Of a DNA stretch of 64,000 bases, positions 1-64,000 are shown piece by piece. Within the stretch, counting starts at the first letter, position 1; every line of letters begins with the position of its first letter. The DNA is taken from NCBI RefSeq assembly GCF_009865385.1, contig NZ_WWJT01000809.1, positions 1 to 64,000 of the forward strand. Reading direction: 5' to 3'. The notes under the pieces were generated by a model. It was not told the DNA's origin. It searched no databases and saw only the letters and a program-made list of their open reading frames with translations. Made by a program: the position numbers and the translations under genes. This DNA is from Streptomyces sp. SID486. Its GTDB lineage: Bacteria; Actinomycetota; Actinomycetes; Streptomycetales; Streptomycetaceae.

Positions 1-325
1 CGGCCCGCCACCGCGCCCGCGCGTACACCCCTGTGTACGCCCCTGCCGCACGCCCTCGCCCCCGCACGCGCCACCACCCCCAGTCGTCGGACAAGCCGTA
101 CCGGACCGCAGGCCCCATCCTGCCCTGACCGTCCCTGCGCCATCCGGGCAATGCGCACGCCCGTCCGAAACGCCCGGCGGCCTCCGGCCCCGCCCGCCCC
201 ACGGCTACCTCACCCCGGGGACCCCCGCAACACGAAGGCCACGTCACCGGTCACCGGTGCGGCGCCGCCCCGCAGCGCCCCCGCAGCGTCCGCGCCGACC
301 CCGCACCGCCCCCGGGCAACACAAA
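1..325. other. intergenic, no gene recognised
   Basis: GC-rich, proline- and arginine-rich in every frame. No ORF has a convincing start, ribosome binding site or family resemblance. It lies downstream of the minus-strand DLW-39 gene and its terminator, and is cut by the window edge. Confidence 0.5.
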
Positions 326-350
326 ACCCCGACCGCTGGGCGGCCGGGGT
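326..350 (-). terminator. Rho-independent terminator of the DLW-39 gene
   Basis: Arms ACCCCGACCGC (326-336) and GCGGCCGGGGT (340-350) pair with one A.C mismatch around a 3-nt loop. The plus-strand flank is AAAA, which reads as a short U tract on the minus strand. It sits 37 nt after the stop of the mini-protein gene. Confidence 0.7.
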
Positions 351-386
351 CTGTTCAGCTTGGGGTGTCGGATTCGGTATCCGGAC

Positions 387-515
387 TCACGAACCCGTGG
401 GCACGGAGTCAGTCGCCTCCGTCCACAGGTCCTGCTCGGCGCGATCCGCCTGAATCTGGCGGTACACGAGGAGCCCGCCGATGGCGGCCAGTGCGACCAG
501 GAGCAGCTTCTTCAC
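387..515 (-). CDS. DLW-39 family mini-protein
   Basis: Encodes 42 residues starting at a GTG (513-515): MKKLLLVALAAIGGLLVYRQ followed by a charged tail. An N-terminal hydrophobic helix (residues about 3-19) is followed by the family signature, an Asp-Leu-Trp triplet in QADRAEQDLWTEATD. This matches the short actinobacterial DLW-39 family usually found near gyrA. The function is unknown; a single-pass membrane location is inferred. The longer frame starting at 629 adds an Arg-rich leader that does not resemble the family, so the short GTG start is preferred. An AAAGACGAGG-like ribosome binding site lies just upstream. A terminator follows at 326-350. Confidence 0.8.
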   Translation of the reverse strand: MKKLLLVALAAIGGLLVYRQIQADRAEQDLWTEATDSVPTGS

Positions 516-863
516 CGCGCGACCTCGTCTTTCCTTGACGTAGGGGACCTCTGGCGCCCGACTATACACACCGACCGATATCGATCGGTGACCTGCGTCG
601 GGGCCCAACTCCCGCCCCCGACCGCGCAATAGGCCAGGTCGGACGTCGATCGGGCCGGAGGGTGACCGCGCCCGTACGGACGGTTACTTTGCTCCCTCTT
701 CGTCGGCGCTCACTCGGTTTTTCGAGTTTTCAGCCCTTTTGCGTCCATACGAGTGGTGTTCATCGGAACATCCACGCGCCACGGGCGTCGGTCCACCACT
801 TCGAAGCCCACATACACATGATGAGCAAAGTACGCAAATCGCCCAACCCGAAAGTGAGGGGCC
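516..863. other. divergent promoter region
   Basis: 348 bp between the divergent DLW-39 gene and the DUF6344 gene. It contains an interrupted inverted repeat, ACCGAT (574-579) and ATCGGT (584-589), about 60 bp upstream of the DLW-39 start, which could be an operator. A relatively AT-rich stretch around 700-860 probably holds the promoter of the plus-strand gene; no confident -35/-10 pair was assigned. Confidence 0.4.
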
Positions 864-1217
864 ATGACCAAGAACAAGGTCATGAAGCTGTGGACCGCCA
901 TCGTCACCGCCTTCCTCGCGCTGTGCACGGCGCTCGGACTCGTCACCGCCGGTACGGCCACCGCCGCCCCGGCCGGCCCCCGGACCGAGAGCCCCCGCAC
1001 CGGCACCGCGCAGCACACGCTCCCGACGATCCCGGCGATGCACCACTGGGCCTGGTCCCATGCCAGGGCCCTGCCCCCCACGATGAAGCAGCGGATCCGG
1101 GCCGAGGCCCACGGGAAGTCCCCCAGCTGCCGCCACCGCCCCCTCGCCGAGACCGATGCGCAGTCACCGTCGGAGACGTCGTCCACCGACCACCTCTCGG
1201 ACTCCCTGGACTGCTGA
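864..1217 (+). CDS. secreted DUF6344 domain protein
   Basis: 117 residues. The N-terminus MTKNKVMKLW is followed by a hydrophobic core (about residues 9-28) and an Ala-rich TATAAPAG stretch compatible with signal peptidase cleavage near residue 35, so the product is probably exported. This N-terminus is characteristic of the Streptomyces DUF6344 family; no activity is known. The mature part is short, has no recognisable catalytic motif, and ends with a Cys as last residue (DSLDC) plus one further Cys. The ATG is preceded by GAAAGTGAGGGG, a good ribosome binding site. A strong terminator follows at 1291, so it is monocistronic. Confidence 0.75.
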   Translation: MTKNKVMKLWTAIVTAFLALCTALGLVTAGTATAAPAGPRTESPRTGTAQHTLPTIPAMHHWAWSHARALPPTMKQRIRAEAHGKSPSCRHRPLAETDAQSPSETSSTDHLSDSLDC

Positions 1218-1290
1218 GCCGTCCACCAGCCGCAGTACCGCAACGTCTCGACACGACGGCGACTTGCGTACGCACCAGTCGACACGGAAA

Positions 1291-1318
1291 GACCCCCGGC
1301 CGGGTTCGGCCGGGGGTC
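1291..1318 (+). terminator. terminator after the DUF6344 gene
   Basis: Perfect 11-bp stem GACCCCCGGCC (1291-1301) / GGCCGGGGGTC (1308-1318) with a 6-nt loop, preceded by GGAAA and followed by a short pyrimidine run. Confidence 0.8.
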
Positions 1319-1364
1319 TCGCGCTTTCCCCCAACCCCACCCCACCACCAGAACGCCACGGCAC

Positions 1365-1432
1365 CGTCGTCGTACGTCGTCGTACGTCGTCACACGTCGT
1401 CGTACGTCGCCCTCGTACGTCATCCTCGTACG
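1365..1432. repeat. short degenerate TCGTACG-type repeats
   Basis: Several overlapping copies of a roughly 12-bp motif, GTCGTCGTACGT and variants (CACACGTCGT, CCCTCGTACGT, CATCCTCGTACG), sit 45-110 bp upstream of the glycosyltransferase start. The core CGTACG is palindromic. Function unknown: possibly a binding-site array or a slippage-generated repeat. Confidence 0.6.
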
Positions 1433-1475
1433 GCAACGATCCGCACCCACACGATCCGCACCCAACGGAAAGGTG

Positions 1476-2306
1476 GTGAGCGCTGCCGTGAGCCGGCGCG
1501 TCACCGTAGTCACCGCTGTCCACGGCCCGTCCGCCCGGTTCCTGCCGGACGCGTACGCGTCCCTGTGCGCACAGCGGCTGCCCGCCGGCTGGGAATGGGA
1601 CTGGGTCGTCCAGCAGGACGGCACCGCGGACGAGGTCCGCCCCCACATTCCGGACGACGCGCGCGTGAGCTTCCGCCAGGGCCGGCCGGGCGGTCCCGGC
1701 GTCGCCCGGACGATCGCGCTGGCGCGCGCGGAGGGCACGTACGTCAAGGTGCTGGACGCCGACGACCAGCTCACGCCGGGCGCACTCGCCCGCGACCTGG
1801 CCGTGCTGGAGGCGGATCCCGGCATCGGCTGGACCACCTGCCGTGTCCTTGACCTGCTGCCCGACGGCTCCACGGCCGGTTTCCCCGGCGACCCCGACGA
1901 GGGGCCGATCGCACGCGGTGCCGTCCTCGACCACTGGAAACGCCACGGCTTTCGCGCACCGGTCCACCCGGCGAGCCTGTGCGTGCGGCGGGAGCTGCTG
2001 GTCGCCCTGGGCGGCTGGATGGCACTGCCGGCCTCGGAGGACACCGGTCTGCTGCTGGCGCTGGACGCCGTGAGCCGCGGCTGGTTCTCGGCACAGGCCG
2101 GTCTGCTGTACCGCAAGTGGGAGGGACAGGTCACGGGCCAGTCGGCGCACGTGGACCCCGACGAACTCACGGCCCGCAGGACGGTCACGGAGGCCCGGGC
2201 CCGCGCGCTCGCCGGCCTCGGCTGGACCTACCCCCCGGCCGCCTCCACCCCCGCGCCGCCCGCCCCCGCGTCCCCGGCCGCTCCCGTCACTCCCCCCGCT
2301 CCGTGA
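1476..2306 (+). CDS. family 2 glycosyltransferase (GT-A fold)
   Basis: About 276 residues. The N-terminal part fits a GT2 nucleotide-sugar transferase: strand VTVVTAVHG near residue 10, then VVQQDGTADEV, and the metal-binding DxD-like motif in KVLDADDQL near residue 92, followed by a long acceptor region. No membrane helix is seen, so the enzyme is probably cytosolic. The C-terminal 25 residues are an Ala/Pro tail. Adjacent GTGs at 1473 and 1476 and a third at 1488 are possible starts; the GGAAAGG at 1467-1473 is too close for the first two, so 1488 is also plausible. Donor and acceptor sugars cannot be inferred. It appears to be a stand-alone gene with no glycan cluster beside it. Confidence 0.8.
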   Translation: MSAAVSRRVTVVTAVHGPSARFLPDAYASLCAQRLPAGWEWDWVVQQDGTADEVRPHIPDDARVSFRQGRPGGPGVARTIALARAEGTYVKVLDADDQLTPGALARDLAVLEADPGIGWTTCRVLDLLPDGSTAGFPGDPDEGPIARGAVLDHWKRHGFRAPVHPASLCVRRELLVALGGWMALPASEDTGLLLALDAVSRGWFSAQAGLLYRKWEGQVTGQSAHVDPDELTARRTVTEARARALAGLGWTYPPAASTPAPPAPASPAAPVTPPAP

Positions 2307-2535
2307 GCACGACGGCCGGTGCGCGGCACTTCTCCACCGCCTCCCGCACCTGCCGGACGTCCACCCGCACCTACCGATCGTCCACCCGCACCTGCGGGTC
2401 GTCCTCCCGCACCTGCGGGTCGTCGGTGCTGCGAGCGGTGCCGGGGAGGACGATGTCGCGCCCGTCATCGAGCCCGGACCCGGCCGGTGCCCGGTGCGTG
2501 CGCTCGGACGAGCCGTGGCAAGGCCCGCCCGGCAT
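2287..2535 (-). pseudogene. small repeat-containing ORF interrupted by TAG
   Basis: On the minus strand an ATG at 2535, 9 nt after the preceding gene's stop, opens a 54-codon frame that ends at TAG (2371-2373). It contains GLDDGRDIVLPGT and two DDPQVR heptapeptides. The same frame resumes after the TAG with two more copies of the 7-codon unit and runs to TGA at 2287 (ending VVLTERGE). In the 21-bp unit the TAG stands where other copies have CAG, so one C-to-T change explains the stop. The frame is GC3-rich. It could be a decayed gene, a short real protein, or non-coding repeats. No family recognised. Confidence 0.3.
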
Positions 2536-2543
2536 GCCCCGGT

Positions 2544-3098
2544 TCAGCCACCGCCTCCCGCGACGGACAGCCAGTGGGCCACCCGGCGGACGGTGGGCTC
2601 GTCCAGCTGTTCGGCGAGGGTCCTGACCGCCTCGCCGTCCTCGTCGGTCAGGTCGTACAGACCCGCCCTGCTCAGACCGGCCAGGAGCACCTGGTGCCGA
2701 CGGCCCGTCATGCGTGCGGCGAGCCGGTCCGGTCCGGACGGGCCGGGCTCGGGGCGTTCCGGCCCGGGACCTTCCGGAGCAGCATGTTCCGGAACAGCGC
2801 GTTCCGGTGCGGCGCGTTCCGGTGCCGGGCCTTCCGCTGCGGCGGCGGGAGCCGATACTGCGGCGGACGGGCTGTCGAAGAGCCGCCAGGCGCCGTCCTC
2901 GGGTCCCCACACCGCGACCGTCACCGCCTCCCCGCGCGCCCGTACGGTCTGGGCCATGTCGCCGACGGCGTACAGCACAGGCTCCCGGTACGGGGACTCG
3001 GCGCCCACCGTCCAGGTGTCCTGGGCGTCCTCGTGGAACATCGCGACCCAGCGCGGCGCGCCGGGCGGTCGCGGGCACCGGGAACGCTGCTTCTCCAT
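2544..3098 (-). CDS. hypothetical protein with Pro/Glu/Ala linker
   Basis: 184 residues. The ATG at 3098 is chosen over the GTG at 3107 because GAAGGGG then sits 8 nt upstream. The first 75 residues (containing WVAMFHEDAQDTWTVGAES and VTVAVWGPEDGAWRLFD) look like a small folded domain. Residues about 80-125 are a low-complexity linker of PERA/PEHA units. The last 55 residues (RRHQVLLAGLSRAGLYDLTD, then VRTLAEQLDEPTVRRVAHWL) form a helical domain. Family not recognised and no catalytic motif visible. No signal peptide or membrane helix, so a cytosolic protein is inferred. Confidence 0.6.
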   Translation of the reverse strand: MEKQRSRCPRPPGAPRWVAMFHEDAQDTWTVGAESPYREPVLYAVGDMAQTVRARGEAVTVAVWGPEDGAWRLFDSPSAAVSAPAAAAEGPAPERAAPERAVPEHAAPEGPGPERPEPGPSGPDRLAARMTGRRHQVLLAGLSRAGLYDLTDEDGEAVRTLAEQLDEPTVRRVAHWLSVAGGGG

Positions 3099-3303
3099 GG
3101 CACTCACCCCTTCGGGAACGGCCGGCGCGACGAACGTAGCTGACGGTACGTCAGATATCCAGGCCGGGAGTGTGGTCTCTTCGCGGTCCGCGTGGCACCC
3201 TGCCCGCGCGCCCGGCCCGTGGCGGCGGGGTGTGCGGTGTCGTCCCGGGAGGCGGTCCTGGGCGACCGTCCCGGGACACCGCCCCGGGAGAGGAGGCCGG
3301 AGG

Positions 3304-3951
3304 ATGAGTGTGAGCGGACGGGAAGCGGCGGCGGCCGGACCGGACGCGCGGGCCGAGGAGCTGCGCCGGACCCACTGCGCCCGCGCCCGGAGCGCCTACG
3401 ACCGCGCGGTCGCCGCGTGCCGGTACGCCGGGGTCGGACCGGACGCGGCGGAGATCGTGCCGAAGGACACCGCCGGGCGGGCCGCGGGCGCCCTGCGGCT
3501 GGCGGCGCGGTCCCTCGACGCCCTGGCGGTGAGCGCGCCCGACCCGGCGGCCGACGCCCGCTGCGCCCGCAACACCGCCGCCACCGCCGCCCTGGCGGCA
3601 CAACTGGCCGCGGCCGTGCCCCACGACGTGACCGGGGATGCCACCGCGACCGTGACCGGGGATGCCACCACGGCCGCGACCGTGACGGGAGGCGCCACCG
3701 CGACCGTGACCGGGGGCGCGACCGGGGACGGCGGCCGAGCCCCGCACCACGACTCCGCCGAGCATGACGTCCCTGCCCCGGACGATGGTCCCGCCGCGGC
3801 CGCCCTGCGCGCGGCACTCGCGGCGTCCCAGGCAGCGGCGGTGGCTGCCGGGGGAACCGCACGGGGGCGGGACACGGCCCTGAACGCCGAAGCCGACGAA
3901 GCCGAGCGGCGAGCCGTCACCGCGGCCCGGGCGGCCGGGTGGCTCGTCTGA
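3304..3951 (+). CDS. hypothetical Ala-rich protein with VTGDAT repeats
   Basis: 215 residues from ATG 3304, preceded by an AGGAGGCCGGAGG ribosome binding site. Helical and Ala/Arg-rich throughout (EELRRTHCARARSAYDRAVA; DEAERRAVTAARAAGWLV). Residues about 110-143 are a tandem Thr/Gly repeat, VTGDATA / VTGGATA, encoded by 24-bp-like repeats of GTGACCGGGG. No family, signal peptide or membrane helix recognised. Coding on the opposite strand is possible in principle, but the strong ribosome binding site supports this frame. Its last codons are partly duplicated downstream at about 4010. Confidence 0.5.
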   Translation: MSVSGREAAAAGPDARAEELRRTHCARARSAYDRAVAACRYAGVGPDAAEIVPKDTAGRAAGALRLAARSLDALAVSAPDPAADARCARNTAATAALAAQLAAAVPHDVTGDATATVTGDATTAATVTGGATATVTGGATGDGGRAPHHDSAEHDVPAPDDGPAAAALRAALAASQAAAVAAGGTARGRDTALNAEADEAERRAVTAARAAGWLV

Positions 3952-4443
3952 AGCGGACGCACTCCGCGTCCCTGACGTGTCCCTGACGTGTCCCCGACTG
4001 TCCCCGGAGGCCGGGTGGCTCATCTGATGACGGAAACGCACTCCGTTGACGAAGGAAACGCACTCCGTGTCCCGACCGTCCGGCACCGGTCCCTCCCCTC
4101 GTGGGGACCGGTGCCGAACGGTGCGAGGCCGTCGACCCGTGCCGGTTCGGCGTGCGGCACGGATCGAAGCAGGGGGCCGGCTGGCGGGGCCGGCGTCGGC
4201 TCATCCGCCGGGCGTGGCGTGAGTCGACCGAATCTGACCGATAACGTTCGGCGCCATGGTGCTGCCTCTCCGAGCACTGTGCCGGTGGCCTGTCCGGACG
4301 GTATGTGACGGGTCGACTACCGGGTTCGGATCCTGCCATCTACAGCCGGTCCGGAGGAGGTTCCGATCTCCGGTCCCCCCCTTTCTCGCAGGTCAGGCGT
4401 ATAGGGTGAGTTTTCCGGTCCGGACGTCCACACGCGGGGAAAA
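3952..4443. other. intergenic with duplicated gene end
   Basis: 492 bp before the nSTAND1 gene. It begins with degenerate copies of the preceding gene's 3' end: GGCCGGGTGGCTCATCTGA at about 4011 mirrors the version spanning the stop codon at 3951. Three versions of an ACGCACTCCG motif and two CCCTGACGTGT units also occur. A terminator lies at 4081. The rest probably contains the promoter of the nSTAND1 gene. Confidence 0.6.
4081..4116 (+). terminator. strong hairpin terminator
   Basis: Perfect 13-bp stem CGGCACCGGTCCC (4081-4093) / GGGACCGGTGCCG (4104-4116), 10-nt loop. It lies 130 bp after the VTGDAT-repeat gene and insulates the downstream nSTAND1 gene. No clear T tract. Confidence 0.7.
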
Positions 4444-7400
4444 GTGAGGGGTGGAACCTTGAGTTCCGACTCAGGGGCACGCACAGCCTTCGCCGAGCGG
4501 CTCGCGTTGCTGTACAAGGAGGCCGGAAATCCTCCCCTCAAGAGCGTCGCCGAATCGGTCGTACGGCTGCAGCGGATCGACGAGCGCGGCAGGCCCGTAC
4601 GGGTCTCCGCGCAGCGGATCAGTGACTGGCGCCGGGCCAGGAACGTGCCCGCCCAGTTCGCCGCCCTCGCGGCGGTCCTGCAGATCCTGATCCCGGAGGC
4701 GCGACGCCTGCGTCCCCTTCCGGTCTCCGCCGGCCTGTACGACCTCGCCCACTGGCAGCGGCTGTGGGAGCTGGCCCTGGCCGGTCCGGTGGGCGACCGG
4801 CCCGCGTCACCCGCCGAGGAGAACCGGCGGCCACCGGCCCAGGCACCCCCCGTCAGCGGCGGCGTGTGCCCGTACCGGGGGCTGGCCCCCTACCGGCACG
4901 AGGACGCCCGGTGGTTCTTCGGACGGGAGCGCAGCACGCACAGCCTCGTCGCCCAGCTCCGCGCGGCCGAGCGGTCCGGCGGACTGGTCATGCTGGTCGG
5001 CGCCTCGGGAGCCGGGAAGTCGTCCCTGCTGAACGCCGGCCTGGTCCCCGCCGTCCGGGGCGGCGCCCTGAACAGCGGCTCCGACAGCGGACGCGAAGGC
5101 CCGCCGGCCGACGGGCCGGTCCATCCCCCGCGGGGACAGGAGCACGCCCCTCGGTCCCGGCAGAGCCAGGGCCCGGAACACGAGCCGGGACGGGCACCCG
5201 AACCGGTGCCGGCGCCGGGGCCGGAACACGGACTGGCACCGGAACAGGTACCTGGCCCGGAGCGGGAACCCGCCGCGGCCCCCGCCGGCCGGGCCGTGCC
5301 GGCCTCCCCCCACGACCCCGCCGAACCCCTCGGTCCGGTCCTGCAGTTCGTCCCCGGTGCCGATCCGCTGGGTGAGCTGGTCCACCGGGTGCCCGAGCTG
5401 GCCGCCGTCGCCGTCGAAGCGCTCGCCGCCGAACGGGCGGCCTCGGAGAACCCGGCGCTGCCCGGCTGCGACGCCCCGCGCGTCACCCGGGCCGTACGAG
5501 AGGCGATCGCGGCCTGGGCGGACCGCGCGCACGCCCCGGGCGGGCGGCCGGTCGTCATCGTGGACCAGTTCGAGGAGGCGTTCACCCTCTGCTCCGACGA
5601 GGCGGAGCGGCGTACCTTCATCCATTTCCTGCACTGCGCCTGCACCCCGCCCGCAGGCTCCGGCGTGCCCGCGCCCGTCCGGGTCGTCCTCGGTATCCGC
5701 GCCGACTTCTACGAGCAGTGTCTCGGCTACCCGGAGCTGTCCGACGCGCTCCAGCACCGCCACATGGTGCTCGGCCCGCTGACCAACGCCGAGCTGCGCG
5801 ACGCGGTGACCGGCCCGGCCAAGGCGGTGGGACTCGAACTGGAGCCGGGGCTCGCCGAGCTGATCGTGCGTGAGGTGAGCGCCGACGGGCCGCGCGGCGC
5901 GCACGACGCGGGCGTGCTCCCGCTGCTCTCCCACGCCCTGCTGGCCACCTGGCAGCGCCGGAAGGCCGGGAAGCTGACCCTGGCCGGGTACCGGGCGGCG
6001 GGCGGCATCCAGGGCGCGGTGGCGGCGACCGCCGAGCGCGCCTGGTCCGGCCTGGACCCCGCGGCCCGTACCGCCGCCCGGCTGCTCCTGCTGCGCCTGG
6101 TCCGGCTGGGCGAGGACACCCAGGCCACGCGCCGGCGCGGCACCCGGCGGCAGCTGGCGGCGGAGTCGGCGGACCCCGGCAAGACGGAGGAGTCGCTGGA
6201 GGCCCTGGTGCGGGCCCGGCTGGTGACACTGGACGCGGACACCGTGGAGATCACCCACGAGGCGCTGCTGCACGCCTGGCCACGGCTGCGGCACTGGATC
6301 GACGAGGACCGGGGCGACCACCTGCTGCGCCAGCGGCTGGAGGAGGACGGCCGGTCCTGGGAGGACTCGGACCGGGACAGTTCGCTGTTGTACCGGGGGT
6401 CCCGGCTGGAGCACGCGCGCACCTGGGCCCGGTCCGCCGGGGACACCTATCTGACCCGCAGTGCCGTGGAGTTCCTGGCCGCCTCGGTGCGGCTGCGCAG
6501 GCGCACGGTGTGGCTGAGCAGGGCCGCGGTGGCGGCGCTGGTCGTGCTGGCCCTCCTCGCCGGCGGTTCCGCGGTGGTCGCCTGGAAGCAGCGCGACGAC
6601 GCCGTGTTCGAACAGGTGCTCGCCGAGGCCGACCGCGTCCAGCACACGGACCCGTCCCTGGCCGCCCAGCTCGACCTGGTCGCCCACCGGCTGCGCCCGG
6701 GCGACGAGGGCACCTACAGCCGCCTGATCTCGATAGTCAACGCCCCGCTCGCCACCCCGCTGTCGGGCCACACCGGCGCCGTCTACCTCACCTCGTTCAG
6801 CCCGGACGGCAGGACCCTGGCCACGGCCAGCTACGACCGCACGGTCCGGCTGTGGGACGTGAGCGACCCCCACCGCCCGGCCCCCCTCGGCAAACCGCTC
6901 ACCGGGCACGCCAGCTGGGTGAGCAGCGCCGTCTTCAGCCCGGACGGGCACACCCTGGCCAGCGCCGGCGACGACGGCACGGTCCGGCTGTGGGACGTCA
7001 CCGACCCCGCGCACGCCGTACCGCTCGGCAAGCCCCTCACCGGGCACCGCGGCACGATCTACCTGGTCGCCTTCAGCCCGGACGGGCACACGCTCGCCAC
7101 GGCCGGCGAGGACCGCACCGTACGGCTGTGGGACGTGACCGATCCGCGCCGGCCCGGCGCGCCGGCCACGCTGCGCGGCCACACCGCCGCGGTACGCGCG
7201 GTGGCGTTCGGCCCGGACGGGCACACGCTCGCCACGGCCGGCGACGACGACACGATCCGGCTGTGGGACGTCTCGGCCAGGCACCGGCCCGAGCCGCTCT
7301 CGACGCTGCGCGGACACACGGACCTGGTGCACTCGGTGGCCTTCAGCCCCGACGGGCACACACTGGCCAGCGGCAGCGCGGACGACACCATCCGGCTGTG

Positions 7401-8730
7401 GGACGTACGCGCCCCACGCCGTGCGACGCCCCTCGGCGCCCCGCTGACCGGCCACACCGGACCCATCTGGTCGGTGGCCTTCAGTCCCGACGGCGGCCGG
7501 CTGGCCGCCGCGAGCGCGGACAGCACGGCCAGCCTGTGGAACATCAGCGATCCGGCGTCCCCGTCCCAGGTCGGCGAGCCGCTCGCGGGCAGCAGCGGTG
7601 AGATGTACGCCCTGGGGTTCAGCCCGGACGGCCGCACCCTCGCCACCGGCAGCGGGGACGGCAAGGTGCGCCTGTGGTCGGTCCCGACCTCGGACATGAT
7701 CGGCCGGAGCGGAGCGTTCCGCCCGGACGGCCGGGTGCTGGCCACCGCCGCCCGGGACGGCAGGGTGCGGTTGTGGAACGTGACGCGCACCGGCCGGCCC
7801 GTACCGCTCGGCACCCCGTTCATGCCCGCCGACGGCGACCAGCACACGCTGGTGTTCTCCCCCGACGGCCGCACCCTCGCCGTTCTCGCCGGTGACCGCA
7901 CGGTGCGCCTGTGGAACGTCGCCGACCCCGCCCACCCGGTCCCCGCCGGCCCCTCACTGGCGCTGCGGACCCGCTTCATGGGGCCCAACGCGCTGGCCTA
8001 CAGCCCGGACGGGCGCACCGTCGCCACCGCCCACGACGACCGCACGATCCAGCTGTGGAACGTCACCGACCCCGCGCACGCCGTACCGGTCGGCAAGCCG
8101 ATCACGGGCCACCGCGGCTACATCAACGCCCTCGCCTTCAGCCCGGACGGGCGCACCCTGGCCAGCGGCAGCGCGGACAGCACGATCCGGCTGTGGAACG
8201 TCACCGACCCCGCGCACGCCGTACCGCTCGGCAAGCCCCTCACCGAGCACACGGGTCCCGTCAACGCCCTCGTCTACAGCGCGGACGGGCGCACCCTGGC
8301 CAGCGGGAGCGACGACGACACGGTCCGGCTGTGGAACGTCACCGACCCCGCCGCGGCGACCGCGCTGGGCGCCCCGCTCACCGGCCACACCGAGGCGGTG
8401 ACGTCCCTGACCCTCGGCGCGGACGGTCACATCCTGGCCAGCGGCGGCAACGACAACACGGTCCGGCTGTGGAACGTCACCGACCCCGCCGCGGCGACCG
8501 CGATCGGCCAGTCGATGAGCCCGAACGCCAAGGCGGGGAACTTCCTCTCCTTCAGCCCCAACAGCCGTGTCCTCGGCGTCTCCAGCGGCACCGACACGGT
8601 CCGTCTGTGGAGTCTGGACGCCGACACCGCGATCCGGCACATCTGCTCGGTCACCCGGGGCGTACTGACCCCCGGGCGGTGGCACGAGTACCTGTCCCGC
8701 CTGTCCTACGACCCGCCGTGCGGGCGATGA
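4444..8730 (+). CDS. nSTAND1 ATPase with 14 WD40 repeats
   Basis: 1428 residues. Residues 1-100 form a helical, HTH-like domain (VSAQRISDWRRARNVPAQF). At about 150 the nSTAND1 lead-in CPYRGLAPY...WFFGRE begins, with Walker A GASGAGKS at 186-193 and Walker B VVIVDQFEE at 370-378. A Pro/Glu/Gly-rich insert of about 75 residues follows Walker A. An arm with HEALLHAWPRL ends at about 640, then one membrane helix (about 692-712). Residues about 772-1400 hold 14 WD40 repeats ending in RLWDV or RLWNV, enough for two seven-bladed propellers. STAND proteins are signal-dependent switches; here the propellers are the likely sensor. The ligand and output are unknown. A TTG at 4459 with GAGGGG 9-14 nt upstream is an alternative start. 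Confidence 0.9.
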   Translation: MRGGTLSSDSGARTAFAERLALLYKEAGNPPLKSVAESVVRLQRIDERGRPVRVSAQRISDWRRARNVPAQFAALAAVLQILIPEARRLRPLPVSAGLYDLAHWQRLWELALAGPVGDRPASPAEENRRPPAQAPPVSGGVCPYRGLAPYRHEDARWFFGRERSTHSLVAQLRAAERSGGLVMLVGASGAGKSSLLNAGLVPAVRGGALNSGSDSGREGPPADGPVHPPRGQEHAPRSRQSQGPEHEPGRAPEPVPAPGPEHGLAPEQVPGPEREPAAAPAGRAVPASPHDPAEPLGPVLQFVPGADPLGELVHRVPELAAVAVEALAAERAASENPALPGCDAPRVTRAVREAIAAWADRAHAPGGRPVVIVDQFEEAFTLCSDEAERRTFIHFLHCACTPPAGSGVPAPVRVVLGIRADFYEQCLGYPELSDALQHRHMVLGPLTNAELRDAVTGPAKAVGLELEPGLAELIVREVSADGPRGAHDAGVLPLLSHALLATWQRRKAGKLTLAGYRAAGGIQGAVAATAERAWSGLDPAARTAARLLLLRLVRLGEDTQATRRRGTRRQLAAESADPGKTEESLEALVRARLVTLDADTVEITHEALLHAWPRLRHWIDEDRGDHLLRQRLEEDGRSWEDSDRDSSLLYRGSRLEHARTWARSAGDTYLTRSAVEFLAASVRLRRRTVWLSRAAVAALVVLALLAGGSAVVAWKQRDDAVFEQVLAEADRVQHTDPSLAAQLDLVAHRLRPGDEGTYSRLISIVNAPLATPLSGHTGAVYLTSFSPDGRTLATASYDRTVRLWDVSDPHRPAPLGKPLTGHASWVSSAVFSPDGHTLASAGDDGTVRLWDVTDPAHAVPLGKPLTGHRGTIYLVAFSPDGHTLATAGEDRTVRLWDVTDPRRPGAPATLRGHTAAVRAVAFGPDGHTLATAGDDDTIRLWDVSARHRPEPLSTLRGHTDLVHSVAFSPDGHTLASGSADDTIRLWDVRAPRRATPLGAPLTGHTGPIWSVAFSPDGGRLAAASADSTASLWNISDPASPSQVGEPLAGSSGEMYALGFSPDGRTLATGSGDGKVRLWSVPTSDMIGRSGAFRPDGRVLATAARDGRVRLWNVTRTGRPVPLGTPFMPADGDQHTLVFSPDGRTLAVLAGDRTVRLWNVADPAHPVPAGPSLALRTRFMGPNALAYSPDGRTVATAHDDRTIQLWNVTDPAHAVPVGKPITGHRGYINALAFSPDGRTLASGSADSTIRLWNVTDPAHAVPLGKPLTEHTGPVNALVYSADGRTLASGSDDDTVRLWNVTDPAAATALGAPLTGHTEAVTSLTLGADGHILASGGNDNTVRLWNVTDPAAATAIGQSMSPNAKAGNFLSFSPNSRVLGVSSGTDTVRLWSLDADTAIRHICSVTRGVLTPGRWHEYLSRLSYDPPCGR

Positions 8731-8800
8731 TCAGCCAACCTGCCTGAATAAACCCGGACTTGGTCCCACACGACCGACAACCTTGTTACCCTTGGCCATA

Positions 8801-8840
8801 GCCCGATCGCTGGTGCATCCCCCGTCGCCAGCGGTCGGGC
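8801..8840. terminator. hairpin between convergent genes
   Basis: Thirteen-bp stem GCCCGATCGCTGG (8801-8813) / CCAGCGGTCGGGC (8828-8840) with one G.U pair; the 14-nt loop holds five consecutive C on the plus strand. It lies 70 nt after the nSTAND1 stop and before the convergent membrane-protein gene. No U tract, so an RNA element is an alternative. Confidence 0.5.
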
Positions 8841-8921
8841 GTTCTCGTACCCGGCCGTCGACGAGCGGTGTCCGGCGGGGCCCTGCCGGCGTCGGCTGCG
8901 GGGGAACTGCGGCCCGACGGC

Positions 8922-9383
8922 CTACCGCGACTGTCCGCGCGCCCGGTGAAGGCGCTGGCATGCCGGACGGTTCCCCGCGCGCTGGGCCGGCGCCTGCGCG
9001 GGGGAGCGGCGGGCGTCCCGCCTCAGACTGATCATCGCCGCCGTACCGCTCAACAGCCCGCCGAGCCCCGAGACCCCCGAGATCACCAGCGGCCACACGG
9101 CGACGGGCGCCGGACCGCCGGGCGCCCCGCCACCCGAACCGGGCGCTCCGCCCCCCGAACCGGGGGGCGGTACCCCCTGCTCGGTGGCACCCAAGCCAGG
9201 AAGAGCGCCGGTCACGTACCCGATCACGAGCGTGAGCAGACAGACGGCGAACCCCGCGAGGCAGACGGCCACCCACCGGCGCGCCCCCGTGAGGTGCGCG
9301 GGGTGGCGTGTGACCGGCGCCGGTACACCCGGCACGCCCGGCGCCCTGCCGGGCCACTCGGAACGATGGGACACGGTGCTCAC
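8922..9383 (-). CDS. small two-helix membrane protein
   Basis: 153 residues from a GTG at 9383 (another GTG at 9374). Two hydrophobic helices are visible: WVAVCLAGFAVCLLTLVIGY at about 37-56 and VAVWPLVISGVSGLGGLLSG at about 94-113. They are joined by a Gly/Ser/Pro-rich loop with GSGGGAP repeated. The C-terminal tail is basic and Arg/Ala-rich. No family recognised and no catalytic motif. No clear ribosome binding site was found for any start, which lowers confidence. It converges with the nSTAND1 gene. Confidence 0.55.
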   Translation of the reverse strand: MSTVSHRSEWPGRAPGVPGVPAPVTRHPAHLTGARRWVAVCLAGFAVCLLTLVIGYVTGALPGLGATEQGVPPPGSGGGAPGSGGGAPGGPAPVAVWPLVISGVSGLGGLLSGTAAMISLRRDARRSPAQAPAQRAGNRPACQRLHRARGQSR

Positions 9384-9758
9384 CCCACACCCGCGGGACC
9401 GCCGACCCGTCACTCGAATCTCACCACGTCACCGCGTCGCGGACGCGGTCCGACCGGCTTCACAAGGCCATACCACCAGCGTGCGCCCGGAACCGGAGGC
9501 GCGCATGCGCAACACGGACAGCGCACCCCCCGGTGGTGCCGGAGAGACGACCGCCCCAGCCTGCTACGGCCGGGGGAACCGAAGAGACGACCGCCCGGCC
9601 TGCTACGGCCCGGCGGAGCCGGAGAGACAACCGCCCCGGCCTGGTACGGCCGGGGGAACCGAAGAGACGACCGCCCCGGCCTGCTACGGCCCGGTGGAGC
9701 CGGAGAGACGACGGCCCCGGCCTGCTCCGCCGCGCCGCTCTCCCTCACCCGTCCTCGA
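9384..9758. other. intergenic containing a 40-bp minisatellite
   Basis: 375 bp between the two-helix membrane protein and the 3' end of the MDMPI gene. Most of the second half is the tandem array listed separately. The first part shows no gene or promoter with confidence. Confidence 0.5.
9544..9731. repeat. 40-bp tandem repeat, 4.7 copies
   Basis: Units begin with GAGACGACCGCCCC at 9544, 9584, 9624, 9664 and 9705, so the period is 40, 40, 40 and 41 bp. Copies alternate between two endings, GGGGGAACCGAA (units 1 and 3) and GGAGCCGGA (units 2 and 4), so the array is an 80-bp higher-order repeat. The period is not a multiple of three and no frame carries a peptide repeat through it, so it is treated as non-coding. 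Confidence 0.9.
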
Positions 9759-10556
9759 CTACTCCTCCGGCTCCCACGCGCGGAGCAGGTCCAGCAGACC
9801 CGCGTCTCCCTCGATTCGCAGGGAGTCCGCCGGAATCCGGTCGTACACGAAGAGGACCAGCTCACCGGCCGTGCCGTGAACGGAGACGCCGGCCGCGGCC
9901 AGGCTCTCGCCGGCAGCGGCGGCAGACGTCGTGCCGGGCGCGGGGATACGGGTGGAGCGTGCGCCGTCGCCGTCGACCGTCAGGCGCCATGAGTGGCCCC
10001 CGGTGGCGTGGAAGTCGAAGGCAGTGGGCTTGTGCGGCCACGGACTCGGCGTGGCGACGCAGGTGAACAGGAACTCCTCGACCCCGTCGAGTGCCACCTC
10101 CTCCGGCAACGGCTGCGGGGCACCCACCGTGACCTGGGCGTCGTAGGTGTGCACCGCGATCTGCTGGAGCTGGTGCCGGGCGACGGCGCCACAGGTCGGC
10201 GGCGACTGCGACGCACCCCACCACGTCCAGCAACCGCGATCCGGGCCGGCCTCCCGCAGTGCGTCCCCCAGCTGCCGCGTGGACTCCGCCAACCAGTCGA
10301 GCAGGGCCTGGCGCTCCCGAGGCGCGGCCGGGGCGCCCTCCGCCGCGGACTTGGCCGGTGCGGGACCGGCGGCGACGGTGGCGGCCCAGTCACGGCGCCC
10401 CTCACCGATGTGCTGCGCCAGATCGAACAGCGTCCACTCCGGGCAGGTCGGCACCTGCACGTCGAGGCTGGGCGCGGAGGCTACCGCGGCACGGAAGGCG
10501 CTCGACCGTTCGTCTATCAGTCGCAACAGATCGGGGAACGCGAGTGTCGTTGTCAC
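9759..10556 (-). CDS. maleylpyruvate isomerase family mycothiol-dependent enzyme
   Basis: 265 residues. An MDMPI/DinB-like N-terminal four-helix domain is indicated by VPTCPEWTLFDLAQHIGEGR (conserved His after PEW, near residue 50) and by ARHQLQQIAVHTYDAQ, whose two His residues normally complete the metal site together with the first. A smaller C-terminal domain follows (TGGHSWRLTVDGDG). Members use mycothiol, the actinobacterial thiol, for isomerisation, transfer or detoxification; the substrate cannot be inferred. GTG start at 10556 with AGGGAG 5 nt upstream. Monocistronic, transcribed away from the tRNA gene. Confidence 0.85.
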   Translation of the reverse strand: MTTTLAFPDLLRLIDERSSAFRAAVASAPSLDVQVPTCPEWTLFDLAQHIGEGRRDWAATVAAGPAPAKSAAEGAPAAPRERQALLDWLAESTRQLGDALREAGPDRGCWTWWGASQSPPTCGAVARHQLQQIAVHTYDAQVTVGAPQPLPEEVALDGVEEFLFTCVATPSPWPHKPTAFDFHATGGHSWRLTVDGDGARSTRIPAPGTTSAAAAGESLAAAGVSVHGTAGELVLFVYDRIPADSLRIEGDAGLLDLLRAWEPEE

Positions 10557-10702
10557 ACGGACTCCCTATCACCGCGTTCCGGCGACAGGACAGCGATTTT
10601 CACAGCCGCCGCGGCGAGCGCGCGACCCCCCGGCCGGCCCACCCACCGGCACACCCCGCACGCCCACCGAGACGGACGGCTGGTGTCAACCGCCCACACC
10701 AA

Positions 10703-10733
10703 AAGACCCCCGGCCCTGTGGACCGGGGGTCTT
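10703..10733 (-). terminator. tRNA-Ile terminator
   Basis: Perfect 11-bp stem AAGACCCCCGG (10703-10713) / CCGGGGGTCTT (10723-10733). The AAAA on the plus-strand left flank reads as a U run after the hairpin on the minus strand. It lies 6 nt beyond the tRNA 3' end. Confidence 0.9.
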
Positions 10734-10738
10734 CTCGC

Positions 10739-10815
10739 TGGTGGGGCTAACAGGATTTGAACCTGTGGCCTCATCCTTATCAGGGATGCGCTCTAACCAA
10801 CTGAGCTATAGCCCC
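10739..10815 (-). tRNA. tRNA-Ile (GAT anticodon)
   Basis: 77 nt on the minus strand with encoded CCA. The acceptor stem GGGGCTA pairs with TAGCCCC, the D arm contains AGCTCAGTTGGTTAGAGC, the anticodon loop reads CTGATAA with GAT, and the T arm contains GGTTCAAATCC. It sits alone between the MDMPI gene and the DUF3566-gyrA-gyrB genes. Confidence 0.97.
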
Positions 10816-10938
10816 GCCGCGCTCTGCGGTATGTGTCCCGCGCGCTGACTCCTGAAGATTAGCGCACGACCGCGCCAGTCCCAAAATCGGTTGGCGGTGG
10901 ACCGTCAGGTCAGGAACCCGCAGGCGGTCGCCCGGCCG

Positions 10939-11682
10939 TCACTCGTCCTCCGCCAGGGTCAGCTCGATGCCGCCCACGAAGCCCGCGGAGAGGTTGTAGA
11001 TGAACGCCCCCAGTGTCGCCAGCGCCGTGGCCAGCACGACGTCGATGACCGCGATGATCGTCGTGAACATCAGCACGTGGGGGAGCGAGAGGAACGCCTG
11101 GAGGTCGAAGCCGTTCGCCTCGTTCGAGCCGGTCGCCTCCGAGATCGTGCCGCCGACCGTGGAGAACACACCCATCGCGTCCATGACCATCCACAGCACC
11201 GCCGAGGCGACGATCGTGCAGATGCCGAGCGCGATGGAGAGCAGGAAGCTGACCTTCATCACCGACCACGGGTCGGCCTTGGCCACCCGCAGCCGCGCCT
11301 TGCGGGTCCGCGGCGCGGTCCGCACGCCGGTCCGCGGCTTGCGGACCGCCCCGGCGGGGGCCGCCGGATAGGCCTGCGGCGGGTGGTACGGCCCGTCGGG
11401 CCGCTCCGGCCGCCGCTCACCGGGAAGCGGAGACGCCGGCCGTGCCTCGCCGGCCTGGGCCGGACCTCGGGTGTCCGTCACAGTTCCCCCCTGGGATGCC
11501 TGCTGGGATTCCTGCGTGCCGGAAGGGTCCGTCACGGAAGCCTTCACCGGCTTCAGATTGGTCGTGTGCGGGTCGTGCGGGTCGTTCGCACGTGCCGCAC
11601 GCGCGGCGGAGCCACGGCCGCCGCCGTCCGTTTCCGTACCTGTGGAGGTACCGGCCGATCCGGCGCCCGTGGCTCCGCTCAC
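10939..11682 (-). CDS. DUF3566 transmembrane protein
   Basis: 247 residues. The first 120 are a disordered Ser/Thr/Pro-rich cytosolic segment; the C-terminal half is the DUF3566 domain with two or three helices (VMKVSFLLSIALGICTIVAS, then LPHVLMFTTIIAVIDVVLAT and LGAFIYNLSAGFVGGIELTL). The family follows gyrA in many actinobacteria, including the mycobacterial Rv0007 position. Function is unknown, but co-transcription with gyrase is likely: only 18 bp separate it from gyrA. GTG start with AGGAGAGAG 5 nt upstream. Confidence 0.9.
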   Translation of the reverse strand: MSGATGAGSAGTSTGTETDGGGRGSAARAARANDPHDPHTTNLKPVKASVTDPSGTQESQQASQGGTVTDTRGPAQAGEARPASPLPGERRPERPDGPYHPPQAYPAAPAGAVRKPRTGVRTAPRTRKARLRVAKADPWSVMKVSFLLSIALGICTIVASAVLWMVMDAMGVFSTVGGTISEATGSNEANGFDLQAFLSLPHVLMFTTIIAVIDVVLATALATLGAFIYNLSAGFVGGIELTLAEDE

Positions 11683-11700
11683 GATGACTCTCTCCTCGTG

Positions 11701-14295
<2,595 letters not shown>

Positions 14296-14337
14296 TGCTG
14301 GTGAAGATCCTTCCTGGTGCGGTCAGCTGAGACCGAC

Positions 14338-16780
<2,443 letters not shown>

Positions 16781-17419
16781 TCACCCGTACGTATCGCCGG
16801 GTCCGGTGCTGCCCGGAGCCCGCAGCGGGCCGTACCGGCGGGACTGGCCGCCCGGGTTGAGCACCTTGATCATCCGTACGCTGCCGTGCCCGAGATCCTC
16901 GTTGAGCCGGGCCACCAGCGCCGGCGCGAGCACCCGCAGCTGGGTCGCCCAGGCCGTCGAGTCGCACTGGACGGTGAGCACCCGCTCGTCCTCGTCGTAG
17001 CGCTGCGGCACACAGTGCTTCGCCAGGTCGTCGCCGACGATCTCCGGCCAGCGGCCCATCACGCCGCCCACCGCCGCGGGCGTCTCCCAGCCGCGCTCGT
17101 TGATCAGCCGGTTGATCGCCGCGCCCAGCGCCATCGGATCGCGTCCGTCGGCCCGTGCGCCGGAGCGCAGGCCGCCGCCGCGCCGCGCCTGCTTCTTCTG
17201 CCGCGCCGCGTCCCCACGCGCGCGTGCCTGCTCCTTCGCAGCGCGCAACGCCACGCGCGCGAGGTCCACACCGGAGGACTCCTTCGCCCCCCGGCCCGTC
17301 TCCGGGTTCGCGCCCCTGCCGGTCTCGGGGCCGGCTCCCCTGCCGGTCTCCGGGGCGGCGCCCCGGGCCGTGTACGGCTCGCTCCGGCGGGCGCCCGCGC
17401 CGGGTTCCTCGCCGCTCAT
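16781..17419 (-). CDS. dciA: DciA, replicative helicase operator (DUF721)
   Basis: 212 residues. The C-terminal half is the DUF721 KH-like domain: [20 protein letters not shown], then W.EIVG in [14 protein letters not shown], and a terminal region [14 protein letters not shown]. DciA is the ancestral loader/operator of DnaB in bacteria lacking DnaC or DnaI, so it should work with the dnaB at 57968. The N-terminus is disordered and contains three tandem PETGRGA octad-like units plus a Lys/Arg-rich stretch. Its ATG overlaps the recF stop by 4 nt (ATGA), showing translational coupling. Confidence 0.9.
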
Positions 17420-18537
17420 ACGCGCTCCACCGTCCCGTCGGCGACCGCGTACCGGACTCCGGCCAGCACCCCGGGGACGTCGTCGTCCACGGCGGCGGTC
17501 ACCAGGACCTGTTCGCCGGGCGCGACCAGCTCCGCGAGCCGTTCCCGGCGGCGGGCGTCCAGCTCCGCGAACACGTCGTCGAGGATCAGCACCGGCTCGT
17601 TGCCCTCGGCGCGCAGCAGGTCGTACGAGGCCAGCCGCAGAGCCAGGGCGTAGGACCAGGACTCGCCGTGCGAGGCGTACCCCTTCGCGGGCAGCTGACC
17701 GAGTCGGAGAACCAGATCGTCACGGTGAGGGCCGACAAGGGTGACGCCCCGGTCGATCTCCTGTTTGCGCGCCTCCGCCAGCGCCGCCATGAGCTGGGCG
17801 CAGAGGTCCTCACGCGTGTGGGCCTCACCGGGCGCGGACGGCTTGTACTCCAGCCCGACCGGACCGCCGCCGGGGGCCAGCTGCTCGTACGCCTTGTCGG
17901 CCAGCGGCCGCAGCGCGGCGATCAGGTCCATCCGCTGGGCGAGCAGCTCCGCGCCCGCGCGCGCGAGGTGCTGGTCCCAGACGTCCAGGGTGGACAGGTC
18001 CATGGAGCGCCCCCCGTGCCGGCGTGCCAGCGCGGCCGTCTTCAGCAGGGTGTTGCGCTGCTTGAGGACCCGCTCGTAGTCGGAGCGCACGCCCGCCATC
18101 CGCGGGGACCGGGCCGTGACCAGCTCGTCCAGGAACCGCCGCCGCTCCCCGGGGTCCCCCTTCACCAAGGCGAGGTCCTCGGGCGCGAACAGCACGGTCC
18201 GTACGATCCCCAGCACGTCCCGCGGCCTGACCTGCGAGGACCGGTTGACGCGGGCGCGGTTGGCCTTGCCCGGGTTCAGCTCCAGCTCGATCAGCTGCTG
18301 CCGTTCGCCCTGCCGGACCTGCGCCCGCACGACGGCGCGCTCGGCGCCCATGCGGATCAGGGGGGCGTCGGAGGCCACCCGGTGGCTGCCGAGCGTGGCC
18401 AGGTACCCGACCGCCTCCACCAGATTGGTCTTGCCCTGCCCGTTGGGGCCGACGAAGGCGGTGACGCCCGGGTCGAGCGGAACCTCGGCCCGGGCGTACG
18501 AGCGGAAGTCGGCCAGCGAAAGATGCGTGACGTGCAT
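17416..18537 (-). CDS. recF: DNA replication and repair protein RecF
   Basis: 373 residues. SMC-like ABC ATPase that loads RecA on gapped DNA with RecO and RecR. Walker A GPNGQGKT at residues 30-37, Walker B in [11 protein letters not shown] near 300, and the signature region upstream of it. ATG start. It forms a translationally coupled pair with dciA (4-nt overlap) and follows gnd by 46 bp, so it is probably part of a gnd-recF-dciA transcript. Confidence 0.97.
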
Positions 18538-18583
18538 GGTCGTCCCGCCGACCTCCCTGCTTGTCTCCGGCCCGCCGAGGGGC

Positions 18584-19459
18584 CTACTTCTTCTCTACGG
18601 CGTGGCCGCCGAACTGGTTGCGCAGCGCGGCGATCATCTTCATCTGCGGCGAGTCCTCCTGCCGGGAGGCGAACCGCGCGAACAGCGACGCGGTGATCGC
18701 CGGCAGCGGCACCGCGTTGTCGATCGCGGCCTCCACCGTCCAGCGTCCCTCACCGGAGTCCTGTGCGTAGCCGCGCAGGCCGCCCAGGTGCTCGTCCTCG
18801 TCGAGGGCGTTGACCGCGAGGTCCAGCAGCCAGGACCGGATGACGGTGCCCTCCTGCCAGGAGCGGAAGACCTCGCGGACGTTCTCCACGGAGTCGACCT
18901 TCTCCAGCAGCTCCCAGCCCTCGGCGTAGGCCTGCATCATGGCGTACTCGATGCCGTTGTGGACCATCTTCGCGAAGTGGCCCGCGCCGGCCTTGCCCGC
19001 GTGCACCGCGCCGAAGTCGCCCGCCGGCTTCAGCGCGTCGAAGACGGGCTGCACCTTGGCGATGTCGGCGGCGTCGCCGCCGTACATCAGCGCGTACCCG
19101 TTCTCCAGGCCCCAGACGCCGCCGGAGACACCGCAGTCGACGAAACCTATGCCCTTGGCGGCCAGCTGCTCGGCGTGCTTCTCGTCGTCCGTCCAGCGGG
19201 AGTTGCCGCCGTCCACGACCACGTCACCGGGCTCCAGCAGCTCGGCGAGCCGGTCGACGGTCGACTGGGTGGGCTCGCCGGCCGGGACCATCACCCAGAC
19301 CACGCGCGGGCCGCTGAGCTTGCCCACAAGTTCTTCCAGGCTGTGGACATCCGCGAGGTCCGCGGTGCGGTCGTATCCGATGACGGTGTGGCCCGCGCGG
19401 CGGATCCGCTCGCGCATGTTGCCGCCCATCTTGCCGAGGCCGACGAGACCGAGCTCCAT
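18584..19459 (-). CDS. gnd: 6-phosphogluconate dehydrogenase (decarboxylating), short type
   Basis: 291 residues, the short form used by many actinobacteria and Gram-positives rather than the 470-residue enzyme. NAD(P)-binding [12 protein letters not shown] at the N-terminus; substrate/catalytic region [18 protein letters not shown] with the conserved Lys and His-Asn. It converts 6-phosphogluconate to ribulose-5-phosphate with CO2 release. The insertion of this metabolic gene between dnaN and recF is the usual Streptomyces arrangement. ATG start. Confidence 0.93.
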
Positions 19460-19620
19460 CAGTTGTGTTCCTTAGGTCGCTGTGTGGCGTGAGAGGCACC
19501 TGAGGTGCCGAGCCGAGCCTAAACCCGGACGCTCATGCACAGCTGTGGGCATACGCGCTCATGCGTTACCCCGCTGACCTACGGCTTCACACCGTGTCGC
19601 GGCCCCGGCCCCACCGTCGC

Positions 19621-19646
19621 GCCGGGCGCCCACAAAGACGCCCGGC
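19621..19646 (-). terminator. hairpin after dnaN
   Basis: Arms GCCGGGCG (19621-19628) and CGCCCGGC (19639-19646) with a 10-nt loop. It lies 24 nt beyond the dnaN stop on the minus strand and separates dnaN from gnd. Confidence 0.5.
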
Positions 19647-19669
19647 TCTGTGCACAGCTGTGGACGACG

Positions 19670-20800
19670 TCAGCCGCTCAGCCGCACGGGCATGATCAGG
19701 TACTTGTACGCGTCGTCGGCCTCGGCGTCCAGCGCCGGCTTGCCGCTGAGCAGCGCGGGCTTGGTGGACGTGGTGAACGACAGCTGCGCCACCGGCGAGT
19801 CGATCGCGCTCAGCCCGTCCAGCAGGAACGTCGGGTTGAAGGCGATCGAGATGTCGTCGCCCTCCAGCTGCGCGTCGACCCTTTCCACAGCCTGTGCGTC
19901 GTCGCTGGAGCCCGCCTCCAGGATCAGGACACCCTGCTCGAAGCTCAGCCGGACCGGGGTGTTGCGCTCGGCAACCAGGGCCACGCGCTTGACCGCCTCC
20001 ACGAAGGGCGCGGTCTCGATCACGGCGACGGAGTTGAACTCGGTCGGGAACAGCGTCCGGTACTTCGGCAGGTCGCCCTCGAGCAGACGCGTGGTCGTAC
20101 GCCGGCCCGCGCCCTCGAAACCGATCAGGCCCTCTCCAGCGCCCGAGCCGGAGAGCGCCAGGATGACGCTGTCACCGCTCGTCAGGGCCTTGGCGGTGTC
20201 CTGGAGCGTCTTGGCGGGCACCAGGGCGACCGCGGAGACGTCCGGGTTCTCCGGCTTCCAGAGGAACTCACGGACGGCGAAGCGGTAACGGTCGGTGGAG
20301 GCCAGGGTGACCGTGTCGCCCTCGATCTCGATGCGCACACCGGTGAGCACCGGGAGCGTGTCGTCACGGCCGGCGGCGATGGCCACCTGGGAGACGGCGG
20401 CGGCGAAGACCTCGCCGGGGACGGTGCCGGTCGCGTTCGGCATCTGCGGCAGCGCCGGGTACTCCTCCACAGGGAGGGTGTGGAGGGTGAAGCGGGAGGA
20501 GCCGCAGACCACGGTCGCCCGTACACCGTCTGTGGAGATCTCCACCGGCCGGTTGGGTAGGGCGCGGGAGATGTCGGCGAGCAGCCGGCCCGAGACGAGG
20601 ACGGTGCCCTCCTCCTCGACCTCGGCCTCGACGTTGACCCGCGCGGAGACCTCGTAGTCGAAGCTCGACAGGCTCAGCTGGCCGTCCTCGGCCTTGAGCA
20701 GCAGGCCGGCGAGGACAGGCGCCGGCGGACGGGCCGGGAGGCTGCGTGCTGCCCACGCCACTGCCTCCGCGAGTACGTCGCGTTCCACCCGGATCTTCAC
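19670..20800 (-). CDS. dnaN: DNA polymerase III beta sliding clamp
   Basis: 376 residues, normal length for three clamp domains. Recognisable segments: PARPPAPVLAGLLLKAEDGQ, VSGRLLADISRALPN, DRYRFAVREF and the C-terminal YLIMPVRLSG typical of beta clamps. It forms the ring that tethers polymerase III to DNA. The gene runs away from oriC; its GTG start has AGGAGG upstream. The dnaA-dnaN spacing of 1.25 kb is the Streptomyces oriC arrangement. Confidence 0.97.
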   Translation of the reverse strand: MKIRVERDVLAEAVAWAARSLPARPPAPVLAGLLLKAEDGQLSLSSFDYEVSARVNVEAEVEEEGTVLVSGRLLADISRALPNRPVEISTDGVRATVVCGSSRFTLHTLPVEEYPALPQMPNATGTVPGEVFAAAVSQVAIAAGRDDTLPVLTGVRIEIEGDTVTLASTDRYRFAVREFLWKPENPDVSAVALVPAKTLQDTAKALTSGDSVILALSGSGAGEGLIGFEGAGRRTTTRLLEGDLPKYRTLFPTEFNSVAVIETAPFVEAVKRVALVAERNTPVRLSFEQGVLILEAGSSDDAQAVERVDAQLEGDDISIAFNPTFLLDGLSAIDSPVAQLSFTTSTKPALLSGKPALDAEADDAYKYLIMPVRLSG

Positions 20801-20899
20801 CGTAAGCCGCCTCCTGCTGTTGCTACTGAGTCCTCCGACTCGGTGTCACCGCCCACTGGGACGGGAAGGACACCGGGGACCAGTCTGACGCACGGCACT

Positions 20900-21545
20900 G
20901 ACAGTAGGTGCCCGTCGGGGTCAAGTCGGTCCGAGGGGCAGCCGGACGCGAGACGGCGAGTTGTGCACAGGCCCCGCTTCAAACCGATTCCCGTTCTCTC
21001 TCTAGTCGGGAGTAGTAGTAGGGCCTGTGGATACCGTGGATAACCACGTTTGCGCAGCTCAGCGCAGGTTTTTTATCCACTGGCCCTGTGGGTGGAGGCA
21101 GTGGACAACCGGGCCTGTCTGTGGAGAACAGAAAGTTCTGCACACAGCGCCCACAGGGAGAGGGCAGTTCTCCCCAGCTGTGTCCCCAGGAATACCCACG
21201 TTTCCCACACCCCAACCCGGCAGCTTCCTGTGACGCCTTTCACTCGACGTGGTGATCCGGTGCGTCGGGTTGCCGAACAGTGGACAGCCATGTGGAGAAG
21301 CCGGGGTTCGCTGGGGACAACCGCCCTCAACCTGTGGGGTGCCGGTGGACAACTCGTCGGACCGCCTGTGGGGCGGGGGGTTTTCCACAACCTGTGGAGA
21401 TCGTTCGTCCACGATTCCACAGGCACCTGAGCTGGGCGGACGTCACGTGGCCAGCTTCCCTGTGGACGCAGTTCGGGACAACTCCGCAGTCCCCAGGATG
21501 TGGAAGGAAGAAAGTCACCGAATCTGTGGAGAGTGGCCGTAACCC
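20900..21545. other. oriC: chromosomal replication origin oriC
   Basis: Non-coding region between dnaN and dnaA with a dense set of DnaA-box-like 9-mers on both strands. Plus strand: TTGTGCACA (20961), TTATCCACT (21073), TTTTCCACA (21381). Minus strand: GTATCCACA (21026-21034), TTATCCACG (21035-21043), TTGTCCACT (21100-21108), TTCTCCACA (21120-21128 and 21291-21299), CTGTCCACT (21279-21287), TTGTCCACC (21344-21352), GCGTCCACA (21461-21469). Many weaker GTGGA-type matches lie between them. The two overlapping boxes at 21026-21043 and the relatively AT-rich stretch around 20990-21080 mark a likely core. No protein-coding frame is credible here. Confidence 0.93.
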
Positions 21546-21643
21546 GGCAAGTATTCGAACACCGGATGACCGGGGAGGAACGGTCCACGGCCCGCCGCGC
21601 GGTGGCCGGACACCGCCGCGCGCGGTACTGGACGCCGTCGGAC

Positions 21644-21823
21644 GTGCTTCGGGGGGCTTGCGCGGGACGCTTCGGGGCGTCGGCGTGTGTGCTTCGGGGG
21701 GCTTGCGCGGGGCGCTTCGGGGCGTCGGCGTGTGTGGTTCGGGGGGCTTGCGCGGGGCGCTTCGGGGCGGCGGCGTGTGTGCTTCGGGGGCTCGCTCGGG
21801 ACGCTTCGGGGAGCCGGGGGTGC
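21644..21823. repeat. 45-bp tandem repeat beside oriC
   Basis: Units start with GTGCTTCGGGGGGCTTGCGC or close variants at 21644, 21689, 21734 and 21779, exactly 45 bp apart. The first three are nearly identical and the fourth is degenerate. The period is a multiple of three, so several frames show a 15-residue repeat, but no start or ribosome binding site supports coding. It lies between the oriC box cluster and the dnaA terminator. Confidence 0.92.
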
Positions 21824-21986
21824 GCTTCTGGGCGCCTGCGGGTGTGGAACTCCGGGAGCCACGCGGCGCGCTTCGGGGGGCTCGCGCCTTACGCGCTGGG
21901 CGGTGGCGGGCGGCCTCCGGGGCGGCGCTCGGGGCGATGGCGGTTGGCGTGCGGGGCGGCGGCGGTCGGCGTGCGGGGCACGGAAA

Positions 21987-22037
21987 CGCCGGAGGGCACC
22001 TGCGGGGGACGCATGGTCCCCGCGGTGCCCTCCGGCG
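21987..22037 (-). terminator. dnaA terminator
   Basis: Long hairpin: outer arms CGCCGGAGGGCACC (21987-22000) and GGTGCCCTCCGGCG (22024-22037), 14 bp perfect, with an inner GCGGGGGAC / GTCCCCGC stem. It lies 17 nt beyond the dnaA stop and keeps dnaA transcripts from running into oriC. Confidence 0.9.
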
Positions 22038-22054
22038 CCGTCCTGCGGCTGCCC

Positions 22055-24115
22055 TCAGCCGTTCTTGATGCGGTTGGTCAGCTCGGTGACCTGGTTGTAG
22101 ATCGAGCGCCGCTCGGCCATGAGCGCGCGGATCTTGCGGTCGGCGTGCATGACGGTCGTGTGGTCGCGGCCGCCGAACTGCGCACCGATCTTCGGCAGTG
22201 ACAGGTCCGTCAGCTCACGGCACAGGTACATCGCGATCTGCCGGGCGGTGACCAGCGCGCGCCCGCGCGAGGTACCGCACAGGTCCTCCACCGTCAGCCC
22301 GAAGTAGTCCGCGGTGGCACCCATGATCGCCGTGGCCGTGATCTCCGGTGCGCTGTCCTCGCCGCCGGGGATCAGGTCCTTCAGAACGATCTCCGTCAGG
22401 CCCAGGTCCACCGGCTGCCGGTTGAGCGAGGCGAAAGCCGTCACCCGGATCAGCGCGCCCTCCAGCTCACGGATGTTCCGCGAGATCCGCGAGGCGATGA
22501 ACTCCAGCACCTCCGGCGGGGCGTTCAGCTGCTCCTGCACCGCCTTCTTGCGCAGGATCGCGATCCGCGTCTCCAGCTCCGGCGGCTGGACATCGGTGAT
22601 CAGACCCCACTCGAAACGGTTCCGCAGCCGGTCCTCCAGCGTCACCAGCTGCTTGGGCGGACGGTCGCTGGAGAGCACGATCTGCTTGTTCGCGTTGTGG
22701 AGCGTGTTGAACGTGTGGAAGAACTCCTCCTGCGTCGACTCCTTGTCCGCCAGGAACTGGATGTCGTCGACGAGCAGGATGTCCATCTCGCGGTAGCGCT
22801 TGCGGAAGCTGTCGCCCTTGCCGTCGCGGATGGAGTTGATGAACTCGTTGGTGAACTCCTCGGAGCTCACGTACCGCACGCGCGTGCCCGGGTAGAGGCT
22901 GCGCGCGTAGTGCCCGATCGCGTGCAGCAGATGGGTCTTGCCGAGCCCCGACTCCCCGTAGATGAACAGGGGGTTGTACGCCTTCGCCGGCGCCTCGGCG
23001 ACCGCGACGGCCGCGGCGTGCGCGAACCGGTTGGACGCGCCGATGACGAAGGTGTCGAACAGGTACTTGGGGTTCAGCCGCGCCGTCGGCTCGCCGGGGC
23101 CGCTCGCCGGTGCGGGCTGTGCGGACGGCGGACCGGGAGCACCCGCCGAGGACGCGTCCGGCCGGCCGTGCGCGGCCCGGTGCGCGGGCGGCTCGGGCAG
23201 TTCACGGCGGACCGGGTCGCGCTGGTCGTACTCGGCGCGGGGCGGGTCGTACTCGGGACGCGAGGACTCGTAGTCCGCCCGTCCCTTCTCGTACTCCTGC
23301 CGTCCCTTGTCGTAGTTCTGGCGCCCCTTGTCGTACTCCTGCCGCCCGGGTTCGTACTCCTGGCGTCCCTTGTCGTAGTCCTGCCGTCCCTTGTCGTAGT
23401 CCGCGCGCGGGGCGTCGTAGTCGCCGCGCTGCTGCTCGTACGGCGGCCGGTCCAGGTTCTGCGGGCGGTAGTCCTGGGAGGACGAGCCGTACGCGTCCGC
23501 GCCGGAGCCGTAGCCGTCCTGGGAGGACGGGGAGGCGTACGGGTCGCGCTCGGGGAAGCCGAGCCGGGGCTGCTGCCAGCTGTACTCGTCCTGCCCGGGG
23601 CGCGGCCAGGCGCCGGGCTCGGGGCGGTGGTACTCGGACGGGTAAGCCGGCCGGGCGGTGGGGAGCTGGTCCGGGCGGGACGGCGGATGCTGCTCGGAGC
23701 GCGGCTCGGCGCCCGGGAGCTGGTCGCCGCCGCGGTGGCGACCGTACCCCTCGTACGGGCCGGAGGGCAGCTCCGGCTCCTCGTAGCGCGGCTTCGGCTG
23801 CTGCTGCGCGGGCGGCGCGGCGGGCGCCGGCGGTTCGCCCGCGGAGTCGTCCACGGTGATCGCGATCCGGATGGGGCGGCCGCACTCGCGGCTCAGGCTC
23901 TCGCTGACGATCGGCGCGAGACGGCCCTCCAGTACGTTCTTCGCGAATTCGTTCGGTACGGCGAGCAGAGCGGTGTCCGCGACCAGCGCGAGCGGCTGGC
24001 AGCGCCGGATCCAGTGCTCGTCCTTGCCCTCCACACCCTGACCGCGGCCCTCCCCGAGGAGCTGCTCCAGTACTCGCGGCCACACTGCGGCAAGATCGGC
24101 AGGTACGTCAGCCAC
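22055..24115 (-). CDS. dnaA: chromosomal replication initiator DnaA
   Basis: 686 residues, much longer than the 450-520 usual outside Streptomyces. Domain [17 protein letters not shown]. Domain II (about 90-335) is a long Pro/Tyr/Arg-rich linker with 11 tandem heptads of the form Y(D/E)xxRxx, Tyr226 to Tyr296. Domain III AAA+: Walker A GESGLGKT at 387-394, Walker [14 protein letters not shown]. Domain IV DNA-binding signature [15 protein letters not shown] near the C-terminus, which reads DnaA boxes. GTG start at 24115. It reads toward oriC. The upstream region has DnaA boxes that could mediate autoregulation. Confidence 0.97.
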
Positions 24116-24513
24116 AGGGCACGCTCTCTCACAGGTCCCACGAACGTGTGGTCCAGGGACGGGTCGGGATCAAATCCGGGGTGGACGGGCGGGGCGAACC
24201 CGCTCGGGCGGGGACAAGGGAAAACGAATCGGAGTTCAGCCACGGTAGTCAGCGCGGCCGGTAGGGTTCAAGTTGTTGTCCCCAGCCTGTGGACAGTGTC
24301 TCCCGGTGACCCCTGGTTTGACCGGATGGCGTAGCCCCGCGTACCGTAACCAGGTCGAGTTGTCGATGGCTGCTGCCGCCTGCCTCCGATGGGCACAGAT
24401 CACGTCAGGTGATCGGGAAGCGGTGCACTCGGGCGTGAAGCGAGCTACTCGTGGGCGCACGGTGACAGCCAGGACGGCACCCCGCCACTACCGATTCTTT
24501 CTGGAGCCCCCGA
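24116..24513. other. divergent dnaA/rpmH promoter region
   Basis: 398 bp with promoters for dnaA (minus) and rpmH (plus). It includes two DnaA-box-like sites: TTGTCCCCA at 24276-24284 and, on the minus strand, CTGTCCACA at 24288-24296. These are placed 160-180 bp upstream of the dnaA start, suggesting autoregulation. Promoter hexamers were not assigned with confidence. Confidence 0.6.
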
Positions 24514-24651
24514 GTGAGCAAGCGCACCTTCCAGCCGAACAACCGTCGTCGCGCCAAGACCCACGGCTTCCGCCTGCGGATGCGCACCCGTGCCGGCCGC
24601 GCGATTCTCGCGTCCCGCCGCAGCAAGGGTCGCGCCAGCCTGTCCGCCTGA
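24514..24651 (+). CDS. rpmH: 50S ribosomal protein L34
   Basis: 45 residues: [20 protein letters not shown], then the typical [15 protein letters not shown] and KGRASLSA. Very basic, matching L34 over its full length. GTG start 24514 with CTGGAG 8-13 nt upstream. First gene of the rpmH-rnpA-yidD-yidC-khpB run that leads away from oriC. Confidence 0.97.
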
Positions 24652-24672
24652 TCCCGATCAGGTCATGACGTC

Positions 24673-25044
24673 GTGCTGCCCACCGAGAACCGGCTGAGGC
24701 GGCGCGAGGACTTCGCGACCGCGGTACGACGGGGGCGTCGGGCCGGACGTCCGACCCTCGTCGTCCACCTTCGTAGCGGTGCAACGGACCCGCACGCGCC
24801 TGGGGAGAGCGCTCCCCCGACGCGTGCGGGTTTCGTCGTGAGCAAGGCTGTGGGCGGTGCGGTCGTGCGCAACACGGTGAAGCGCAGACTGCGCCATCTG
24901 ATGCGTGACCGAGTCGCCCTGTTCCCCCCCGGTAGCCTGGTAGTCGTACGAGCGCTGCCCGGAGCGGGTGACGCAGACCATGCACAGCTGGCCCAAGACC
25001 TGGATGCCGCCGTTCAGCGGCTACTGGGAGGGGGCGCGCGATGA
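24673..25044 (+). CDS. rnpA: ribonuclease P protein component
   Basis: 123 residues. Contains the RNR signature region [16 protein letters not shown] and an N-terminal [15 protein letters not shown]. It binds RNase P RNA for tRNA 5' maturation. GTG start 21 nt after rpmH; 4-nt overlap (ATGA) with yidD. Confidence 0.96.
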
Positions 25045-25406
25045 AGTACCCGCTACTGGCTCTGATCAAGCTGTACCAGTGGACGATCAGTCCGCTGCTG
25101 GGGCCGGTGTGCAAGTACTACCCGTCGTGCTCCCACTACGGCTACACGGCCATCGACCGGCACGGTGCGCTCAAGGGAACGGCACTCACCGCCTGGCGCA
25201 TCCTCCGGTGCAATCCGTGGTCGCTCGGCGGCGTGGACCATGTCCCGCCGCGCAAGCGCCCGCGGTGGCACGAAATGCTGCGCAACGCTTGGCGCGCACG
25301 CACGGGCGGGCCCTCCGCCGCCGAACCGGCCACCGAAGAGAAGCTCTCTTCCGAGCTTCCTCCAAGCCCGGCCGCAGAGACCTCGTCCCATGCCCAAGGA
25401 GCATGA
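25041..25406 (+). CDS. yidD: membrane protein insertion efficiency factor YidD
   Basis: 121 residues. Full YidD core: [30 protein letters not shown] with the conserved cysteines, and [17 protein letters not shown]-terminal extension of about 45 residues is Pro/Ser/Glu-rich. It assists YidC-dependent insertion at the membrane. Start overlaps rnpA; yidC follows 3 nt after its stop. Confidence 0.95.
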
Positions 25407-25409
25407 TTA

Positions 25410-26684
25410 GTGGACACGATTGCCAGCTTCTTCAGCTTCATCACGACACCCGTTTCATGGGTCATCGTCCAGTTCCACACGGTGTACGGAGCCATTTTCG
25501 GCCCGAACACCGGGTGGGCCTGGGGCCTGTCCATCGTGTCCCTCGTGATCCTGATCCGTATCTGCCTGATCCCGCTCTTCGTGAAGCAGATCAAGGCGAC
25601 CCGGGCCATGCAGACGCTGCAGCCCGAGATGAAGAAGATCCAGGAGCGCTACAAGAACGACAAGCAGCGCCAGTCCGAAGAGATGATGAAGCTGTACAAG
25701 GAGTCGGGTACCAACCCGCTCTCCTCGTGCCTTCCCATCCTGGCGCAGTCCCCGTTCTTCTTCGCCCTGTACCACGTGCTCAACGGCATCGCGTCGGGCA
25801 CGACCATCGGTGTCATCAACGAGTCGCTGCTGGCCAGCGCCCGTAAGGCACACATCTTCGGTGCCCCGCTCGCCGCGAAGTTCAAGGACGGTTCCGCCAC
25901 CGTCCAGGCCCTGGGCGCCACGGTCACCGATGTGCGGGTCGTCACCGCCGTCATGATCGTGCTGATGTCGGCGTCGCAGTTCTACACGCAGCGCCAGCTG
26001 ATGACGAAGAACGTCGACACCACGGTGAAGACGCCGTTCATGCAGCAGCAGAAGATGCTGATGTACGTCTTCCCCGTCATGTTCGCCGTCTTCGGTATCA
26101 ACTTCCCGGTCGGTGTCCTGGTCTACTGGCTGACCACCAACGTGTGGACCATGGGCCAGCAGATGTACGTCATCCGCAACAACCCGACCCCGGGTTCCAA
26201 GGCGCAGGCCGCCTACCTGGAGCGTCTGACCAAGCACGTCACGCACCACGGCAAGATCCGCCGGCGCAGCGAGAAGGTCATCGTCAAGGCGATCGTCGCC
26301 AAGGGCCGCGACCGCAACGAGTTCGAGCGCAAGTTCATCAACTCGCTCAACAAGGCCGGTCTCGTCGCGCAGCCCGACGGCACCGTGGCGAAGAGCGCGG
26401 CTCAGGCCGTCGCCCAGTCCGTGGACGGGGCGACGACCACCGCCACCTCCACGGCGACCGCCGTGCGGCGCCAGCAGCCCAAGCGCCAGTCCAAGTCCCA
26501 GCGCCAGACCGCGCCCAGGTCCGCGGGTGACTCCCCGTCGCTGGAGAAGTCCGACGAGCCGCAGGGCGCCGAGCCCACCGCTGCCAAGCAGCCCCAGAAG
26601 CCCGGCGCCGGCACCCGCAGCAAGGCCCAGTCCGGCCAGCGCAAGGGTGGCCCGCAGCGGCCCAAGTCCCCGTCCAAGAAGTAA
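25410..26684 (+). CDS. yidC: membrane protein insertase YidC
   Basis: 424 residues. Membrane core with about five helices: [20 protein letters not shown], the cytosolic hairpin with [20 protein letters not shown], then [20 protein letters not shown] and the helices [20 protein letters not shown] and [16 protein letters not shown]. The conserved Arg of the hydrophilic groove is in RICLIPLF. The long C-terminal cytosolic tail (about 110 residues) is Lys/Gln/Arg-rich and probably binds ribosomes. It inserts membrane proteins with or without SecYEG. GTG start. Confidence 0.96.
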
Positions 26685-26699
26685 GAAGGAGTCCATCCC

Positions 26700-27212
26700 G
26701 TGACGGAAGGCACCACCTCCGCTGCTGCCGAGGGTGCAGACACCCTCACCCGCCTGGAGCAGGAGGGCGAGATCGCGGCGGACTACCTGGAGGGTCTGCT
26801 GGACATCGCCGACCTCGACGGCGACATCGACATGGACGTCGAGGCCGACCGCGCCTCCGTGTCGATCATCAGCGACACCAGCAGCCGTGACCTGAACAAG
26901 CTGGTCGGTCGCGACGGCGAGGTGCTGGAGGCGCTGCAGGAGCTGACGCGCCTGGCGGTGCACCGGGAGACCGGAGACCGCAGCCGGCTGATGCTGGACA
27001 TCGCGGGATACCGGGCCCAGAAGCGATCCGAGCTGTCCGAGCTGGGTGCCAAGGCCGCCGCCGAGGTGAAGAACACCGGCGAGCCCGTGAAGATGAAGCC
27101 GATGACTCCGTTCGAGCGGAAGGTCGTGCACGACGCGATCAAGGCCGCGGGGCTGCGCAGCGAGTCCGAGGGCGAGGAGCCCCAGCGCTTCGTCGTCGTG
27201 CTGCCCGCCTGA
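26700..27212 (+). CDS. khpB: R3H domain RNA-binding protein KhpB (Jag)
   Basis: 170 residues. A KH-like domain with DTSSRDLNKLVGRDGEVLEA is followed by the R3H region: TPFERKVVHDAIKAA and SEGEEPQRFVVVLP. The Jag-N domain of firmicute homologs is missing, as in other actinobacteria. It binds RNA, probably with KhpA, and is linked to cell division and envelope in firmicutes. It starts 15 nt after yidC with AAGAAGGAG upstream. Confidence 0.92.
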   Translation: MTEGTTSAAAEGADTLTRLEQEGEIAADYLEGLLDIADLDGDIDMDVEADRASVSIISDTSSRDLNKLVGRDGEVLEALQELTRLAVHRETGDRSRLMLDIAGYRAQKRSELSELGAKAAAEVKNTGEPVKMKPMTPFERKVVHDAIKAAGLRSESEGEEPQRFVVVLPA

Positions 27213-27230
27213 TCGGTCCCACGTTCCACC

Positions 27231-27257
27231 GGCCCCGTCTGTTGCGCAGGCGGGGCC
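27231..27257 (+). terminator. terminator after khpB
   Basis: Stem GGCCCCGTCTG (27231-27241) / CAGGCGGGGCC (27247-27257) with one G.U pair and TTGCG loop, followed by GAACTTT. Confidence 0.75.
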
Positions 27258-27328
27258 GAACTTTGTCAGCCTGGTAGTTCTGGTGGCCGGTGCGCGAAGC
27301 ACCGGCGCTGTACGGAAGGACGGTCCCC

Positions 27329-28045
27329 GTGACGGAGGCAGCGGAGCTTCCCCCCGCGCCCGAACAGGCGCGGGAAGTGTTTGGTGATCGCTTCGCGGAT
27401 GCGGTCCGCTATGCGGAACTGCTCGCCGAGGCGGGCGTGCAGCGCGGGCTGATCGGCCCGCGGGAAGTGCCCCGCCTGTGGGAGCGGCACCTGCTCAACT
27501 GCGCGGTGCTCTCGGAGGCCGTCCCGGAGGGGGTGACGGTCTGTGATGTCGGCTCCGGCGCCGGGCTGCCCGGTATCCCGCTGGCTCTCGTCCGCGAGGA
27601 CCTGAACATCACCCTGCTGGAGCCTCTGCTGCGGCGCACCAACTTCCTCACCGAGGTCGTCGAACTGCTCGGCCTGGACCACGTCACCGTGGTGCGCGGC
27701 CGCGCCGAGGAAGTCATGGGCAAACTGCCACCGGTCCATGTGGTGACCGCTCGTGCCGTGGCTCCGCTGGACCGCCTGGCCACCTGGGGCATTCCCCTGC
27801 TGCGTCCCTACGGCGAGATGCTGGCGCTCAAGGGCGACACCGCCGAGGAGGAGCTGAAGGCCGCAGCCACGGCCCTCAGCAAGCTCGGTGCGGTGGAGAC
27901 GTCCATCCTGCATGTGGGTGAAGGCGTGGTCGATCCGCTGTCCACCGTGGTGCGGGTCGAGGTCGGGGAGAGCCCGGGCGGTGTGCGGTTCGCCGCGAAG
28001 CGCGCCAAGGCGGCTCGTACGGGCCGCGTCCGCCGCCGTCGGTGA
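27329..28045 (+). CDS. rsmG: 16S rRNA (guanine527-N7)-methyltransferase RsmG
   Basis: 238 residues from GTG 27329, preceded by GGAAGGA at 8 nt; a longer frame to 27290 lacks a better start. SAM-binding motif VCDVGSGAGLPGIPLALVRE; GLDHVTVVRGRAEEV; TARAVAPLDRL. It modifies the 530 loop of 16S rRNA; loss gives low-level streptomycin resistance. Its basic tail (KRAKAARTGRVRRRR) is a common actinobacterial feature. Neighbour of parAB as in other origin regions. Confidence 0.95.
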   Translation: MTEAAELPPAPEQAREVFGDRFADAVRYAELLAEAGVQRGLIGPREVPRLWERHLLNCAVLSEAVPEGVTVCDVGSGAGLPGIPLALVREDLNITLLEPLLRRTNFLTEVVELLGLDHVTVVRGRAEEVMGKLPPVHVVTARAVAPLDRLATWGIPLLRPYGEMLALKGDTAEEELKAAATALSKLGAVETSILHVGEGVVDPLSTVVRVEVGESPGGVRFAAKRAKAARTGRVRRRR

Positions 28046-28174
28046 GCCGAGCGGTGGGCAGTCGCAGAGTGAGCGTCACTGATCCGTCCTGACGACGAGA
28101 CGTACTCCACACAAGCTGCCAAACCTACGCAAGCGGAGTGTCGCGAGGATCCGGTCGCGGACGCTGTGCATCGT

Positions 28175-28188
28175 GTTTCACGTGAAAC
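28175..28188. promoter_or_regulatory. parS: parS site 1
   Basis: Perfect GTTTCACGTGAAAC palindrome, the ParB nucleation site, about 200 bp upstream of the chosen parA start. Confidence 0.97.
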
Positions 28189-28319
28189 GTCGCTCACTGC
28201 TGCACGGCATCATCAGTCGTGGCCGCGCTGCGGCCGAACCCCGCGACCGGAAACCTCTCGGTTCACTCGCAGAGGATTCCCCTTCCCCGGCGTCCCCGTC
28301 CCTCTCCAAGGGCACGGAG

Positions 28320-28346
28320 TTGTCCACAGAGGTGGATTTCTCCACA
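28320..28346 (+). promoter_or_regulatory. two DnaA boxes upstream of parA
   Basis: TTGTCCACA at 28320-28328 (the consensus for high-GC Streptomyces) and TTCTCCACA at 28338-28346, same orientation, 18 bp start-to-start. They lie 37-63 bp before the chosen parA start. Confidence 0.75.
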
Positions 28347-28382
28347 GAACACCCGGCCTCACTGGTTCACGACCCCGAAGAC

Positions 28383-29456
28383 ATGGGAGGCTCTGTTCAT
28401 TGCGAGCCTGAAGTCGAGGAGAGTGAATCCTTGCGGTCCGACGCCAACATCGCGGGACCGATGACCGATCCGGTCCCCGGTCCCCGAACCGAGTCGATGG
28501 GGGCGGATGTTTCACGTGAAACACCGCCTCCGATGGACGACACTCCCATCGGTCGTGCGGCCCAACTGGCGGTGGAGGCTCTCGGCCGCGCCGGCGAAGG
28601 TCTGCCGCGACCGGAGCAGACCCGAGTCATCGTGGTCGCCAACCAGAAGGGCGGTGTGGGCAAGACGACGACGACCGTCAACCTTGCCGCTTCGCTGGCC
28701 CTGCACGGTGGCCGCGTTCTGGTGATCGACCTTGACCCACAGGGCAACGCGTCCACGGCTCTCGGGATCGACCATCACGCCGAAGTCCCCTCCATCTACG
28801 ACGTTCTGGTGGAAAGCCGGCCTCTGGCCGAGGTCGTCCAACCCGTACCTGACGTCGAGGGCCTCTTCTGCGCCCCCGCCACCATCGATCTGGCCGGCGC
28901 GGAGATCGAGTTGGTGTCCCTGGTGGCCCGGGAGAGCCGGCTCCAGCGAGCCATCCAGGCCTACGAGCAGCCGTTGGACTACATCCTCATCGACTGCCCT
29001 CCCTCGCTCGGACTCCTCACGGTCAACGCGCTCGTCGCGGGCGCCGAGGTGCTCATCCCGATCCAGTGCGAGTACTACGCCCTGGAGGGCCTCGGTCAGC
29101 TTCTGCGTAACGTCGACCTGGTGCGGGGGCACCTCAATCCCACCCTGCATGTGTCGACCATCCTGCTCACCATGTACGACGGCCGCACGCGCCTTGCCTC
29201 GCAGGTTGCGGAGGAGGTGCGCACCCACTTCGGGGACGAGGTGCTCCGGACGAGCATTCCCCGCTCCGTCCGCATCTCCGAGGCTCCGAGCTACGGGCAG
29301 ACGGTGCTGACCTACGATCCAGGATCAAGCGGTGCCCTCTCGTATCTTGAGGCGGCCCGAGAAATCGCGCTGAAGGGCGTCGGCATCAGCTACGACGGCA
29401 GCCAGGCCCACATCGGCGCCCAGAACAACCCGAACATGGTGGAGGGGATGCAGTGA
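28383..29456 (+). CDS. parA: chromosome partitioning ATPase ParA
   Basis: 357 residues from ATG 28383. Deviant Walker A KGGVGKTTT with the signature Lys, then IDLDPQGNASTALGID and the LIDCPPSLGLLTVNAL Walker B region. ParA binds DNA nonspecifically and, with ParB on parS, positions origins during sporulation. Several starts are in frame: GTG 28173 (overlapping parS), ATG 28383 and TTG 28431. The TTG has GAGGAGAG 7 nt upstream and may be the real one. A second parS lies inside the N-terminal coding region, encoding VSRET. It overlaps parB by 4 nt. Confidence 0.95.
   Translation: MGGSVHCEPEVEESESLRSDANIAGPMTDPVPGPRTESMGADVSRETPPPMDDTPIGRAAQLAVEALGRAGEGLPRPEQTRVIVVANQKGGVGKTTTTVNLAASLALHGGRVLVIDLDPQGNASTALGIDHHAEVPSIYDVLVESRPLAEVVQPVPDVEGLFCAPATIDLAGAEIELVSLVARESRLQRAIQAYEQPLDYILIDCPPSLGLLTVNALVAGAEVLIPIQCEYYALEGLGQLLRNVDLVRGHLNPTLHVSTILLTMYDGRTRLASQVAEEVRTHFGDEVLRTSIPRSVRISEAPSYGQTVLTYDPGSSGALSYLEAAREIALKGVGISYDGSQAHIGAQNNPNMVEGMQ
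28509..28522. promoter_or_regulatory. parS: parS site 2, inside parA
   Basis: Perfect GTTTCACGTGAAAC within the poorly conserved N-terminal region of parA, read as DVSRET. Confidence 0.97.
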
Positions 29457-30556
29457 GCGAGCGACGGAGGGGTCTGGGCCGCGGTCTCGGCGCACTTATC
29501 CCCGCTGCCCCGACCGAGAAGACCCCGACACCGGCGGCGATGGGGGGCGGAGCCTCCACCTCCCCGGTCTCGGTGCCGGTGCTGACGACCGACCGGGGAG
29601 TGGCTGCGGCCAAAGTGGCCACGCTGCCGCCGGTGACCCAGGACATCGAGACGGCTCCGGCAAGCCCATCCCCCGCCGAGGTGCCCGCACCTCCGATGGG
29701 TGCCCACTTCGCCGAGATTCCTCTTGACGCCATCACGCCGAACCCGCGCCAGCCGCGCGAGATCTTCGACGAGGACGCGCTCCAGGAGCTGGTCACCTCC
29801 ATCCAGGAGGTCGGCCTTCTGCAGCCCGTCGTGGTGCGGCAGCTGGGACCCGCCCGCTACGAGCTGATCATGGGCGAGCGCCGCTGGCGTGCGTGCCGTG
29901 AGGCCGGTCTCGAGGCCATCCCGGCGATCGTGCGGGCCACGGATGACGAGAAGCTTCTGCTGGACGCCCTGCTGGAGAACCTCCACCGTGCCCAGCTGAA
30001 CCCGATCGAAGAGGCGGCTGCCTACGACCAGCTGCTGAAGGACTTCAACTGCACGCACGATCAGCTGGCCGACCGTATCGGGCGCTCCCGCCCGCAGGTC
30101 TCCAACACCTTGCGCCTGCTGAAGCTGTCCCCGACCGTGCAGAAGAGGGTGGCGGCCGGGGTCCTCTCGGCCGGCCACGCCCGGGCGCTGCTGGCCGTCG
30201 AGGACTCTGAGGAACAGGACCGGCTGGCCCACCGGATCGTGGCCGAGGGACTGTCGGTGCGGTCCGTGGAAGAGATCGTGACGCTGATGGGCTCGCGGCC
30301 CCAGAAGGCTTCACGGGCCCGCGGCCCCCGGGCCGGCTCGGTGCCCTCACCGGCGCTGAACGAACTGGCCACCCGCCTGTCGGACCGCTTCGAAACGCGG
30401 GTGAAGGTCGAGCTGGGCCAGAAGAAGGGCAAGATCACTGTCGAGTTCGCCTCCGCGGACGACCTCGAAAGGATCCTCAGCACGCTCGCCCCGGGCGAGA
30501 GGCTGGCGCTCCAGAAGAGTCTCCAGGAGAGCGACGGCGAGGAGACGCTGGACTGA
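29453..30556 (+). CDS. parB: chromosome partitioning protein ParB
   Basis: 367 residues. CTPase/clamp domain: PNPRQPREIFDEDALQELV and the GERRWRACREAG box that binds CTP. Helix-turn-helix DQLADRIGRSRPQVSNTLRL recognises parS. C-terminal dimerisation region after a basic linker. N-terminal 80 residues are disordered. It loads as a sliding clamp at parS sites and condenses the origin. GTG start overlaps the parA stop; a strong terminator follows at 30588. Confidence 0.96.
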   Translation: MSERRRGLGRGLGALIPAAPTEKTPTPAAMGGGASTSPVSVPVLTTDRGVAAAKVATLPPVTQDIETAPASPSPAEVPAPPMGAHFAEIPLDAITPNPRQPREIFDEDALQELVTSIQEVGLLQPVVVRQLGPARYELIMGERRWRACREAGLEAIPAIVRATDDEKLLLDALLENLHRAQLNPIEEAAAYDQLLKDFNCTHDQLADRIGRSRPQVSNTLRLLKLSPTVQKRVAAGVLSAGHARALLAVEDSEEQDRLAHRIVAEGLSVRSVEEIVTLMGSRPQKASRARGPRAGSVPSPALNELATRLSDRFETRVKVELGQKKGKITVEFASADDLERILSTLAPGERLALQKSLQESDGEETLD

Positions 30557-30587
30557 TCCCTGGTCGGTGCCGCCCGAGGGTGCAGAG

Positions 30588-30628
30588 GAGCGGGCCGTGT
30601 CCGGTGTGTACCGGAACACGGCCCGCTC
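30588..30628 (+). terminator. parAB terminator
   Basis: Stem GAGCGGGCCGTGT (30588-30600) / ACACGGCCCGCTC (30616-30628), with an inner CCGG/CCGG pair, followed by TTTGCTTT. It lies 32 nt after the parB stop. Confidence 0.9.
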
Positions 30629-30734
30629 TTTGCTTTGAGGCGGTATCGAGTGAATCCCATCGTGGATACGATGCGATCAGGTATGGCACATCCACCGGAC
30701 AGCAATCTGATCTGTGAGTGGGGAGTCGGGGGCC

Positions 30735-30992
30735 ATGCGATCGATGAGCCGCACCGGACTGGTGAGCGCGGGCCTGGGCCTCGGAATGGTCGGCGGATTC
30801 GTCGGCAGTCTGCTCAGGGAACGGAGCGTGCTGAGAGCCGTTCGCGATGCGGCCGACGAAGGAAGCGAGGATCAGCCTTCATGGGGCGTCGGCTCGTGCC
30901 GCTCACTCTGGACAACCTTCAGGACCTTCCCCACCGTTGCCGCTCCTGTGTCTTCTGGGAGCTGGACCCCGTCAGTGGTGAAGCCGCACTGA
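30735..30992 (+). CDS. possible small membrane protein overlapping the GNAT gene
   Basis: 85 residues from ATG 30735 with GGAG 9 nt upstream. One helix, GLVSAGLGLGMVGGFVGSLL (about 8-27), then a charged segment LRERSVLRAVRDAADEGSED. It shares its last 112 nt with the acetyltransferase gene in a different frame. Codon use upstream of the overlap looks coding. It may be a leader ORF coupled to the acetyltransferase or an annotation artefact. No family recognised. Confidence 0.4.
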   Translation: MRSMSRTGLVSAGLGLGMVGGFVGSLLRERSVLRAVRDAADEGSEDQPSWGVGSCRSLWTTFRTFPTVAAPVSSGSWTPSVVKPH

Positions 30993-31498
30993 AGGCTGGT
31001 ACTGCCGCGCTGGAGAAGGAAGGCTGGATCTCCGCCGTCCTGCTGGACTGGGGATCGTGCGGCCGGGTGGTGTACGTCGATGACGTCCCGGCGGGGTTCG
31101 TCCTCTACGCCCCGCCGGCCTATGTGCCACGATCCACGGCCTTCCCCACGAGCCCGGTCTCGCCGGATGCCGTCCAGCTGATGACGGCGTTCGTCATGCC
31201 CGGCTACCAGGGACAAGGGCTGGGCCGGGTGCTGGTGCAGACGGTCGCCAAGGATCTGCTGCGCCGGGGGTTCAAAGCGATCGAGGCGTTCGGTGACGTT
31301 CGCTGGGAGCAGCCCGCCTGTCTGCTGCCCGCCGATCATCTGCTGGCGGTGGGCTTCAAGACGGTCCGGCAGCACCCCACGCACCCTCGGCTCCGGCTGG
31401 AGCTGCGGTCCACGCTGTCCTGGAAGGAAGACGTGGAGATGGCGCTCGACCGTCTCCTGGGCGCTGTGCAGAAGGAGCCTGCGCTCAGGCCGCTATAG
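30881..31498 (+). CDS. GNAT family N-acetyltransferase
   Basis: 205 residues from ATG 30881. N-terminal RLVPLTLDNLQDLPHRCRSC and FWELDP are typical of a Streptomyces GNAT located next to parB. Acetyl-CoA-binding motif A: TAFVMPGYQGQGLGRVLVQT, followed by AIEAFGD. Substrate unknown. Start chosen at ATG 30881; GAGGA lies about 10 nt upstream. The in-frame upstream extension to 30635 is Arg-rich and does not resemble the family. Ends at a terminator shared with trxA. Confidence 0.88.
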   Translation: MGRRLVPLTLDNLQDLPHRCRSCVFWELDPVSGEAALKAGTAALEKEGWISAVLLDWGSCGRVVYVDDVPAGFVLYAPPAYVPRSTAFPTSPVSPDAVQLMTAFVMPGYQGQGLGRVLVQTVAKDLLRRGFKAIEAFGDVRWEQPACLLPADHLLAVGFKTVRQHPTHPRLRLELRSTLSWKEDVEMALDRLLGAVQKEPALRPL

Positions 31499-31500
31499 CG

Positions 31501-31530
31501 AACGGGCCAACCCGAGGGGGTTGGCCCGTT
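31501..31530. terminator. bidirectional terminator between GNAT and trxA
   Basis: Perfect 13-bp stem AACGGGCCAACCC (31501-31513) / GGGTTGGCCCGTT (31518-31530), GAGG loop. It begins 3 nt after the acetyltransferase stop and is followed by a parS. Confidence 0.9.
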
Positions 31531-31533
31531 GGT

Positions 31534-31547
31534 GTTTCACGTGAAAC
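31534..31547. promoter_or_regulatory. parS: parS site 3
   Basis: Perfect GTTTCACGTGAAAC, 4 bp after the terminator and 5 bp before the trxA stop. Confidence 0.97.
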
Positions 31548-31551
31548 ACGA

Positions 31552-31881
31552 CTAGCTGATGAAGTCCTCGAGGTCGCGGATGAGCGCGGCCTTGGGCTTG
31601 GCGCCGACGATGGTCTTGGCAACCTCCCCGCCCTGGTAGACGTTCAGGGTCGGGATGGACATGACGCCGTACTTGGCGGCGGTGCCGGGGTTCTCGTCGA
31701 TGTTCAGCTTGACGATCTCGATCTTGTCGCCGTACTCGGCGGCGATCGCCTCGAGGGACGGGGCGATCTGGCGGCACGGGCCGCACCAGGCCGCCCAGAA
31801 GTCCACCAGAACGGGCTTGTCGTTCTTAAGGACGTCCTCGTCGAAGGAGTCGTCGGTCACAGTCTTCAGGTTGCCGGCCAC
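31552..31881 (-). CDS. trxA: thioredoxin
   Basis: 109 residues, standard length. Active site WCGPC with Cys33 and Cys36; preceding strand [10 protein letters not shown] and following cis-Pro region [14 protein letters not shown]. It reduces protein disulfides using electrons from TrxB. It lies 47 bp after trxB and is probably co-transcribed from the SigR-type promoter upstream of trxB. Confidence 0.97.
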
Positions 31882-31928
31882 AGGGGGCTCCTTAGCTTGT
31901 CGTGCGGTGGGGCGGGGGAAGGGGAAGA

Positions 31929-32897
31929 TCAGACGGCGGTCTTCTCGGGTTCCGCCTGCTCCTCGTCCGCGAGGGCGGCGAGGAAGCGTTCGGCGTCCAG
32001 AGCCGCGGAGCAGCCGGTACCTGCTGCGGTGATCGCCTGGCGGTAGGTGTGGTCGACCACGTCACCGGCGGCGAAGACCCCGGTCACATTGGTGTGGGTG
32101 GACGGAGAGGCGACCTTCAGGTAGCCCTCCTCGTCCAGGTCCAGTTGACCCTTGAACAGTTCGGTACGCGGGTCGTGGCCGATCGCGATGAACAGACCGG
32201 TCACGGCCAGGTCGGACACCTCGCCGGTCTTGAGGTTGCGCAACTTCAGGCTGGAGAGCTTCTGGTCACCCTGGATCTCGGCGACCTCGCTGTCCCAGAC
32301 GAACTTGATCTTCGGGTCGGCGAAGGCACGCTCCTGCATCGCCTTGGAGGCACGCAGGGTGTCCCGGCGGTGGACGATCGTCACCGACTTGGCGAACCGC
32401 GACAGGAAGGTGGCCTCCTCCATCGCGGTGTCGCCACCGCCGATCACGGCGATGTCGTGGTCCTTGAAGAAGAAGCCGTCACAGGTGGCGCACCAGGAGA
32501 CACCGCGACCCGAGAAGGCGTCCTCGTTCGGCAGACCCAGCTTGCGGTGCTGCGAGCCGGTCGTGACGATGACAGCCTTCGCCCGGTGGACCGTGCCCGC
32601 GGTGTCGGTGACGGTCTTGATCTCACCGGTCAGGTCGACGGAGACGACGTCGTCCGGAACCAGCTCGGCACCGAAGCGCTCGGCCTGCGCGCGCATGTTG
32701 TCCATGAGGTCGGGCCCCATGATGCCGTCGCGGAAGCCCGGGAAGTTCTCCACCTCGGTGGTGTTCATCAGCGCGCCACCCGCGGTGACGGCGCCCTCGA
32801 ATACCAAGGGCTTCAGCGAGGCACGGGCGGTGTACAGCGCCGCCGTGTAACCTGCGGGCCCGGAGCCGATGATGATCACGTTACGGACGTCGCTCAC
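31929..32897 (-). CDS. trxB: NADPH-thioredoxin reductase
   Basis: 322 residues. FAD motif [16 protein letters not shown], redox motif CATCDGFFF with Cys136 and Cys139, NADPH motif [11 protein letters not shown] and a C-terminal FAD segment [20 protein letters not shown]. It reduces thioredoxin. GTG-or-ATG start region preceded by a SigR-like promoter at 32968-32994. It forms trxBA with the next gene. Confidence 0.97.
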
Positions 32898-32967
32898 GGC
32901 TTGATTCCTCGTCTCTGGTCTACGTCAGTGACCGGCAGGAGCCCCTTTCGGGACTCTCACCCCACCC

Positions 32968-32994
32968 AACGGATCCTACGGGGCGAGCATTCCC
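32968..32994 (-). promoter_or_regulatory. SigR-type promoter of trxBA
   Basis: On the minus strand GGGAAT (32994-32989) and GTT (32970-32968) are separated by exactly 18 bp, matching the SigR/SigH oxidative stress consensus GGAAT-N18-GTT. It lies 71 bp upstream of the trxB start. SigR control of trxBA is established in Streptomyces coelicolor; here it is inferred from the match. Confidence 0.88.
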
Positions 32995-33050
32995 GGTGTG
33001 TCAGGGCACACGCGTGCGTCGGGGCGACCGACGGAGCGTTTCCAGCAGAC

Positions 33051-33986
33051 TCAGGAGCGGGTGAGGGAACGCTTCAGAAGCACCTTGCCGACGGCGTCGG
33101 GTTCCTGCTGGATACACGCCGCACCGACGATGTAGGCCGTGACGTGTGAGCTGTCGCCGGCATTGGGCATCACGACCAGGTAGGCGGGCTTCCCGTCGTA
33201 CGTTCCCGTCTTGGCGCCCAGGACATCGTCACTGCGGTGGAGTGCCGCCCTGACGCAGCCGGGGACGGCGACCTCGGCCTTGATCAGGGTGTTCGCACCG
33301 CGGGGCGAGTCGGGCGTGTTCTGCTCGGGGTCGTGGCCCGACCGGGGCTGCCGGCCATCGGACCCCTGCCGGGATTGCCGGCCGCCGAGCAGATCCTTCA
33401 CCTGGGTCTCGACACTCGCGCCGGAGAAGGGCAGAGCGGAGGGTGTGGGCTCGCCCTGGGCGGTAGTCGTCCCGGAGGAACGATCGCCGAGCGACTGCAG
33501 CGCCAGCGTTCCGGCTCCGAGGACGGCTGCGGTCAGGAAGGCGCCCAACACCATACGGCGACGCCGACGCCCCGGCGCGGCCCCCTTGCGTCCGGGGCCG
33601 GTCGTCGCGCGAGGGCGCCCGCCCGGCCGCTCCGGGGTGGCGTGTGTTTCACGTGAAACATGAACCTCTCGCTCCTCCGGGGCTGACCCCGTCACCCCGG
33701 CGAACGCGATGTCCTGCGGTTCGGGAGCGGTGGCGCTCAGTAGTGCCTCGGCGGCGAGGGCGGCATCGATCCGACCGGCCACATCGGCCGGCATGCGCTC
33801 CGCCTCCGATACGGATCCCAGCAGGCCCCGGATCTCCTCCAGTGAGACATGGACATCGGCGCACAGCTCACACGTCTGAAGGTGACGTCGTACGTCCGCG
33901 CTGCGGGCTGGGGGGAGGAGGCCCTCGGTGAGGTCGGAGATCTCCGTGACGTCCGGGTGTCCGGCCGTGTCTGTCGTCGAGGTCAC
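33051..33986 (-). CDS. zinc-finger anti-sigma factor (SigM partner)
   Basis: 311 residues. N-terminal zf-HC2/ZAS motif: His35, Cys39, Cys42 in RRHLQTCELC. A single membrane helix MVLGAFLTAAVLGAGTLALQ follows an Arg-rich segment (about 140-165). The C-terminal exported part (NTLIKAEVAVPGCVRAALHR and YLVVMPNAGDSSHVTAYIVG) has no recognised fold. It overlaps sigM by 4 nt and very likely holds SigM at the membrane. A parS lies in the cytosolic linker, encoding VSRET. Confidence 0.85.
   Translation of the reverse strand: MTSTTDTAGHPDVTEISDLTEGLLPPARSADVRRHLQTCELCADVHVSLEEIRGLLGSVSEAERMPADVAGRIDAALAAEALLSATAPEPQDIAFAGVTGSAPEEREVHVSRETHATPERPGGRPRATTGPGRKGAAPGRRRRRMVLGAFLTAAVLGAGTLALQSLGDRSSGTTTAQGEPTPSALPFSGASVETQVKDLLGGRQSRQGSDGRQPRSGHDPEQNTPDSPRGANTLIKAEVAVPGCVRAALHRSDDVLGAKTGTYDGKPAYLVVMPNAGDSSHVTAYIVGAACIQQEPDAVGKVLLKRSLTRS
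33646..33659. promoter_or_regulatory. parS: parS site 4, inside the anti-sigma gene
   Basis: Perfect GTTTCACGTGAAAC within the anti-sigma coding region, read on the minus strand as HVSRETH in a linker. Confidence 0.97.
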
Positions 33987-34708
33987 GCTCGCCCACCTCC
34001 GCCCTTCACTACGGCTGAATCACTGGGGCCTGTGCTCTCGGGGCCGCGGCTCGAAGACCCCGTTGCAGGTGGGACGGATGTCCCCGCCACCCGGTTCCGT
34101 CGTGCGCCGGGTTCTTTTCCGCTTCCGGAGCCTTCGGGGCGTAGATGCGTGAGGAGGGGCAGCAGGCGGGCTCTGCCCCTGGCGCACCGGCTCTTCACCG
34201 TGCCCGTCGGCACGTCGAGGATGCGAGCCGCTTCCGCCACCGGGTATCCCTGCATGTCCACGAGGACCAGGGCGGCTCGTTGGTCGTGTGGGAGGGTGCC
34301 GAGTGCTTCGAGGAGCTGTCGGTGCACATCGTTCCGCTCGGCCGGCGCCGAGGCCGACTCGTGCGGCTCCAGCAGCTGCTCCAGCCGCTCGGTGTCGTCG
34401 ACGGGGGACGTCTTCCGGGAGGCGGCCTTGCGAGCACGGTCCAGGCAGGCGTTCACCGTGATCCGGTGCAGCCAGGTCGTGACAGCCGACTGGCCCCGGA
34501 AGGTATGGGCAGCCCGGTAGGCCGACACCAAGGCGTCCTGGACGGCGTCTGCGGCCTCCTCGCGCTCCCCCAGTGTCCGCAGGGCGACCGCCCAGAGCCG
34601 GTCCCGATGCCGCCGCACGATCTCACCGAAGGCGTCCGGATCGCCCTTCACATGACGGTCGAGGAGTTCCTTGTCGCTCGTTCCGTCGAATCCGGCGCCC
34701 TCTGCCAT
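33983..34708 (-). CDS. sigM: ECF RNA polymerase sigma factor SigM
   Basis: 241 residues. Sigma region 2: DPDAFGEIVRRHRDRLWAVA and DAVQDALVSAYRAAHTFRG. Region 4: LPHDQRAALVLVDMQGYPVA with the HTH EAARILDVPTGTVKSRCARG. C-terminal 50 residues are a Gly/Ser/Pro/Arg tail. The position next to the thioredoxin genes and upstream of an anti-sigma gene matches SigM of S. coelicolor. Its target promoters are not visible here. Confidence 0.92.
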   Translation of the reverse strand: MAEGAGFDGTSDKELLDRHVKGDPDAFGEIVRRHRDRLWAVALRTLGEREEAADAVQDALVSAYRAAHTFRGQSAVTTWLHRITVNACLDRARKAASRKTSPVDDTERLEQLLEPHESASAPAERNDVHRQLLEALGTLPHDQRAALVLVDMQGYPVAEAARILDVPTGTVKSRCARGRARLLPLLTHLRPEGSGSGKEPGARRNRVAGTSVPPATGSSSRGPESTGPSDSAVVKGGGGRA

Positions 34709-34730
34709 CTGCCCCTCCCGAGCGGAGGCC

Positions 34731-36431
34731 TCAGCTGGTCACCTTGATGTCGGCCACTCGGCCTCGCCAGTGGCCCCCGCCGTCCGAGGGAAGCTTGGTC
34801 AGCCACACCAGGAGATACCGGGACTTGAGGGGCTTTCCTGGGGTGAGTACCACCGTCGTACCCGAACCGTCGGCGGCCTTGGCGTAGTCCTCGAACGAGG
34901 TCGGCTCCGCTGCCGCGTCAGCGTCGGCGGCACGCAGCTCGACCGAGGTCTCGCCCACGAAGCTGACGGTCACCTTGCCGACCTGCTGGACCTTGCCCAG
35001 ATCGAGGATCATGCCGACACCCGGCTTCAGGTTGCCCAACTCGGGGCTCAGGTAGAAGTCCGTCTGCCAGTAGGAGGCCGCATCCGTGTCGATGGCCTTT
35101 CCTATGTCGTCGGGCTTCTCCGACTGGTCCGGGCCGAACGGGTCGAAGTCGCGGGCGCCCTTGATCGGGACGGCCTTGCCCGACGCCGGCTTCTTCGAGC
35201 CCTTGTCCCCGTCGTCCGTCGTCCGGCTCTTGTGCGTGTCGTCGGACTTCCCGCCTCGGTCCATCAGGGCATCCGCCAACTGCCAGCTGCCCAGCCCCAG
35301 CGCGGCGATGAGCAGCGCGGAGACCGCCCACTTCAGCGCCTTGCCGGTGCGGCTCTGCAGTGGTGCCGGCGGAGCCGTGATCGGCTGCGTGGCCCCGGGG
35401 TGGGGTACCTGGCGACCGTAGGTGCCCTGCTGGTAGGTCGTGCGCTGGTACTCGGGCGGCGCCGTGAAGGAAGGCTCGGGCGGGCGGATGCGCGGCATCT
35501 CACCGATCGCCTTCACCAGCTCCTCCGGCGTGGTGCACGGAGCCTCGTGCCGGGAGGCCGTGGCCCCGTCGTTGACGAGGGCGCGCATGGTCAGCTCGGA
35601 CAGGCCCCGGTGCACTCCGGCCCGCACCTGGTCCGGCGGGATGAGGCCGATGTCCTTGGGCAGGCCGGACAGGCCGTACGCGTCGTTCTCGTACGGCCAG
35701 CGCTGGGTCAGCGACGCGTACAGCAGGGCGCCGATGGCCTCGGTGTCGGCACGCTGCGGGGTCTCGGAGCCGATGCCCCGCAGCGCCGCGTTCACGGCGA
35801 GGCCGCGGATGCGCCACTGACCGGTGGAGGCGCGCAGCACGGCGTTCGGGTTCAGCCGCAGATGGGCGAGGCCCTCCCGGTGCGCGGCAGCCATGGCCGA
35901 GGCGATCTGACTGACCATCTGGTAGGCGTCGTGCGGCTCCAGGGGGCCGCCGGCCAGGAGCGTGGACAGTTCGGTCGCGTCGGGCAGCCACTCGTGGACG
36001 ACGTAGACGAGGTCGTTCTCCTCGACGGCGTCGAGGACCTGGACGAAGCGCGGATCGCCGAGCAGCGCGGAGGAACGGGCGGCGGCGAGGACGGAGCGGG
36101 CCCGGGCGTGGTCCGCGGGCAGTACATGGACGCCGACGGCGCGACGGAGTTTCTCGTCGACCGCACGCCAGCTGCTGAATCCGTCCAGACGGGTGACGCA
36201 CTCCTCCAGCCGGTAGCGTCTGGCGAGCTTGTGACCGCTGTGCAGTTCCGGTGGCGAGGTCTTCCGTCCGGGACCTTCGGCTCCGCCGCTCCCCTGTGCC
36301 TCGTCGCTGTCCGTGTCCCGCTCCGGGTTCTTGGCCACCCCGTCGGCCGTGGACTGGTCCGCCTTGGCGGTCAGCGGCTCTTCACCGCTGTTGTCTGCCA
36401 CGTCGACGGCAGCCGTGCTCCGTTCCGCCAC
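34731..36431 (-). CDS. membrane pseudokinase with discoidin-like C-terminus
   Basis: 567 residues from GTG 36431; GGGGAGG lies 14 nt upstream. Residues about 70-330 have a serine/threonine kinase fold (RLEECVTRLDGFSSWRAVDE; LTQRWPYENDAYG) but the motifs are degenerate: His replaces the VAVK-type Lys (GVHVL), the HRD...N loop reads HLRLNPN, and DFG is absent (IRGLAVN). A membrane helix WAVSALLIAALGLGSWQLAD (about 370-390) precedes an exported beta-rich, discoidin-like domain. Catalysis is unlikely; a scaffold role for MurJ, encoded next, is inferred. In mycobacteria MviN carries a pseudokinase domain bound by FhaA. Confidence 0.88.
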   Translation of the reverse strand: MAERSTAAVDVADNSGEEPLTAKADQSTADGVAKNPERDTDSDEAQGSGGAEGPGRKTSPPELHSGHKLARRYRLEECVTRLDGFSSWRAVDEKLRRAVGVHVLPADHARARSVLAAARSSALLGDPRFVQVLDAVEENDLVYVVHEWLPDATELSTLLAGGPLEPHDAYQMVSQIASAMAAAHREGLAHLRLNPNAVLRASTGQWRIRGLAVNAALRGIGSETPQRADTEAIGALLYASLTQRWPYENDAYGLSGLPKDIGLIPPDQVRAGVHRGLSELTMRALVNDGATASRHEAPCTTPEELVKAIGEMPRIRPPEPSFTAPPEYQRTTYQQGTYGRQVPHPGATQPITAPPAPLQSRTGKALKWAVSALLIAALGLGSWQLADALMDRGGKSDDTHKSRTTDDGDKGSKKPASGKAVPIKGARDFDPFGPDQSEKPDDIGKAIDTDAASYWQTDFYLSPELGNLKPGVGMILDLGKVQQVGKVTVSFVGETSVELRAADADAAAEPTSFEDYAKAADGSGTTVVLTPGKPLKSRYLLVWLTKLPSDGGGHWRGRVADIKVTS

Positions 36432-36549
36432 CGTCGTCCCTGCCTCCCCATCCGTTGCACGCTGTCCGACGCCGAAACCAATTGTGCCCACAGTCTGCCG
36501 CTATGCACGACACACGGCAGCGGACGATGGTTGTGCGCCTACCCCCGCC

Positions 36550-38913
36550 TCATCGGCCCAGACGCCCGCGCACCATTCCCACGAGCGAGTTCAGTTCCTC
36601 GATGCGCATCCGGCGGGCGGCGACGAAGAAGACGCCGAACAGGAGGGCACCGCCCACCAGCAGCGCGGCGAAGGAGCCGACGACGCCCTGGCCGAGCGTG
36701 TGCCCGACGCCGTAGCAGGCCGCACCGCTGAGCAGGACGGCCGGCACGGAGGCGATGCCCAGACGCGCGTACGTACGCAGCACCCGCGCCCCGTCCAGAT
36801 CCCCGCCCAGCCGCTTGCGCAGCCGGCGCCAGGCGACACCCACACCGATGGCGTAGGCGAGGCCGTAGGCGGCGGCCATGCCGGCGACCGCCCAGCGCGC
36901 CGGCAGCAGGAAGTAGCACAGTGCCGCGGCGCCGGCGTTGACCGCGGCCACGATGACCGTGTTGTAGAAGGGAGTGCGGGTGTCCTCGTAGGCGTAGAAG
37001 GCGCGCAGGACGACGTACTGCACGGAGTACGGGATCAGGCCGAGGCCGAAGGCCATCAGCATGTATCCCATGTTGGTGGCCGCGTCGGTGCCGGCGGAGC
37101 CGAAGATCAGGGTGCACATCGGGATGCCGAGCGCCACGAACCCGAACGCGATGGGCACGATGGCCACCGCGGTGGTGCGCAGTCCCTGGGAGATGTCGTC
37201 GCGGATGGCGCCCCTGTCGCCCTCGGCGGCCGAGCGCGAGATGCGCGGCAGCAGGGCGGCCATCAGGGACACGGTGATGATGGCCTGGGGCAGGCCCCAG
37301 ATCAGCTGGGCGTTCGCGTAGGCGGCGAAGCCGGTCCCCTTGACGCCGGAGTCCTTGCCGGCGGCGGTCGACAGCTGAGTCACCACCATGGCACCCGCCT
37401 GGTTGGCGAGGACGAACAGGACCGTCCACTTGGCGAGCATCGCGGCCTTGCCCAGGCCGTGGCCCCTCCAGTCGAAGCGCAGCCGGATCCGGAAGCCGGT
37501 CTCCCGCAGGTAGGGGATCATCGCCAGCGCCTGGACGACCAGGCCGAGCAGCACACCGACGCCGAGCAGCCGCTGGCCCTGCGGCGGGATGTTGGTGACG
37601 TCCAGGTGGGAGTTGGCGGAGGTGCCGTAGACCCAGATGAACATGCCGAGGGTCACGATGATGACGATGTTGTTCAGGACCGGCGTCCACATCATCGCGC
37701 CGAACTTGCCGCGCGCGTTGAGGATCTGACCCATCACCACGTGGATGCCCATGAAGAAGATGGAGGGCAGGAAGTAGCGGGTGAAGGTGACCGCGACGTC
37801 GTTCGCCGCCGGGTTGCTGGCGACGGGGTTGGCCAGCAGCCGTACAAGCAGCGGCGCGGCGAACATCGCGAGCCCGGTCAGCGCGGCGAGGGCGACCATC
37901 ACGAGGGTCAGCAACCGGTTCGCGAAGGCCTCTCCGCCGTCCTCGTCCTCCTTCATGGAGCGCACGAGCTGCGGGACGAACACGGAGTTCAGTCCGCCGC
38001 CGACGGTGAGGATGTAGATCATCGTCGGCAGCTGGTAGGCCACCTGGAAGGAGTCGGCCAGGAAGCCGAGGCCCAGCGCGGCGGCGATCAGTGCGGAGCG
38101 GACGAAGCCGGTGAGACGGGAGACCATCGTGCCCGCCGCCATGACGGCGCTGGACTTCAGAAGTCCGGCTGCCCGGCCGCCCTTCTTCGCGGGCGCGTCG
38201 CCGCCCGCGGTCACCTCCGGCTCGACGGTCCCGACGGCCCCGAGGGCGTCCGTGGCGGCCACGGGGGACTGCGCCTGGTAGCCCGCGACGGCCGGACCGG
38301 ACGGGTAGGCGGCGGACGGCGCGCCGGGGTAGCCGCCGGCATGGGGGTGGCCCTGCTGCGGGCTCTGACCGTACGGCCGGGGGTACTGACCGGCGACGTC
38401 GTGCACCCCACCGGGCGCACCGCCCTGGGGGTCCATGGGCGCATGGCCGCCGCTGTGCTGCTGGTCCTTGAAGAGATGCGCGAAGGCGTCCGGCTCGTGG
38501 TACTCCTCACCGGAGTGCGTGACCAGGTCGTCCACGCCCACGAACTGGGTCCCGCGCGGGTCCTCGCCGTACGGCAGGTACTGGGTGGCGCCGCCCGGCT
38601 CCGGCGCGGGGGTCTGCGCCCAGACACGGGGGTCGGGGGCATAGGGCGACTGGGCGGGCGGCGCGTACGGCGGCTGCTGCGGGTCGTACGTCCCCGGGGG
38701 CGGCGGCGGGTGCGCGGCGCGGTCGTACAGCGCCTCGGCGACCGGGTCCTGGGCCGCCAGGTCGTGGGCCCGGTAGGGGTCCTGTTCGTAGGCGTCCTGG
38801 AGATACATGTCCGCCGCGTGCTGTGGCGGCACCTGGCCGGGCTCGGGCGGCGGCTCGGGGTAGCCCGAGCCGGCCGCGCCCTGGCCGCTGTCACCGTCAT
38901 ACGGCGCGTTCAT
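36550..38913 (-). CDS. murJ: lipid II flippase MurJ
   Basis: 787 residues. The C-terminal 550 residues are a MATE-like MOP-superfamily transporter with about 14 helices: AGTMVSRLTGFVRSALIAAA, VSNPAANDVAVTFTRYF-like segments, GFAAYANAQLIWGLPQAIIT, VVLRAFYAYEDTRTPFYNT. It moves lipid II across the membrane for peptidoglycan synthesis. The N-terminal 250 residues are a Pro/Tyr/Gln/Gly-rich cytosolic extension (e.g. YDPQQPPYAPPAQSPYAPDP) absent from E. coli MurJ. It precedes the pseudokinase gene. Confidence 0.94.
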   Translation of the reverse strand: MNAPYDGDSGQGAAGSGYPEPPPEPGQVPPQHAADMYLQDAYEQDPYRAHDLAAQDPVAEALYDRAAHPPPPPGTYDPQQPPYAPPAQSPYAPDPRVWAQTPAPEPGGATQYLPYGEDPRGTQFVGVDDLVTHSGEEYHEPDAFAHLFKDQQHSGGHAPMDPQGGAPGGVHDVAGQYPRPYGQSPQQGHPHAGGYPGAPSAAYPSGPAVAGYQAQSPVAATDALGAVGTVEPEVTAGGDAPAKKGGRAAGLLKSSAVMAAGTMVSRLTGFVRSALIAAALGLGFLADSFQVAYQLPTMIYILTVGGGLNSVFVPQLVRSMKEDEDGGEAFANRLLTLVMVALAALTGLAMFAAPLLVRLLANPVASNPAANDVAVTFTRYFLPSIFFMGIHVVMGQILNARGKFGAMMWTPVLNNIVIIVTLGMFIWVYGTSANSHLDVTNIPPQGQRLLGVGVLLGLVVQALAMIPYLRETGFRIRLRFDWRGHGLGKAAMLAKWTVLFVLANQAGAMVVTQLSTAAGKDSGVKGTGFAAYANAQLIWGLPQAIITVSLMAALLPRISRSAAEGDRGAIRDDISQGLRTTAVAIVPIAFGFVALGIPMCTLIFGSAGTDAATNMGYMLMAFGLGLIPYSVQYVVLRAFYAYEDTRTPFYNTVIVAAVNAGAAALCYFLLPARWAVAGMAAAYGLAYAIGVGVAWRRLRKRLGGDLDGARVLRTYARLGIASVPAVLLSGAACYGVGHTLGQGVVGSFAALLVGGALLFGVFFVAARRMRIEELNSLVGMVRGRLGR

Positions 38914-38958
38914 GCTTACCCCACCTCATCGTCCCGGGCCCACCGGCCACGACTTCGC

Positions 38959-41331
38959 TCAACGGTCCACTCTCTCACCCGTCCCGGACGGGTCGGCGCT
39001 TTCCGGTGCGGTGTCCGGCGCAGGGTCACTCGGCTGCACCGGGTCGCCTGCCCCGGTGGCGGAGTCGGACTCCTCCGGGAGACGGCCCCCGGGCGCCTCG
39101 GGGTTCCCGGGCTCGTCCGGTTCTTCGCCCGCGGTGCCGGGGCCGTCGTCCCCGGCCTGCCGGGCGGCGGCGCGCTTGCGCTGGGTGTACATCCGGAAAC
39201 CGGCGAGGACGAGGAGCAGGACGCCACCGCCGATGACCAGCATCACCGTGGGCGTGACCTCGGTGACCTTCACGTCGAAGGTGACGGGTTCGCCGTACCG
39301 TACGCCGTCCTCGGTGTAGAGCTGGGCGATGACCGCGACCCGGCCGTTGGCGTTGGCCGAGGTGGTGAACTTCACCGACTGGCTGTGGCCGCCGGAGATC
39401 TCCACGGGCTGTTCGTCGTAGGCCTTGCCACCGATCTTCAGGCGGGTCGGCATGGTCGACTCCAGGCGCAGCACCAGGTGGCCGACGGGCTGGACGAGGT
39501 TGTTCTGGACCGTCACCGGGATCGTGGCGCTGCGGCCCGAGAGCTTGGTCTCGGACTTGTCGATCAGCTTGACCTGGTCGGCCAGCTCGTCGAGCCATGC
39601 CTCCACGGCACCGCGGTAGCGGTCCGCCTCACCGCCGCGGCCGCGCCAGGAGACGGACATCTCCCGGTTTATCGCCCGGCCGAAGGGGGTCACCACGCGG
39701 GACTGGTCGGTGAGGACCACGCGGAAGCCGTCGAGCTTGCTCTGGGTGCGGGCGATCTGTTCGAAGGCCGTCCTCGGCAGCTCCTGCCGGCGCAGCGAGG
39801 AGGGGTACTCGGACGCCGAGGGGATGCGCGTGGTGGCGTCCGGGTCGGGCTTGTCCTTGGACGTCGCGGTGAGGTCCTGGGCCTGGGTCCAGGTGCCGCC
39901 CTGGAGGGCCGTCAGTGCTGCCGCCATGGCCTGGGCCTGGCTCGCCGTGGGCATGCGCTGCGGGGCGACGACGATACTGCGCTGCTTGTCCGTCTGCGTG
40001 TTCAGCTGGAGGCTCTGCGCGAGGAACCGCTGCACGGCGAGCGTGGCCGCACCCGCCTTCGTCAGGTCGCCTTCGAACGCCGTCGACAGCCGGCTGTCGG
40101 CGACCACCGCGGTGGTGCCTCCGCCGACCGGGCGGGCGGCGGACGGCGTGTACGACAGACCGGCGGTCTCCCGGAGGCTGTCGCTGCGGGCGATCACCCG
40201 GTCGGCTCCGGCGGAGGTCGCGACCTTCATGATCGAGGGATCCACGGCGCCGTTGACCGGCCAGGCGAAGTCGGTGCTCGGGGTGACGTGGAGCACGGTC
40301 TTGACGGTGGTCGCGGCGACATCGGTGGCGTCCTTGAGATGGCTGAGCGAGCCGGTGACGCGGGTGCCGTTGTGTGCCAGGGAAGCCAGGTCGGGGTCGG
40401 CGAAGGGCAGGGCGACGACCTCCTTGCCGGCCACCGCCTTCTGCAGGGACGCCAGCCACTGCTTGGCGATCGCCTGGTTCTCCCGGGAGCCGGGCGTGCT
40501 GGTGCCGCCGGGACCCTGGATCCGGTAGTTGCCGACCGCCATCGCGTCGACCGAGGCCAGCAGGTCCGGGTCGATCACCCACGTGATGTCGAGGTCCTTG
40601 CCCAGGTCCACCATCTGCGCCAGCCGGCCGCCGGGTGCCAGTTCCTTGGCCAGACCGTCGTCGAGGAACTCCGGCGTCTGCAGGTCGCCGGCGCCCGTCT
40701 TGGCCGACATGTGGACGGCGGAGAGCAGCGGCCACAGGAACGTCGTCTTCGTCTTGGTGTCGGCGTCCGAGGGCTGCCAGGGCAGGAGCGTCCGCCGGAT
40801 CCCCAGGAGCTGGTCCCACTGCTGGGCCGAGGTCTGGCCGGACAGGGCCACATCCAGCTCGTAGACGCCGTCCTCGCCCAGGTCGAGCTTGTCCGTGGGG
40901 ACGGAGATGCTGAAGTGCTCGGCGACGCCCGGGGCCAGCTTGTCGAAGTCCTCTTCGTACTTCCCGCCGACCTCGGTGCCGGAGCCGCCCTGCGCCTCGT
41001 CGGAGTGCCGGGTCACGGAGTCGATGGCCGAGCGGGTGGTCAGTGAGGGGCCCACGCGCAGGCCCACGTGGGCGTCGGTGACGGTCTGCCTGCCGTTGTT
41101 GGTCACGGTGCCCGACACGGTCAGAGTGTCGCCGTCCGTCGGGGCACTGGGGCTGAGCGAGTCGACGGAGACGGAGACCGTGTCGGACCCGGCGGCCTGC
41201 GCGGGGCCGGCGGCAGGCAGCTGAAGCACACCGGCCAGCAGGGGCGTACCCGCGAGAAGTGCTCCGGCCCGCCGCAACCAGCGGCGGGCAGGTGAGGCAC
41301 TGGTCCCCTGGAAGTCAGCCGCCTCGGCCAC
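38959..41331 (-). CDS. DUF6049 family secreted membrane-anchored protein
   Basis: 790 residues. Signal peptide: RRWLRRAGALLAGTPLLAGV followed by PAQA and cleavage near residue 46. A large extracellular part with Ig-like beta regions (SVSVDSLSPSAPTDGDTLTV; SGRSATIPVTVQNNLVQPV) and a middle alpha/beta region (LSTLLAG-like folds not seen). C-terminal helix VMLVIGGGVLLLVLAGFRMY, then a basic/acidic disordered tail. This is the DUF6049 protein found next to murJ in Streptomyces. Function unknown; envelope assembly is inferred from location. It begins 278 bp from cca, divergently. Confidence 0.88.
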   Translation of the reverse strand: MAEAADFQGTSASPARRWLRRAGALLAGTPLLAGVLQLPAAGPAQAAGSDTVSVSVDSLSPSAPTDGDTLTVSGTVTNNGRQTVTDAHVGLRVGPSLTTRSAIDSVTRHSDEAQGGSGTEVGGKYEEDFDKLAPGVAEHFSISVPTDKLDLGEDGVYELDVALSGQTSAQQWDQLLGIRRTLLPWQPSDADTKTKTTFLWPLLSAVHMSAKTGAGDLQTPEFLDDGLAKELAPGGRLAQMVDLGKDLDITWVIDPDLLASVDAMAVGNYRIQGPGGTSTPGSRENQAIAKQWLASLQKAVAGKEVVALPFADPDLASLAHNGTRVTGSLSHLKDATDVAATTVKTVLHVTPSTDFAWPVNGAVDPSIMKVATSAGADRVIARSDSLRETAGLSYTPSAARPVGGGTTAVVADSRLSTAFEGDLTKAGAATLAVQRFLAQSLQLNTQTDKQRSIVVAPQRMPTASQAQAMAAALTALQGGTWTQAQDLTATSKDKPDPDATTRIPSASEYPSSLRRQELPRTAFEQIARTQSKLDGFRVVLTDQSRVVTPFGRAINREMSVSWRGRGGEADRYRGAVEAWLDELADQVKLIDKSETKLSGRSATIPVTVQNNLVQPVGHLVLRLESTMPTRLKIGGKAYDEQPVEISGGHSQSVKFTTSANANGRVAVIAQLYTEDGVRYGEPVTFDVKVTEVTPTVMLVIGGGVLLLVLAGFRMYTQRKRAAARQAGDDGPGTAGEEPDEPGNPEAPGGRLPEESDSATGAGDPVQPSDPAPDTAPESADPSGTGERVDR

Positions 41332-41609
41332 GCGCTCGCCCGTCCCTCGTCGTCAGTGGTCGTCGGAATGTGCGTCCACGCATGGTAACGATGCGCGCTG
41401 AACGGAAGTGCCGCGGTCTCCTTCACAAGATCGAAGGGCAGCCGCCGGACCGTCCCCTATATCCAGTATCGAGGGGAGCGCGGGCGTACGCCGCAAGAGC
41501 AGTGCTTGCGGGAGTATGCGGGCAGCTGTCCGCGCCGCATGCGTGGCGGCCGCGTCCGGACCACGACGCAGGCGCCCCAGCTCGCGCGGGGCACGTACCC
41601 TCTTCTGTT

Positions 41610-43076
41610 GTGCCGAACCCGAACGAAGACACTCCCTCTGCCCTGAGCCAGGCGCAGCAGCGCGCGGTCGCCGAGCTGCTGCGGGTGGCCCCCGTCGCCG
41701 ACGACCTCGCCCGCCGATTCCAGGAAGCCGGCTTCTCGCTCGCCCTGGTCGGCGGTTCGGTCCGTGACGCGCTGCTCGGCCGGCTCGGCAACGACCTGGA
41801 CTTCACCACCGACGCCCGCCCCGAGGACGTACTGAAGATCGTCCGGCCGTGGGCGGACGCCGTCTGGGAGGTGGGCATCGCCTTCGGGACGGTCGGCGCG
41901 CAGAAGTCCGCCCGTGTCGAAGGCGCGGACTGGAACTTCCAGATCGAGATCACCACCTACCGGTCGGAGGCGTACGACCGCACCTCGCGCAAGCCGGAGG
42001 TGTCGTACGGCGACTCCATCGAGGAGGATCTGGTCCGCCGCGACTTCACCGTCAACGCGATGGCCGTGGCGCTGCCGGAGAAGGAGTTCATCGACCCGCA
42101 CGGTGGTCTGGAGGATCTCGCGGCGCGTGTCCTGCGGACGCCGGGCACTCCCGAGGAGTCCTTCTCGGACGATCCGCTGCGCATGATGCGAGCCGCCCGG
42201 TTCGCCGCCCAGCTCGACTTCGAGGTCGCCCCCGAGGTCGTCACCGCCATGACCGAGATGGCCGCGCGTATCGAGATCGTCTCGGCGGAACGGGTCCGTG
42301 ACGAGCTGAACAAGCTGATCCTGTCGGCGCACCCCCGCAAGGGACTGGCGCTGCTGGTCGACACCGGGCTGGCCGGCCATGTCCTGCCCGAGCTGCCGGC
42401 GCTGCGTCTGGAGAGTGACGAGCACCACCGGCACAAGGACGTCTACGAGCACACGCTGATCGTCCTGGAGCAGGCGATCGAGCTGGAGCAGGACGGTCCC
42501 GACCTCACCCTGCGGCTGGCCGCCCTGCTGCACGACATCGGCAAGCCGCGCACGCGCCGCTTCGAGACGGACGGCCGGGTCTCCTTCCATCACCACGAGG
42601 TGGTGGGCGCCAAGATGACCAAGAAGCGCATGACCGCCCTGAAGTACTCCAACGAGCTGGTGAAGGACGTCTCGCGGCTGGTCGAGCTGCACCTGCGCTT
42701 CCACGGCTACGGCACCGGCGAGTGGACGGACTCGGCGGTCCGCCGGTACGTCCGTGACGCTGGCCCGCTGCTGGAGCGCCTGCACAAGCTGACCCGCTCG
42801 GACTGCACGACGCGCAACAAGCGGAAGGCGGTGGCGCTGTCCCGGGCGTACGACGGCCTGGAGGAGCGCATCGCCCAGCTGAAGGACCAGGAGGAGCTGG
42901 ACGCCATCCGGCCCGACCTCGACGGCAACCAGATCATGGAGATCCTGGGAGTCGGCCCGGGGCCGGCCGTCGGCAAGGCGTACAAGCACATGCTGGAGCT
43001 ACGCCTGGAGAACGGCCCGATGGAGCACGGCGCGGCGGTGGCCGCTCTCAAGGAGTGGTGGGCCGCGCAGGGCTGA
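41610..43076 (+). CDS. CCA tRNA nucleotidyltransferase (PcnB-like)
   Basis: 488 residues from GTG 41610 (MPNPNEDTPSAL). Nucleotidyltransferase motif LVGGSVRDALLG with Asp62 and Asp64 in NDLDFTTDA. RRDFTVNAMAV and an HD domain (LLHDIGKPRTRRF; SFHHHEVVGA) follow. It adds CCA to tRNA ends or repairs them. There is almost no ribosome binding site; a TACCCT -10-like hexamer lies 8 nt before the start, so the message may be leaderless. The longer in-frame start at 41259 overlaps the DUF6049 gene on the other strand and is rejected. Confidence 0.92.
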   Translation: MPNPNEDTPSALSQAQQRAVAELLRVAPVADDLARRFQEAGFSLALVGGSVRDALLGRLGNDLDFTTDARPEDVLKIVRPWADAVWEVGIAFGTVGAQKSARVEGADWNFQIEITTYRSEAYDRTSRKPEVSYGDSIEEDLVRRDFTVNAMAVALPEKEFIDPHGGLEDLAARVLRTPGTPEESFSDDPLRMMRAARFAAQLDFEVAPEVVTAMTEMAARIEIVSAERVRDELNKLILSAHPRKGLALLVDTGLAGHVLPELPALRLESDEHHRHKDVYEHTLIVLEQAIELEQDGPDLTLRLAALLHDIGKPRTRRFETDGRVSFHHHEVVGAKMTKKRMTALKYSNELVKDVSRLVELHLRFHGYGTGEWTDSAVRRYVRDAGPLLERLHKLTRSDCTTRNKRKAVALSRAYDGLEERIAQLKDQEELDAIRPDLDGNQIMEILGVGPGPAVGKAYKHMLELRLENGPMEHGAAVAALKEWWAAQG

Positions 43077-43091
43077 TCCCGTCCGGTCGAT

Positions 43092-43105
43092 GTTTCACGT
43101 GAAAC
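43092..43105. promoter_or_regulatory. parS: parS site 5
   Basis: Perfect GTTTCACGTGAAAC after the CCA gene; the palindrome extends to 20 bp with flanking GAT/ATC (43089-43108). Confidence 0.97.
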
Positions 43106-43130
43106 ATCACTCGGGGACCAGTGGCACCGA

Positions 43131-43160
43131 GGGGCGATGTTTCACGTGAAACGTCGCCCC
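43131..43160 (-). terminator. terminator hairpin built around parS site 6
   Basis: GGGGCGA (43131-43137) and TCGCCCC (43154-43160) flank a parS, and the parS halves pair too. The whole 30-nt sequence folds into one stem with a single U.G pair. It abuts the stop codon of the MFS gene at 43161. Confidence 0.6.
43139..43152. promoter_or_regulatory. parS: parS site 6
   Basis: Perfect GTTTCACGTGAAAC, 47 bp start-to-start from site 5 and inside the 43131-43160 hairpin. This is the only closely spaced pair in the window. Confidence 0.97.
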
Positions 43161-44462
43161 TCACTCCGTTTCGGCGATGTCTGACAGGTGCTCGTCGGCT
43201 GACCGGCGTTCGGAGCGGACCAAGGCCAGGGTGATCGCCCCGTAGACGGCGGCGACGAGGACCACCAGCATCGTGGAGCGGCCATCGGGCGGAAGCATCA
43301 GCGCCGCCACGCCTGCCGCTCCCACGAAGGCGACGTTGAACAGCACGTCGTACACGGAGAAGATCCGGCCGCGGAAGGCGTCCTCGACGCAGGTCTGGAC
43401 GACCGTGTCCGTGGCGATCTTCGCTCCCTGGGTGATCAGGCCGAGCACGAAGGCCGCCACCATCAGGGGGCCGGTGGTGAAGGGAAGACCCAGAGCGGGT
43501 TCCAGCACCGTGGCGGTGCCGGCGCACGCCGTGATCCAGCGAACCGGCCCGAGCCGCCCGACCGCCCAGGGCGTCACCGCGGCCGCCGCGAAGAATCCTG
43601 CCCCGGACAGGGCCAGCGCCGTGCCGAGCAGCCGCATTCCTCCGTCCGGGGTGTCGGACAGGGTGTAACGGCAGAGCATGAGCAGCAGGACGAGGAGGGC
43701 GCCGTAGCAGAAGCGCATCAGCGTCATCGCGGCCAGAGCCCGGGCCACCTCCCGGCGTCGGGGGGCCGCCAGATGCCGGACGGCCGCGAGCAGCTCGCGT
43801 GCCGTCTCGGCGAGCGTGGTGCCGAGGCGGGGCCGGTCCGGGTGCCGGTCGGGCCCGAGGAGGGCGGAAGGCAGGCGGAGGGAACCGAGTCCGGCGCACA
43901 GGTAGAGGAAGGCGCCGAGCAGCACCACGACCGCGTCGGAGTCCGACACCACGATCCGTACGCCGAAGGCCAGGCCGCCGCCGGCGGTCGCGGCGAGTGT
44001 GCCGGCCGTCGGCGACAGCGAGTTGGCCACCACCAGGCGCTCGGTGTCGACGACCCGGGGAAGGGCCGCCGACAGCCCCGCGAGAACGAAGCGGTTGACG
44101 GCCGTGACGCACAGCGCGGAGGCGTAGAAGAGCCAGTCGGGGGCGTGGCCGATCATCAGGGCCGCGGTGGCCGCGGCCAGCAGGGCCCGCAGCAGGTTGC
44201 CGTAGACGAAGACCTGACGGCGCCGCCAGCGGTCGAGCAGGACGCCGGCGAAGGGGCCGACCAGCGAATAGGGGAGCAGCAGGACCGCCATCGCCGAGGC
44301 GATCGCGGTGGCCGAGGTCTGCTTCTCCGGCGAGAAGACGACGTACGCGGCGAGCGCGACCTGGTAGACGCCGTCGGCGCCCTGGGACAGGAGGCGGACG
44401 TACAGCAGGCGCCGGAAGTACCGCAGGCGCACCAGCAGGCGCAGGTCACGTACGACGGGCAT
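43161..44462 (-). CDS. MFS transporter
   Basis: 433 residues from ATG 44462, which has GAGG 9 nt upstream; a GTG at 44477 is possible. Twelve predicted helices with the MFS loop motif in LLDRWRRRQVFVYGNLLRAL. ATP-independent secondary transporter; substrate unknown (FGVRIVVSDSDAVVVLLGAF is in the helical core). It terminates at the parS hairpin. Its own start is close to the terminator of inositol-phosphate synthase. Confidence 0.85.
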   Translation of the reverse strand: MPVVRDLRLLVRLRYFRRLLYVRLLSQGADGVYQVALAAYVVFSPEKQTSATAIASAMAVLLLPYSLVGPFAGVLLDRWRRRQVFVYGNLLRALLAAATAALMIGHAPDWLFYASALCVTAVNRFVLAGLSAALPRVVDTERLVVANSLSPTAGTLAATAGGGLAFGVRIVVSDSDAVVVLLGAFLYLCAGLGSLRLPSALLGPDRHPDRPRLGTTLAETARELLAAVRHLAAPRRREVARALAAMTLMRFCYGALLVLLLMLCRYTLSDTPDGGMRLLGTALALSGAGFFAAAAVTPWAVGRLGPVRWITACAGTATVLEPALGLPFTTGPLMVAAFVLGLITQGAKIATDTVVQTCVEDAFRGRIFSVYDVLFNVAFVGAAGVAALMLPPDGRSTMLVVLVAAVYGAITLALVRSERRSADEHLSDIAETE

Positions 44463-44484
44463 GGGCGACAGCCTCACATATGCG

Positions 44485-44518
44485 GAAGGTCCCCGGGTCG
44501 GTGGACCCGGGGACCTTC
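44485..44518 (-). terminator. terminator after inositol-phosphate synthase
   Basis: Perfect 15-bp stem GAAGGTCCCCGGGTC (44485-44499) / GACCCGGGGACCTTC (44504-44518). It lies 44 nt beyond the ino1 stop on the minus strand. Confidence 0.85.
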
Positions 44519-44561
44519 ACAGCCCTGGCAGGAGCGTTCTCGTGCGAGCGTGCTCAGCGCC

Positions 44562-45644
44562 TCAGCGCTCGACCTCACCGCTGATGAACTTCTCGACGTT
44601 CTCGCGGGCCTCGTCGTCGAAGTACTGGACCGGCGGGGACTTCATGAAGTACGAGGACGCCGACAGGATCGGGCCGCCGATACCGCGGTCCTTGGCGATC
44701 TTCGCGGCGCGCAGGGCGTCGATGATGACACCCGCGGAGTTCGGGGAGTCCCAGACCTCGAGCTTGTACTCCAGGTTCAGCGGGACGTCACCGAAGGCAC
44801 GGCCCTCGAGGCGGACGTAGGCCCACTTGCGGTCGTCCAGCCAGGCGACGTAGTCGGACGGGCCGATGTGGACGTTCTTCTCGCCGAGGTCCCGGTCGGG
44901 GATCTGGGAGGTGACGGCCTGCGTCTTGGAGATCTTCTTGGACTCCAGGCGCTCGCGCTCGAGCATGTTCTTGAAGTCCATGTTGCCGCCGACGTTCAGC
45001 TGCATCGTGCGGTCCAGGATCACACCACGGTCCTCGAACAGCTTCGCCATGACGCGGTGCGTGATGGTGGCGCCGACCTGGGACTTGATGTCGTCACCGA
45101 CGATCGGGACGCCCGCCTCGGTGAACTTGTCCGCCCACTCCTTGGTGCCGGCGATGAAGACCGGGAGGGCGTTGACGAAGGCGACCTTGGCGTCGATGGC
45201 GCACTGGGCGTAGAACTTCGCCGCGTCCTCGGAGCCCACGGGGAGGTAGCAGACCAGGACGTCGACCTGCTTGTCCTTCAGGATCTGGACGATGTCGACC
45301 GGCTCGGCGTCGGACTCCTCGATGGTCTGGCGGTAGTACTTGCCGAGACCGTCGAGGGTGTGGCCGCGCTGGACGGTGACACCGGTGTTGGGCACGTCGC
45401 AGATCTTGATGGTGTTGTTCTCGGAGGCGCCGATCGCGTCCGCGAGGTCGAGGCCGACCTTCTTGGCGTCGACGTCGAACGCGGCGACGAACTCGACGTC
45501 GCGCACGTGGTAGTCACCGAACTGCACGTGCATCAGGCCGGGCACCTTGGACGCCGGGTCGGCGTCCTTGTAGTACTCGACTCCCTGCACCAGCGACGCC
45601 GCGCAGTTGCCCACGCCGACGATGGCTACGCGAACCGAACCCAT
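44562..45644 (-). CDS. ino1: inositol-3-phosphate synthase
   Basis: 360 residues, the actinobacterial length. NAD-binding [16 protein letters not shown] at the N-terminus. Catalytic region [20 protein letters not shown] and [20 protein letters not shown], which carry the conserved Lys and Asp residues. It makes inositol-3-phosphate from glucose-6-phosphate for mycothiol and phosphatidylinositol. Co-directional with the PadR regulator gene upstream (43 bp), so PadR may control it. Confidence 0.95.
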
Positions 45645-45687
45645 TCCGGTTGCTCCCTGTGTGTACGAGTGAGGCCCTGATTGGGTC

Positions 45688-46371
45688 TCACGTGGCGGTG
45701 TCGTCGGACGTATCCGTCCGGGGGGTGTCCCCGGGACGGGGCAGGCCGCCCGTCGATCCAGTGGTGGTGTCCTGCTGAGCGGACTCTCCGGACACGGAAC
45801 CCCGCAGGTCCCGTCCGGCCCGCTCGCTCTCGATGAGCTCGTTCAGCCAGCGCACTTCGCGCTCCACGGACTCCATCCCGTGGCGCTGGAGCTCGAGCGT
45901 GTAGTCGTCGAGGCGTTCCCGGGTGCGCCCCAGCGAGGCGCGCATCTTCTCCAGGCGCTCTTCCAGGCGGCTGCGCCGGCCCTCCAGGACGCGCATGCGG
46001 ACATCGCGCGAGGTCTGCCCGAAGAAGGCGAACCGTGCGGCGAAGTGCTCGTCCTCGTAGGCGTCGGGGCCGGTCTGCGAGAGCAGTTCCTCGAAGTGTT
46101 CCTTGCCTTCCGCCGTCAGCCGGTAAACGATCTTGGCGCGGCGTCCGGCGAGTGGGGCGGCGACTGCGTCGTCGTGCGTGTGTCCGGGTTCCTCGATCAG
46201 CCAGCCGTTGGTGACCAGCGTCTTGAGGCAGGGGTACAGCGTCCCGTAGCTGAACGCGCGGAACACACCCAGTGACGTGTTCAGCCGCTTGCGCAGCTCA
46301 TAGCCGTGCATCGGGGACTCCCGCAGCAGGCCGAGTACGGCGAACTCGAGGATGCCGGAGCGCCGGCTCAT
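45688..46371 (-). CDS. PadR family transcriptional regulator
   Basis: 227 residues from ATG 46371, preceded by GAGGAGG. N-terminal winged helix: [20 protein letters not shown] and [20 protein letters not shown], then [16 protein letters not shown], typical of PadR. Residues about 90-190 form a long coiled-coil-rich C-terminal domain ([20 protein letters not shown]), then a Ser/Thr/Gly tail. A perfect inverted-repeat operator lies at 46445-46465 upstream of its own gene, suggesting autoregulation. Confidence 0.92.
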
Positions 46372-46444
46372 CGTCGCCTCCTCTCGGCCCCGCAGGTCGG
46401 TCCCGCAGGTCTCGCAGTGCCTGTCAGCGACTTTATCTCGCGCT

Positions 46445-46465
46445 GATGTATCGGTTCGATACATC
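46445..46465. promoter_or_regulatory. PadR operator
   Basis: GATGTATCG (46445-46453) and CGATACATC (46457-46465) form a perfect 9-bp inverted repeat with a 3-bp spacer. ATGT...ACAT is the classic PadR box. It lies 74 bp upstream of the padR start. Confidence 0.85.
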
Positions 46466-46607
46466 ACGACGATAGAACGACCCACCCCGAGCGACAAGGG
46501 GGACGGTGGTGAACGGGATCACATCACCGATTCGTAGGAGGCAAGTTGCCTGTTTTGGGGTGAACTTCGGGGCTCGGCGGGTTTTGGTGGTGCGTAGTCT
46601 GTGCGGC

Positions 46608-46760
46608 ATGGACACCACCGGGAACCGCGTGACGCCTGGGGAGCGTCCTCGTCCCCGGTGCAGTACGGGTGAATGCGGAACCGACCACATCCGTACTTCG
46701 GGGGGACCGGAAACCAGCCGCCGTTCCAGGCGCGCACGGGTGCGCCTGCCCGAGGAGTAA
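46608..46760 (+). CDS. possible leaderless 50-residue ORF before the PBP
   Basis: 50 residues from ATG 46608 to TAA 46760: MDTTGNRVTPGERPRPRC then a short Arg-rich part. No ribosome binding site, but TAGTCT lies 7 nt upstream, so a leaderless transcript is possible. The PBP ribosome binding site GAGGAG overlaps its stop. It may be a regulatory leader peptide or noise; no family recognised. Confidence 0.3.
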   Translation: MDTTGNRVTPGERPRPRCSTGECGTDHIRTSGGPETSRRSRRARVRLPEE

Positions 46761-46767
46761 TCGTTCG

Positions 46768-49476
46768 ATGAGCGAGCACCGTCGCAAACCGCCGCAGCCG
46801 CAGGGAGGCGGACGTGCCGCGGCCCGACGCGGCCAGTCCGGCCCGTCCTCCGGCCGCCGTGCGGCACCGCGAGGCGCCACCGGGTCTCCTGCCGACTCCT
46901 ACGGGGCCCCTTCCCCCGGGGGGGAGCCTGCCGGCTCGGCAGGTGAGGAGCGACCCTACGGCGGCCGTGCCGAGGCCCGCCGTGCAGCGCAGAAGGGCGG
47001 CCGTCGCAGAACGGCCGACAACACAGGTCCTGGCGGCCGGCGCGGTGGACCGACCGAGCAGACCGGTCCGGGGCGCGGCAGGGGCCGTGCGACCACGGCA
47101 CCGGGCAAGAAGAGGTTCATCGACTACCCCCGGGTCGGCAAGCACGGCTGGCGGCGCTGGGTGCCGTCCTGGAAGCTGGTCAGCGGGCTGTTCCTCGGCT
47201 TCGTCGGCAGCCTGGTGGTGATGGTCGGCGTCGGCTACGCGATGGTGGCGATCCCGAACGAGAACGACGCGGCCAAGTCCCAGAACAACGTTTACTACTG
47301 GGCCGACGGCAAGCAGATGGTGGCCACCGGCACCGGCATCAACCGGCAGAACGTCAGCATCGACCAGATCCCCGAGGCGATGCAGTTCGCGGTGATCTCC
47401 GCCGAGAACAAGTCCTTCTACAAGGACTCGGGCGTCGACCCCATGGGCATCGCGCGCGCGATGGTCAACATGGCGCGCGGCGGCCAGACGCAGGGTGGCT
47501 CGACGATCACCCAGCAGTACGTGAAGAACACGTACCTCAGCCAGGAGCAGTCGGTCACCCGGAAGTTCAAGGAGATGTTCATCTCCATCAAGGTGGGTGC
47601 CAAGCTCGACAAAGACCAGATCATGCAGGGCTACCTGAACACCTCGTACTTCGGCCGGGGCGCGTACGGCATCCAGGCCGCGGCGCAGACCTACTACGGC
47701 AAGAACGCGGTCGATCTCAAGCCGAGCGAGTGCGCCGTCCTCGCGGCGCTGCTCAAGGGTCCGACGTACTACGACCCCGCGGGCAACCAGGACCTCGACA
47801 AGTCGGCGAGCCCGCAGGCCAACGAGAAGCGCTCCAAGGACCGCTGGTCCTGGATCCTCGGCGAGATGCACAAGGACAAGCACCTCTCCGACGGCCAGTA
47901 CCAGGAGGCCATCGCCAAGTACCCCAAGCCCGACGACCGCAAGGCGACCAAGGGCATGACCGGCCAGATCAGCTACCTGGCCGACACGGCGAAGAAGTAC
48001 GTGCTCGCCCACTCCGACATCACCGAAGCGCAGTTCGACCGCGGCGGCTACCAGATCTACACGACCTTCAAGAAGAAGGACGTCGACGCCCTGGCCAAGG
48101 CCGTGAAGAACGTCCAGAAGGAGAAGCTCGACCCGAAGCACCGCGAGCTGGACAAGTACGTCCAGTTCGGAGCGGCGTCGGTCAAGCCCAGGGACGGTGC
48201 GATCGTCGCTCTCTACGGTGGCGACGGCTATGAGAACGGGCACTTCACCAACAACGCCGACACCTCCGGTGTCCCCGTGGGTTCGACCTGGAAGCCGTTC
48301 GTGCTCGCCGCCGCCATGGAGTACGGCAAGTACAACTCCCACGGCGAGGGCGTCTCCCCGCTGAGCAAGTACAACGGCAACGACCACCTCAAGGTCCAGA
48401 AGCCGGACGGGACGTACTACCTCAACAAGGACAACTCGACCTTCTTCCAGGAGAACGAGAGCGACTACCCCTGGGGCTACATCTCCCTGCGCAAGGCGAT
48501 GGAGCAGTCCGTCAACACGCCGTTCGTGCAGCTCGGTGTCGATGTGGGCATGACGCACGTCCGGGACGTGGCCCGGCAGGCCGGCATCCTCGAGCAGAGC
48601 ATGTCCCAGGACCTCAACCCGTCCTTCGCCATCGGTACGTCCACGCCGAGCGCGATCCGCATGGCTGACGCCTACGCGACCTTCGCCGCCTCCGGCCAGC
48701 AGACGGAGCCGTACTCCGTGACCGCGGTCAAGGTCAACGGTGCCGACGCGCCCAGCTTCGTCAAGCCGAAGCCGACGCCCAAGGAGGCGATGGACCCGAA
48801 CATCGCCAACAACGTCACGGACGTCCTGGAGAACGTCATCCAGAACGGTACGGGCAAGAAGGCCCGGGCCCTCGGCCGTGCGGCGGCGGGCAAGACCGGT
48901 ACCACCGACGAGAACAAGTCGGCCTGGTTCGTCGGCTACACCCAGCAGCTGTCCACCTCGGTGGCGATGTTCCGCGAGAACCCCAAGAACCACAAGCTGC
49001 TGTCCATGAACGGCACGGCGGGCGCGGACTCCATCCACGGTGGTGACATCCCGACGCAGGTGTGGACCGAGTACATGCTGGCCGCGCTCAAGGGCCAGAA
49101 CGATCTCGGTTTCCCGAAGGCCACCGATATCGGCACGGTCCAGCACGAGGCCGGTGCCCCCTCCCCGACCCCGAGCGTGACCTTCACGCCGAGCCCGTCG
49201 CCGAGTGACACGCCGAGCCCGACACCGAGCAAGACGAGCCCCTCACCGTCTCCGTCGGTCAGCGAGTCCTGCACCTTCGGGTGGGGCAACGACTGCAACG
49301 ACACCGGTGGCGGCATCGGAGGCACGGACACGGGTGGTACCGACGGAGGAACGGTTCCGACGCCCACGGGCACGGAGACGACCGGTACCGGGAACAGCCG
49401 AGGCAACGGCAACGGCAACAGCACTGGCACCGGAAACGGCACTGATGGAGGCTTCTTCGCAGGCCAGAACGGATAG
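46768..49476 (+). CDS. class A penicillin-binding protein (bifunctional)
   Basis: 902 residues from ATG 46768 with GAGGAG 10 nt upstream. Disordered basic N-terminus, membrane helix at about 138-158 (VSGLFLGFVGSLVVMVGVGY), then a GT51 glycosyltransferase (Glu213 in AVISAENKSFYKDSGVDPMG; GGSTITQQYVKN). Transpeptidase motifs: SxxK Ser506/Lys509 (GSTWKPF), SVN (MEQSVNTPFVQLG) and K709TG (AAGKTGTTDENKSAW). It polymerises and cross-links peptidoglycan outside the membrane. The last 110 residues are Ser/Thr/Pro- then Gly/Asn/Thr-rich and probably disordered. Confidence 0.95.
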   Translation: MSEHRRKPPQPQGGGRAAARRGQSGPSSGRRAAPRGATGSPADSYGAPSPGGEPAGSAGEERPYGGRAEARRAAQKGGRRRTADNTGPGGRRGGPTEQTGPGRGRGRATTAPGKKRFIDYPRVGKHGWRRWVPSWKLVSGLFLGFVGSLVVMVGVGYAMVAIPNENDAAKSQNNVYYWADGKQMVATGTGINRQNVSIDQIPEAMQFAVISAENKSFYKDSGVDPMGIARAMVNMARGGQTQGGSTITQQYVKNTYLSQEQSVTRKFKEMFISIKVGAKLDKDQIMQGYLNTSYFGRGAYGIQAAAQTYYGKNAVDLKPSECAVLAALLKGPTYYDPAGNQDLDKSASPQANEKRSKDRWSWILGEMHKDKHLSDGQYQEAIAKYPKPDDRKATKGMTGQISYLADTAKKYVLAHSDITEAQFDRGGYQIYTTFKKKDVDALAKAVKNVQKEKLDPKHRELDKYVQFGAASVKPRDGAIVALYGGDGYENGHFTNNADTSGVPVGSTWKPFVLAAAMEYGKYNSHGEGVSPLSKYNGNDHLKVQKPDGTYYLNKDNSTFFQENESDYPWGYISLRKAMEQSVNTPFVQLGVDVGMTHVRDVARQAGILEQSMSQDLNPSFAIGTSTPSAIRMADAYATFAASGQQTEPYSVTAVKVNGADAPSFVKPKPTPKEAMDPNIANNVTDVLENVIQNGTGKKARALGRAAAGKTGTTDENKSAWFVGYTQQLSTSVAMFRENPKNHKLLSMNGTAGADSIHGGDIPTQVWTEYMLAALKGQNDLGFPKATDIGTVQHEAGAPSPTPSVTFTPSPSPSDTPSPTPSKTSPSPSPSVSESCTFGWGNDCNDTGGGIGGTDTGGTDGGTVPTPTGTETTGTGNSRGNGNGNSTGTGNGTDGGFFAGQNG

Positions 49477-49520
49477 CCCGGCGATCAGACCGCCTGGCGC
49501 CCCTCTCGTCCGCGAGAGCT

Positions 49521-49534
49521 GTTTCACGTGAAAC
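49521..49534. promoter_or_regulatory. parS: parS site 7
   Basis: Perfect GTTTCACGTGAAAC, 45 nt after the PBP stop and just before the terminator at 49537. Confidence 0.97.
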
Positions 49535-49536
49535 AT

Positions 49537-49567
49537 GGGCCGCCGCACCGACCAGGTGCGGCGGCCC
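49537..49567 (+). terminator. terminator after the PBP gene
   Basis: Perfect 13-bp stem GGGCCGCCGCACC (49537-49549) / GGTGCGGCGGCCC (49555-49567), 5-nt loop. It starts 2 bp after parS site 7. Confidence 0.85.
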
Positions 49568-49605
49568 TCGGCGTTTTCCGGGACAGGTACGGCAGGATGT
49601 GCCCC

Positions 49606-51159
49606 ATGCCCAGTGCAGAGATGACGCCCGCGAGTAGGCACGAGCCCGAGCCCGTGCGGCCCGTCGCGGCAGAACCGGTGCAGCCGACCAGGGAGGACGA
49701 GGTCGCCGCCGCCGGCAGTGAGCTGATCGGCGGACCCCTGGGGCGGCGCGCCCTGCCCGGGACCTCCTGGTGGACCCCTGTCCGGGTCGTGGCACTCGTG
49801 GCGATCGGCATGTTCGCCCTCGGCCTGGTCCAGAAGGCACCCTGCTACGACGGCGCGTGGTTCTTCGGTGCGAGCAGCCAGTACACGCACGCCTGCTACT
49901 CGGACATCCCGCACCTCTACCAGGGGCGCGGGTTCGCCGATCACCTCGTGCCCTACTTCGACAAGCTGCCCGGTGACATGGACTACCTCGAATACCCGGT
50001 GCTCACCGGAGTGTTCATGGAGGTGGCCTCCTGGCTGACGCCGCACAGCGGCTCCATCCAGCATCAGGAGCAGTGGTACTGGTTCGTCAATGCCGGGCTG
50101 CTGATGGTGTGCGCCGCCGTCATCGCCGTGTGCGTGGCGCGCACCCAGCGCCGCCGCCCCTGGGACGGTCTGCTGGTCGCTTTGGCCCCCGCCTTCGCGC
50201 TGACCGCGACCGTCAACTGGGACCTGCTCGCCGTGGCGCTGACGGCCGCCGCGATGCTGATGTGGTCCCGGGGCCGGGCCCTCGCCTTCGGTGTCCTCCT
50301 GGGGCTCGCCACGGCTGCCAAGCTCTACCCGTTCCTGCTGCTCGGACCGCTGCTGGTCCTGTGCTGGCGGGCCGGCAAGTGGCGCGAGTTCTTCCAGGCC
50401 CTGGGCGGCGCGGTGGGTGCCTGGCTCGTGGTGAACCTGCCGGTGATGATCACGCACGACGCGACGGGCTTCCACATCCGCGAGGGCTGGGCGAAGTTCT
50501 ACACCTTCAGCAAGGAGCGAGGGGTCGACTTCGGTTCCTTCTGGCTGATCTGGGCGCAGAACTCCAGCAACCCGCCCACCACCGGCTTCGTCAACAACGC
50601 CGCCACCGTCCTGGTGGTGCTGTGCTTCCTCGGCATCGCCGCGCTGACGTTCACCGCACCGCGCCGGCCCCGCTTCGCCCAGCTGGCGTTCCTGGTGGTG
50701 GCCGCCTTCGTCCTCACCAACAAGGTCTACTCCCCGCAGTACGTCCTGTGGCTGGTGCCGCTGGCGGTCCTCGCCCGGCCCAAGTGGCGGGACTTCTTGA
50801 TCTGGCAGGCGTGCGAGGTGGCGTACTTCCTGGGGATCTGGATGTACCTCGCCTACACGACCAGCGGAGACGCCCACAAGGGTCTGCCGACGCACGGCTA
50901 CCAGTGGGCGATCGTGGTGCACCTGGTGGGCACGCTGTACCTGTGTGCCGTGGTCGTGCGGGACATCCTCATGCCCGACCGGGACGTGGTGCGCCGTTCC
51001 GGTGACGACGACCCCTCCGGCGGTGTGCTCGACGGCGCCCCGGACGCGTTCGTCCTCGGTGCGACGGCCCATCCGCCACGGCACGCGGCCCACTTCGAGG
51101 GACCGCAGGTGGAGTGGGGCCGCGCGGAAACGCTGGCCCACCAGCAGCGTTCTCTCTGA
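49606..51159 (+). CDS. GT87 (DUF2029) membrane glycosyltransferase
   Basis: 517 residues from ATG 49606 (ATG 49597 also possible). A polytopic protein with about 9 helices, e.g. WWTPVRVVALVAIGMFALGL, GLLMVCAAVIAVCVARTQRR, FLIWQACEVAYFLGIWMYLA. GT-C type extracytosolic loop after the first helix with LPGDMDYLEYPVLTGVFMEV, carrying the conserved Asp and Glu-Tyr-Pro of the family. Members use polyprenol-phosphate mannose or arabinose donors; the substrate here is unknown. The C-terminal tail is disordered. The stop is inside a 34-bp tandem repeat. Confidence 0.85.
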   Translation: MPSAEMTPASRHEPEPVRPVAAEPVQPTREDEVAAAGSELIGGPLGRRALPGTSWWTPVRVVALVAIGMFALGLVQKAPCYDGAWFFGASSQYTHACYSDIPHLYQGRGFADHLVPYFDKLPGDMDYLEYPVLTGVFMEVASWLTPHSGSIQHQEQWYWFVNAGLLMVCAAVIAVCVARTQRRRPWDGLLVALAPAFALTATVNWDLLAVALTAAAMLMWSRGRALAFGVLLGLATAAKLYPFLLLGPLLVLCWRAGKWREFFQALGGAVGAWLVVNLPVMITHDATGFHIREGWAKFYTFSKERGVDFGSFWLIWAQNSSNPPTTGFVNNAATVLVVLCFLGIAALTFTAPRRPRFAQLAFLVVAAFVLTNKVYSPQYVLWLVPLAVLARPKWRDFLIWQACEVAYFLGIWMYLAYTTSGDAHKGLPTHGYQWAIVVHLVGTLYLCAVVVRDILMPDRDVVRRSGDDDPSGGVLDGAPDAFVLGATAHPPRHAAHFEGPQVEWGRAETLAHQQRSL

Positions 51160-51256
51160 GCGAACAGGCCGTACGGCTTTTCGGGCCGTCTGAGCGAACA
51201 GGCCGTACGGCTCGTCGGGCCGTCTGAGCGAACAGACCGTACGGCTCGTCGGTCCG
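51155..51256. repeat. 34-bp tandem repeat, 3 copies
   Basis: Units starting TCTGAGCGAACAGGCCGTAC at 51155, 51189 and 51223, exactly 34 bp apart, with only a few substitutions. The first copy contains the TGA stop of the GT87 gene (51157-51159), so the array is mostly 3'-UTR. Confidence 0.92.
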
Positions 51257-51274
51257 GGGGGCCGGCCGACACGC

Positions 51275-51310
51275 AGAAGGCCGTGCCCGGAGCACCGGGC
51301 ACGGCCTTCT
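51275..51310. terminator. bidirectional terminator, GT87 / alanine racemase-like gene
   Basis: Perfect 16-bp stem AGAAGGCCGTGCCCGG (51275-51290) / CCGGGCACGGCCTTCT (51295-51310), 4-nt loop. It serves both convergent genes. Confidence 0.92.
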
Positions 51311-51327
51311 CGCTGTCCTGGAAGGGC

Positions 51328-52359
51328 TCAGCGGTCCACGAGGCGGTCGAACTGGGTCGTGGTGTGCCGCAGATGGGCCACCAGTTCGTCACCGACCTTC
51401 GGCTCGGGGGCGTCCGAGGGCACGAACAGGATCGACACCTGCATGTGCGGCGGCTCGGCGAACCAGCGCTGCTTGCCGCCCCAGACGAACGGAGAAAGGT
51501 TCCGGTTGACGGTGGCGAGACCGGCCCGTGCGACGCCCTTGGCGCGCGGCATGACGCCGTGCAGGGCCTTGGGGGCCTCCAGGCCCACCCCGTGCGACGT
51601 ACCGCCCGCCACGACCACCAGGAAGCCGTCCGAGGCCGCCTTCTGCTGCCGGTAGCCGAACCGGTCGCCCTTCGCCACGCGCGTGACGTCCAGGACGGCA
51701 CCGCGGTACTCGGTGGCGTCGTGGTCCCCCAGCCACAGCCGCGTGCCGATGCGCGCACGGAAGCGGGTCTGCGGGAACTGCTGCTGGAGCCGGGCGAGCT
51801 CGTCGGCCTTGAGGTGGCTGACGAACATGGTGTGCAGCGGCAGCCGGTTCATGCGGAGCCGCTCCATCCAGCCGATGACCTCCTCGACGGCGTCCGAACC
51901 GTCGGTGCGGTCCAGCGGCAGATGGATGGCGAAGCCCTCCAGCCGGACGTTCTCTATGGCCTGGTGCAGCTGCGGCAGTTCCTGCTCGCTGATGCCGTGC
52001 CGCTTCATCGAGGACATCACCTCGATGACGACACGGGCGCCCACGAGGCCGTAGACGCCGTCGATGGACGACACCGAGCGCACCACCCGGTCGGGCAGCG
52101 GGACGGGCTCCTCGCCGCGCCGGTACGGGGTCAGCACCAGCAGGTCACCGCTGAACCAGTCCTTGATCCGCGCGGCTTCGTAGGTGGTGCCGACGGCGAG
52201 CAGGTCGGACCCGAGCCGCGTGGCCTCGTCCGACAGCCGTTCGTGTCCGAAGCCGTAGCCGTTGCCCTTGCAGACAGGGACGAGTCCCGGGAACTGCTCC
52301 TGCACGTGCTTGTGGTGCGCCCGCCAGCGCGCGGTGTCGACGTAGAGCGTGAGCGCCAT
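51328..52359 (-). CDS. alanine racemase-like PLP enzyme
   Basis: 343 residues. N-terminal TIM barrel with the PLP Lys in PVCKGNGYGFGHERL; substrate/PLP motifs in RIGTRLWLGDHDATEYRGAV and GDRFGYRQQKA. Aligned by eye with classic alanine racemases, the catalytic Tyr of the IGYADG loop falls in VVAGGTSHGVG and is not present, which questions racemase activity. It precedes nothing but is 85 bp after femX on the same strand; together they may act in peptidoglycan cross-bridge formation. Classical alanine racemase activity must be shown, not assumed. Confidence 0.8.
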   Translation of the reverse strand: MALTLYVDTARWRAHHKHVQEQFPGLVPVCKGNGYGFGHERLSDEATRLGSDLLAVGTTYEAARIKDWFSGDLLVLTPYRRGEEPVPLPDRVVRSVSSIDGVYGLVGARVVIEVMSSMKRHGISEQELPQLHQAIENVRLEGFAIHLPLDRTDGSDAVEEVIGWMERLRMNRLPLHTMFVSHLKADELARLQQQFPQTRFRARIGTRLWLGDHDATEYRGAVLDVTRVAKGDRFGYRQQKAASDGFLVVVAGGTSHGVGLEAPKALHGVMPRAKGVARAGLATVNRNLSPFVWGGKQRWFAEPPHMQVSILFVPSDAPEPKVGDELVAHLRHTTTQFDRLVDR

Positions 52360-52444
52360 GGCCGGACCTGGAACCTTTCTCCTGGCTGCGGTGGATCAGA
52401 GGTGGGTGAGCTGTGAAGGCTATGGAATCAAACGTCCGCGCGGC

Positions 52445-53566
52445 TCAGCGGCGCGACATGTAGATGTCGAGCGCCTTGTGGAGCAGCTTGTTCAGCGGGA
52501 AGTCCCATTCGCCGAGGTACTCGGCGGCCTGGCCGCCGGTGCCGACCTTGAACTGGATCAGGCCGAAGAGGTGGTCGGTCTCGTCCAGCGAGTCGGAGAT
52601 GCCGCGCAGGTCGTAGACGGTGGCGCCGAGTGCGTAGGCGTCGCGCAGCATGCGCCACTGCATCGCGTTCGACGGCCGGACCTCGCGACCGATGTTGTCG
52701 GAGGCGCCGTAGGAGTACCAGACGTGGCCGCCGACGATCAGCATCGTCGCCGCGGAGAGGTTCACACCGTTGTGCCGGGCGAAGTACAGCCGCATGCGGT
52801 TGGGGTCCTCGGTGTTGAGGGCCGTCCACATGCGCTGGAAGTACGACAGCGGGCGGGGCCGGAAGTGGTCACGCACGGCCGTGATCTCGTACAGCCGCTG
52901 CCACTCGGCCAGGTCCTGGTAGCCGCCCTGGACGACCTCGACGCCGGCCTTCTCGGCCTTCTTGATGTTGCGCCGCCACAGCTGGTTGAAGTTCTTGTGG
53001 ACCTCTTCCAGGGAACGGTTCGCCAGCGGCACCTGGTAGACGTAGCGGGGCTGCACGTCGCCGAAGCCGGCGCCGCCGTCCTCGCCCTGCTGCCAGCCCA
53101 TGCGGCGCAGCTTGTCGGCCACCTCGAAGGCGCGGGGCTCGATGAAGTCGGCCTCCAGGTCACGCAGCCGCTTGACGTCCGGGTCCTGGATGCCTCTCTT
53201 GATCGTGTCCGCGTTCCAGCGGCGGATGATGACCGGGGGGCCCATCTTCACGGAGAAGGCGCCCTGCTGCTTCAGGTGCGCCAGCATCGGCTGGATCCAG
53301 TCGTCCAGGTTCGGCGCGTACCAGTTGATGACCGGCCCTTCGGGCAGGTAGGCGAGGTAACGCTTGATCTTGGGCAGCTGGCGGTAGAGAACCATGCCCG
53401 CGCCGACGAGCTCGCCGGTGCGGTCGTCGAACCAGCCCAGGCTCTCCGAGCGCCACTCCGCCTTCACATCTGCCCAGGCCGGGACCTGCATGTGGCTCGC
53501 CGACGGCAGGCTCTGGATGTATGCCAGATGCTGCTCGCGACTGATGGTCCTCAGGGTCAGGCTCAT
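52445..53566 (-). CDS. femX: FemX-type lipid II:glycine glycyltransferase
   Basis: 373 residues. FemABX fold (two GNAT-like domains plus helical arm): LAYIQSLPSASHMQVPAWAD, YRQLPKIKRYLAYLPEGPVI, EWQRLYEITAVRDHFRPRPL, and RDAYALGATVYDLRGISDSL. It uses glycyl-tRNA to add the glycine bridge to lipid II, as in Streptomyces with LL-DAP-Gly peptidoglycan. It is located upstream of the racemase-like gene. Confidence 0.93.
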   Translation of the reverse strand: MSLTLRTISREQHLAYIQSLPSASHMQVPAWADVKAEWRSESLGWFDDRTGELVGAGMVLYRQLPKIKRYLAYLPEGPVINWYAPNLDDWIQPMLAHLKQQGAFSVKMGPPVIIRRWNADTIKRGIQDPDVKRLRDLEADFIEPRAFEVADKLRRMGWQQGEDGGAGFGDVQPRYVYQVPLANRSLEEVHKNFNQLWRRNIKKAEKAGVEVVQGGYQDLAEWQRLYEITAVRDHFRPRPLSYFQRMWTALNTEDPNRMRLYFARHNGVNLSAATMLIVGGHVWYSYGASDNIGREVRPSNAMQWRMLRDAYALGATVYDLRGISDSLDETDHLFGLIQFKVGTGGQAAEYLGEWDFPLNKLLHKALDIYMSRR

Positions 53567-53684
53567 TCGGGGCGCTCCTCGGGCTGGTGTGTCCCCATGG
53601 GTACAGGGGCTCCGGCTCTCGCGCGAAGCCTACTGCGCCTGGCGGGCGCCCCGACTGGGCGTATGGGCGTCGGGCCCGGCGGAG

Positions 53685-53999
53685 TCAGCCGACGAGGCCG
53701 CCGAACAGTCCGCCGTGGGCCATGCCGATCAGGAAACCGACCCCGGCGGCACCGAGGCCCAGGATCAGGCCGAACCGCTCCCGTGTGGTCACCGAGATCC
53801 ACTGGCCGTAGACGCCGACGGCCAGCCCGACCAGACCTGTCCACGACGTCAGCAGGTGGAGGCTGTGGAAGAAGGACGTGATGAAGGACAGGACGCCGAG
53901 AACCAGCGTGATCGCCATCAGGGCGTCCTGAAGCGGACGGGACTTGCCGTCCGTGGCGAAGAGGGAACCGGCGATGGTGGGATGCATTGCCTGTGCCAT
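53685..53999 (-). CDS. small membrane protein, three helices
   Basis: 104 residues from ATG 53999, preceded by a strong AGGAGG ribosome binding site. Three helices: ALMAITLVLGVLSFITSFFH, WTGLVGLAVGVYGQWISV and FGLILGLGAAGVGFLIGMAH. A conserved N-terminal stretch MAQAMHPTIAGSLFATDGKS and no catalytic motif. Function unknown. A longer frame to 54041 lacks the good ribosome binding site. Confidence 0.7.
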   Translation of the reverse strand: MAQAMHPTIAGSLFATDGKSRPLQDALMAITLVLGVLSFITSFFHSLHLLTSWTGLVGLAVGVYGQWISVTTRERFGLILGLGAAGVGFLIGMAHGGLFGGLVG

Positions 54000-54270
54000 G
54001 GGCACCTCCTGCGGAAGGCGGCGGATAGTAGCGCCGTACACACCCGACGTATACAGAGTGACGGTCCCCCCGCCCGGATTTCAACCGGAAGCGGGTGTGC
54101 GGGTAGTCTGTACCGTCTGCACTGGTGTCTGCCCACGCCTGCCCAGGTAACACTGCGGGGCCTCTTCGAGGCCCCGATTGTCAGTGGCGGCCGATACCGT
54201 TGCGTACGCATCACGACCCTCCTGCCACGGAACGACCGTGGCCGCTGAGTCCAAAGGAGGTGGGTTCCAC

Positions 54271-54561
54271 ATGCGTCACTACGAAGTGATGGTCATCCTC
54301 GACCCCGATCTCGAGGAGCGCGCTGTCTCCCCGCTGATCGAGAACTTCATGACCGTCGTCCGTGACGGCGGCGGCAAGGTTGAGAAGGTCGACACCTGGG
54401 GCCGTCGTCGTCTCGCCTACGAGATCAAGAAGAAGCCCGAGGGCATCTACTCGGTCATCGACCTGCAGGCCGAGCCTGCGGTCGTCAAGGAGCTCGACCG
54501 CCAGATGAACCTGAACGAGTCGGTCCTCCGGACCAAGGTCCTCCGCCCCGAGACCCACTGA
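54271..54561 (+). CDS. rpsF: 30S ribosomal protein S6
   Basis: 96 residues. [17 protein letters not shown] and [20 protein letters not shown] are classic S6. ATG preceded by AAAGGAGG. First gene of rpsF-ssb-rpsR-rplI. Confidence 0.97.
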
Positions 54562-54639
54562 GCTCTTCCGCTCAGCTGATCTCGGGATCCGAGTAGCAGC
54601 ACCAAGCAGCCAGCAGCAAACCCGCCGAGAGGTTCCCCC

Positions 54640-55230
54640 ATGGCAGGCGAGACCGTCATCACGGTCATCGGCAATCTTGTCGACGACCCCGAGCTGCGCT
54701 TCACCCCGTCCGGTGCGGCGGTCGCGAAGTTCCGCGTCGCGTCCACTCCCCGCACCTTCGACCGCCAGACGAACGAGTGGAAGGACGGCGAGAGCCTGTT
54801 CCTGACCTGCTCGGTCTGGCGTCAGGCGGCGGAGAACGTCGCCGAGTCGCTCCAGCGAGGCATGCGCGTCATCGTGCAGGGCCGGCTGAAGCAGCGGTCC
54901 TACGAGGACCGTGAGGGCGTCAAGCGCACGGTCTACGAGCTGGACGTCGACGAAGTCGGCCCCAGCCTGCGCAACGCCACGGCGAAGGTCACCAAGACCG
55001 CCGGTGGCGGCCGTGGTGGCCAGGGTGGTTACGGCGGCGGTGGCGGCCAGGGTGGCGGCGGCTGGGGCGGTGGCCCCGGCGGCGGTCAGCAGGGCGGCGG
55101 CGCTCCCGCCGACGACCCGTGGGCGACCGGCGGTGCTCCCGCCGGTGGCAACCAGGGCGGTGGCGGCGGCTGGGGCGGAGGCTCCGGCGGCAGCAGCGGC
55201 GGCGGCTACTCGGACGAGCCCCCCTTCTAG
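54640..55230 (+). CDS. ssb: single-stranded DNA-binding protein
   Basis: 196 residues. N-terminal OB fold: [49 protein letters not shown]-like strand [17 protein letters not shown]. Long Gly-rich linker (about 122-187; [13 protein letters not shown]). C-terminal acidic tip YSDEPPF, which binds partner proteins. It protects single strands at forks. 78 bp after rpsF. Confidence 0.97.
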
Positions 55231-55287
55231 GTCCTCGGGCCGAAGGTGGGCCGTACCCCAACTTCTTGATCACACAGGAGAAACACC

Positions 55288-55524
55288 ATGGCGAAGCCGC
55301 CTGTGCGCAAGCCTAAGAAGAAGGTCTGCGCTTTCTGCAAGGACAAGGTCACGTACGTGGACTACAAGGACACGAACATGCTGCGGAAGTTCATTTCCGA
55401 CCGCGGCAAGATCCGTGCCCGCCGCGTGACCGGCAACTGCACGCAGCACCAGCGTGACGTCGCCACGGCCGTCAAGAACAGCCGTGAGATGGCGCTGCTG
55501 CCCTACACCTCCACCGCGCGATAA
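55288..55524 (+). CDS. rpsR: 30S ribosomal protein S18
   Basis: 78 residues; [20 protein letters not shown] and [20 protein letters not shown] identify S18. Two Cys in CAFC make this the zinc-binding-type (C+) copy. 18 bp before rplI. Confidence 0.96.
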
Positions 55525-55542
55525 GGGAAGGGTGACCGACAC

Positions 55543-55989
55543 ATGAAGATCATCCTCACCCACGAGGTCTCCGGCCTCGGTGCCGCGGGCGACGTCGTCG
55601 ACGTCAAGGACGGTTACGCTCGCAACTACCTGATCCCGCGGAAGTTCGCTATCCGCTGGACCAAGGGTGGCGAGAAGGACGTCGAGCAGATCCGTCGTGC
55701 TCGCAAGATCCACGAGATCCAGACCATCGAGCAGGCCAACGTCGTGAAGGCCCAGCTCGAGGGCGTGAAGGTCCGTCTGGCCGTTCGCTCCGGCGACGCC
55801 GGTCGTCTCTTCGGTTCCGTGACCCCGGCCGACATCGCTTCCGCGATCAAGGCCTCCGGTGGCCCCGAGGTCGACAAGCGCCGCATCGAGCTGGCCGCTC
55901 CGATCAAGACCCTGGGCGCCCACGAGACGTCCGTGCGTCTGCACCCCGAGGTTGCCGCCAAGGTCAACATCGAGGTCGTCGCGGGCTGA
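55543..55989 (+). CDS. rplI: 50S ribosomal protein L9
   Basis: 148 residues. [40 protein letters not shown] and the C-terminal [20 protein letters not shown] domain. Last gene of the S6-SSB-S18-L9 run; strong terminator follows at 56025. Confidence 0.97.
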
Positions 55990-56024
55990 TCGCCGCGTGA
56001 TCGCCGTGCTCGCTTGAGCCGGTG

Positions 56025-56058
56025 AAAGGGGCCGCACCCTCACGGGTGCGGCCCCTTT
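56025..56058 (+). terminator. terminator after rplI
   Basis: Perfect 15-bp stem AAAGGGGCCGCACCC (56025-56039) / GGGTGCGGCCCCTTT (56044-56058), TCAC loop, ending in TTT on both strands. It serves rplI and probably MATE too. Confidence 0.93.
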
Positions 56059-56086
56059 CACATGACCGGATGGTTCGGTGCGGCCT

Positions 56087-56100
56087 GTTTCACGTGAAAC
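56087..56100. promoter_or_regulatory. parS: parS site 8
   Basis: Perfect GTTTCACGTGAAAC, flanked by GGCC on both sides. It lies 29 bp after the rplI terminator, between convergent rplI and the MATE gene. Confidence 0.97.
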
Positions 56101-56148
56101 GGCCGGTGGAAGAGCGGGTGCGCACGGCCGGTGAGGCGCAGTGCGCGG

Positions 56149-57486
56149 TCAGCGGGTAGCGCCCGTCACGATCCAGCGGCCCGAGCGACTGCGCAGCCAC
56201 AGCGTCAGCATGCGTACCGCCATCATCAGCGTCATCGCCGCCCAGAGCGCTGTCAGGCCACCTCCCAACGCGGGGACGAGCAGGGCCGCCGGGGTGAACA
56301 CCGCCAGGGTGACGACCATGGCCCCGGCCAGGTACGGGCCGTCGCCCGCGCCCATCAGGACCCCGTCCAGGACATACACGATGCCGCAGACGGGTTGGGC
56401 GAGCGCCACCAGCAGCAAGGCCGGCAGTGCGGTGTCCTTGACCGTGGAGTCGCCGGTGAAGAGGGGCAGGAAGAGTGGTCGTGCGACCACCACGAGGAGG
56501 CCCAGCACGACACCGGACGCGATGCCCCACTGGATCATCCGGCGGCAGGCATCCCGTGCTCCGCGGACATCGCCGGCGCCGAGGTAGCGCCCGATGATGG
56601 CCTGTCCTGCGATCGCGATCGCGTCGAGCGCGAAGGCCAGCAGGCTCCACAGGGACAGGATGATCTGGTGCGCGGCGATGTCGGCGTCACCCAGACGTGC
56701 CGCGACCGCCGTCGCGATCATGAGAATGGCCCGCAGGGACAGGGTGCGGACCAGGAGGGGAACGCCGGCCTGGGCAGAGGCCCGGATACCGGCGGCGTCC
56801 GGCCGGAGCGAAGCGCCGTGCCGACGAGCCCCGCCCACGACCACCACGAGGTAGACGGCGGCCATGCCCCACTGCGCGATGACCGTTCCCCAGGCCGAAC
56901 CGGCGATCCCGAGTCCGGCGCCGTAGACGAGCCCCGCGTTGAGTCCCGCGTTGGCGACGAAACCGCCGACGGCGACGAAGAGCGGGGTCCTGGTGTCCTG
57001 CAGGCCGCGCAGCACCCCGGTCGCGGCCAGGACGATGAGCATGGCCGGGATGCCCAGGGCTGAGATGCGCAGATAGGTGGTGGCGTAGGGGGCCGCGGTC
57101 GTGGAGGCGCCGAAGAGGTCCACGATGGCGGGGGCGAGCGGGAGGAAGGCGGCGATGACCGCGATGCCGAGCAGGAGCGCCAGCCAGATCCCGTCCATAC
57201 CCTGGCGGATCGCCGCTCGAAGGTCGCCGGCGCCGACGCGGCGGGCCACGGCGGCCGTGGTGGCATAGGCGAGGAAGACGAAGACGCTCACGGCGGTGGT
57301 GAGGAGGGCCGACGCGACACCGAGGCCGGCGAGCTGGGCTGTGCCGAGATGGCCGACGATCGCACTGTCGGCCATGACGAAGAGAGGCTCGGCGACCAGC
57401 GCACCGAAGGCCGGGACGGCCAGCGCAACGATCTCTCGGTCGTGCCGTCGGCGGGTGGCCTCGGGTATCTCGGGTGCCTGTGTCAT
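56149..57486 (-). CDS. MATE family efflux transporter
   Basis: 445 residues from ATG 57486; upstream ATG 57492 and TTG 57495 are possible and no ribosome binding site is clear. Twelve helices in two MATE repeats: FGALVAEPLFVMADSAIVGH and GLGVASALLTTAVSVFVFLA, and YVLDGVLMGAGDGPYLAGAM near the end. It exports drugs or metabolites using Na+ or H+. Ends facing rplI; a terminator at 56025-56058 serves both. Confidence 0.9.
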   Translation of the reverse strand: MTQAPEIPEATRRRHDREIVALAVPAFGALVAEPLFVMADSAIVGHLGTAQLAGLGVASALLTTAVSVFVFLAYATTAAVARRVGAGDLRAAIRQGMDGIWLALLLGIAVIAAFLPLAPAIVDLFGASTTAAPYATTYLRISALGIPAMLIVLAATGVLRGLQDTRTPLFVAVGGFVANAGLNAGLVYGAGLGIAGSAWGTVIAQWGMAAVYLVVVVGGARRHGASLRPDAAGIRASAQAGVPLLVRTLSLRAILMIATAVAARLGDADIAAHQIILSLWSLLAFALDAIAIAGQAIIGRYLGAGDVRGARDACRRMIQWGIASGVVLGLLVVVARPLFLPLFTGDSTVKDTALPALLLVALAQPVCGIVYVLDGVLMGAGDGPYLAGAMVVTLAVFTPAALLVPALGGGLTALWAAMTLMMAVRMLTLWLRSRSGRWIVTGATR

Positions 57487-57492
57487 GAGCAT

Positions 57493-57967
57493 CAATCTAA
57501 TCGTCCACAGGTAAGCGATGCAACCGCTGATTGATCCTTACTTCTCGTCTTGGGTCGTGTCCTTTCGGGTACCGTTCGAAGCGATCTTGGCCCGACTGGG
57601 AAAGTTTTTCTTCTGCACAGCCGGTGGATCGGAAACGTGCAGGTCAAGGGATCGGTCGCAGTGAGAGCGAGGGCTTGTTCACAGGGCTGTCCACCGGGTC
57701 GTGCACAGGTTTCGCCGAGTTCTCCACAGCATCGGGGCGGTCGTCCACATGGCCTGTGGATAACCAGATTGGCTGACGGTGCCGACGGGCCTACCGTTGT
57801 CCGGCGCCCGCTCCTTCTCCCGGCCCGGTGCGTGTCCTTCGTCCGGCCCGGGAACCGTCATAAATCCGACGCGTCAGAACCGGAGTTGGGCCTCTTATTT
57901 GTCAGTGTCGTGCCGTACAAAAGAGGCCACGGCGAGGTCCGCCGTGCGGACGGGAGGAGGTGGCTCG
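57493..57967. other. MATE-dnaB intergenic, DnaA-box cluster
   Basis: 475 bp. It contains seven DnaA-box-like 9-mers (see separate entry). The long in-frame upstream extension of dnaB to 57779 has no support. The dnaB promoter should be here. Confidence 0.6.
57501..57763. promoter_or_regulatory. DnaA-box-like cluster upstream of dnaB
   Basis: Seven 9-mers close to the consensus: TCGTCCACA 57501-57509, TTGTTCACA 57675-57683, CTGTCCACC 57687-57695, TCGTGCACA 57699-57707, TTCTCCACA 57720-57728, TCGTCCACA 57741-57749, and TTATCCACA on the minus strand 57755-57763. Six lie within 90 bp, and the last is a perfect E. coli-type box. Confidence 0.75.
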
Positions 57968-59446
57968 GTGAGCATTTCCGAGCCCTTGGACGATCCGTGG
58001 GCCGACAGCGGGCCCAGTGATCGTCTGCCGGCTTCCCGTCGGCGCGGTGACGGCGGCCGGGGCCGTGACGAACAGCACGACCGGGGCCGGGACAGCGACA
58101 GCTGGGACGGCGGAGGCTCCTCCTTCGAGCGGGTGCCGCCTCAGGACCTGGACGCCGAGCAGTCCGTGCTGGGCGGCATGCTGCTGTCCAAGGACGCCAT
58201 CGCCGACGTCGTCGAGATCCTCAAGGGCCACGACTTCTACAAGCCCGCGCACGAGACGATCTACCAGGCCATCCTGGACGTCTACGCCAAGGGCGAGCCG
58301 GCCGACCCCATCACGATCGCTGCCGAACTCACCAAACGCGGTGAGATCAACAAGGTCGGCGGCGCCGCGTATCTGCACACCCTCGTCCAGACCGTGCCGA
58401 CGGCGGCCAACGCCGAGTACTACGCGGAGATCGTCCACGAACGGGCCGTCCTGCGCCGCCTGGTCGAGGCCGGCACACGTATCACGCAGATGGGATACGC
58501 GGCCGACGGAGACGTGGACGAGATCGTCAACCGTGCCCAGGCCGAGATCTACGCCGTCACCGAGCAGCGCACCAGCGAGGACTACCTCCCGCTCGGCGAC
58601 ATCATGGAAGGCGCCCTCGACGAGATCGAGGCGATCGGCTCCCGCAGTGGCGAGATGACGGGCGTGCCCACCGGCTTCACCGACTTCGACTCGCTGACGA
58701 ACGGCCTCCACCCCGGGCAGATGATCGTCATCGCGGCGCGCCCCGCCATGGGTAAGTCCACCCTCGCACTGGACTTCGCGCGGGCCGCCTCGATCAAGAA
58801 CAACCTCCCGAGCGTGATCTTCTCGCTCGAGATGGGCCGCAACGAGATCGCGATGCGTCTGCTGTCCGCCGAGGCACGCGTCGCCCTCCACCACATGCGG
58901 TCCGGCACGATGACCGACGAGGACTGGACGCGGCTCGCCCGCCGTATGCCGGACGTGTCGGCCGCGCCGCTGTACATCGACGACTCACCGAACCTGTCGA
59001 TGATGGAGATCAGGGCCAAATGCCGGCGCCTGAAGCAGCGCAACGACCTGAAGCTGGTCGTCATCGACTACCTCCAGCTGATGCAGAACGGTGGTTCCAA
59101 GCGCGCCGAGAGCCGGCAGCAGGAGGTCTCGGACATGTCCCGTAACCTCAAGCTGCTCGCGAAGGAGCTGGAGATCCCGGTCATCGCGCTCTCCCAGCTG
59201 AACCGTGGTCCCGAGCAGCGCACCGACAAGAAGCCGATGGTCTCCGACCTGCGTGAGTCCGGCTCCATCGAGCAGGACGCCGACATGGTCATCCTGTTGC
59301 ACCGCGAGGACGCCTACGAGAAGGAGTCACCGCGCGCGGGCGAGGCCGACCTGATCGTCGCCAAGCACCGAAACGGTCCCACCGCCACGATCACGGTCGC
59401 CTTCCAGGGCCACTACTCCCGTTTCGTGGACATGGCCCAGACCTGA
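57968..59446 (+). CDS. dnaB: replicative DNA helicase DnaB
   Basis: 492 residues from GTG 57968, AGGAGG 7 nt upstream. N-terminal domain RVPPQDLDAEQSVLGGMLLS and HDFYKPAHETIYQAILDVYA. RecA-like motor: Walker A RPAMGKST at 258-265 (Lys263), SLEMGRNEIAMRLLS, and Walker B LKLVVIDYLQLM. ADLIVAKHRNGPT and FQGHYSRFVDM near the end. It is the hexameric helicase loaded with DciA. No intein was found. The N-terminal 45 residues are a disordered Arg/Asp-rich extension. Confidence 0.97.
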   Translation: MSISEPLDDPWADSGPSDRLPASRRRGDGGRGRDEQHDRGRDSDSWDGGGSSFERVPPQDLDAEQSVLGGMLLSKDAIADVVEILKGHDFYKPAHETIYQAILDVYAKGEPADPITIAAELTKRGEINKVGGAAYLHTLVQTVPTAANAEYYAEIVHERAVLRRLVEAGTRITQMGYAADGDVDEIVNRAQAEIYAVTEQRTSEDYLPLGDIMEGALDEIEAIGSRSGEMTGVPTGFTDFDSLTNGLHPGQMIVIAARPAMGKSTLALDFARAASIKNNLPSVIFSLEMGRNEIAMRLLSAEARVALHHMRSGTMTDEDWTRLARRMPDVSAAPLYIDDSPNLSMMEIRAKCRRLKQRNDLKLVVIDYLQLMQNGGSKRAESRQQEVSDMSRNLKLLAKELEIPVIALSQLNRGPEQRTDKKPMVSDLRESGSIEQDADMVILLHREDAYEKESPRAGEADLIVAKHRNGPTATITVAFQGHYSRFVDMAQT

Positions 59447-59518
59447 TCCGCCCGGCAGGCCCACGCGGCCACGGCAAATGGATTCGACGCCCGTCGTCGC
59501 AGCGGGTGGACTGTGCCC

Positions 59519-60904
59519 ATGACGACAACTCAGGGACAGCTGCTCCCGGGCACCCGGCGTGCCCTTCTGCACCGGATCGCCGTGGCGCAGGCAGAAGGGC
59601 GGGCGCCGTCGCTGGTCGCCGCCGTGGTGCGGGACGGGCAGGCCGTGTGGCACGGGGCGCGGACCTCGGTGGACGGGCACGGACCGGATGAGACCGTGCA
59701 GTACCGGATCGGGTCCATCACCAAGACCTTCACCGCGGTCCTGGTGATGCGGCTGCGCGACGAGGGCCTGCTCGACCTCGCCGATCCGCTGGAGAAGCAT
59801 CTGCCGGGTACCGGCGCGGGAGAGGCGACGATCGCCGACCTGCTCGCTCACACGGCCGGGCTGGCGGCCGAATCACCCGCCCCCTGGTGGGAGCGGACGC
59901 CCGGTTCGCTGCGGCCCGAGCTGAGCGATGTCCTGGGGGAGCAGCCGCTCATGCATCCCGTCGGCCGACGGCATCATTACTCGAACCCCGGCTACACCGT
60001 GCTCGGTGCCCTCGTGGAGGAACTGCGCGGCGCTCCGTGGGAGGAGGTGCTGCGTGAGGAGATCCTGGTACCTCTCGGTCTGCGGCGGACGAGCACGATG
60101 CCTCAGCCCCCGCACGCGAGTGGCTGGGCCGTGCACCCGTGGGCCGATGCGATGCTGCCCGAGCCGATGGAGGACCTGGGCCTGATGGCGGCGGCGGGCC
60201 AGCTCTGGTCGACCACGGGGGACCTGGCGCGGTTCGCCGTGTTCCTGGCCCGGGGAGACGACCGGGTCCTGAGCGCGCGTTCGGTGCAGGAGATGCGCAC
60301 TCCGGCTGCGCCGGCCGAAGCCGCGGACGTGGTGGACGGGGTCACCTACGGCCTGGGCATGCAGCTCCAGCGCCGTGACGGCCGGCTGCTCGTCGGGCAC
60401 TCCGGTTCACTGCCGGGCTTTCTGGCGAACCTCACCATCAGTGTGGAGGACGACGTGGCCGCGGTGGTGCTCGCCAACTGCACCAGCGGACCGCTGCTGG
60501 GTGCCGTCGGAGCGGACCTCGTCCGGATCGTCGCCGAGGCGGAGCCGCGTATCCCCGAGCCGTGGCGGCCTCTGCGTGAAGTCGATCCGGGGGTTCTGGA
60601 ACTCGTGGGGCAGTGGTACTGGGGCACCTATGCCTTCGGTCTGCGTGCGGGGGCCGACGGCCTTCTCACGCTGGCACCGCTGAACGGCGGTGGCCGCAGG
60701 GCCCGCTTCCGTGCGGACGGGGAGGGCACCTGGACCGGCCTGGAGGGTTACTACGCCGGCGAGGTGCTGCGCCCGGTACGACGTCCGGACGGGGCCGTGA
60801 GCCATCTCGACCTGGGCTCGTTCGTGTTCACCCGGCAGCCGTACGACCCTGGTGCTCCGGTTCCCGGTGGCGTGGACCCCGAGGGATGGCGGGGGATCGG
60901 CTAG
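59519..60904 (+). CDS. serine hydrolase of the beta-lactamase/PBP-like family
   Basis: 461 residues from ATG 59519, GTGGA 8 nt upstream. Class C beta-lactamase fold: Ser66-x-x-Lys69 (IGSITKTF), Tyr154-Ser-Asn (HHYSNPGY) and His294-Ser-Gly (LLVGHSGSLPG). No signal peptide, so an intracellular esterase or peptidase is more likely than a beta-lactamase. A C-terminal lipocalin-like beta region (WYWGTYAFGL; RFRADGEGTWTGLEGYYAGE) is typical of the DUF3471-like family. Substrate unknown. Confidence 0.87.
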   Translation: MTTTQGQLLPGTRRALLHRIAVAQAEGRAPSLVAAVVRDGQAVWHGARTSVDGHGPDETVQYRIGSITKTFTAVLVMRLRDEGLLDLADPLEKHLPGTGAGEATIADLLAHTAGLAAESPAPWWERTPGSLRPELSDVLGEQPLMHPVGRRHHYSNPGYTVLGALVEELRGAPWEEVLREEILVPLGLRRTSTMPQPPHASGWAVHPWADAMLPEPMEDLGLMAAAGQLWSTTGDLARFAVFLARGDDRVLSARSVQEMRTPAAPAEAADVVDGVTYGLGMQLQRRDGRLLVGHSGSLPGFLANLTISVEDDVAAVVLANCTSGPLLGAVGADLVRIVAEAEPRIPEPWRPLREVDPGVLELVGQWYWGTYAFGLRAGADGLLTLAPLNGGGRRARFRADGEGTWTGLEGYYAGEVLRPVRRPDGAVSHLDLGSFVFTRQPYDPGAPVPGGVDPEGWRGIG

Positions 60905-60910
60905 CCCTGA

Positions 60911-60963
60911 GCCGCCCAAGGGGCGAGTTTCACGTGAAACACCCTGCGCCCGCCCCTTGCGGC
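60911..60963. terminator. hairpin with parS in its loop
   Basis: CAAGGGGCG (60917-60925) pairs with CGCCCCTTG (60951-60959), and GCCGC (60911-60915) with GCGGC (60959-60963) can extend it. A parS is in the loop, where it can also fold on itself. It lies 7 nt after the serine hydrolase stop and 120 nt before the convergent GNAT stop. Confidence 0.55.
60927..60940. promoter_or_regulatory. parS: parS site 9
   Basis: Perfect GTTTCACGTGAAAC inside the hairpin at 60911-60963. It is the last site in the window. Confidence 0.97.
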
Positions 60964-61084
60964 TTCAGCGTTCCGGCCGCCCGGCAGAGGCCCCGGCGCG
61001 GCCCTCTCCGCGCCGTCGTAGCGGGGATCTCCCCCGCCTCTCCGGGCCCCGGTCACAGGCGGGGGATGACGTCGTCAGGTCACG

Positions 61085-61537
61085 TCAGAGGTGCTGCTTG
61101 AAGCCCTCGTGCGAGGCCGTGAAGCCCAGCCGCTCGTAGAAACGGTGGGCATCGACGCGTGCCTTGTCGGAGGTGAGCTGCACCATCCGACAGCCGAGCC
61201 GGCGGGAGGTGTCGATCGCCCACTCGATCAGCCGGCCGCCCAGTCCGCTGCCCCGCTCGTCCGCGTGGATACGCACGGCCTCGATGAGTGCGCGCGTGGC
61301 TCCCTTGTGCGAGAGCCCGGGAATGATCGTGAGTTGCAGCGTCCCGATCACCCGGCCCTCCCGCACGGCGACGACGACATGCTGGTTCGGGTCGTCCGCG
61401 AGACGTTCCAGTGCGGTCCGGTACGGAGTCAGATCGTCGGGTGACTCGCGCTGGGCACCGAGCGGATCGTCGGCGAGCATCGCCACGATCGCCGGAAGGT
61501 CGTCGGTGGTCGCGGCGCGTATGTCGATATCTCCCAT
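61085..61537 (-). CDS. GNAT family N-acetyltransferase
   Basis: 150 residues, a complete short GNAT. VREGRVIGTLQLTIIPGLSH and motif A RIHADERGSGLGGRLIEWAI (R-x-x-G-x-G/A). C-terminal QLTSDKARVDAHRFYERLGF is typical. Substrate unknown. It reads convergently with the serine hydrolase and is 9 nt after the MarR stop on the minus strand, so it is probably co-transcribed with the MarR gene. Confidence 0.92.
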   Translation of the reverse strand: MGDIDIRAATTDDLPAIVAMLADDPLGAQRESPDDLTPYRTALERLADDPNQHVVVAVREGRVIGTLQLTIIPGLSHKGATRALIEAVRIHADERGSGLGGRLIEWAIDTSRRLGCRMVQLTSDKARVDAHRFYERLGFTASHEGFKQHL

Positions 61538-61546
61538 ACGGGCACC

Positions 61547-62005
61547 CTATGTGGGGACGCTCAGCGACTCCACCACCCGGACCAGTGGGGCCAGTTCGGG
61601 GTTCTTGGCGGCACCGTCCAGGGCCTCGCGGAGTGCGGCGTCGTTGGTGGGCCGCGCCTCCTCCAGCAGACGCAGGCCGGCCGCGGTGACGTCGGTGTAG
61701 ATGCCGCGCCGGTCGGTGGGGCACAGGTAGCGCTCCAGCAGCCCGCGGTCCTCCAGTCGGGTCACCAGACGCGTGGTGGCGCTCTGGCTGAGCACCACGG
61801 CGTCGGCCACCTGCTTCATCTGCAGATGTCCGCCCTCGCCGGCGTGCTGCCTGCTGAGCACGTCGAGCAAGGAGTACTCGCGCACGCTCAGGTCGTGCTC
61901 GGCCTGCAGGGCGCGCTCGATGTGCGCCTCGATCCGGCCGTGCAGCGCAGAAAGGGCGCACCAGCCCTGGGCTAGGGCGGTGAGCGCAGGGTCCGTCGCT
62001 GTCAT
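61547..62005 (-). CDS. MarR family transcriptional regulator
   Basis: 152 residues from ATG 62005 with GGAGG 9 nt upstream. Winged helix: LSVREYSLLDVLSRQ, the recognition region LQMKQVADAVVLSQSATTRL and wing RGLLERYLCPTDRRGIYTDV. It lies divergent to the MFS gene, with an inverted-repeat operator in between (62059-62100), so it most likely represses that transporter and perhaps itself. Confidence 0.93.
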   Translation of the reverse strand: MTATDPALTALAQGWCALSALHGRIEAHIERALQAEHDLSVREYSLLDVLSRQHAGEGGHLQMKQVADAVVLSQSATTRLVTRLEDRGLLERYLCPTDRRGIYTDVTAAGLRLLEEARPTNDAALREALDGAAKNPELAPLVRVVESLSVPT

Positions 62006-62058
62006 TGGCGTTGTCCTCCGTCCCGGAGCAGCTGCACGACAAGCGTAGAGCACCCCCG

Positions 62059-62100
62059 CAATAGTCGTCGCTTGCAAGTAGCCCGCGTCTGCAACTATTG
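62059..62100. promoter_or_regulatory. MarR/MFS divergent operator region
   Basis: CAATAGT (62059-62065) and ACTATTG (62094-62100) form an inverted repeat; between them the palindrome CTTGCAAG (62071-62078) and TGCAACTATTG share the half-site TTGCAA-like. The region lies between the MarR start (62005) and the MFS start (62151). Confidence 0.65.
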
Positions 62101-62150
62101 TGAACGAACGCAAAGCGCTCCTGCAATCGTTTGGGAAGGTGTACCCCCTC

Positions 62151-63359
62151 ATGCCTCTCGCGCTTCTGGCCCTCGCGATCGGGGCCTTCGGAATCGGAAC
62201 CACCGAGTTCGTGATCATGGGTTTGCTGCCCGAGGTCGCGGGTGACTTCGGGGTCTCCATCCCCACGGCCGGCCTGCTCGTGACGGGCTACGCGCTCGGC
62301 GTGGTCATCGGTGCCCCGCTGATGACCGTTCTCGGCACCAAGGTCCCGCGCAAGCGGATGCTGATGCTGCTGATGGGCCTGTTCATCGCCGGAAACCTGC
62401 TCTCCGCCGTGGCCCCCGCATTCGGGATCATGCTGATCGGACGGGTGATCGCCTCGCTCGCCCACGGCGCCTTCTTCGGCATCGGCTCGGTCGTCGCGGC
62501 CGAACTGGTCGCACCGGACAAGAAGGCCGGCGCCATCGCCATGATGTTCACCGGTCTGACCGTCGCCAACGTCGTCGGCGTCCCGCTGGGCACGCTCATC
62601 GGACAGAGCGTCGGGTGGCGCGTCACCTTCGCCATCGTCGCCGGGCTCGGCGTGGTCGGTCTCGCCGGCATCGCCAAGCTCGTTCCCGACCTGCCGCGTC
62701 CGGAAGGCGTACACCTGCGGCACGAGCTGGCAGCCTTCAAGAACGCCCAGGTCCTGCTGGCCATGGCGATGACCGTCCTCGGCTTCGGCGGCGTGTTCGC
62801 AGCCATCACCTACATCGCGCCGATGATGACCCACATCGCCGGTTTCGCCGACGGCTCGGTCACCTGGCTGCTGGTCCTGTTCGGCCTCGGCATGGTCGGT
62901 GGCAACCTCGTCGGCGGCAAGTTCGCCGACCGTGCCCTGATGCCCATGCTGTACGTCTCGCTGGGTGCCCTGGCCGTCGTTCTGGCGCTCTTCACCCTCA
63001 CCGCCCACAACAAGATCGCCGCTGCCGTGACGATCATGCTGATCGGTGCCTTGGGCTTCGCCACCGTGCCGCCCCTGCAGAAGCGCGTCCTGGACCAGGC
63101 CCATGGCGCCCCGACGCTCGCCTCCGCCGTCAACATCGGTGCCTTCAACCTGGGCAACGCGCTGTCCGCCTGGCTCGGCGGCATGGTGATCGCGGCCGGT
63201 TTCGGCTACACGGCGCCCAACTGGGTCGGTGCCGCCCTCGCCGCCGCCGCCCTGGTCCTCGCCGTCCTCTCCGCCGCACTGGAGCGTCGCGACCGGACGC
63301 AGAAGACCGCGGCCGCCTCCGGGGCGCCGGCCGGGCAGCGGACGCCCGTCCACCACTGA
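62151..63359 (+). CDS. MFS transporter (DHA1-type)
   Basis: 402 residues from ATG 62151; GGAAGG is 11 nt upstream. A GTG at 62100 is open but the family begins at MPLALLALAIGAFGIG. Twelve helices; IGTTEFVIMGLLPEVA and GVVIGAPLMTVLGTKVPRKR contain the DHA1 signature; LAHGAFFGIGSVVAAELV. Similar to AraJ/YdhP-type efflux proteins; substrate unknown. Controlled by the divergent MarR, probably. Confidence 0.9.
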   Translation: MPLALLALAIGAFGIGTTEFVIMGLLPEVAGDFGVSIPTAGLLVTGYALGVVIGAPLMTVLGTKVPRKRMLMLLMGLFIAGNLLSAVAPAFGIMLIGRVIASLAHGAFFGIGSVVAAELVAPDKKAGAIAMMFTGLTVANVVGVPLGTLIGQSVGWRVTFAIVAGLGVVGLAGIAKLVPDLPRPEGVHLRHELAAFKNAQVLLAMAMTVLGFGGVFAAITYIAPMMTHIAGFADGSVTWLLVLFGLGMVGGNLVGGKFADRALMPMLYVSLGALAVVLALFTLTAHNKIAAAVTIMLIGALGFATVPPLQKRVLDQAHGAPTLASAVNIGAFNLGNALSAWLGGMVIAAGFGYTAPNWVGAALAAAALVLAVLSAALERRDRTQKTAAASGAPAGQRTPVHH

Positions 63360-63360
63360 G

Positions 63361-63407
63361 CCGGCCGCCCCGCGGGCCCGTCCATCCCTGGGCCGGCCGC
63401 CCCGCGG
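63361..63407. repeat. 15-bp direct repeat
   Basis: CCGGCCGCCCCGCGG at 63361-63375 and again at 63393-63407, 32 bp apart, just after the MFS stop. Confidence 0.7.
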
Positions 63408-63430
63408 ACGCCCTCACCCACCCCAGACGT

Positions 63431-63457
63431 CCGTGCCGGGGGTCTGCTCCGGCACGG
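63431..63457 (+). terminator. hairpin after MFS
   Basis: CCGTGCCGG (63431-63439) / CCGGCACGG (63449-63457), 9-nt loop; no U tract. Confidence 0.5.
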
Positions 63458-63493
63458 CAAGCACCCCTACAGCACCACCGAGGAGACACCTCC

Positions 63494-63913
63494 ATGAGCA
63501 CCACCGCCGTCACCCCGATCACCACCGAGGACGCCGAACTGCTCGTCGCGACGGCCCGCCGGGCAGCCGAGGAGGCCGGAGTCACCGTCAGCGTCACCGT
63601 CCTCGACGCCGGCGGTCACCTGCTCGCCTTCCGCCGGGACGACCGGGCCGTGCTGATCTCCGGCGAGACCAGCACCCGCAAGGCCTACACGGCGCTCCAG
63701 CTGAACACGCCCACGGCCGACCTCGTCGACGCCGTCCAGCCCGGCGGTCTCTTCCACACGCTGCCCACCGCCCTCGACCGGCCCCTGCTGTTCATCGCGG
63801 GCGGTGTCCCCGTCCACCGGGACGGCCGGCTCATCGGCGCGATCGGTGTCGGCGGCGGCGCGCCGGAGCAGGACCATGGCTTCGCCACCGCGGCCGTGAA
63901 GGCACTCGCCTGA
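63494..63913 (+). CDS. GlcG/HbpS family heme-binding protein (DUF336)
   Basis: 139 residues from ATG 63494, GAGGAG 8 nt upstream. TEDAELLVATARRAAEEAGV, then VLDAGGHLLAFRRDDRAVLI, and GAIGVGGGAPEQDHGFA at the end are typical of GlcG/HbpS. Unlike secreted HbpS there is no signal peptide, so a cytosolic role is inferred. It could be co-transcribed with the MFS gene, but a hairpin separates them. Confidence 0.9.
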   Translation: MSTTAVTPITTEDAELLVATARRAAEEAGVTVSVTVLDAGGHLLAFRRDDRAVLISGETSTRKAYTALQLNTPTADLVDAVQPGGLFHTLPTALDRPLLFIAGGVPVHRDGRLIGAIGVGGGAPEQDHGFATAAVKALA

Positions 63914-63935
63914 GCCCGCGGCCGGACTGAACGGG

Positions 63936-63970
63936 CGTCGGCCCCGCCGCTTCGAGCGGCGGGGCCGACG
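63936..63970 (+). terminator. terminator after the GlcG/HbpS gene
   Basis: Perfect 15-bp stem CGTCGGCCCCGCCGC (63936-63950) / GCGGCGGGGCCGACG (63956-63970), loop TTCGA. A TCA (63986-63988) in the following bases could be the stop of a minus-strand gene ending VAAG that continues past the window edge; if so, this terminator serves both. Confidence 0.88.
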
Positions 63971-64000
63971 TGCGTCGTAGGAAGCTCAGCCGGCGGCGAC

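What the first reader, a model, noticed from the sequence alone, without database searches (positions are those of the whole stretch)
4444..8730. nSTAND1-WD40 ATPase with HTH-like front, one membrane helix and twin propellers
One 1428-residue protein joins a helical N-terminal domain, an nSTAND1 ATPase, a membrane helix and 14 WD40 repeats. STAND ATPases are conflict or signal switches in multicellular bacteria (established for the class). The helix between ATPase and propellers predicts that sensor and ATPase lie on opposite sides of the membrane, with the propellers outside or the ATPase inside. A PEG-rich insert of about 75 residues directly after Walker A is unusual.
Basis: partly seen in the sequence, partly recalled or inferred. 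Interest (0 to 1): 0.7.

Follow-up and report, generated by a model that had tools for sequence, protein, structure and literature searches.

The report
Membrane-spanning STAND switch beside sugar transferase
A large Streptomyces protein appears to hold a two-propeller sensor outside the cell and an ATP-driven switch inside, and it usually sits beside a gene for a sugar-transferring enzyme; the protein type is known, but this layout and pairing were not found described in the papers searched.

Summary
In detail: window 4459-8730 (+) encodes one protein (1423 residues from a conserved TTG; 1428 from the GTG given) with a helical front, an nSTAND1 ATPase, one membrane helix and 14 WD40 repeats, modelled as propellers. 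Topology is well supported by sequence: strong positive-inside bias, and a cysteine pair in the C-terminal tail that is invariant in 76 of 76 aligned orthologs, in an ectodomain otherwise almost free of cysteine. That implies ATPase inside, propellers outside. Most of 21 sampled relatives share the helix and the cysteine tail, and two carry caspase or trypsin fronts, so the architecture belongs to a known family. The insert after Walker A is a hypervariable loop (median 14 residues, 4-149; 94 here). 'HTH-like' is plausible but unproven. New here: the gene is patchy in the genus (70 of 199 genomes) and paired with a GT2 glycosyltransferase (60 genomes with both, 10 STAND only, 11 GT2 only; 58 of the 60 within 7 kb) at different chromosomal places, often beside the 3' end of tRNA-Ile. 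Proposed mechanism: a surface-sensing STAND switch controlling an envelope-glycan response. Sequence supports the anatomy; ligand, output and the functional GT2 link are inferred.

The parts
4459..4779 (+). N-terminal helical domain (residues 6-112), HTH-like but unproven; among the best conserved parts
   Evidence: dN/dS 0.135, next to 0.13 for residues 139-204; mean column conservation 0.905; no Pfam hit; five predicted helices at low confidence
4858..5055 (+). first part of nSTAND1 domain with Walker A GASGAGKSS (residues 186-194)
   Evidence: Walker A identical in 76 of 76 aligned orthologs
5056..5337 (+). hypervariable low-complexity loop (residues 205-298, 94 aa here)
   Evidence: 4-149 aa, median 14, in 79 evaluable rows; 42-bp tandem repeat
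5338..6381 (+). rest of nSTAND1 ATPase with Walker B DQFEE (374-378), RADF motif, TGPA and THEALLHAWPRL
6523..6579 (+). membrane helix (residues 694-712), continued as helix to about 732 in the model
6754..8628 (+). 14 WD40 blades, read as two seven-bladed propellers, predicted outside the cell
8629..8727 (+). C-terminal tail with invariant Cys1401 and Cys1426, predicted disulfide
   Evidence: 76 of 76; similar tail in 19 of 21 relatives
1473..2306 (+). GT2 family glycosyltransferase, linked partner
2544..3107 (-). hypothetical protein, gene cluster 14 of the island
3304..3951 (+). hypothetical protein, gene cluster 22 of the island
10739..10815 (-). tRNA-Ile (GAT), 3' end facing the island
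   Evidence: window; orthologous loci
11701..14295 (-). gyrA, conserved flank on the far side of the tRNA (10939-11682 DUF3566 between)

Best explanation
It is a single-pass membrane STAND receptor. Indicated by sequence: cytoplasmic helical output domain and intact nSTAND1 ATPase, one N-in/C-out helix, and an extracytoplasmic pair of seven-bladed WD40 propellers closed by a cysteine-paired tail. Shown by comparison: the gene is accessory in the genus, lies at tRNA-side insertion sites in many genomes, and is linked to a GT2 glycosyltransferase gene. Inferred: the propellers bind a ligand at the cell surface or wall; binding is passed through the continuous 694-732 helix to the ATPase, which exchanges nucleotide and oligomerises; the N-terminal domain (probably a divergent HTH or an adaptor) then drives an output that includes the linked glycosyltransferase acting on an envelope glycan. 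Confidence: topology about 0.9; STAND switch about 0.8; functional link to GT2 about 0.55; identity of ligand and output unknown. The score below is for the statement as a whole.
For: Positive-inside: net charge of 15 flanking residues +5.2 on the N side, -3.6 on the C side, mean of 76 orthologs. Cys1401/Cys1426 invariant in 76 of 76; ectodomain has only these two in 63 of 76 and one further Cys in 13 of 76, against 2-8 per protein in the cytoplasmic half. Helix in all 81 aligned rows. Relatives: a hydrophobic segment of mean hydropathy 1.68 or more at this place in 20 of 21, C-terminal Cys pair in 19 of 21; fronts of the ten scanned are HTH_31 (8), caspase (1), trypsin (1). Walker A identical and DQFEE invariant in 76 of 76. 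Purifying selection: dN/dS 0.135 front, 0.23 ATPase, 0.30 and 0.44 propellers; 1036 of 1050 ortholog blades match the same-numbered window blade best. GT2 pairing: 60 both, 10 STAND only, 11 GT2 only, 118 neither, of 199 genomes; 59 of 60 on one contig, 58 within 7 kb. tRNA-Ile 3' end faces the gene in 31 of 31 gyrA-side loci scored, tRNA-Pro 3' end in 5 of 48 others; gyrA sites without the island.
Against: No experiment. The GT2 association is not corrected for phylogeny; 10 genomes have the STAND gene without this GT2 and 11 the reverse, and 14 of 68 well-flanked loci lack a called GT2. 40 of the 48 loci away from gyrA have no tRNA within 3 kb. I saw no integrase gene in the window's island by Pfam and found no duplicated tRNA end in the window. 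N-terminal model poor (pLDDT 51), so the switch mechanics are class knowledge. The 80 orthologs are the best 80 of 372, so conservation counts lean to near relatives. The distance between the two cysteines in the model was not measured.
Confidence: 0.5

Rival explanations
1. A regulator of development or secondary metabolism, as reported for other Streptomyces WD40 proteins such as WdpB, with the GT2 linkage incidental.
For: Purifying selection on front, ATPase and blades, with no sign of hypervariable blades. [quoted passage not shown]
Against: Patchy presence, 70 of 199 genomes, tRNA-side location in many loci and co-linked GT2 fit an accessory trait better than core development.
Confidence: 0.25
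2. A conflict (anti-phage or anti-competitor) STAND protein whose response does not need GT2; both genes merely share the same insertion hot spot.
For: nSTAND1 was named from predicted counter-invader systems (passage in PMC8195603); two relatives carry caspase and trypsin fronts; integrative-element-like genes lie downstream of the STAND gene in five loci.
Against: GT2 is the commonest companion in both location classes among the clusters counted apart from fixed gyrA-side flanks (26 of 32 and 33 of 48 loci), while other island genes vary. No PADLOC defence model fits. No hypervariability of the sensor.
Confidence: 0.3
3. A wholly cytoplasmic protein; the hydrophobic segment is a buried helix and the WD40 blades act on cytosolic partners.
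For: Leading solved WD40 matches such as AIP1 and Apaf-1 are cytosolic eukaryotic proteins (recalled); the model gives the start of the helix only pLDDT about 64.
Against: Hydropathy 2.48 with no rival segment, +5.2/-3.6 charge asymmetry, invariant tail Cys pair in a nearly Cys-free domain, same pattern in most relatives.
Confidence: 0.07
4. The post-Walker-A insert is a functional regulatory element of this protein.
For: It is long and compositionally biased here.
Against: 53 of 79 evaluable rows have 16 residues or fewer; the long versions look unrelated to each other by eye apart from their first residues in near relatives; it overlaps a DNA tandem repeat.
Confidence: 0.04

Closest known systems
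nSTAND1-WD40 proteins of actinobacteria (Pfam PF20703 + PF00400)
   Same: Domain order, ATPase domain, membrane helix, Cys-paired C-terminal tail
   Different: Divergent front domain without an HTH_31 match; GT2 partner; long loop after Walker A in a few members
Metacaspase-NACHT-WD40 proteins (PMC3501461, passages seen)
   Same: Effector-NTPase-WD40 layout; a caspase-front relative of this protein exists (L085)
   Different: The window protein has no caspase, its NTPase is nSTAND1, and a membrane helix splits sensor from NTPase
Apaf-1 (3shf/3sfz)
   Same: N-terminal output, STAND NTPase, two C-terminal propellers (Apaf-1 layout recalled); Foldseek match of the propeller pair, TMq 0.44-0.45
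   Different: Apaf-1 is cytosolic (recalled); here the propellers are predicted outside. Foldseek compared the propeller half only
Predicted STAND/GT4 counter-invader systems (PMC8195603, passages seen)
   Same: STAND NTPase coupled to a glycosyltransferase
   Different: GT4 fused or in a two-STAND system there; here a separate GT2 gene and a membrane STAND
PkwA, kinase-WD40 protein of Thermomonospora curvata
   Same: Actinobacterial signalling enzyme joined to WD40 (kinase part recalled; PMC6113231 seen as a listing and a term search)
   Different: Kinase and not STAND; that text has no hit for 'transmembrane' or 'extracellular'

Membership tests
nSTAND1 NTPase (PF20703) | profile match above curated cut-off | tested here: met
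   404 bits against 27.1; 20 of 20 rows of A1 (window and 19 orthologs) match
nSTAND1 NTPase (PF20703) | intact Walker A and Walker B | tested here: met
   GASGAGKSS 76 of 76; DQFEE invariant in 76 of 76
STAND NTPase in general | nucleotide-driven switch and oligomerisation | not testable with these tools
   biochemistry needed
WD40 beta-propeller | repeat profile and propeller fold | tested here: met
   WD40 E 2.2e-132; model pLDDT 88, seven-bladed 7big_A matched with TMt 0.94
XRE/HTH_31 DNA-binding proteins | profile match of the N-terminal domain | tested here: not met
   no Pfam family at E up to 1, while 8 of the 10 relative fronts scanned match HTH_31, the other two being caspase and trypsin
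XRE/HTH_31 DNA-binding proteins | HTH fold | tested here: inconclusive
   global profile alignment probability 25.6%, local 6.3%; five helices predicted at low confidence
Single-pass N-in/C-out membrane receptor | one hydrophobic helix, positive-inside flank, exported-domain traits | tested here: met
   by sequence only
Known anti-phage defence systems (PADLOC) | assignment of the protein or neighbours to a system model | tested here: not met
   only a match of the blade region to HEAT-ARM_XIII and weak P-loop matches to mad3/mad8; none for the four neighbours scanned
STAND with caspase effector | caspase front | tested here: not met
   no Pfam match in residues 1-140 of the window protein; present in relative L085

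The most novel reading that the evidence does not exclude
A two-gene surface-immunity unit: a membrane-spanning, Apaf-1-like STAND receptor senses phage, a competitor or wall damage from outside the cell and, through its cytosolic ATPase, switches on a dedicated GT2 glycosyltransferase that remodels the envelope, moving among Streptomyces as a tRNA-side island. STAND sensors characterised so far act on intracellular cues (recalled), so this would extend the principle to outside sensing.
Probability: 0.15. Interest if true: 0.8.

Novelty: new variant of a known kind. Interest (0 to 1): 0.48.

Why it matters
STAND proteins (NLRs, Apaf-1, bacterial Avs) are usually pictured as cytosolic sensors (recalled). 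The tail cysteines and charge pattern say that this protein, and most of the 21 relatives sampled, hold their sensor outside the cell, which changes what ligands and assays to look for. The GT2 pairing gives a concrete, testable partner for a class with few known outputs.

Tried and rejected
Insert as a feature: rejected. MAFFT borders of the loop are approximate; in L042 and L081 the extra length seems to lie further downstream, since their best BLAST segments begin at window residues 362 and 340. Arms race on the blades: not supported; blades are one-to-one orthologous and under purifying selection. The NG86 ratios used 2836 of 2850 pairs (those with ATPase dS 0.15-0.9), were not corrected for codon bias or high GC, and serve for comparison between domains only. 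Front domain by sequence in the PDB: no meaningful match. Foldseek of the N-terminal half: only weak AAA+ matches at E above 0.01, model too poor. Copy of the tRNA-Ile end elsewhere in the first 10.7 kb of the window: none. Core-genome gene: rejected, 70 of 199 genomes. GTG 4444 as start: rejected in favour of TTG 4459; a first argument from an M in some aligned rows was dropped because the tool writes any start codon at the head of a reference as M. Literature: the searches listed no paper on this protein, its topology or a STAND-GT2 pair; the library lacks most subscription papers, and Ulrych et al. 2013 was seen only as a citation.

Rows dropped: L025, L073, L041, L022 and L026 (fragmentary, truncated or split frames) were left out of the 76-row counts; L025 and L073 out of the loop counts; the start-codon count leaves out L025, L073, L041, L022 and the window. 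ARAGORN calls of 95 nt in L046 (overlapping its GT2 gene) and 83 nt in L075 are probably false; the L075 one is the single tRNA-Ile counted among the 'other' loci.
Full report
The gene. Window 4444-8730 (+) is one open frame of 1428 codons. The start is probably TTG 4459: the codon is TTG in 75 and GTG in 1 of 76 orthologs checked, behind an AGGGGTGG-like motif, whereas the window's GTG 4444 reads GTA or is missing in many. Pfam finds nSTAND1 (404 bits) and WD40 (426 bits), and nothing at E up to 1 for the first 140 residues. 372 loci in named genomes encode a relative; the best 80, kept here, are 79 Streptomyces and one record named only 'Actinobacteria bacterium'. In the window's own genome there is the gene itself and one distant relative at about 45% identity.

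The insert. Between the P-loop helix and the next strand the window protein has 94 residues (205-298), rich in Pro, Glu, Gly and Ala. In 79 evaluable rows this loop is 4-149 residues, median 14; 53 of 79 have 16 or fewer and 5 of 79 have 74 or more. Part of the window's loop is a 42-bp tandem repeat, and ARAGORN even calls a spurious tRNA-Gly in it. I read it as a permissive surface loop expanding by repeat slippage (inference).

Topology. The segment 694-712 has mean hydropathy 2.48; no segment elsewhere exceeds 1.51. A like segment stands in every aligned row. Averaged over 76 orthologs, the 15 residues before it carry net +5.2 and the 15 after -3.6. The ectodomain of about 714 residues has exactly two cysteines in 63 of 76 and three in 13 of 76, and the pair 1401/1426 in the tail is invariant in 76 of 76; the cytoplasmic half of about 641 residues has 2-8. 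Of 21 more distant relatives (20 fetched, plus L002 from the window's own genome), 20 have a hydrophobic segment (1.68 or more) at this place and 19 a C-terminal cysteine pair. The relative without the segment, L103, also lacks the pair and any recognised WD40 motif; L086 has the segment but not the pair. An invariant cysteine pair in an otherwise cysteine-poor domain beyond an N-in helix is what an exported, disulfide-closed domain would show (inference).

Folds. AlphaFold2 of residues 693-1428 gave mean pLDDT 88 and pTM 0.79, with a continuous helix 694-732 (pLDDT about 64 at its start) and propeller strands. Foldseek: 2ymu (repetitive propeller), 1nr0 (two seven-bladed propellers), Apaf-1 3shf/3sfz, and the seven-bladed design 7big at TMt 0.94. 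The N-terminal half modelled poorly (pLDDT 51); only weak AAA+ matches followed. The front has helices 11-26, 32-42, 56-64, 68-89 and 101-112 at low confidence. Eight of ten relative fronts scanned match HTH_31; a profile of 15 relative fronts aligns weakly to the window's front (25.6% global probability). HTH-like remains a hypothesis.

Evolution. Walker A is identical and DQFEE invariant in 76 of 76. Pairwise dN/dS (NG86, 2835-2836 of 2850 pairs) is 0.135 for the front, 0.13 for residues 139-204, 0.23 for the rest of the ATPase, 0.30 and 0.44 for the two propellers. In 1036 of 1050 comparisons an ortholog blade is most like the same-numbered window blade; different blades are about 47% alike within or between species. 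So the blades are old and individually conserved; I saw no sign of blade shuffling or hypermutation. The second propeller is the least constrained part measured.

Neighbourhood. In a first set of 24 congeneric genomes, orthologs (79% identity or more in the ATPase) occur in 11 and a close GT2 in 10, all among those 11; the exception, G001, is 79% complete with the match at a contig edge. In 199 other genomes drawn from the genus, at least 95% complete, the STAND ortholog (E up to 1e-100) is in 70 and the GT2 (E up to 1e-75) in 71: 60 both, 10 STAND only, 11 GT2 only, 118 neither; Fisher p 9e-29, not corrected for shared ancestry. The two sets overlap in genomes. Of the 60, 59 have both on one contig, 58 within 7 kb and one at 30 kb. 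In the 80 named loci (79 with a called STAND gene) a GT2 gene was called in 59; the order differs: upstream on the same strand 25 (gyrA side) and 7 (elsewhere), downstream on the same strand 19, downstream on the opposite strand 8. Among 68 loci with at least 6 kb on both sides, 54 have it. Other companions vary: a GntR/UTRA regulator, an FkbM methyltransferase, an amidohydrolase, a DoxX-like protein and two unknowns. The GT2 resembles, far below cut-off, teichuronic acid TuaG.

Location. In 32 of 80 loci the island lies on the gyrA side, and in all 31 such loci scored the 3' end of tRNA-Ile(GAT) faces it. Of the 48 others, 40 have no tRNA within 3 kb, 5 face a tRNA-Pro(CGG) 3' end, and 1 each has Ile (doubtful call), Tyr (3' facing) and Ser (5' facing). 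On the ATPase tree (many forks unsupported) the gyrA-side label needs 14 changes against a shuffled mean of 25.8, so place follows descent only loosely. Where the other class can be measured on one contig, gyrA is about 0.29 Mb (L056) and 0.43 Mb (L080) away in two complete chromosomes and 0.13-0.45 Mb in G009, G023 and G006. In 7 genomes without the ortholog, flanking genes of the gyrA site are present: 4 of 7 have 0.5-0.8 kb between the last flank gene and tRNA-Ile; in L107 flank gene 3 was not found there but gene 2 lies 0.5 kb from the tRNA; in L109 tRNAs were not scanned and few flank genes matched; L105 has 3.7 kb of other DNA. The window has 9.5 kb there. In five loci (L011, L015, L022, L029, L058) genes of one cluster set lie downstream of the STAND gene; scanned in L011 they are FtsK/SpoIIIE-like and DUF2637, as in actinomycete integrative elements (label recalled). 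In four of the five the gyrA-site flank genes stand upstream, so this is where tRNA-Ile would be expected, but no tRNA-Ile was called in them. So: an accessory region, in many genomes at an insertion hot spot; how it moves is unknown.

Mechanism. The best reading is a membrane-split STAND receptor: outside propellers as sensor, a helix as link, nSTAND1 as switch, the front as output, GT2 as a likely partner on the output side. Ligand and output are inferred. Relatives that carry a caspase or trypsin front (one each) support the view that the front is the output end. A developmental role stays possible: one paper passage reports that genes next to a BldD target are affected by loss of another WD40 protein, WdpB.

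Comparison with print. nSTAND1 was named in PMC8195603 from predicted counter-invader systems (passage); metacaspase-NACHT-WD40 is a described architecture (passages); GT4 enzymes are proposed STAND-linked effectors (passages). None of the passages seen describes an outside WD40 sensor on a STAND protein or a GT2 pairing; the searches are listed in Tried and rejected.

Noticed in passing
window 5205-5303 (-): ARAGORN reports a 99-nt tRNA-Gly(ccc) inside the tandem-repeat loop of the STAND gene; almost surely a false positive.
   Followed up: partly
window 9529-9726: Tandem repeat with an 80-bp unit (2.5 copies, 91% matches) between the STAND gene and the MDMPI-like gene.
   Followed up: no
window 9759-10556 (-): Mycothiol maleylpyruvate isomerase-like gene between STAND and tRNA-Ile, matched in only 4 of the 80 ortholog loci.
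   Followed up: partly
L085 4394-5443 (-): Relative with a caspase (Peptidase_C14) front on the same nSTAND1-TM-WD40-Cys-tail frame.
   Followed up: partly
L104 810-4478 (+): Relative with a trypsin-like front, a hydrophobic segment and a similar cysteine tail but no recognised WD40 motif; its ectodomain is unidentified.
   Followed up: no
L051 3580-14029 and L045 9992-19843: The island genes appear in circularly permuted order (GntR-GT2-FkbM-amidohydrolase-DoxX-unknown-STAND versus STAND-GntR-GT2-FkbM-amidohydrolase-DoxX-unknown); could mean a circular intermediate or separate insertions.
   Followed up: no
L011, L015, L022, L029, L058: Integrative-element-like genes (FtsK/SpoIIIE-like, DUF2637) lie downstream of the STAND gene, on the side where tRNA-Ile stands in gyrA-side loci.
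   Followed up: partly
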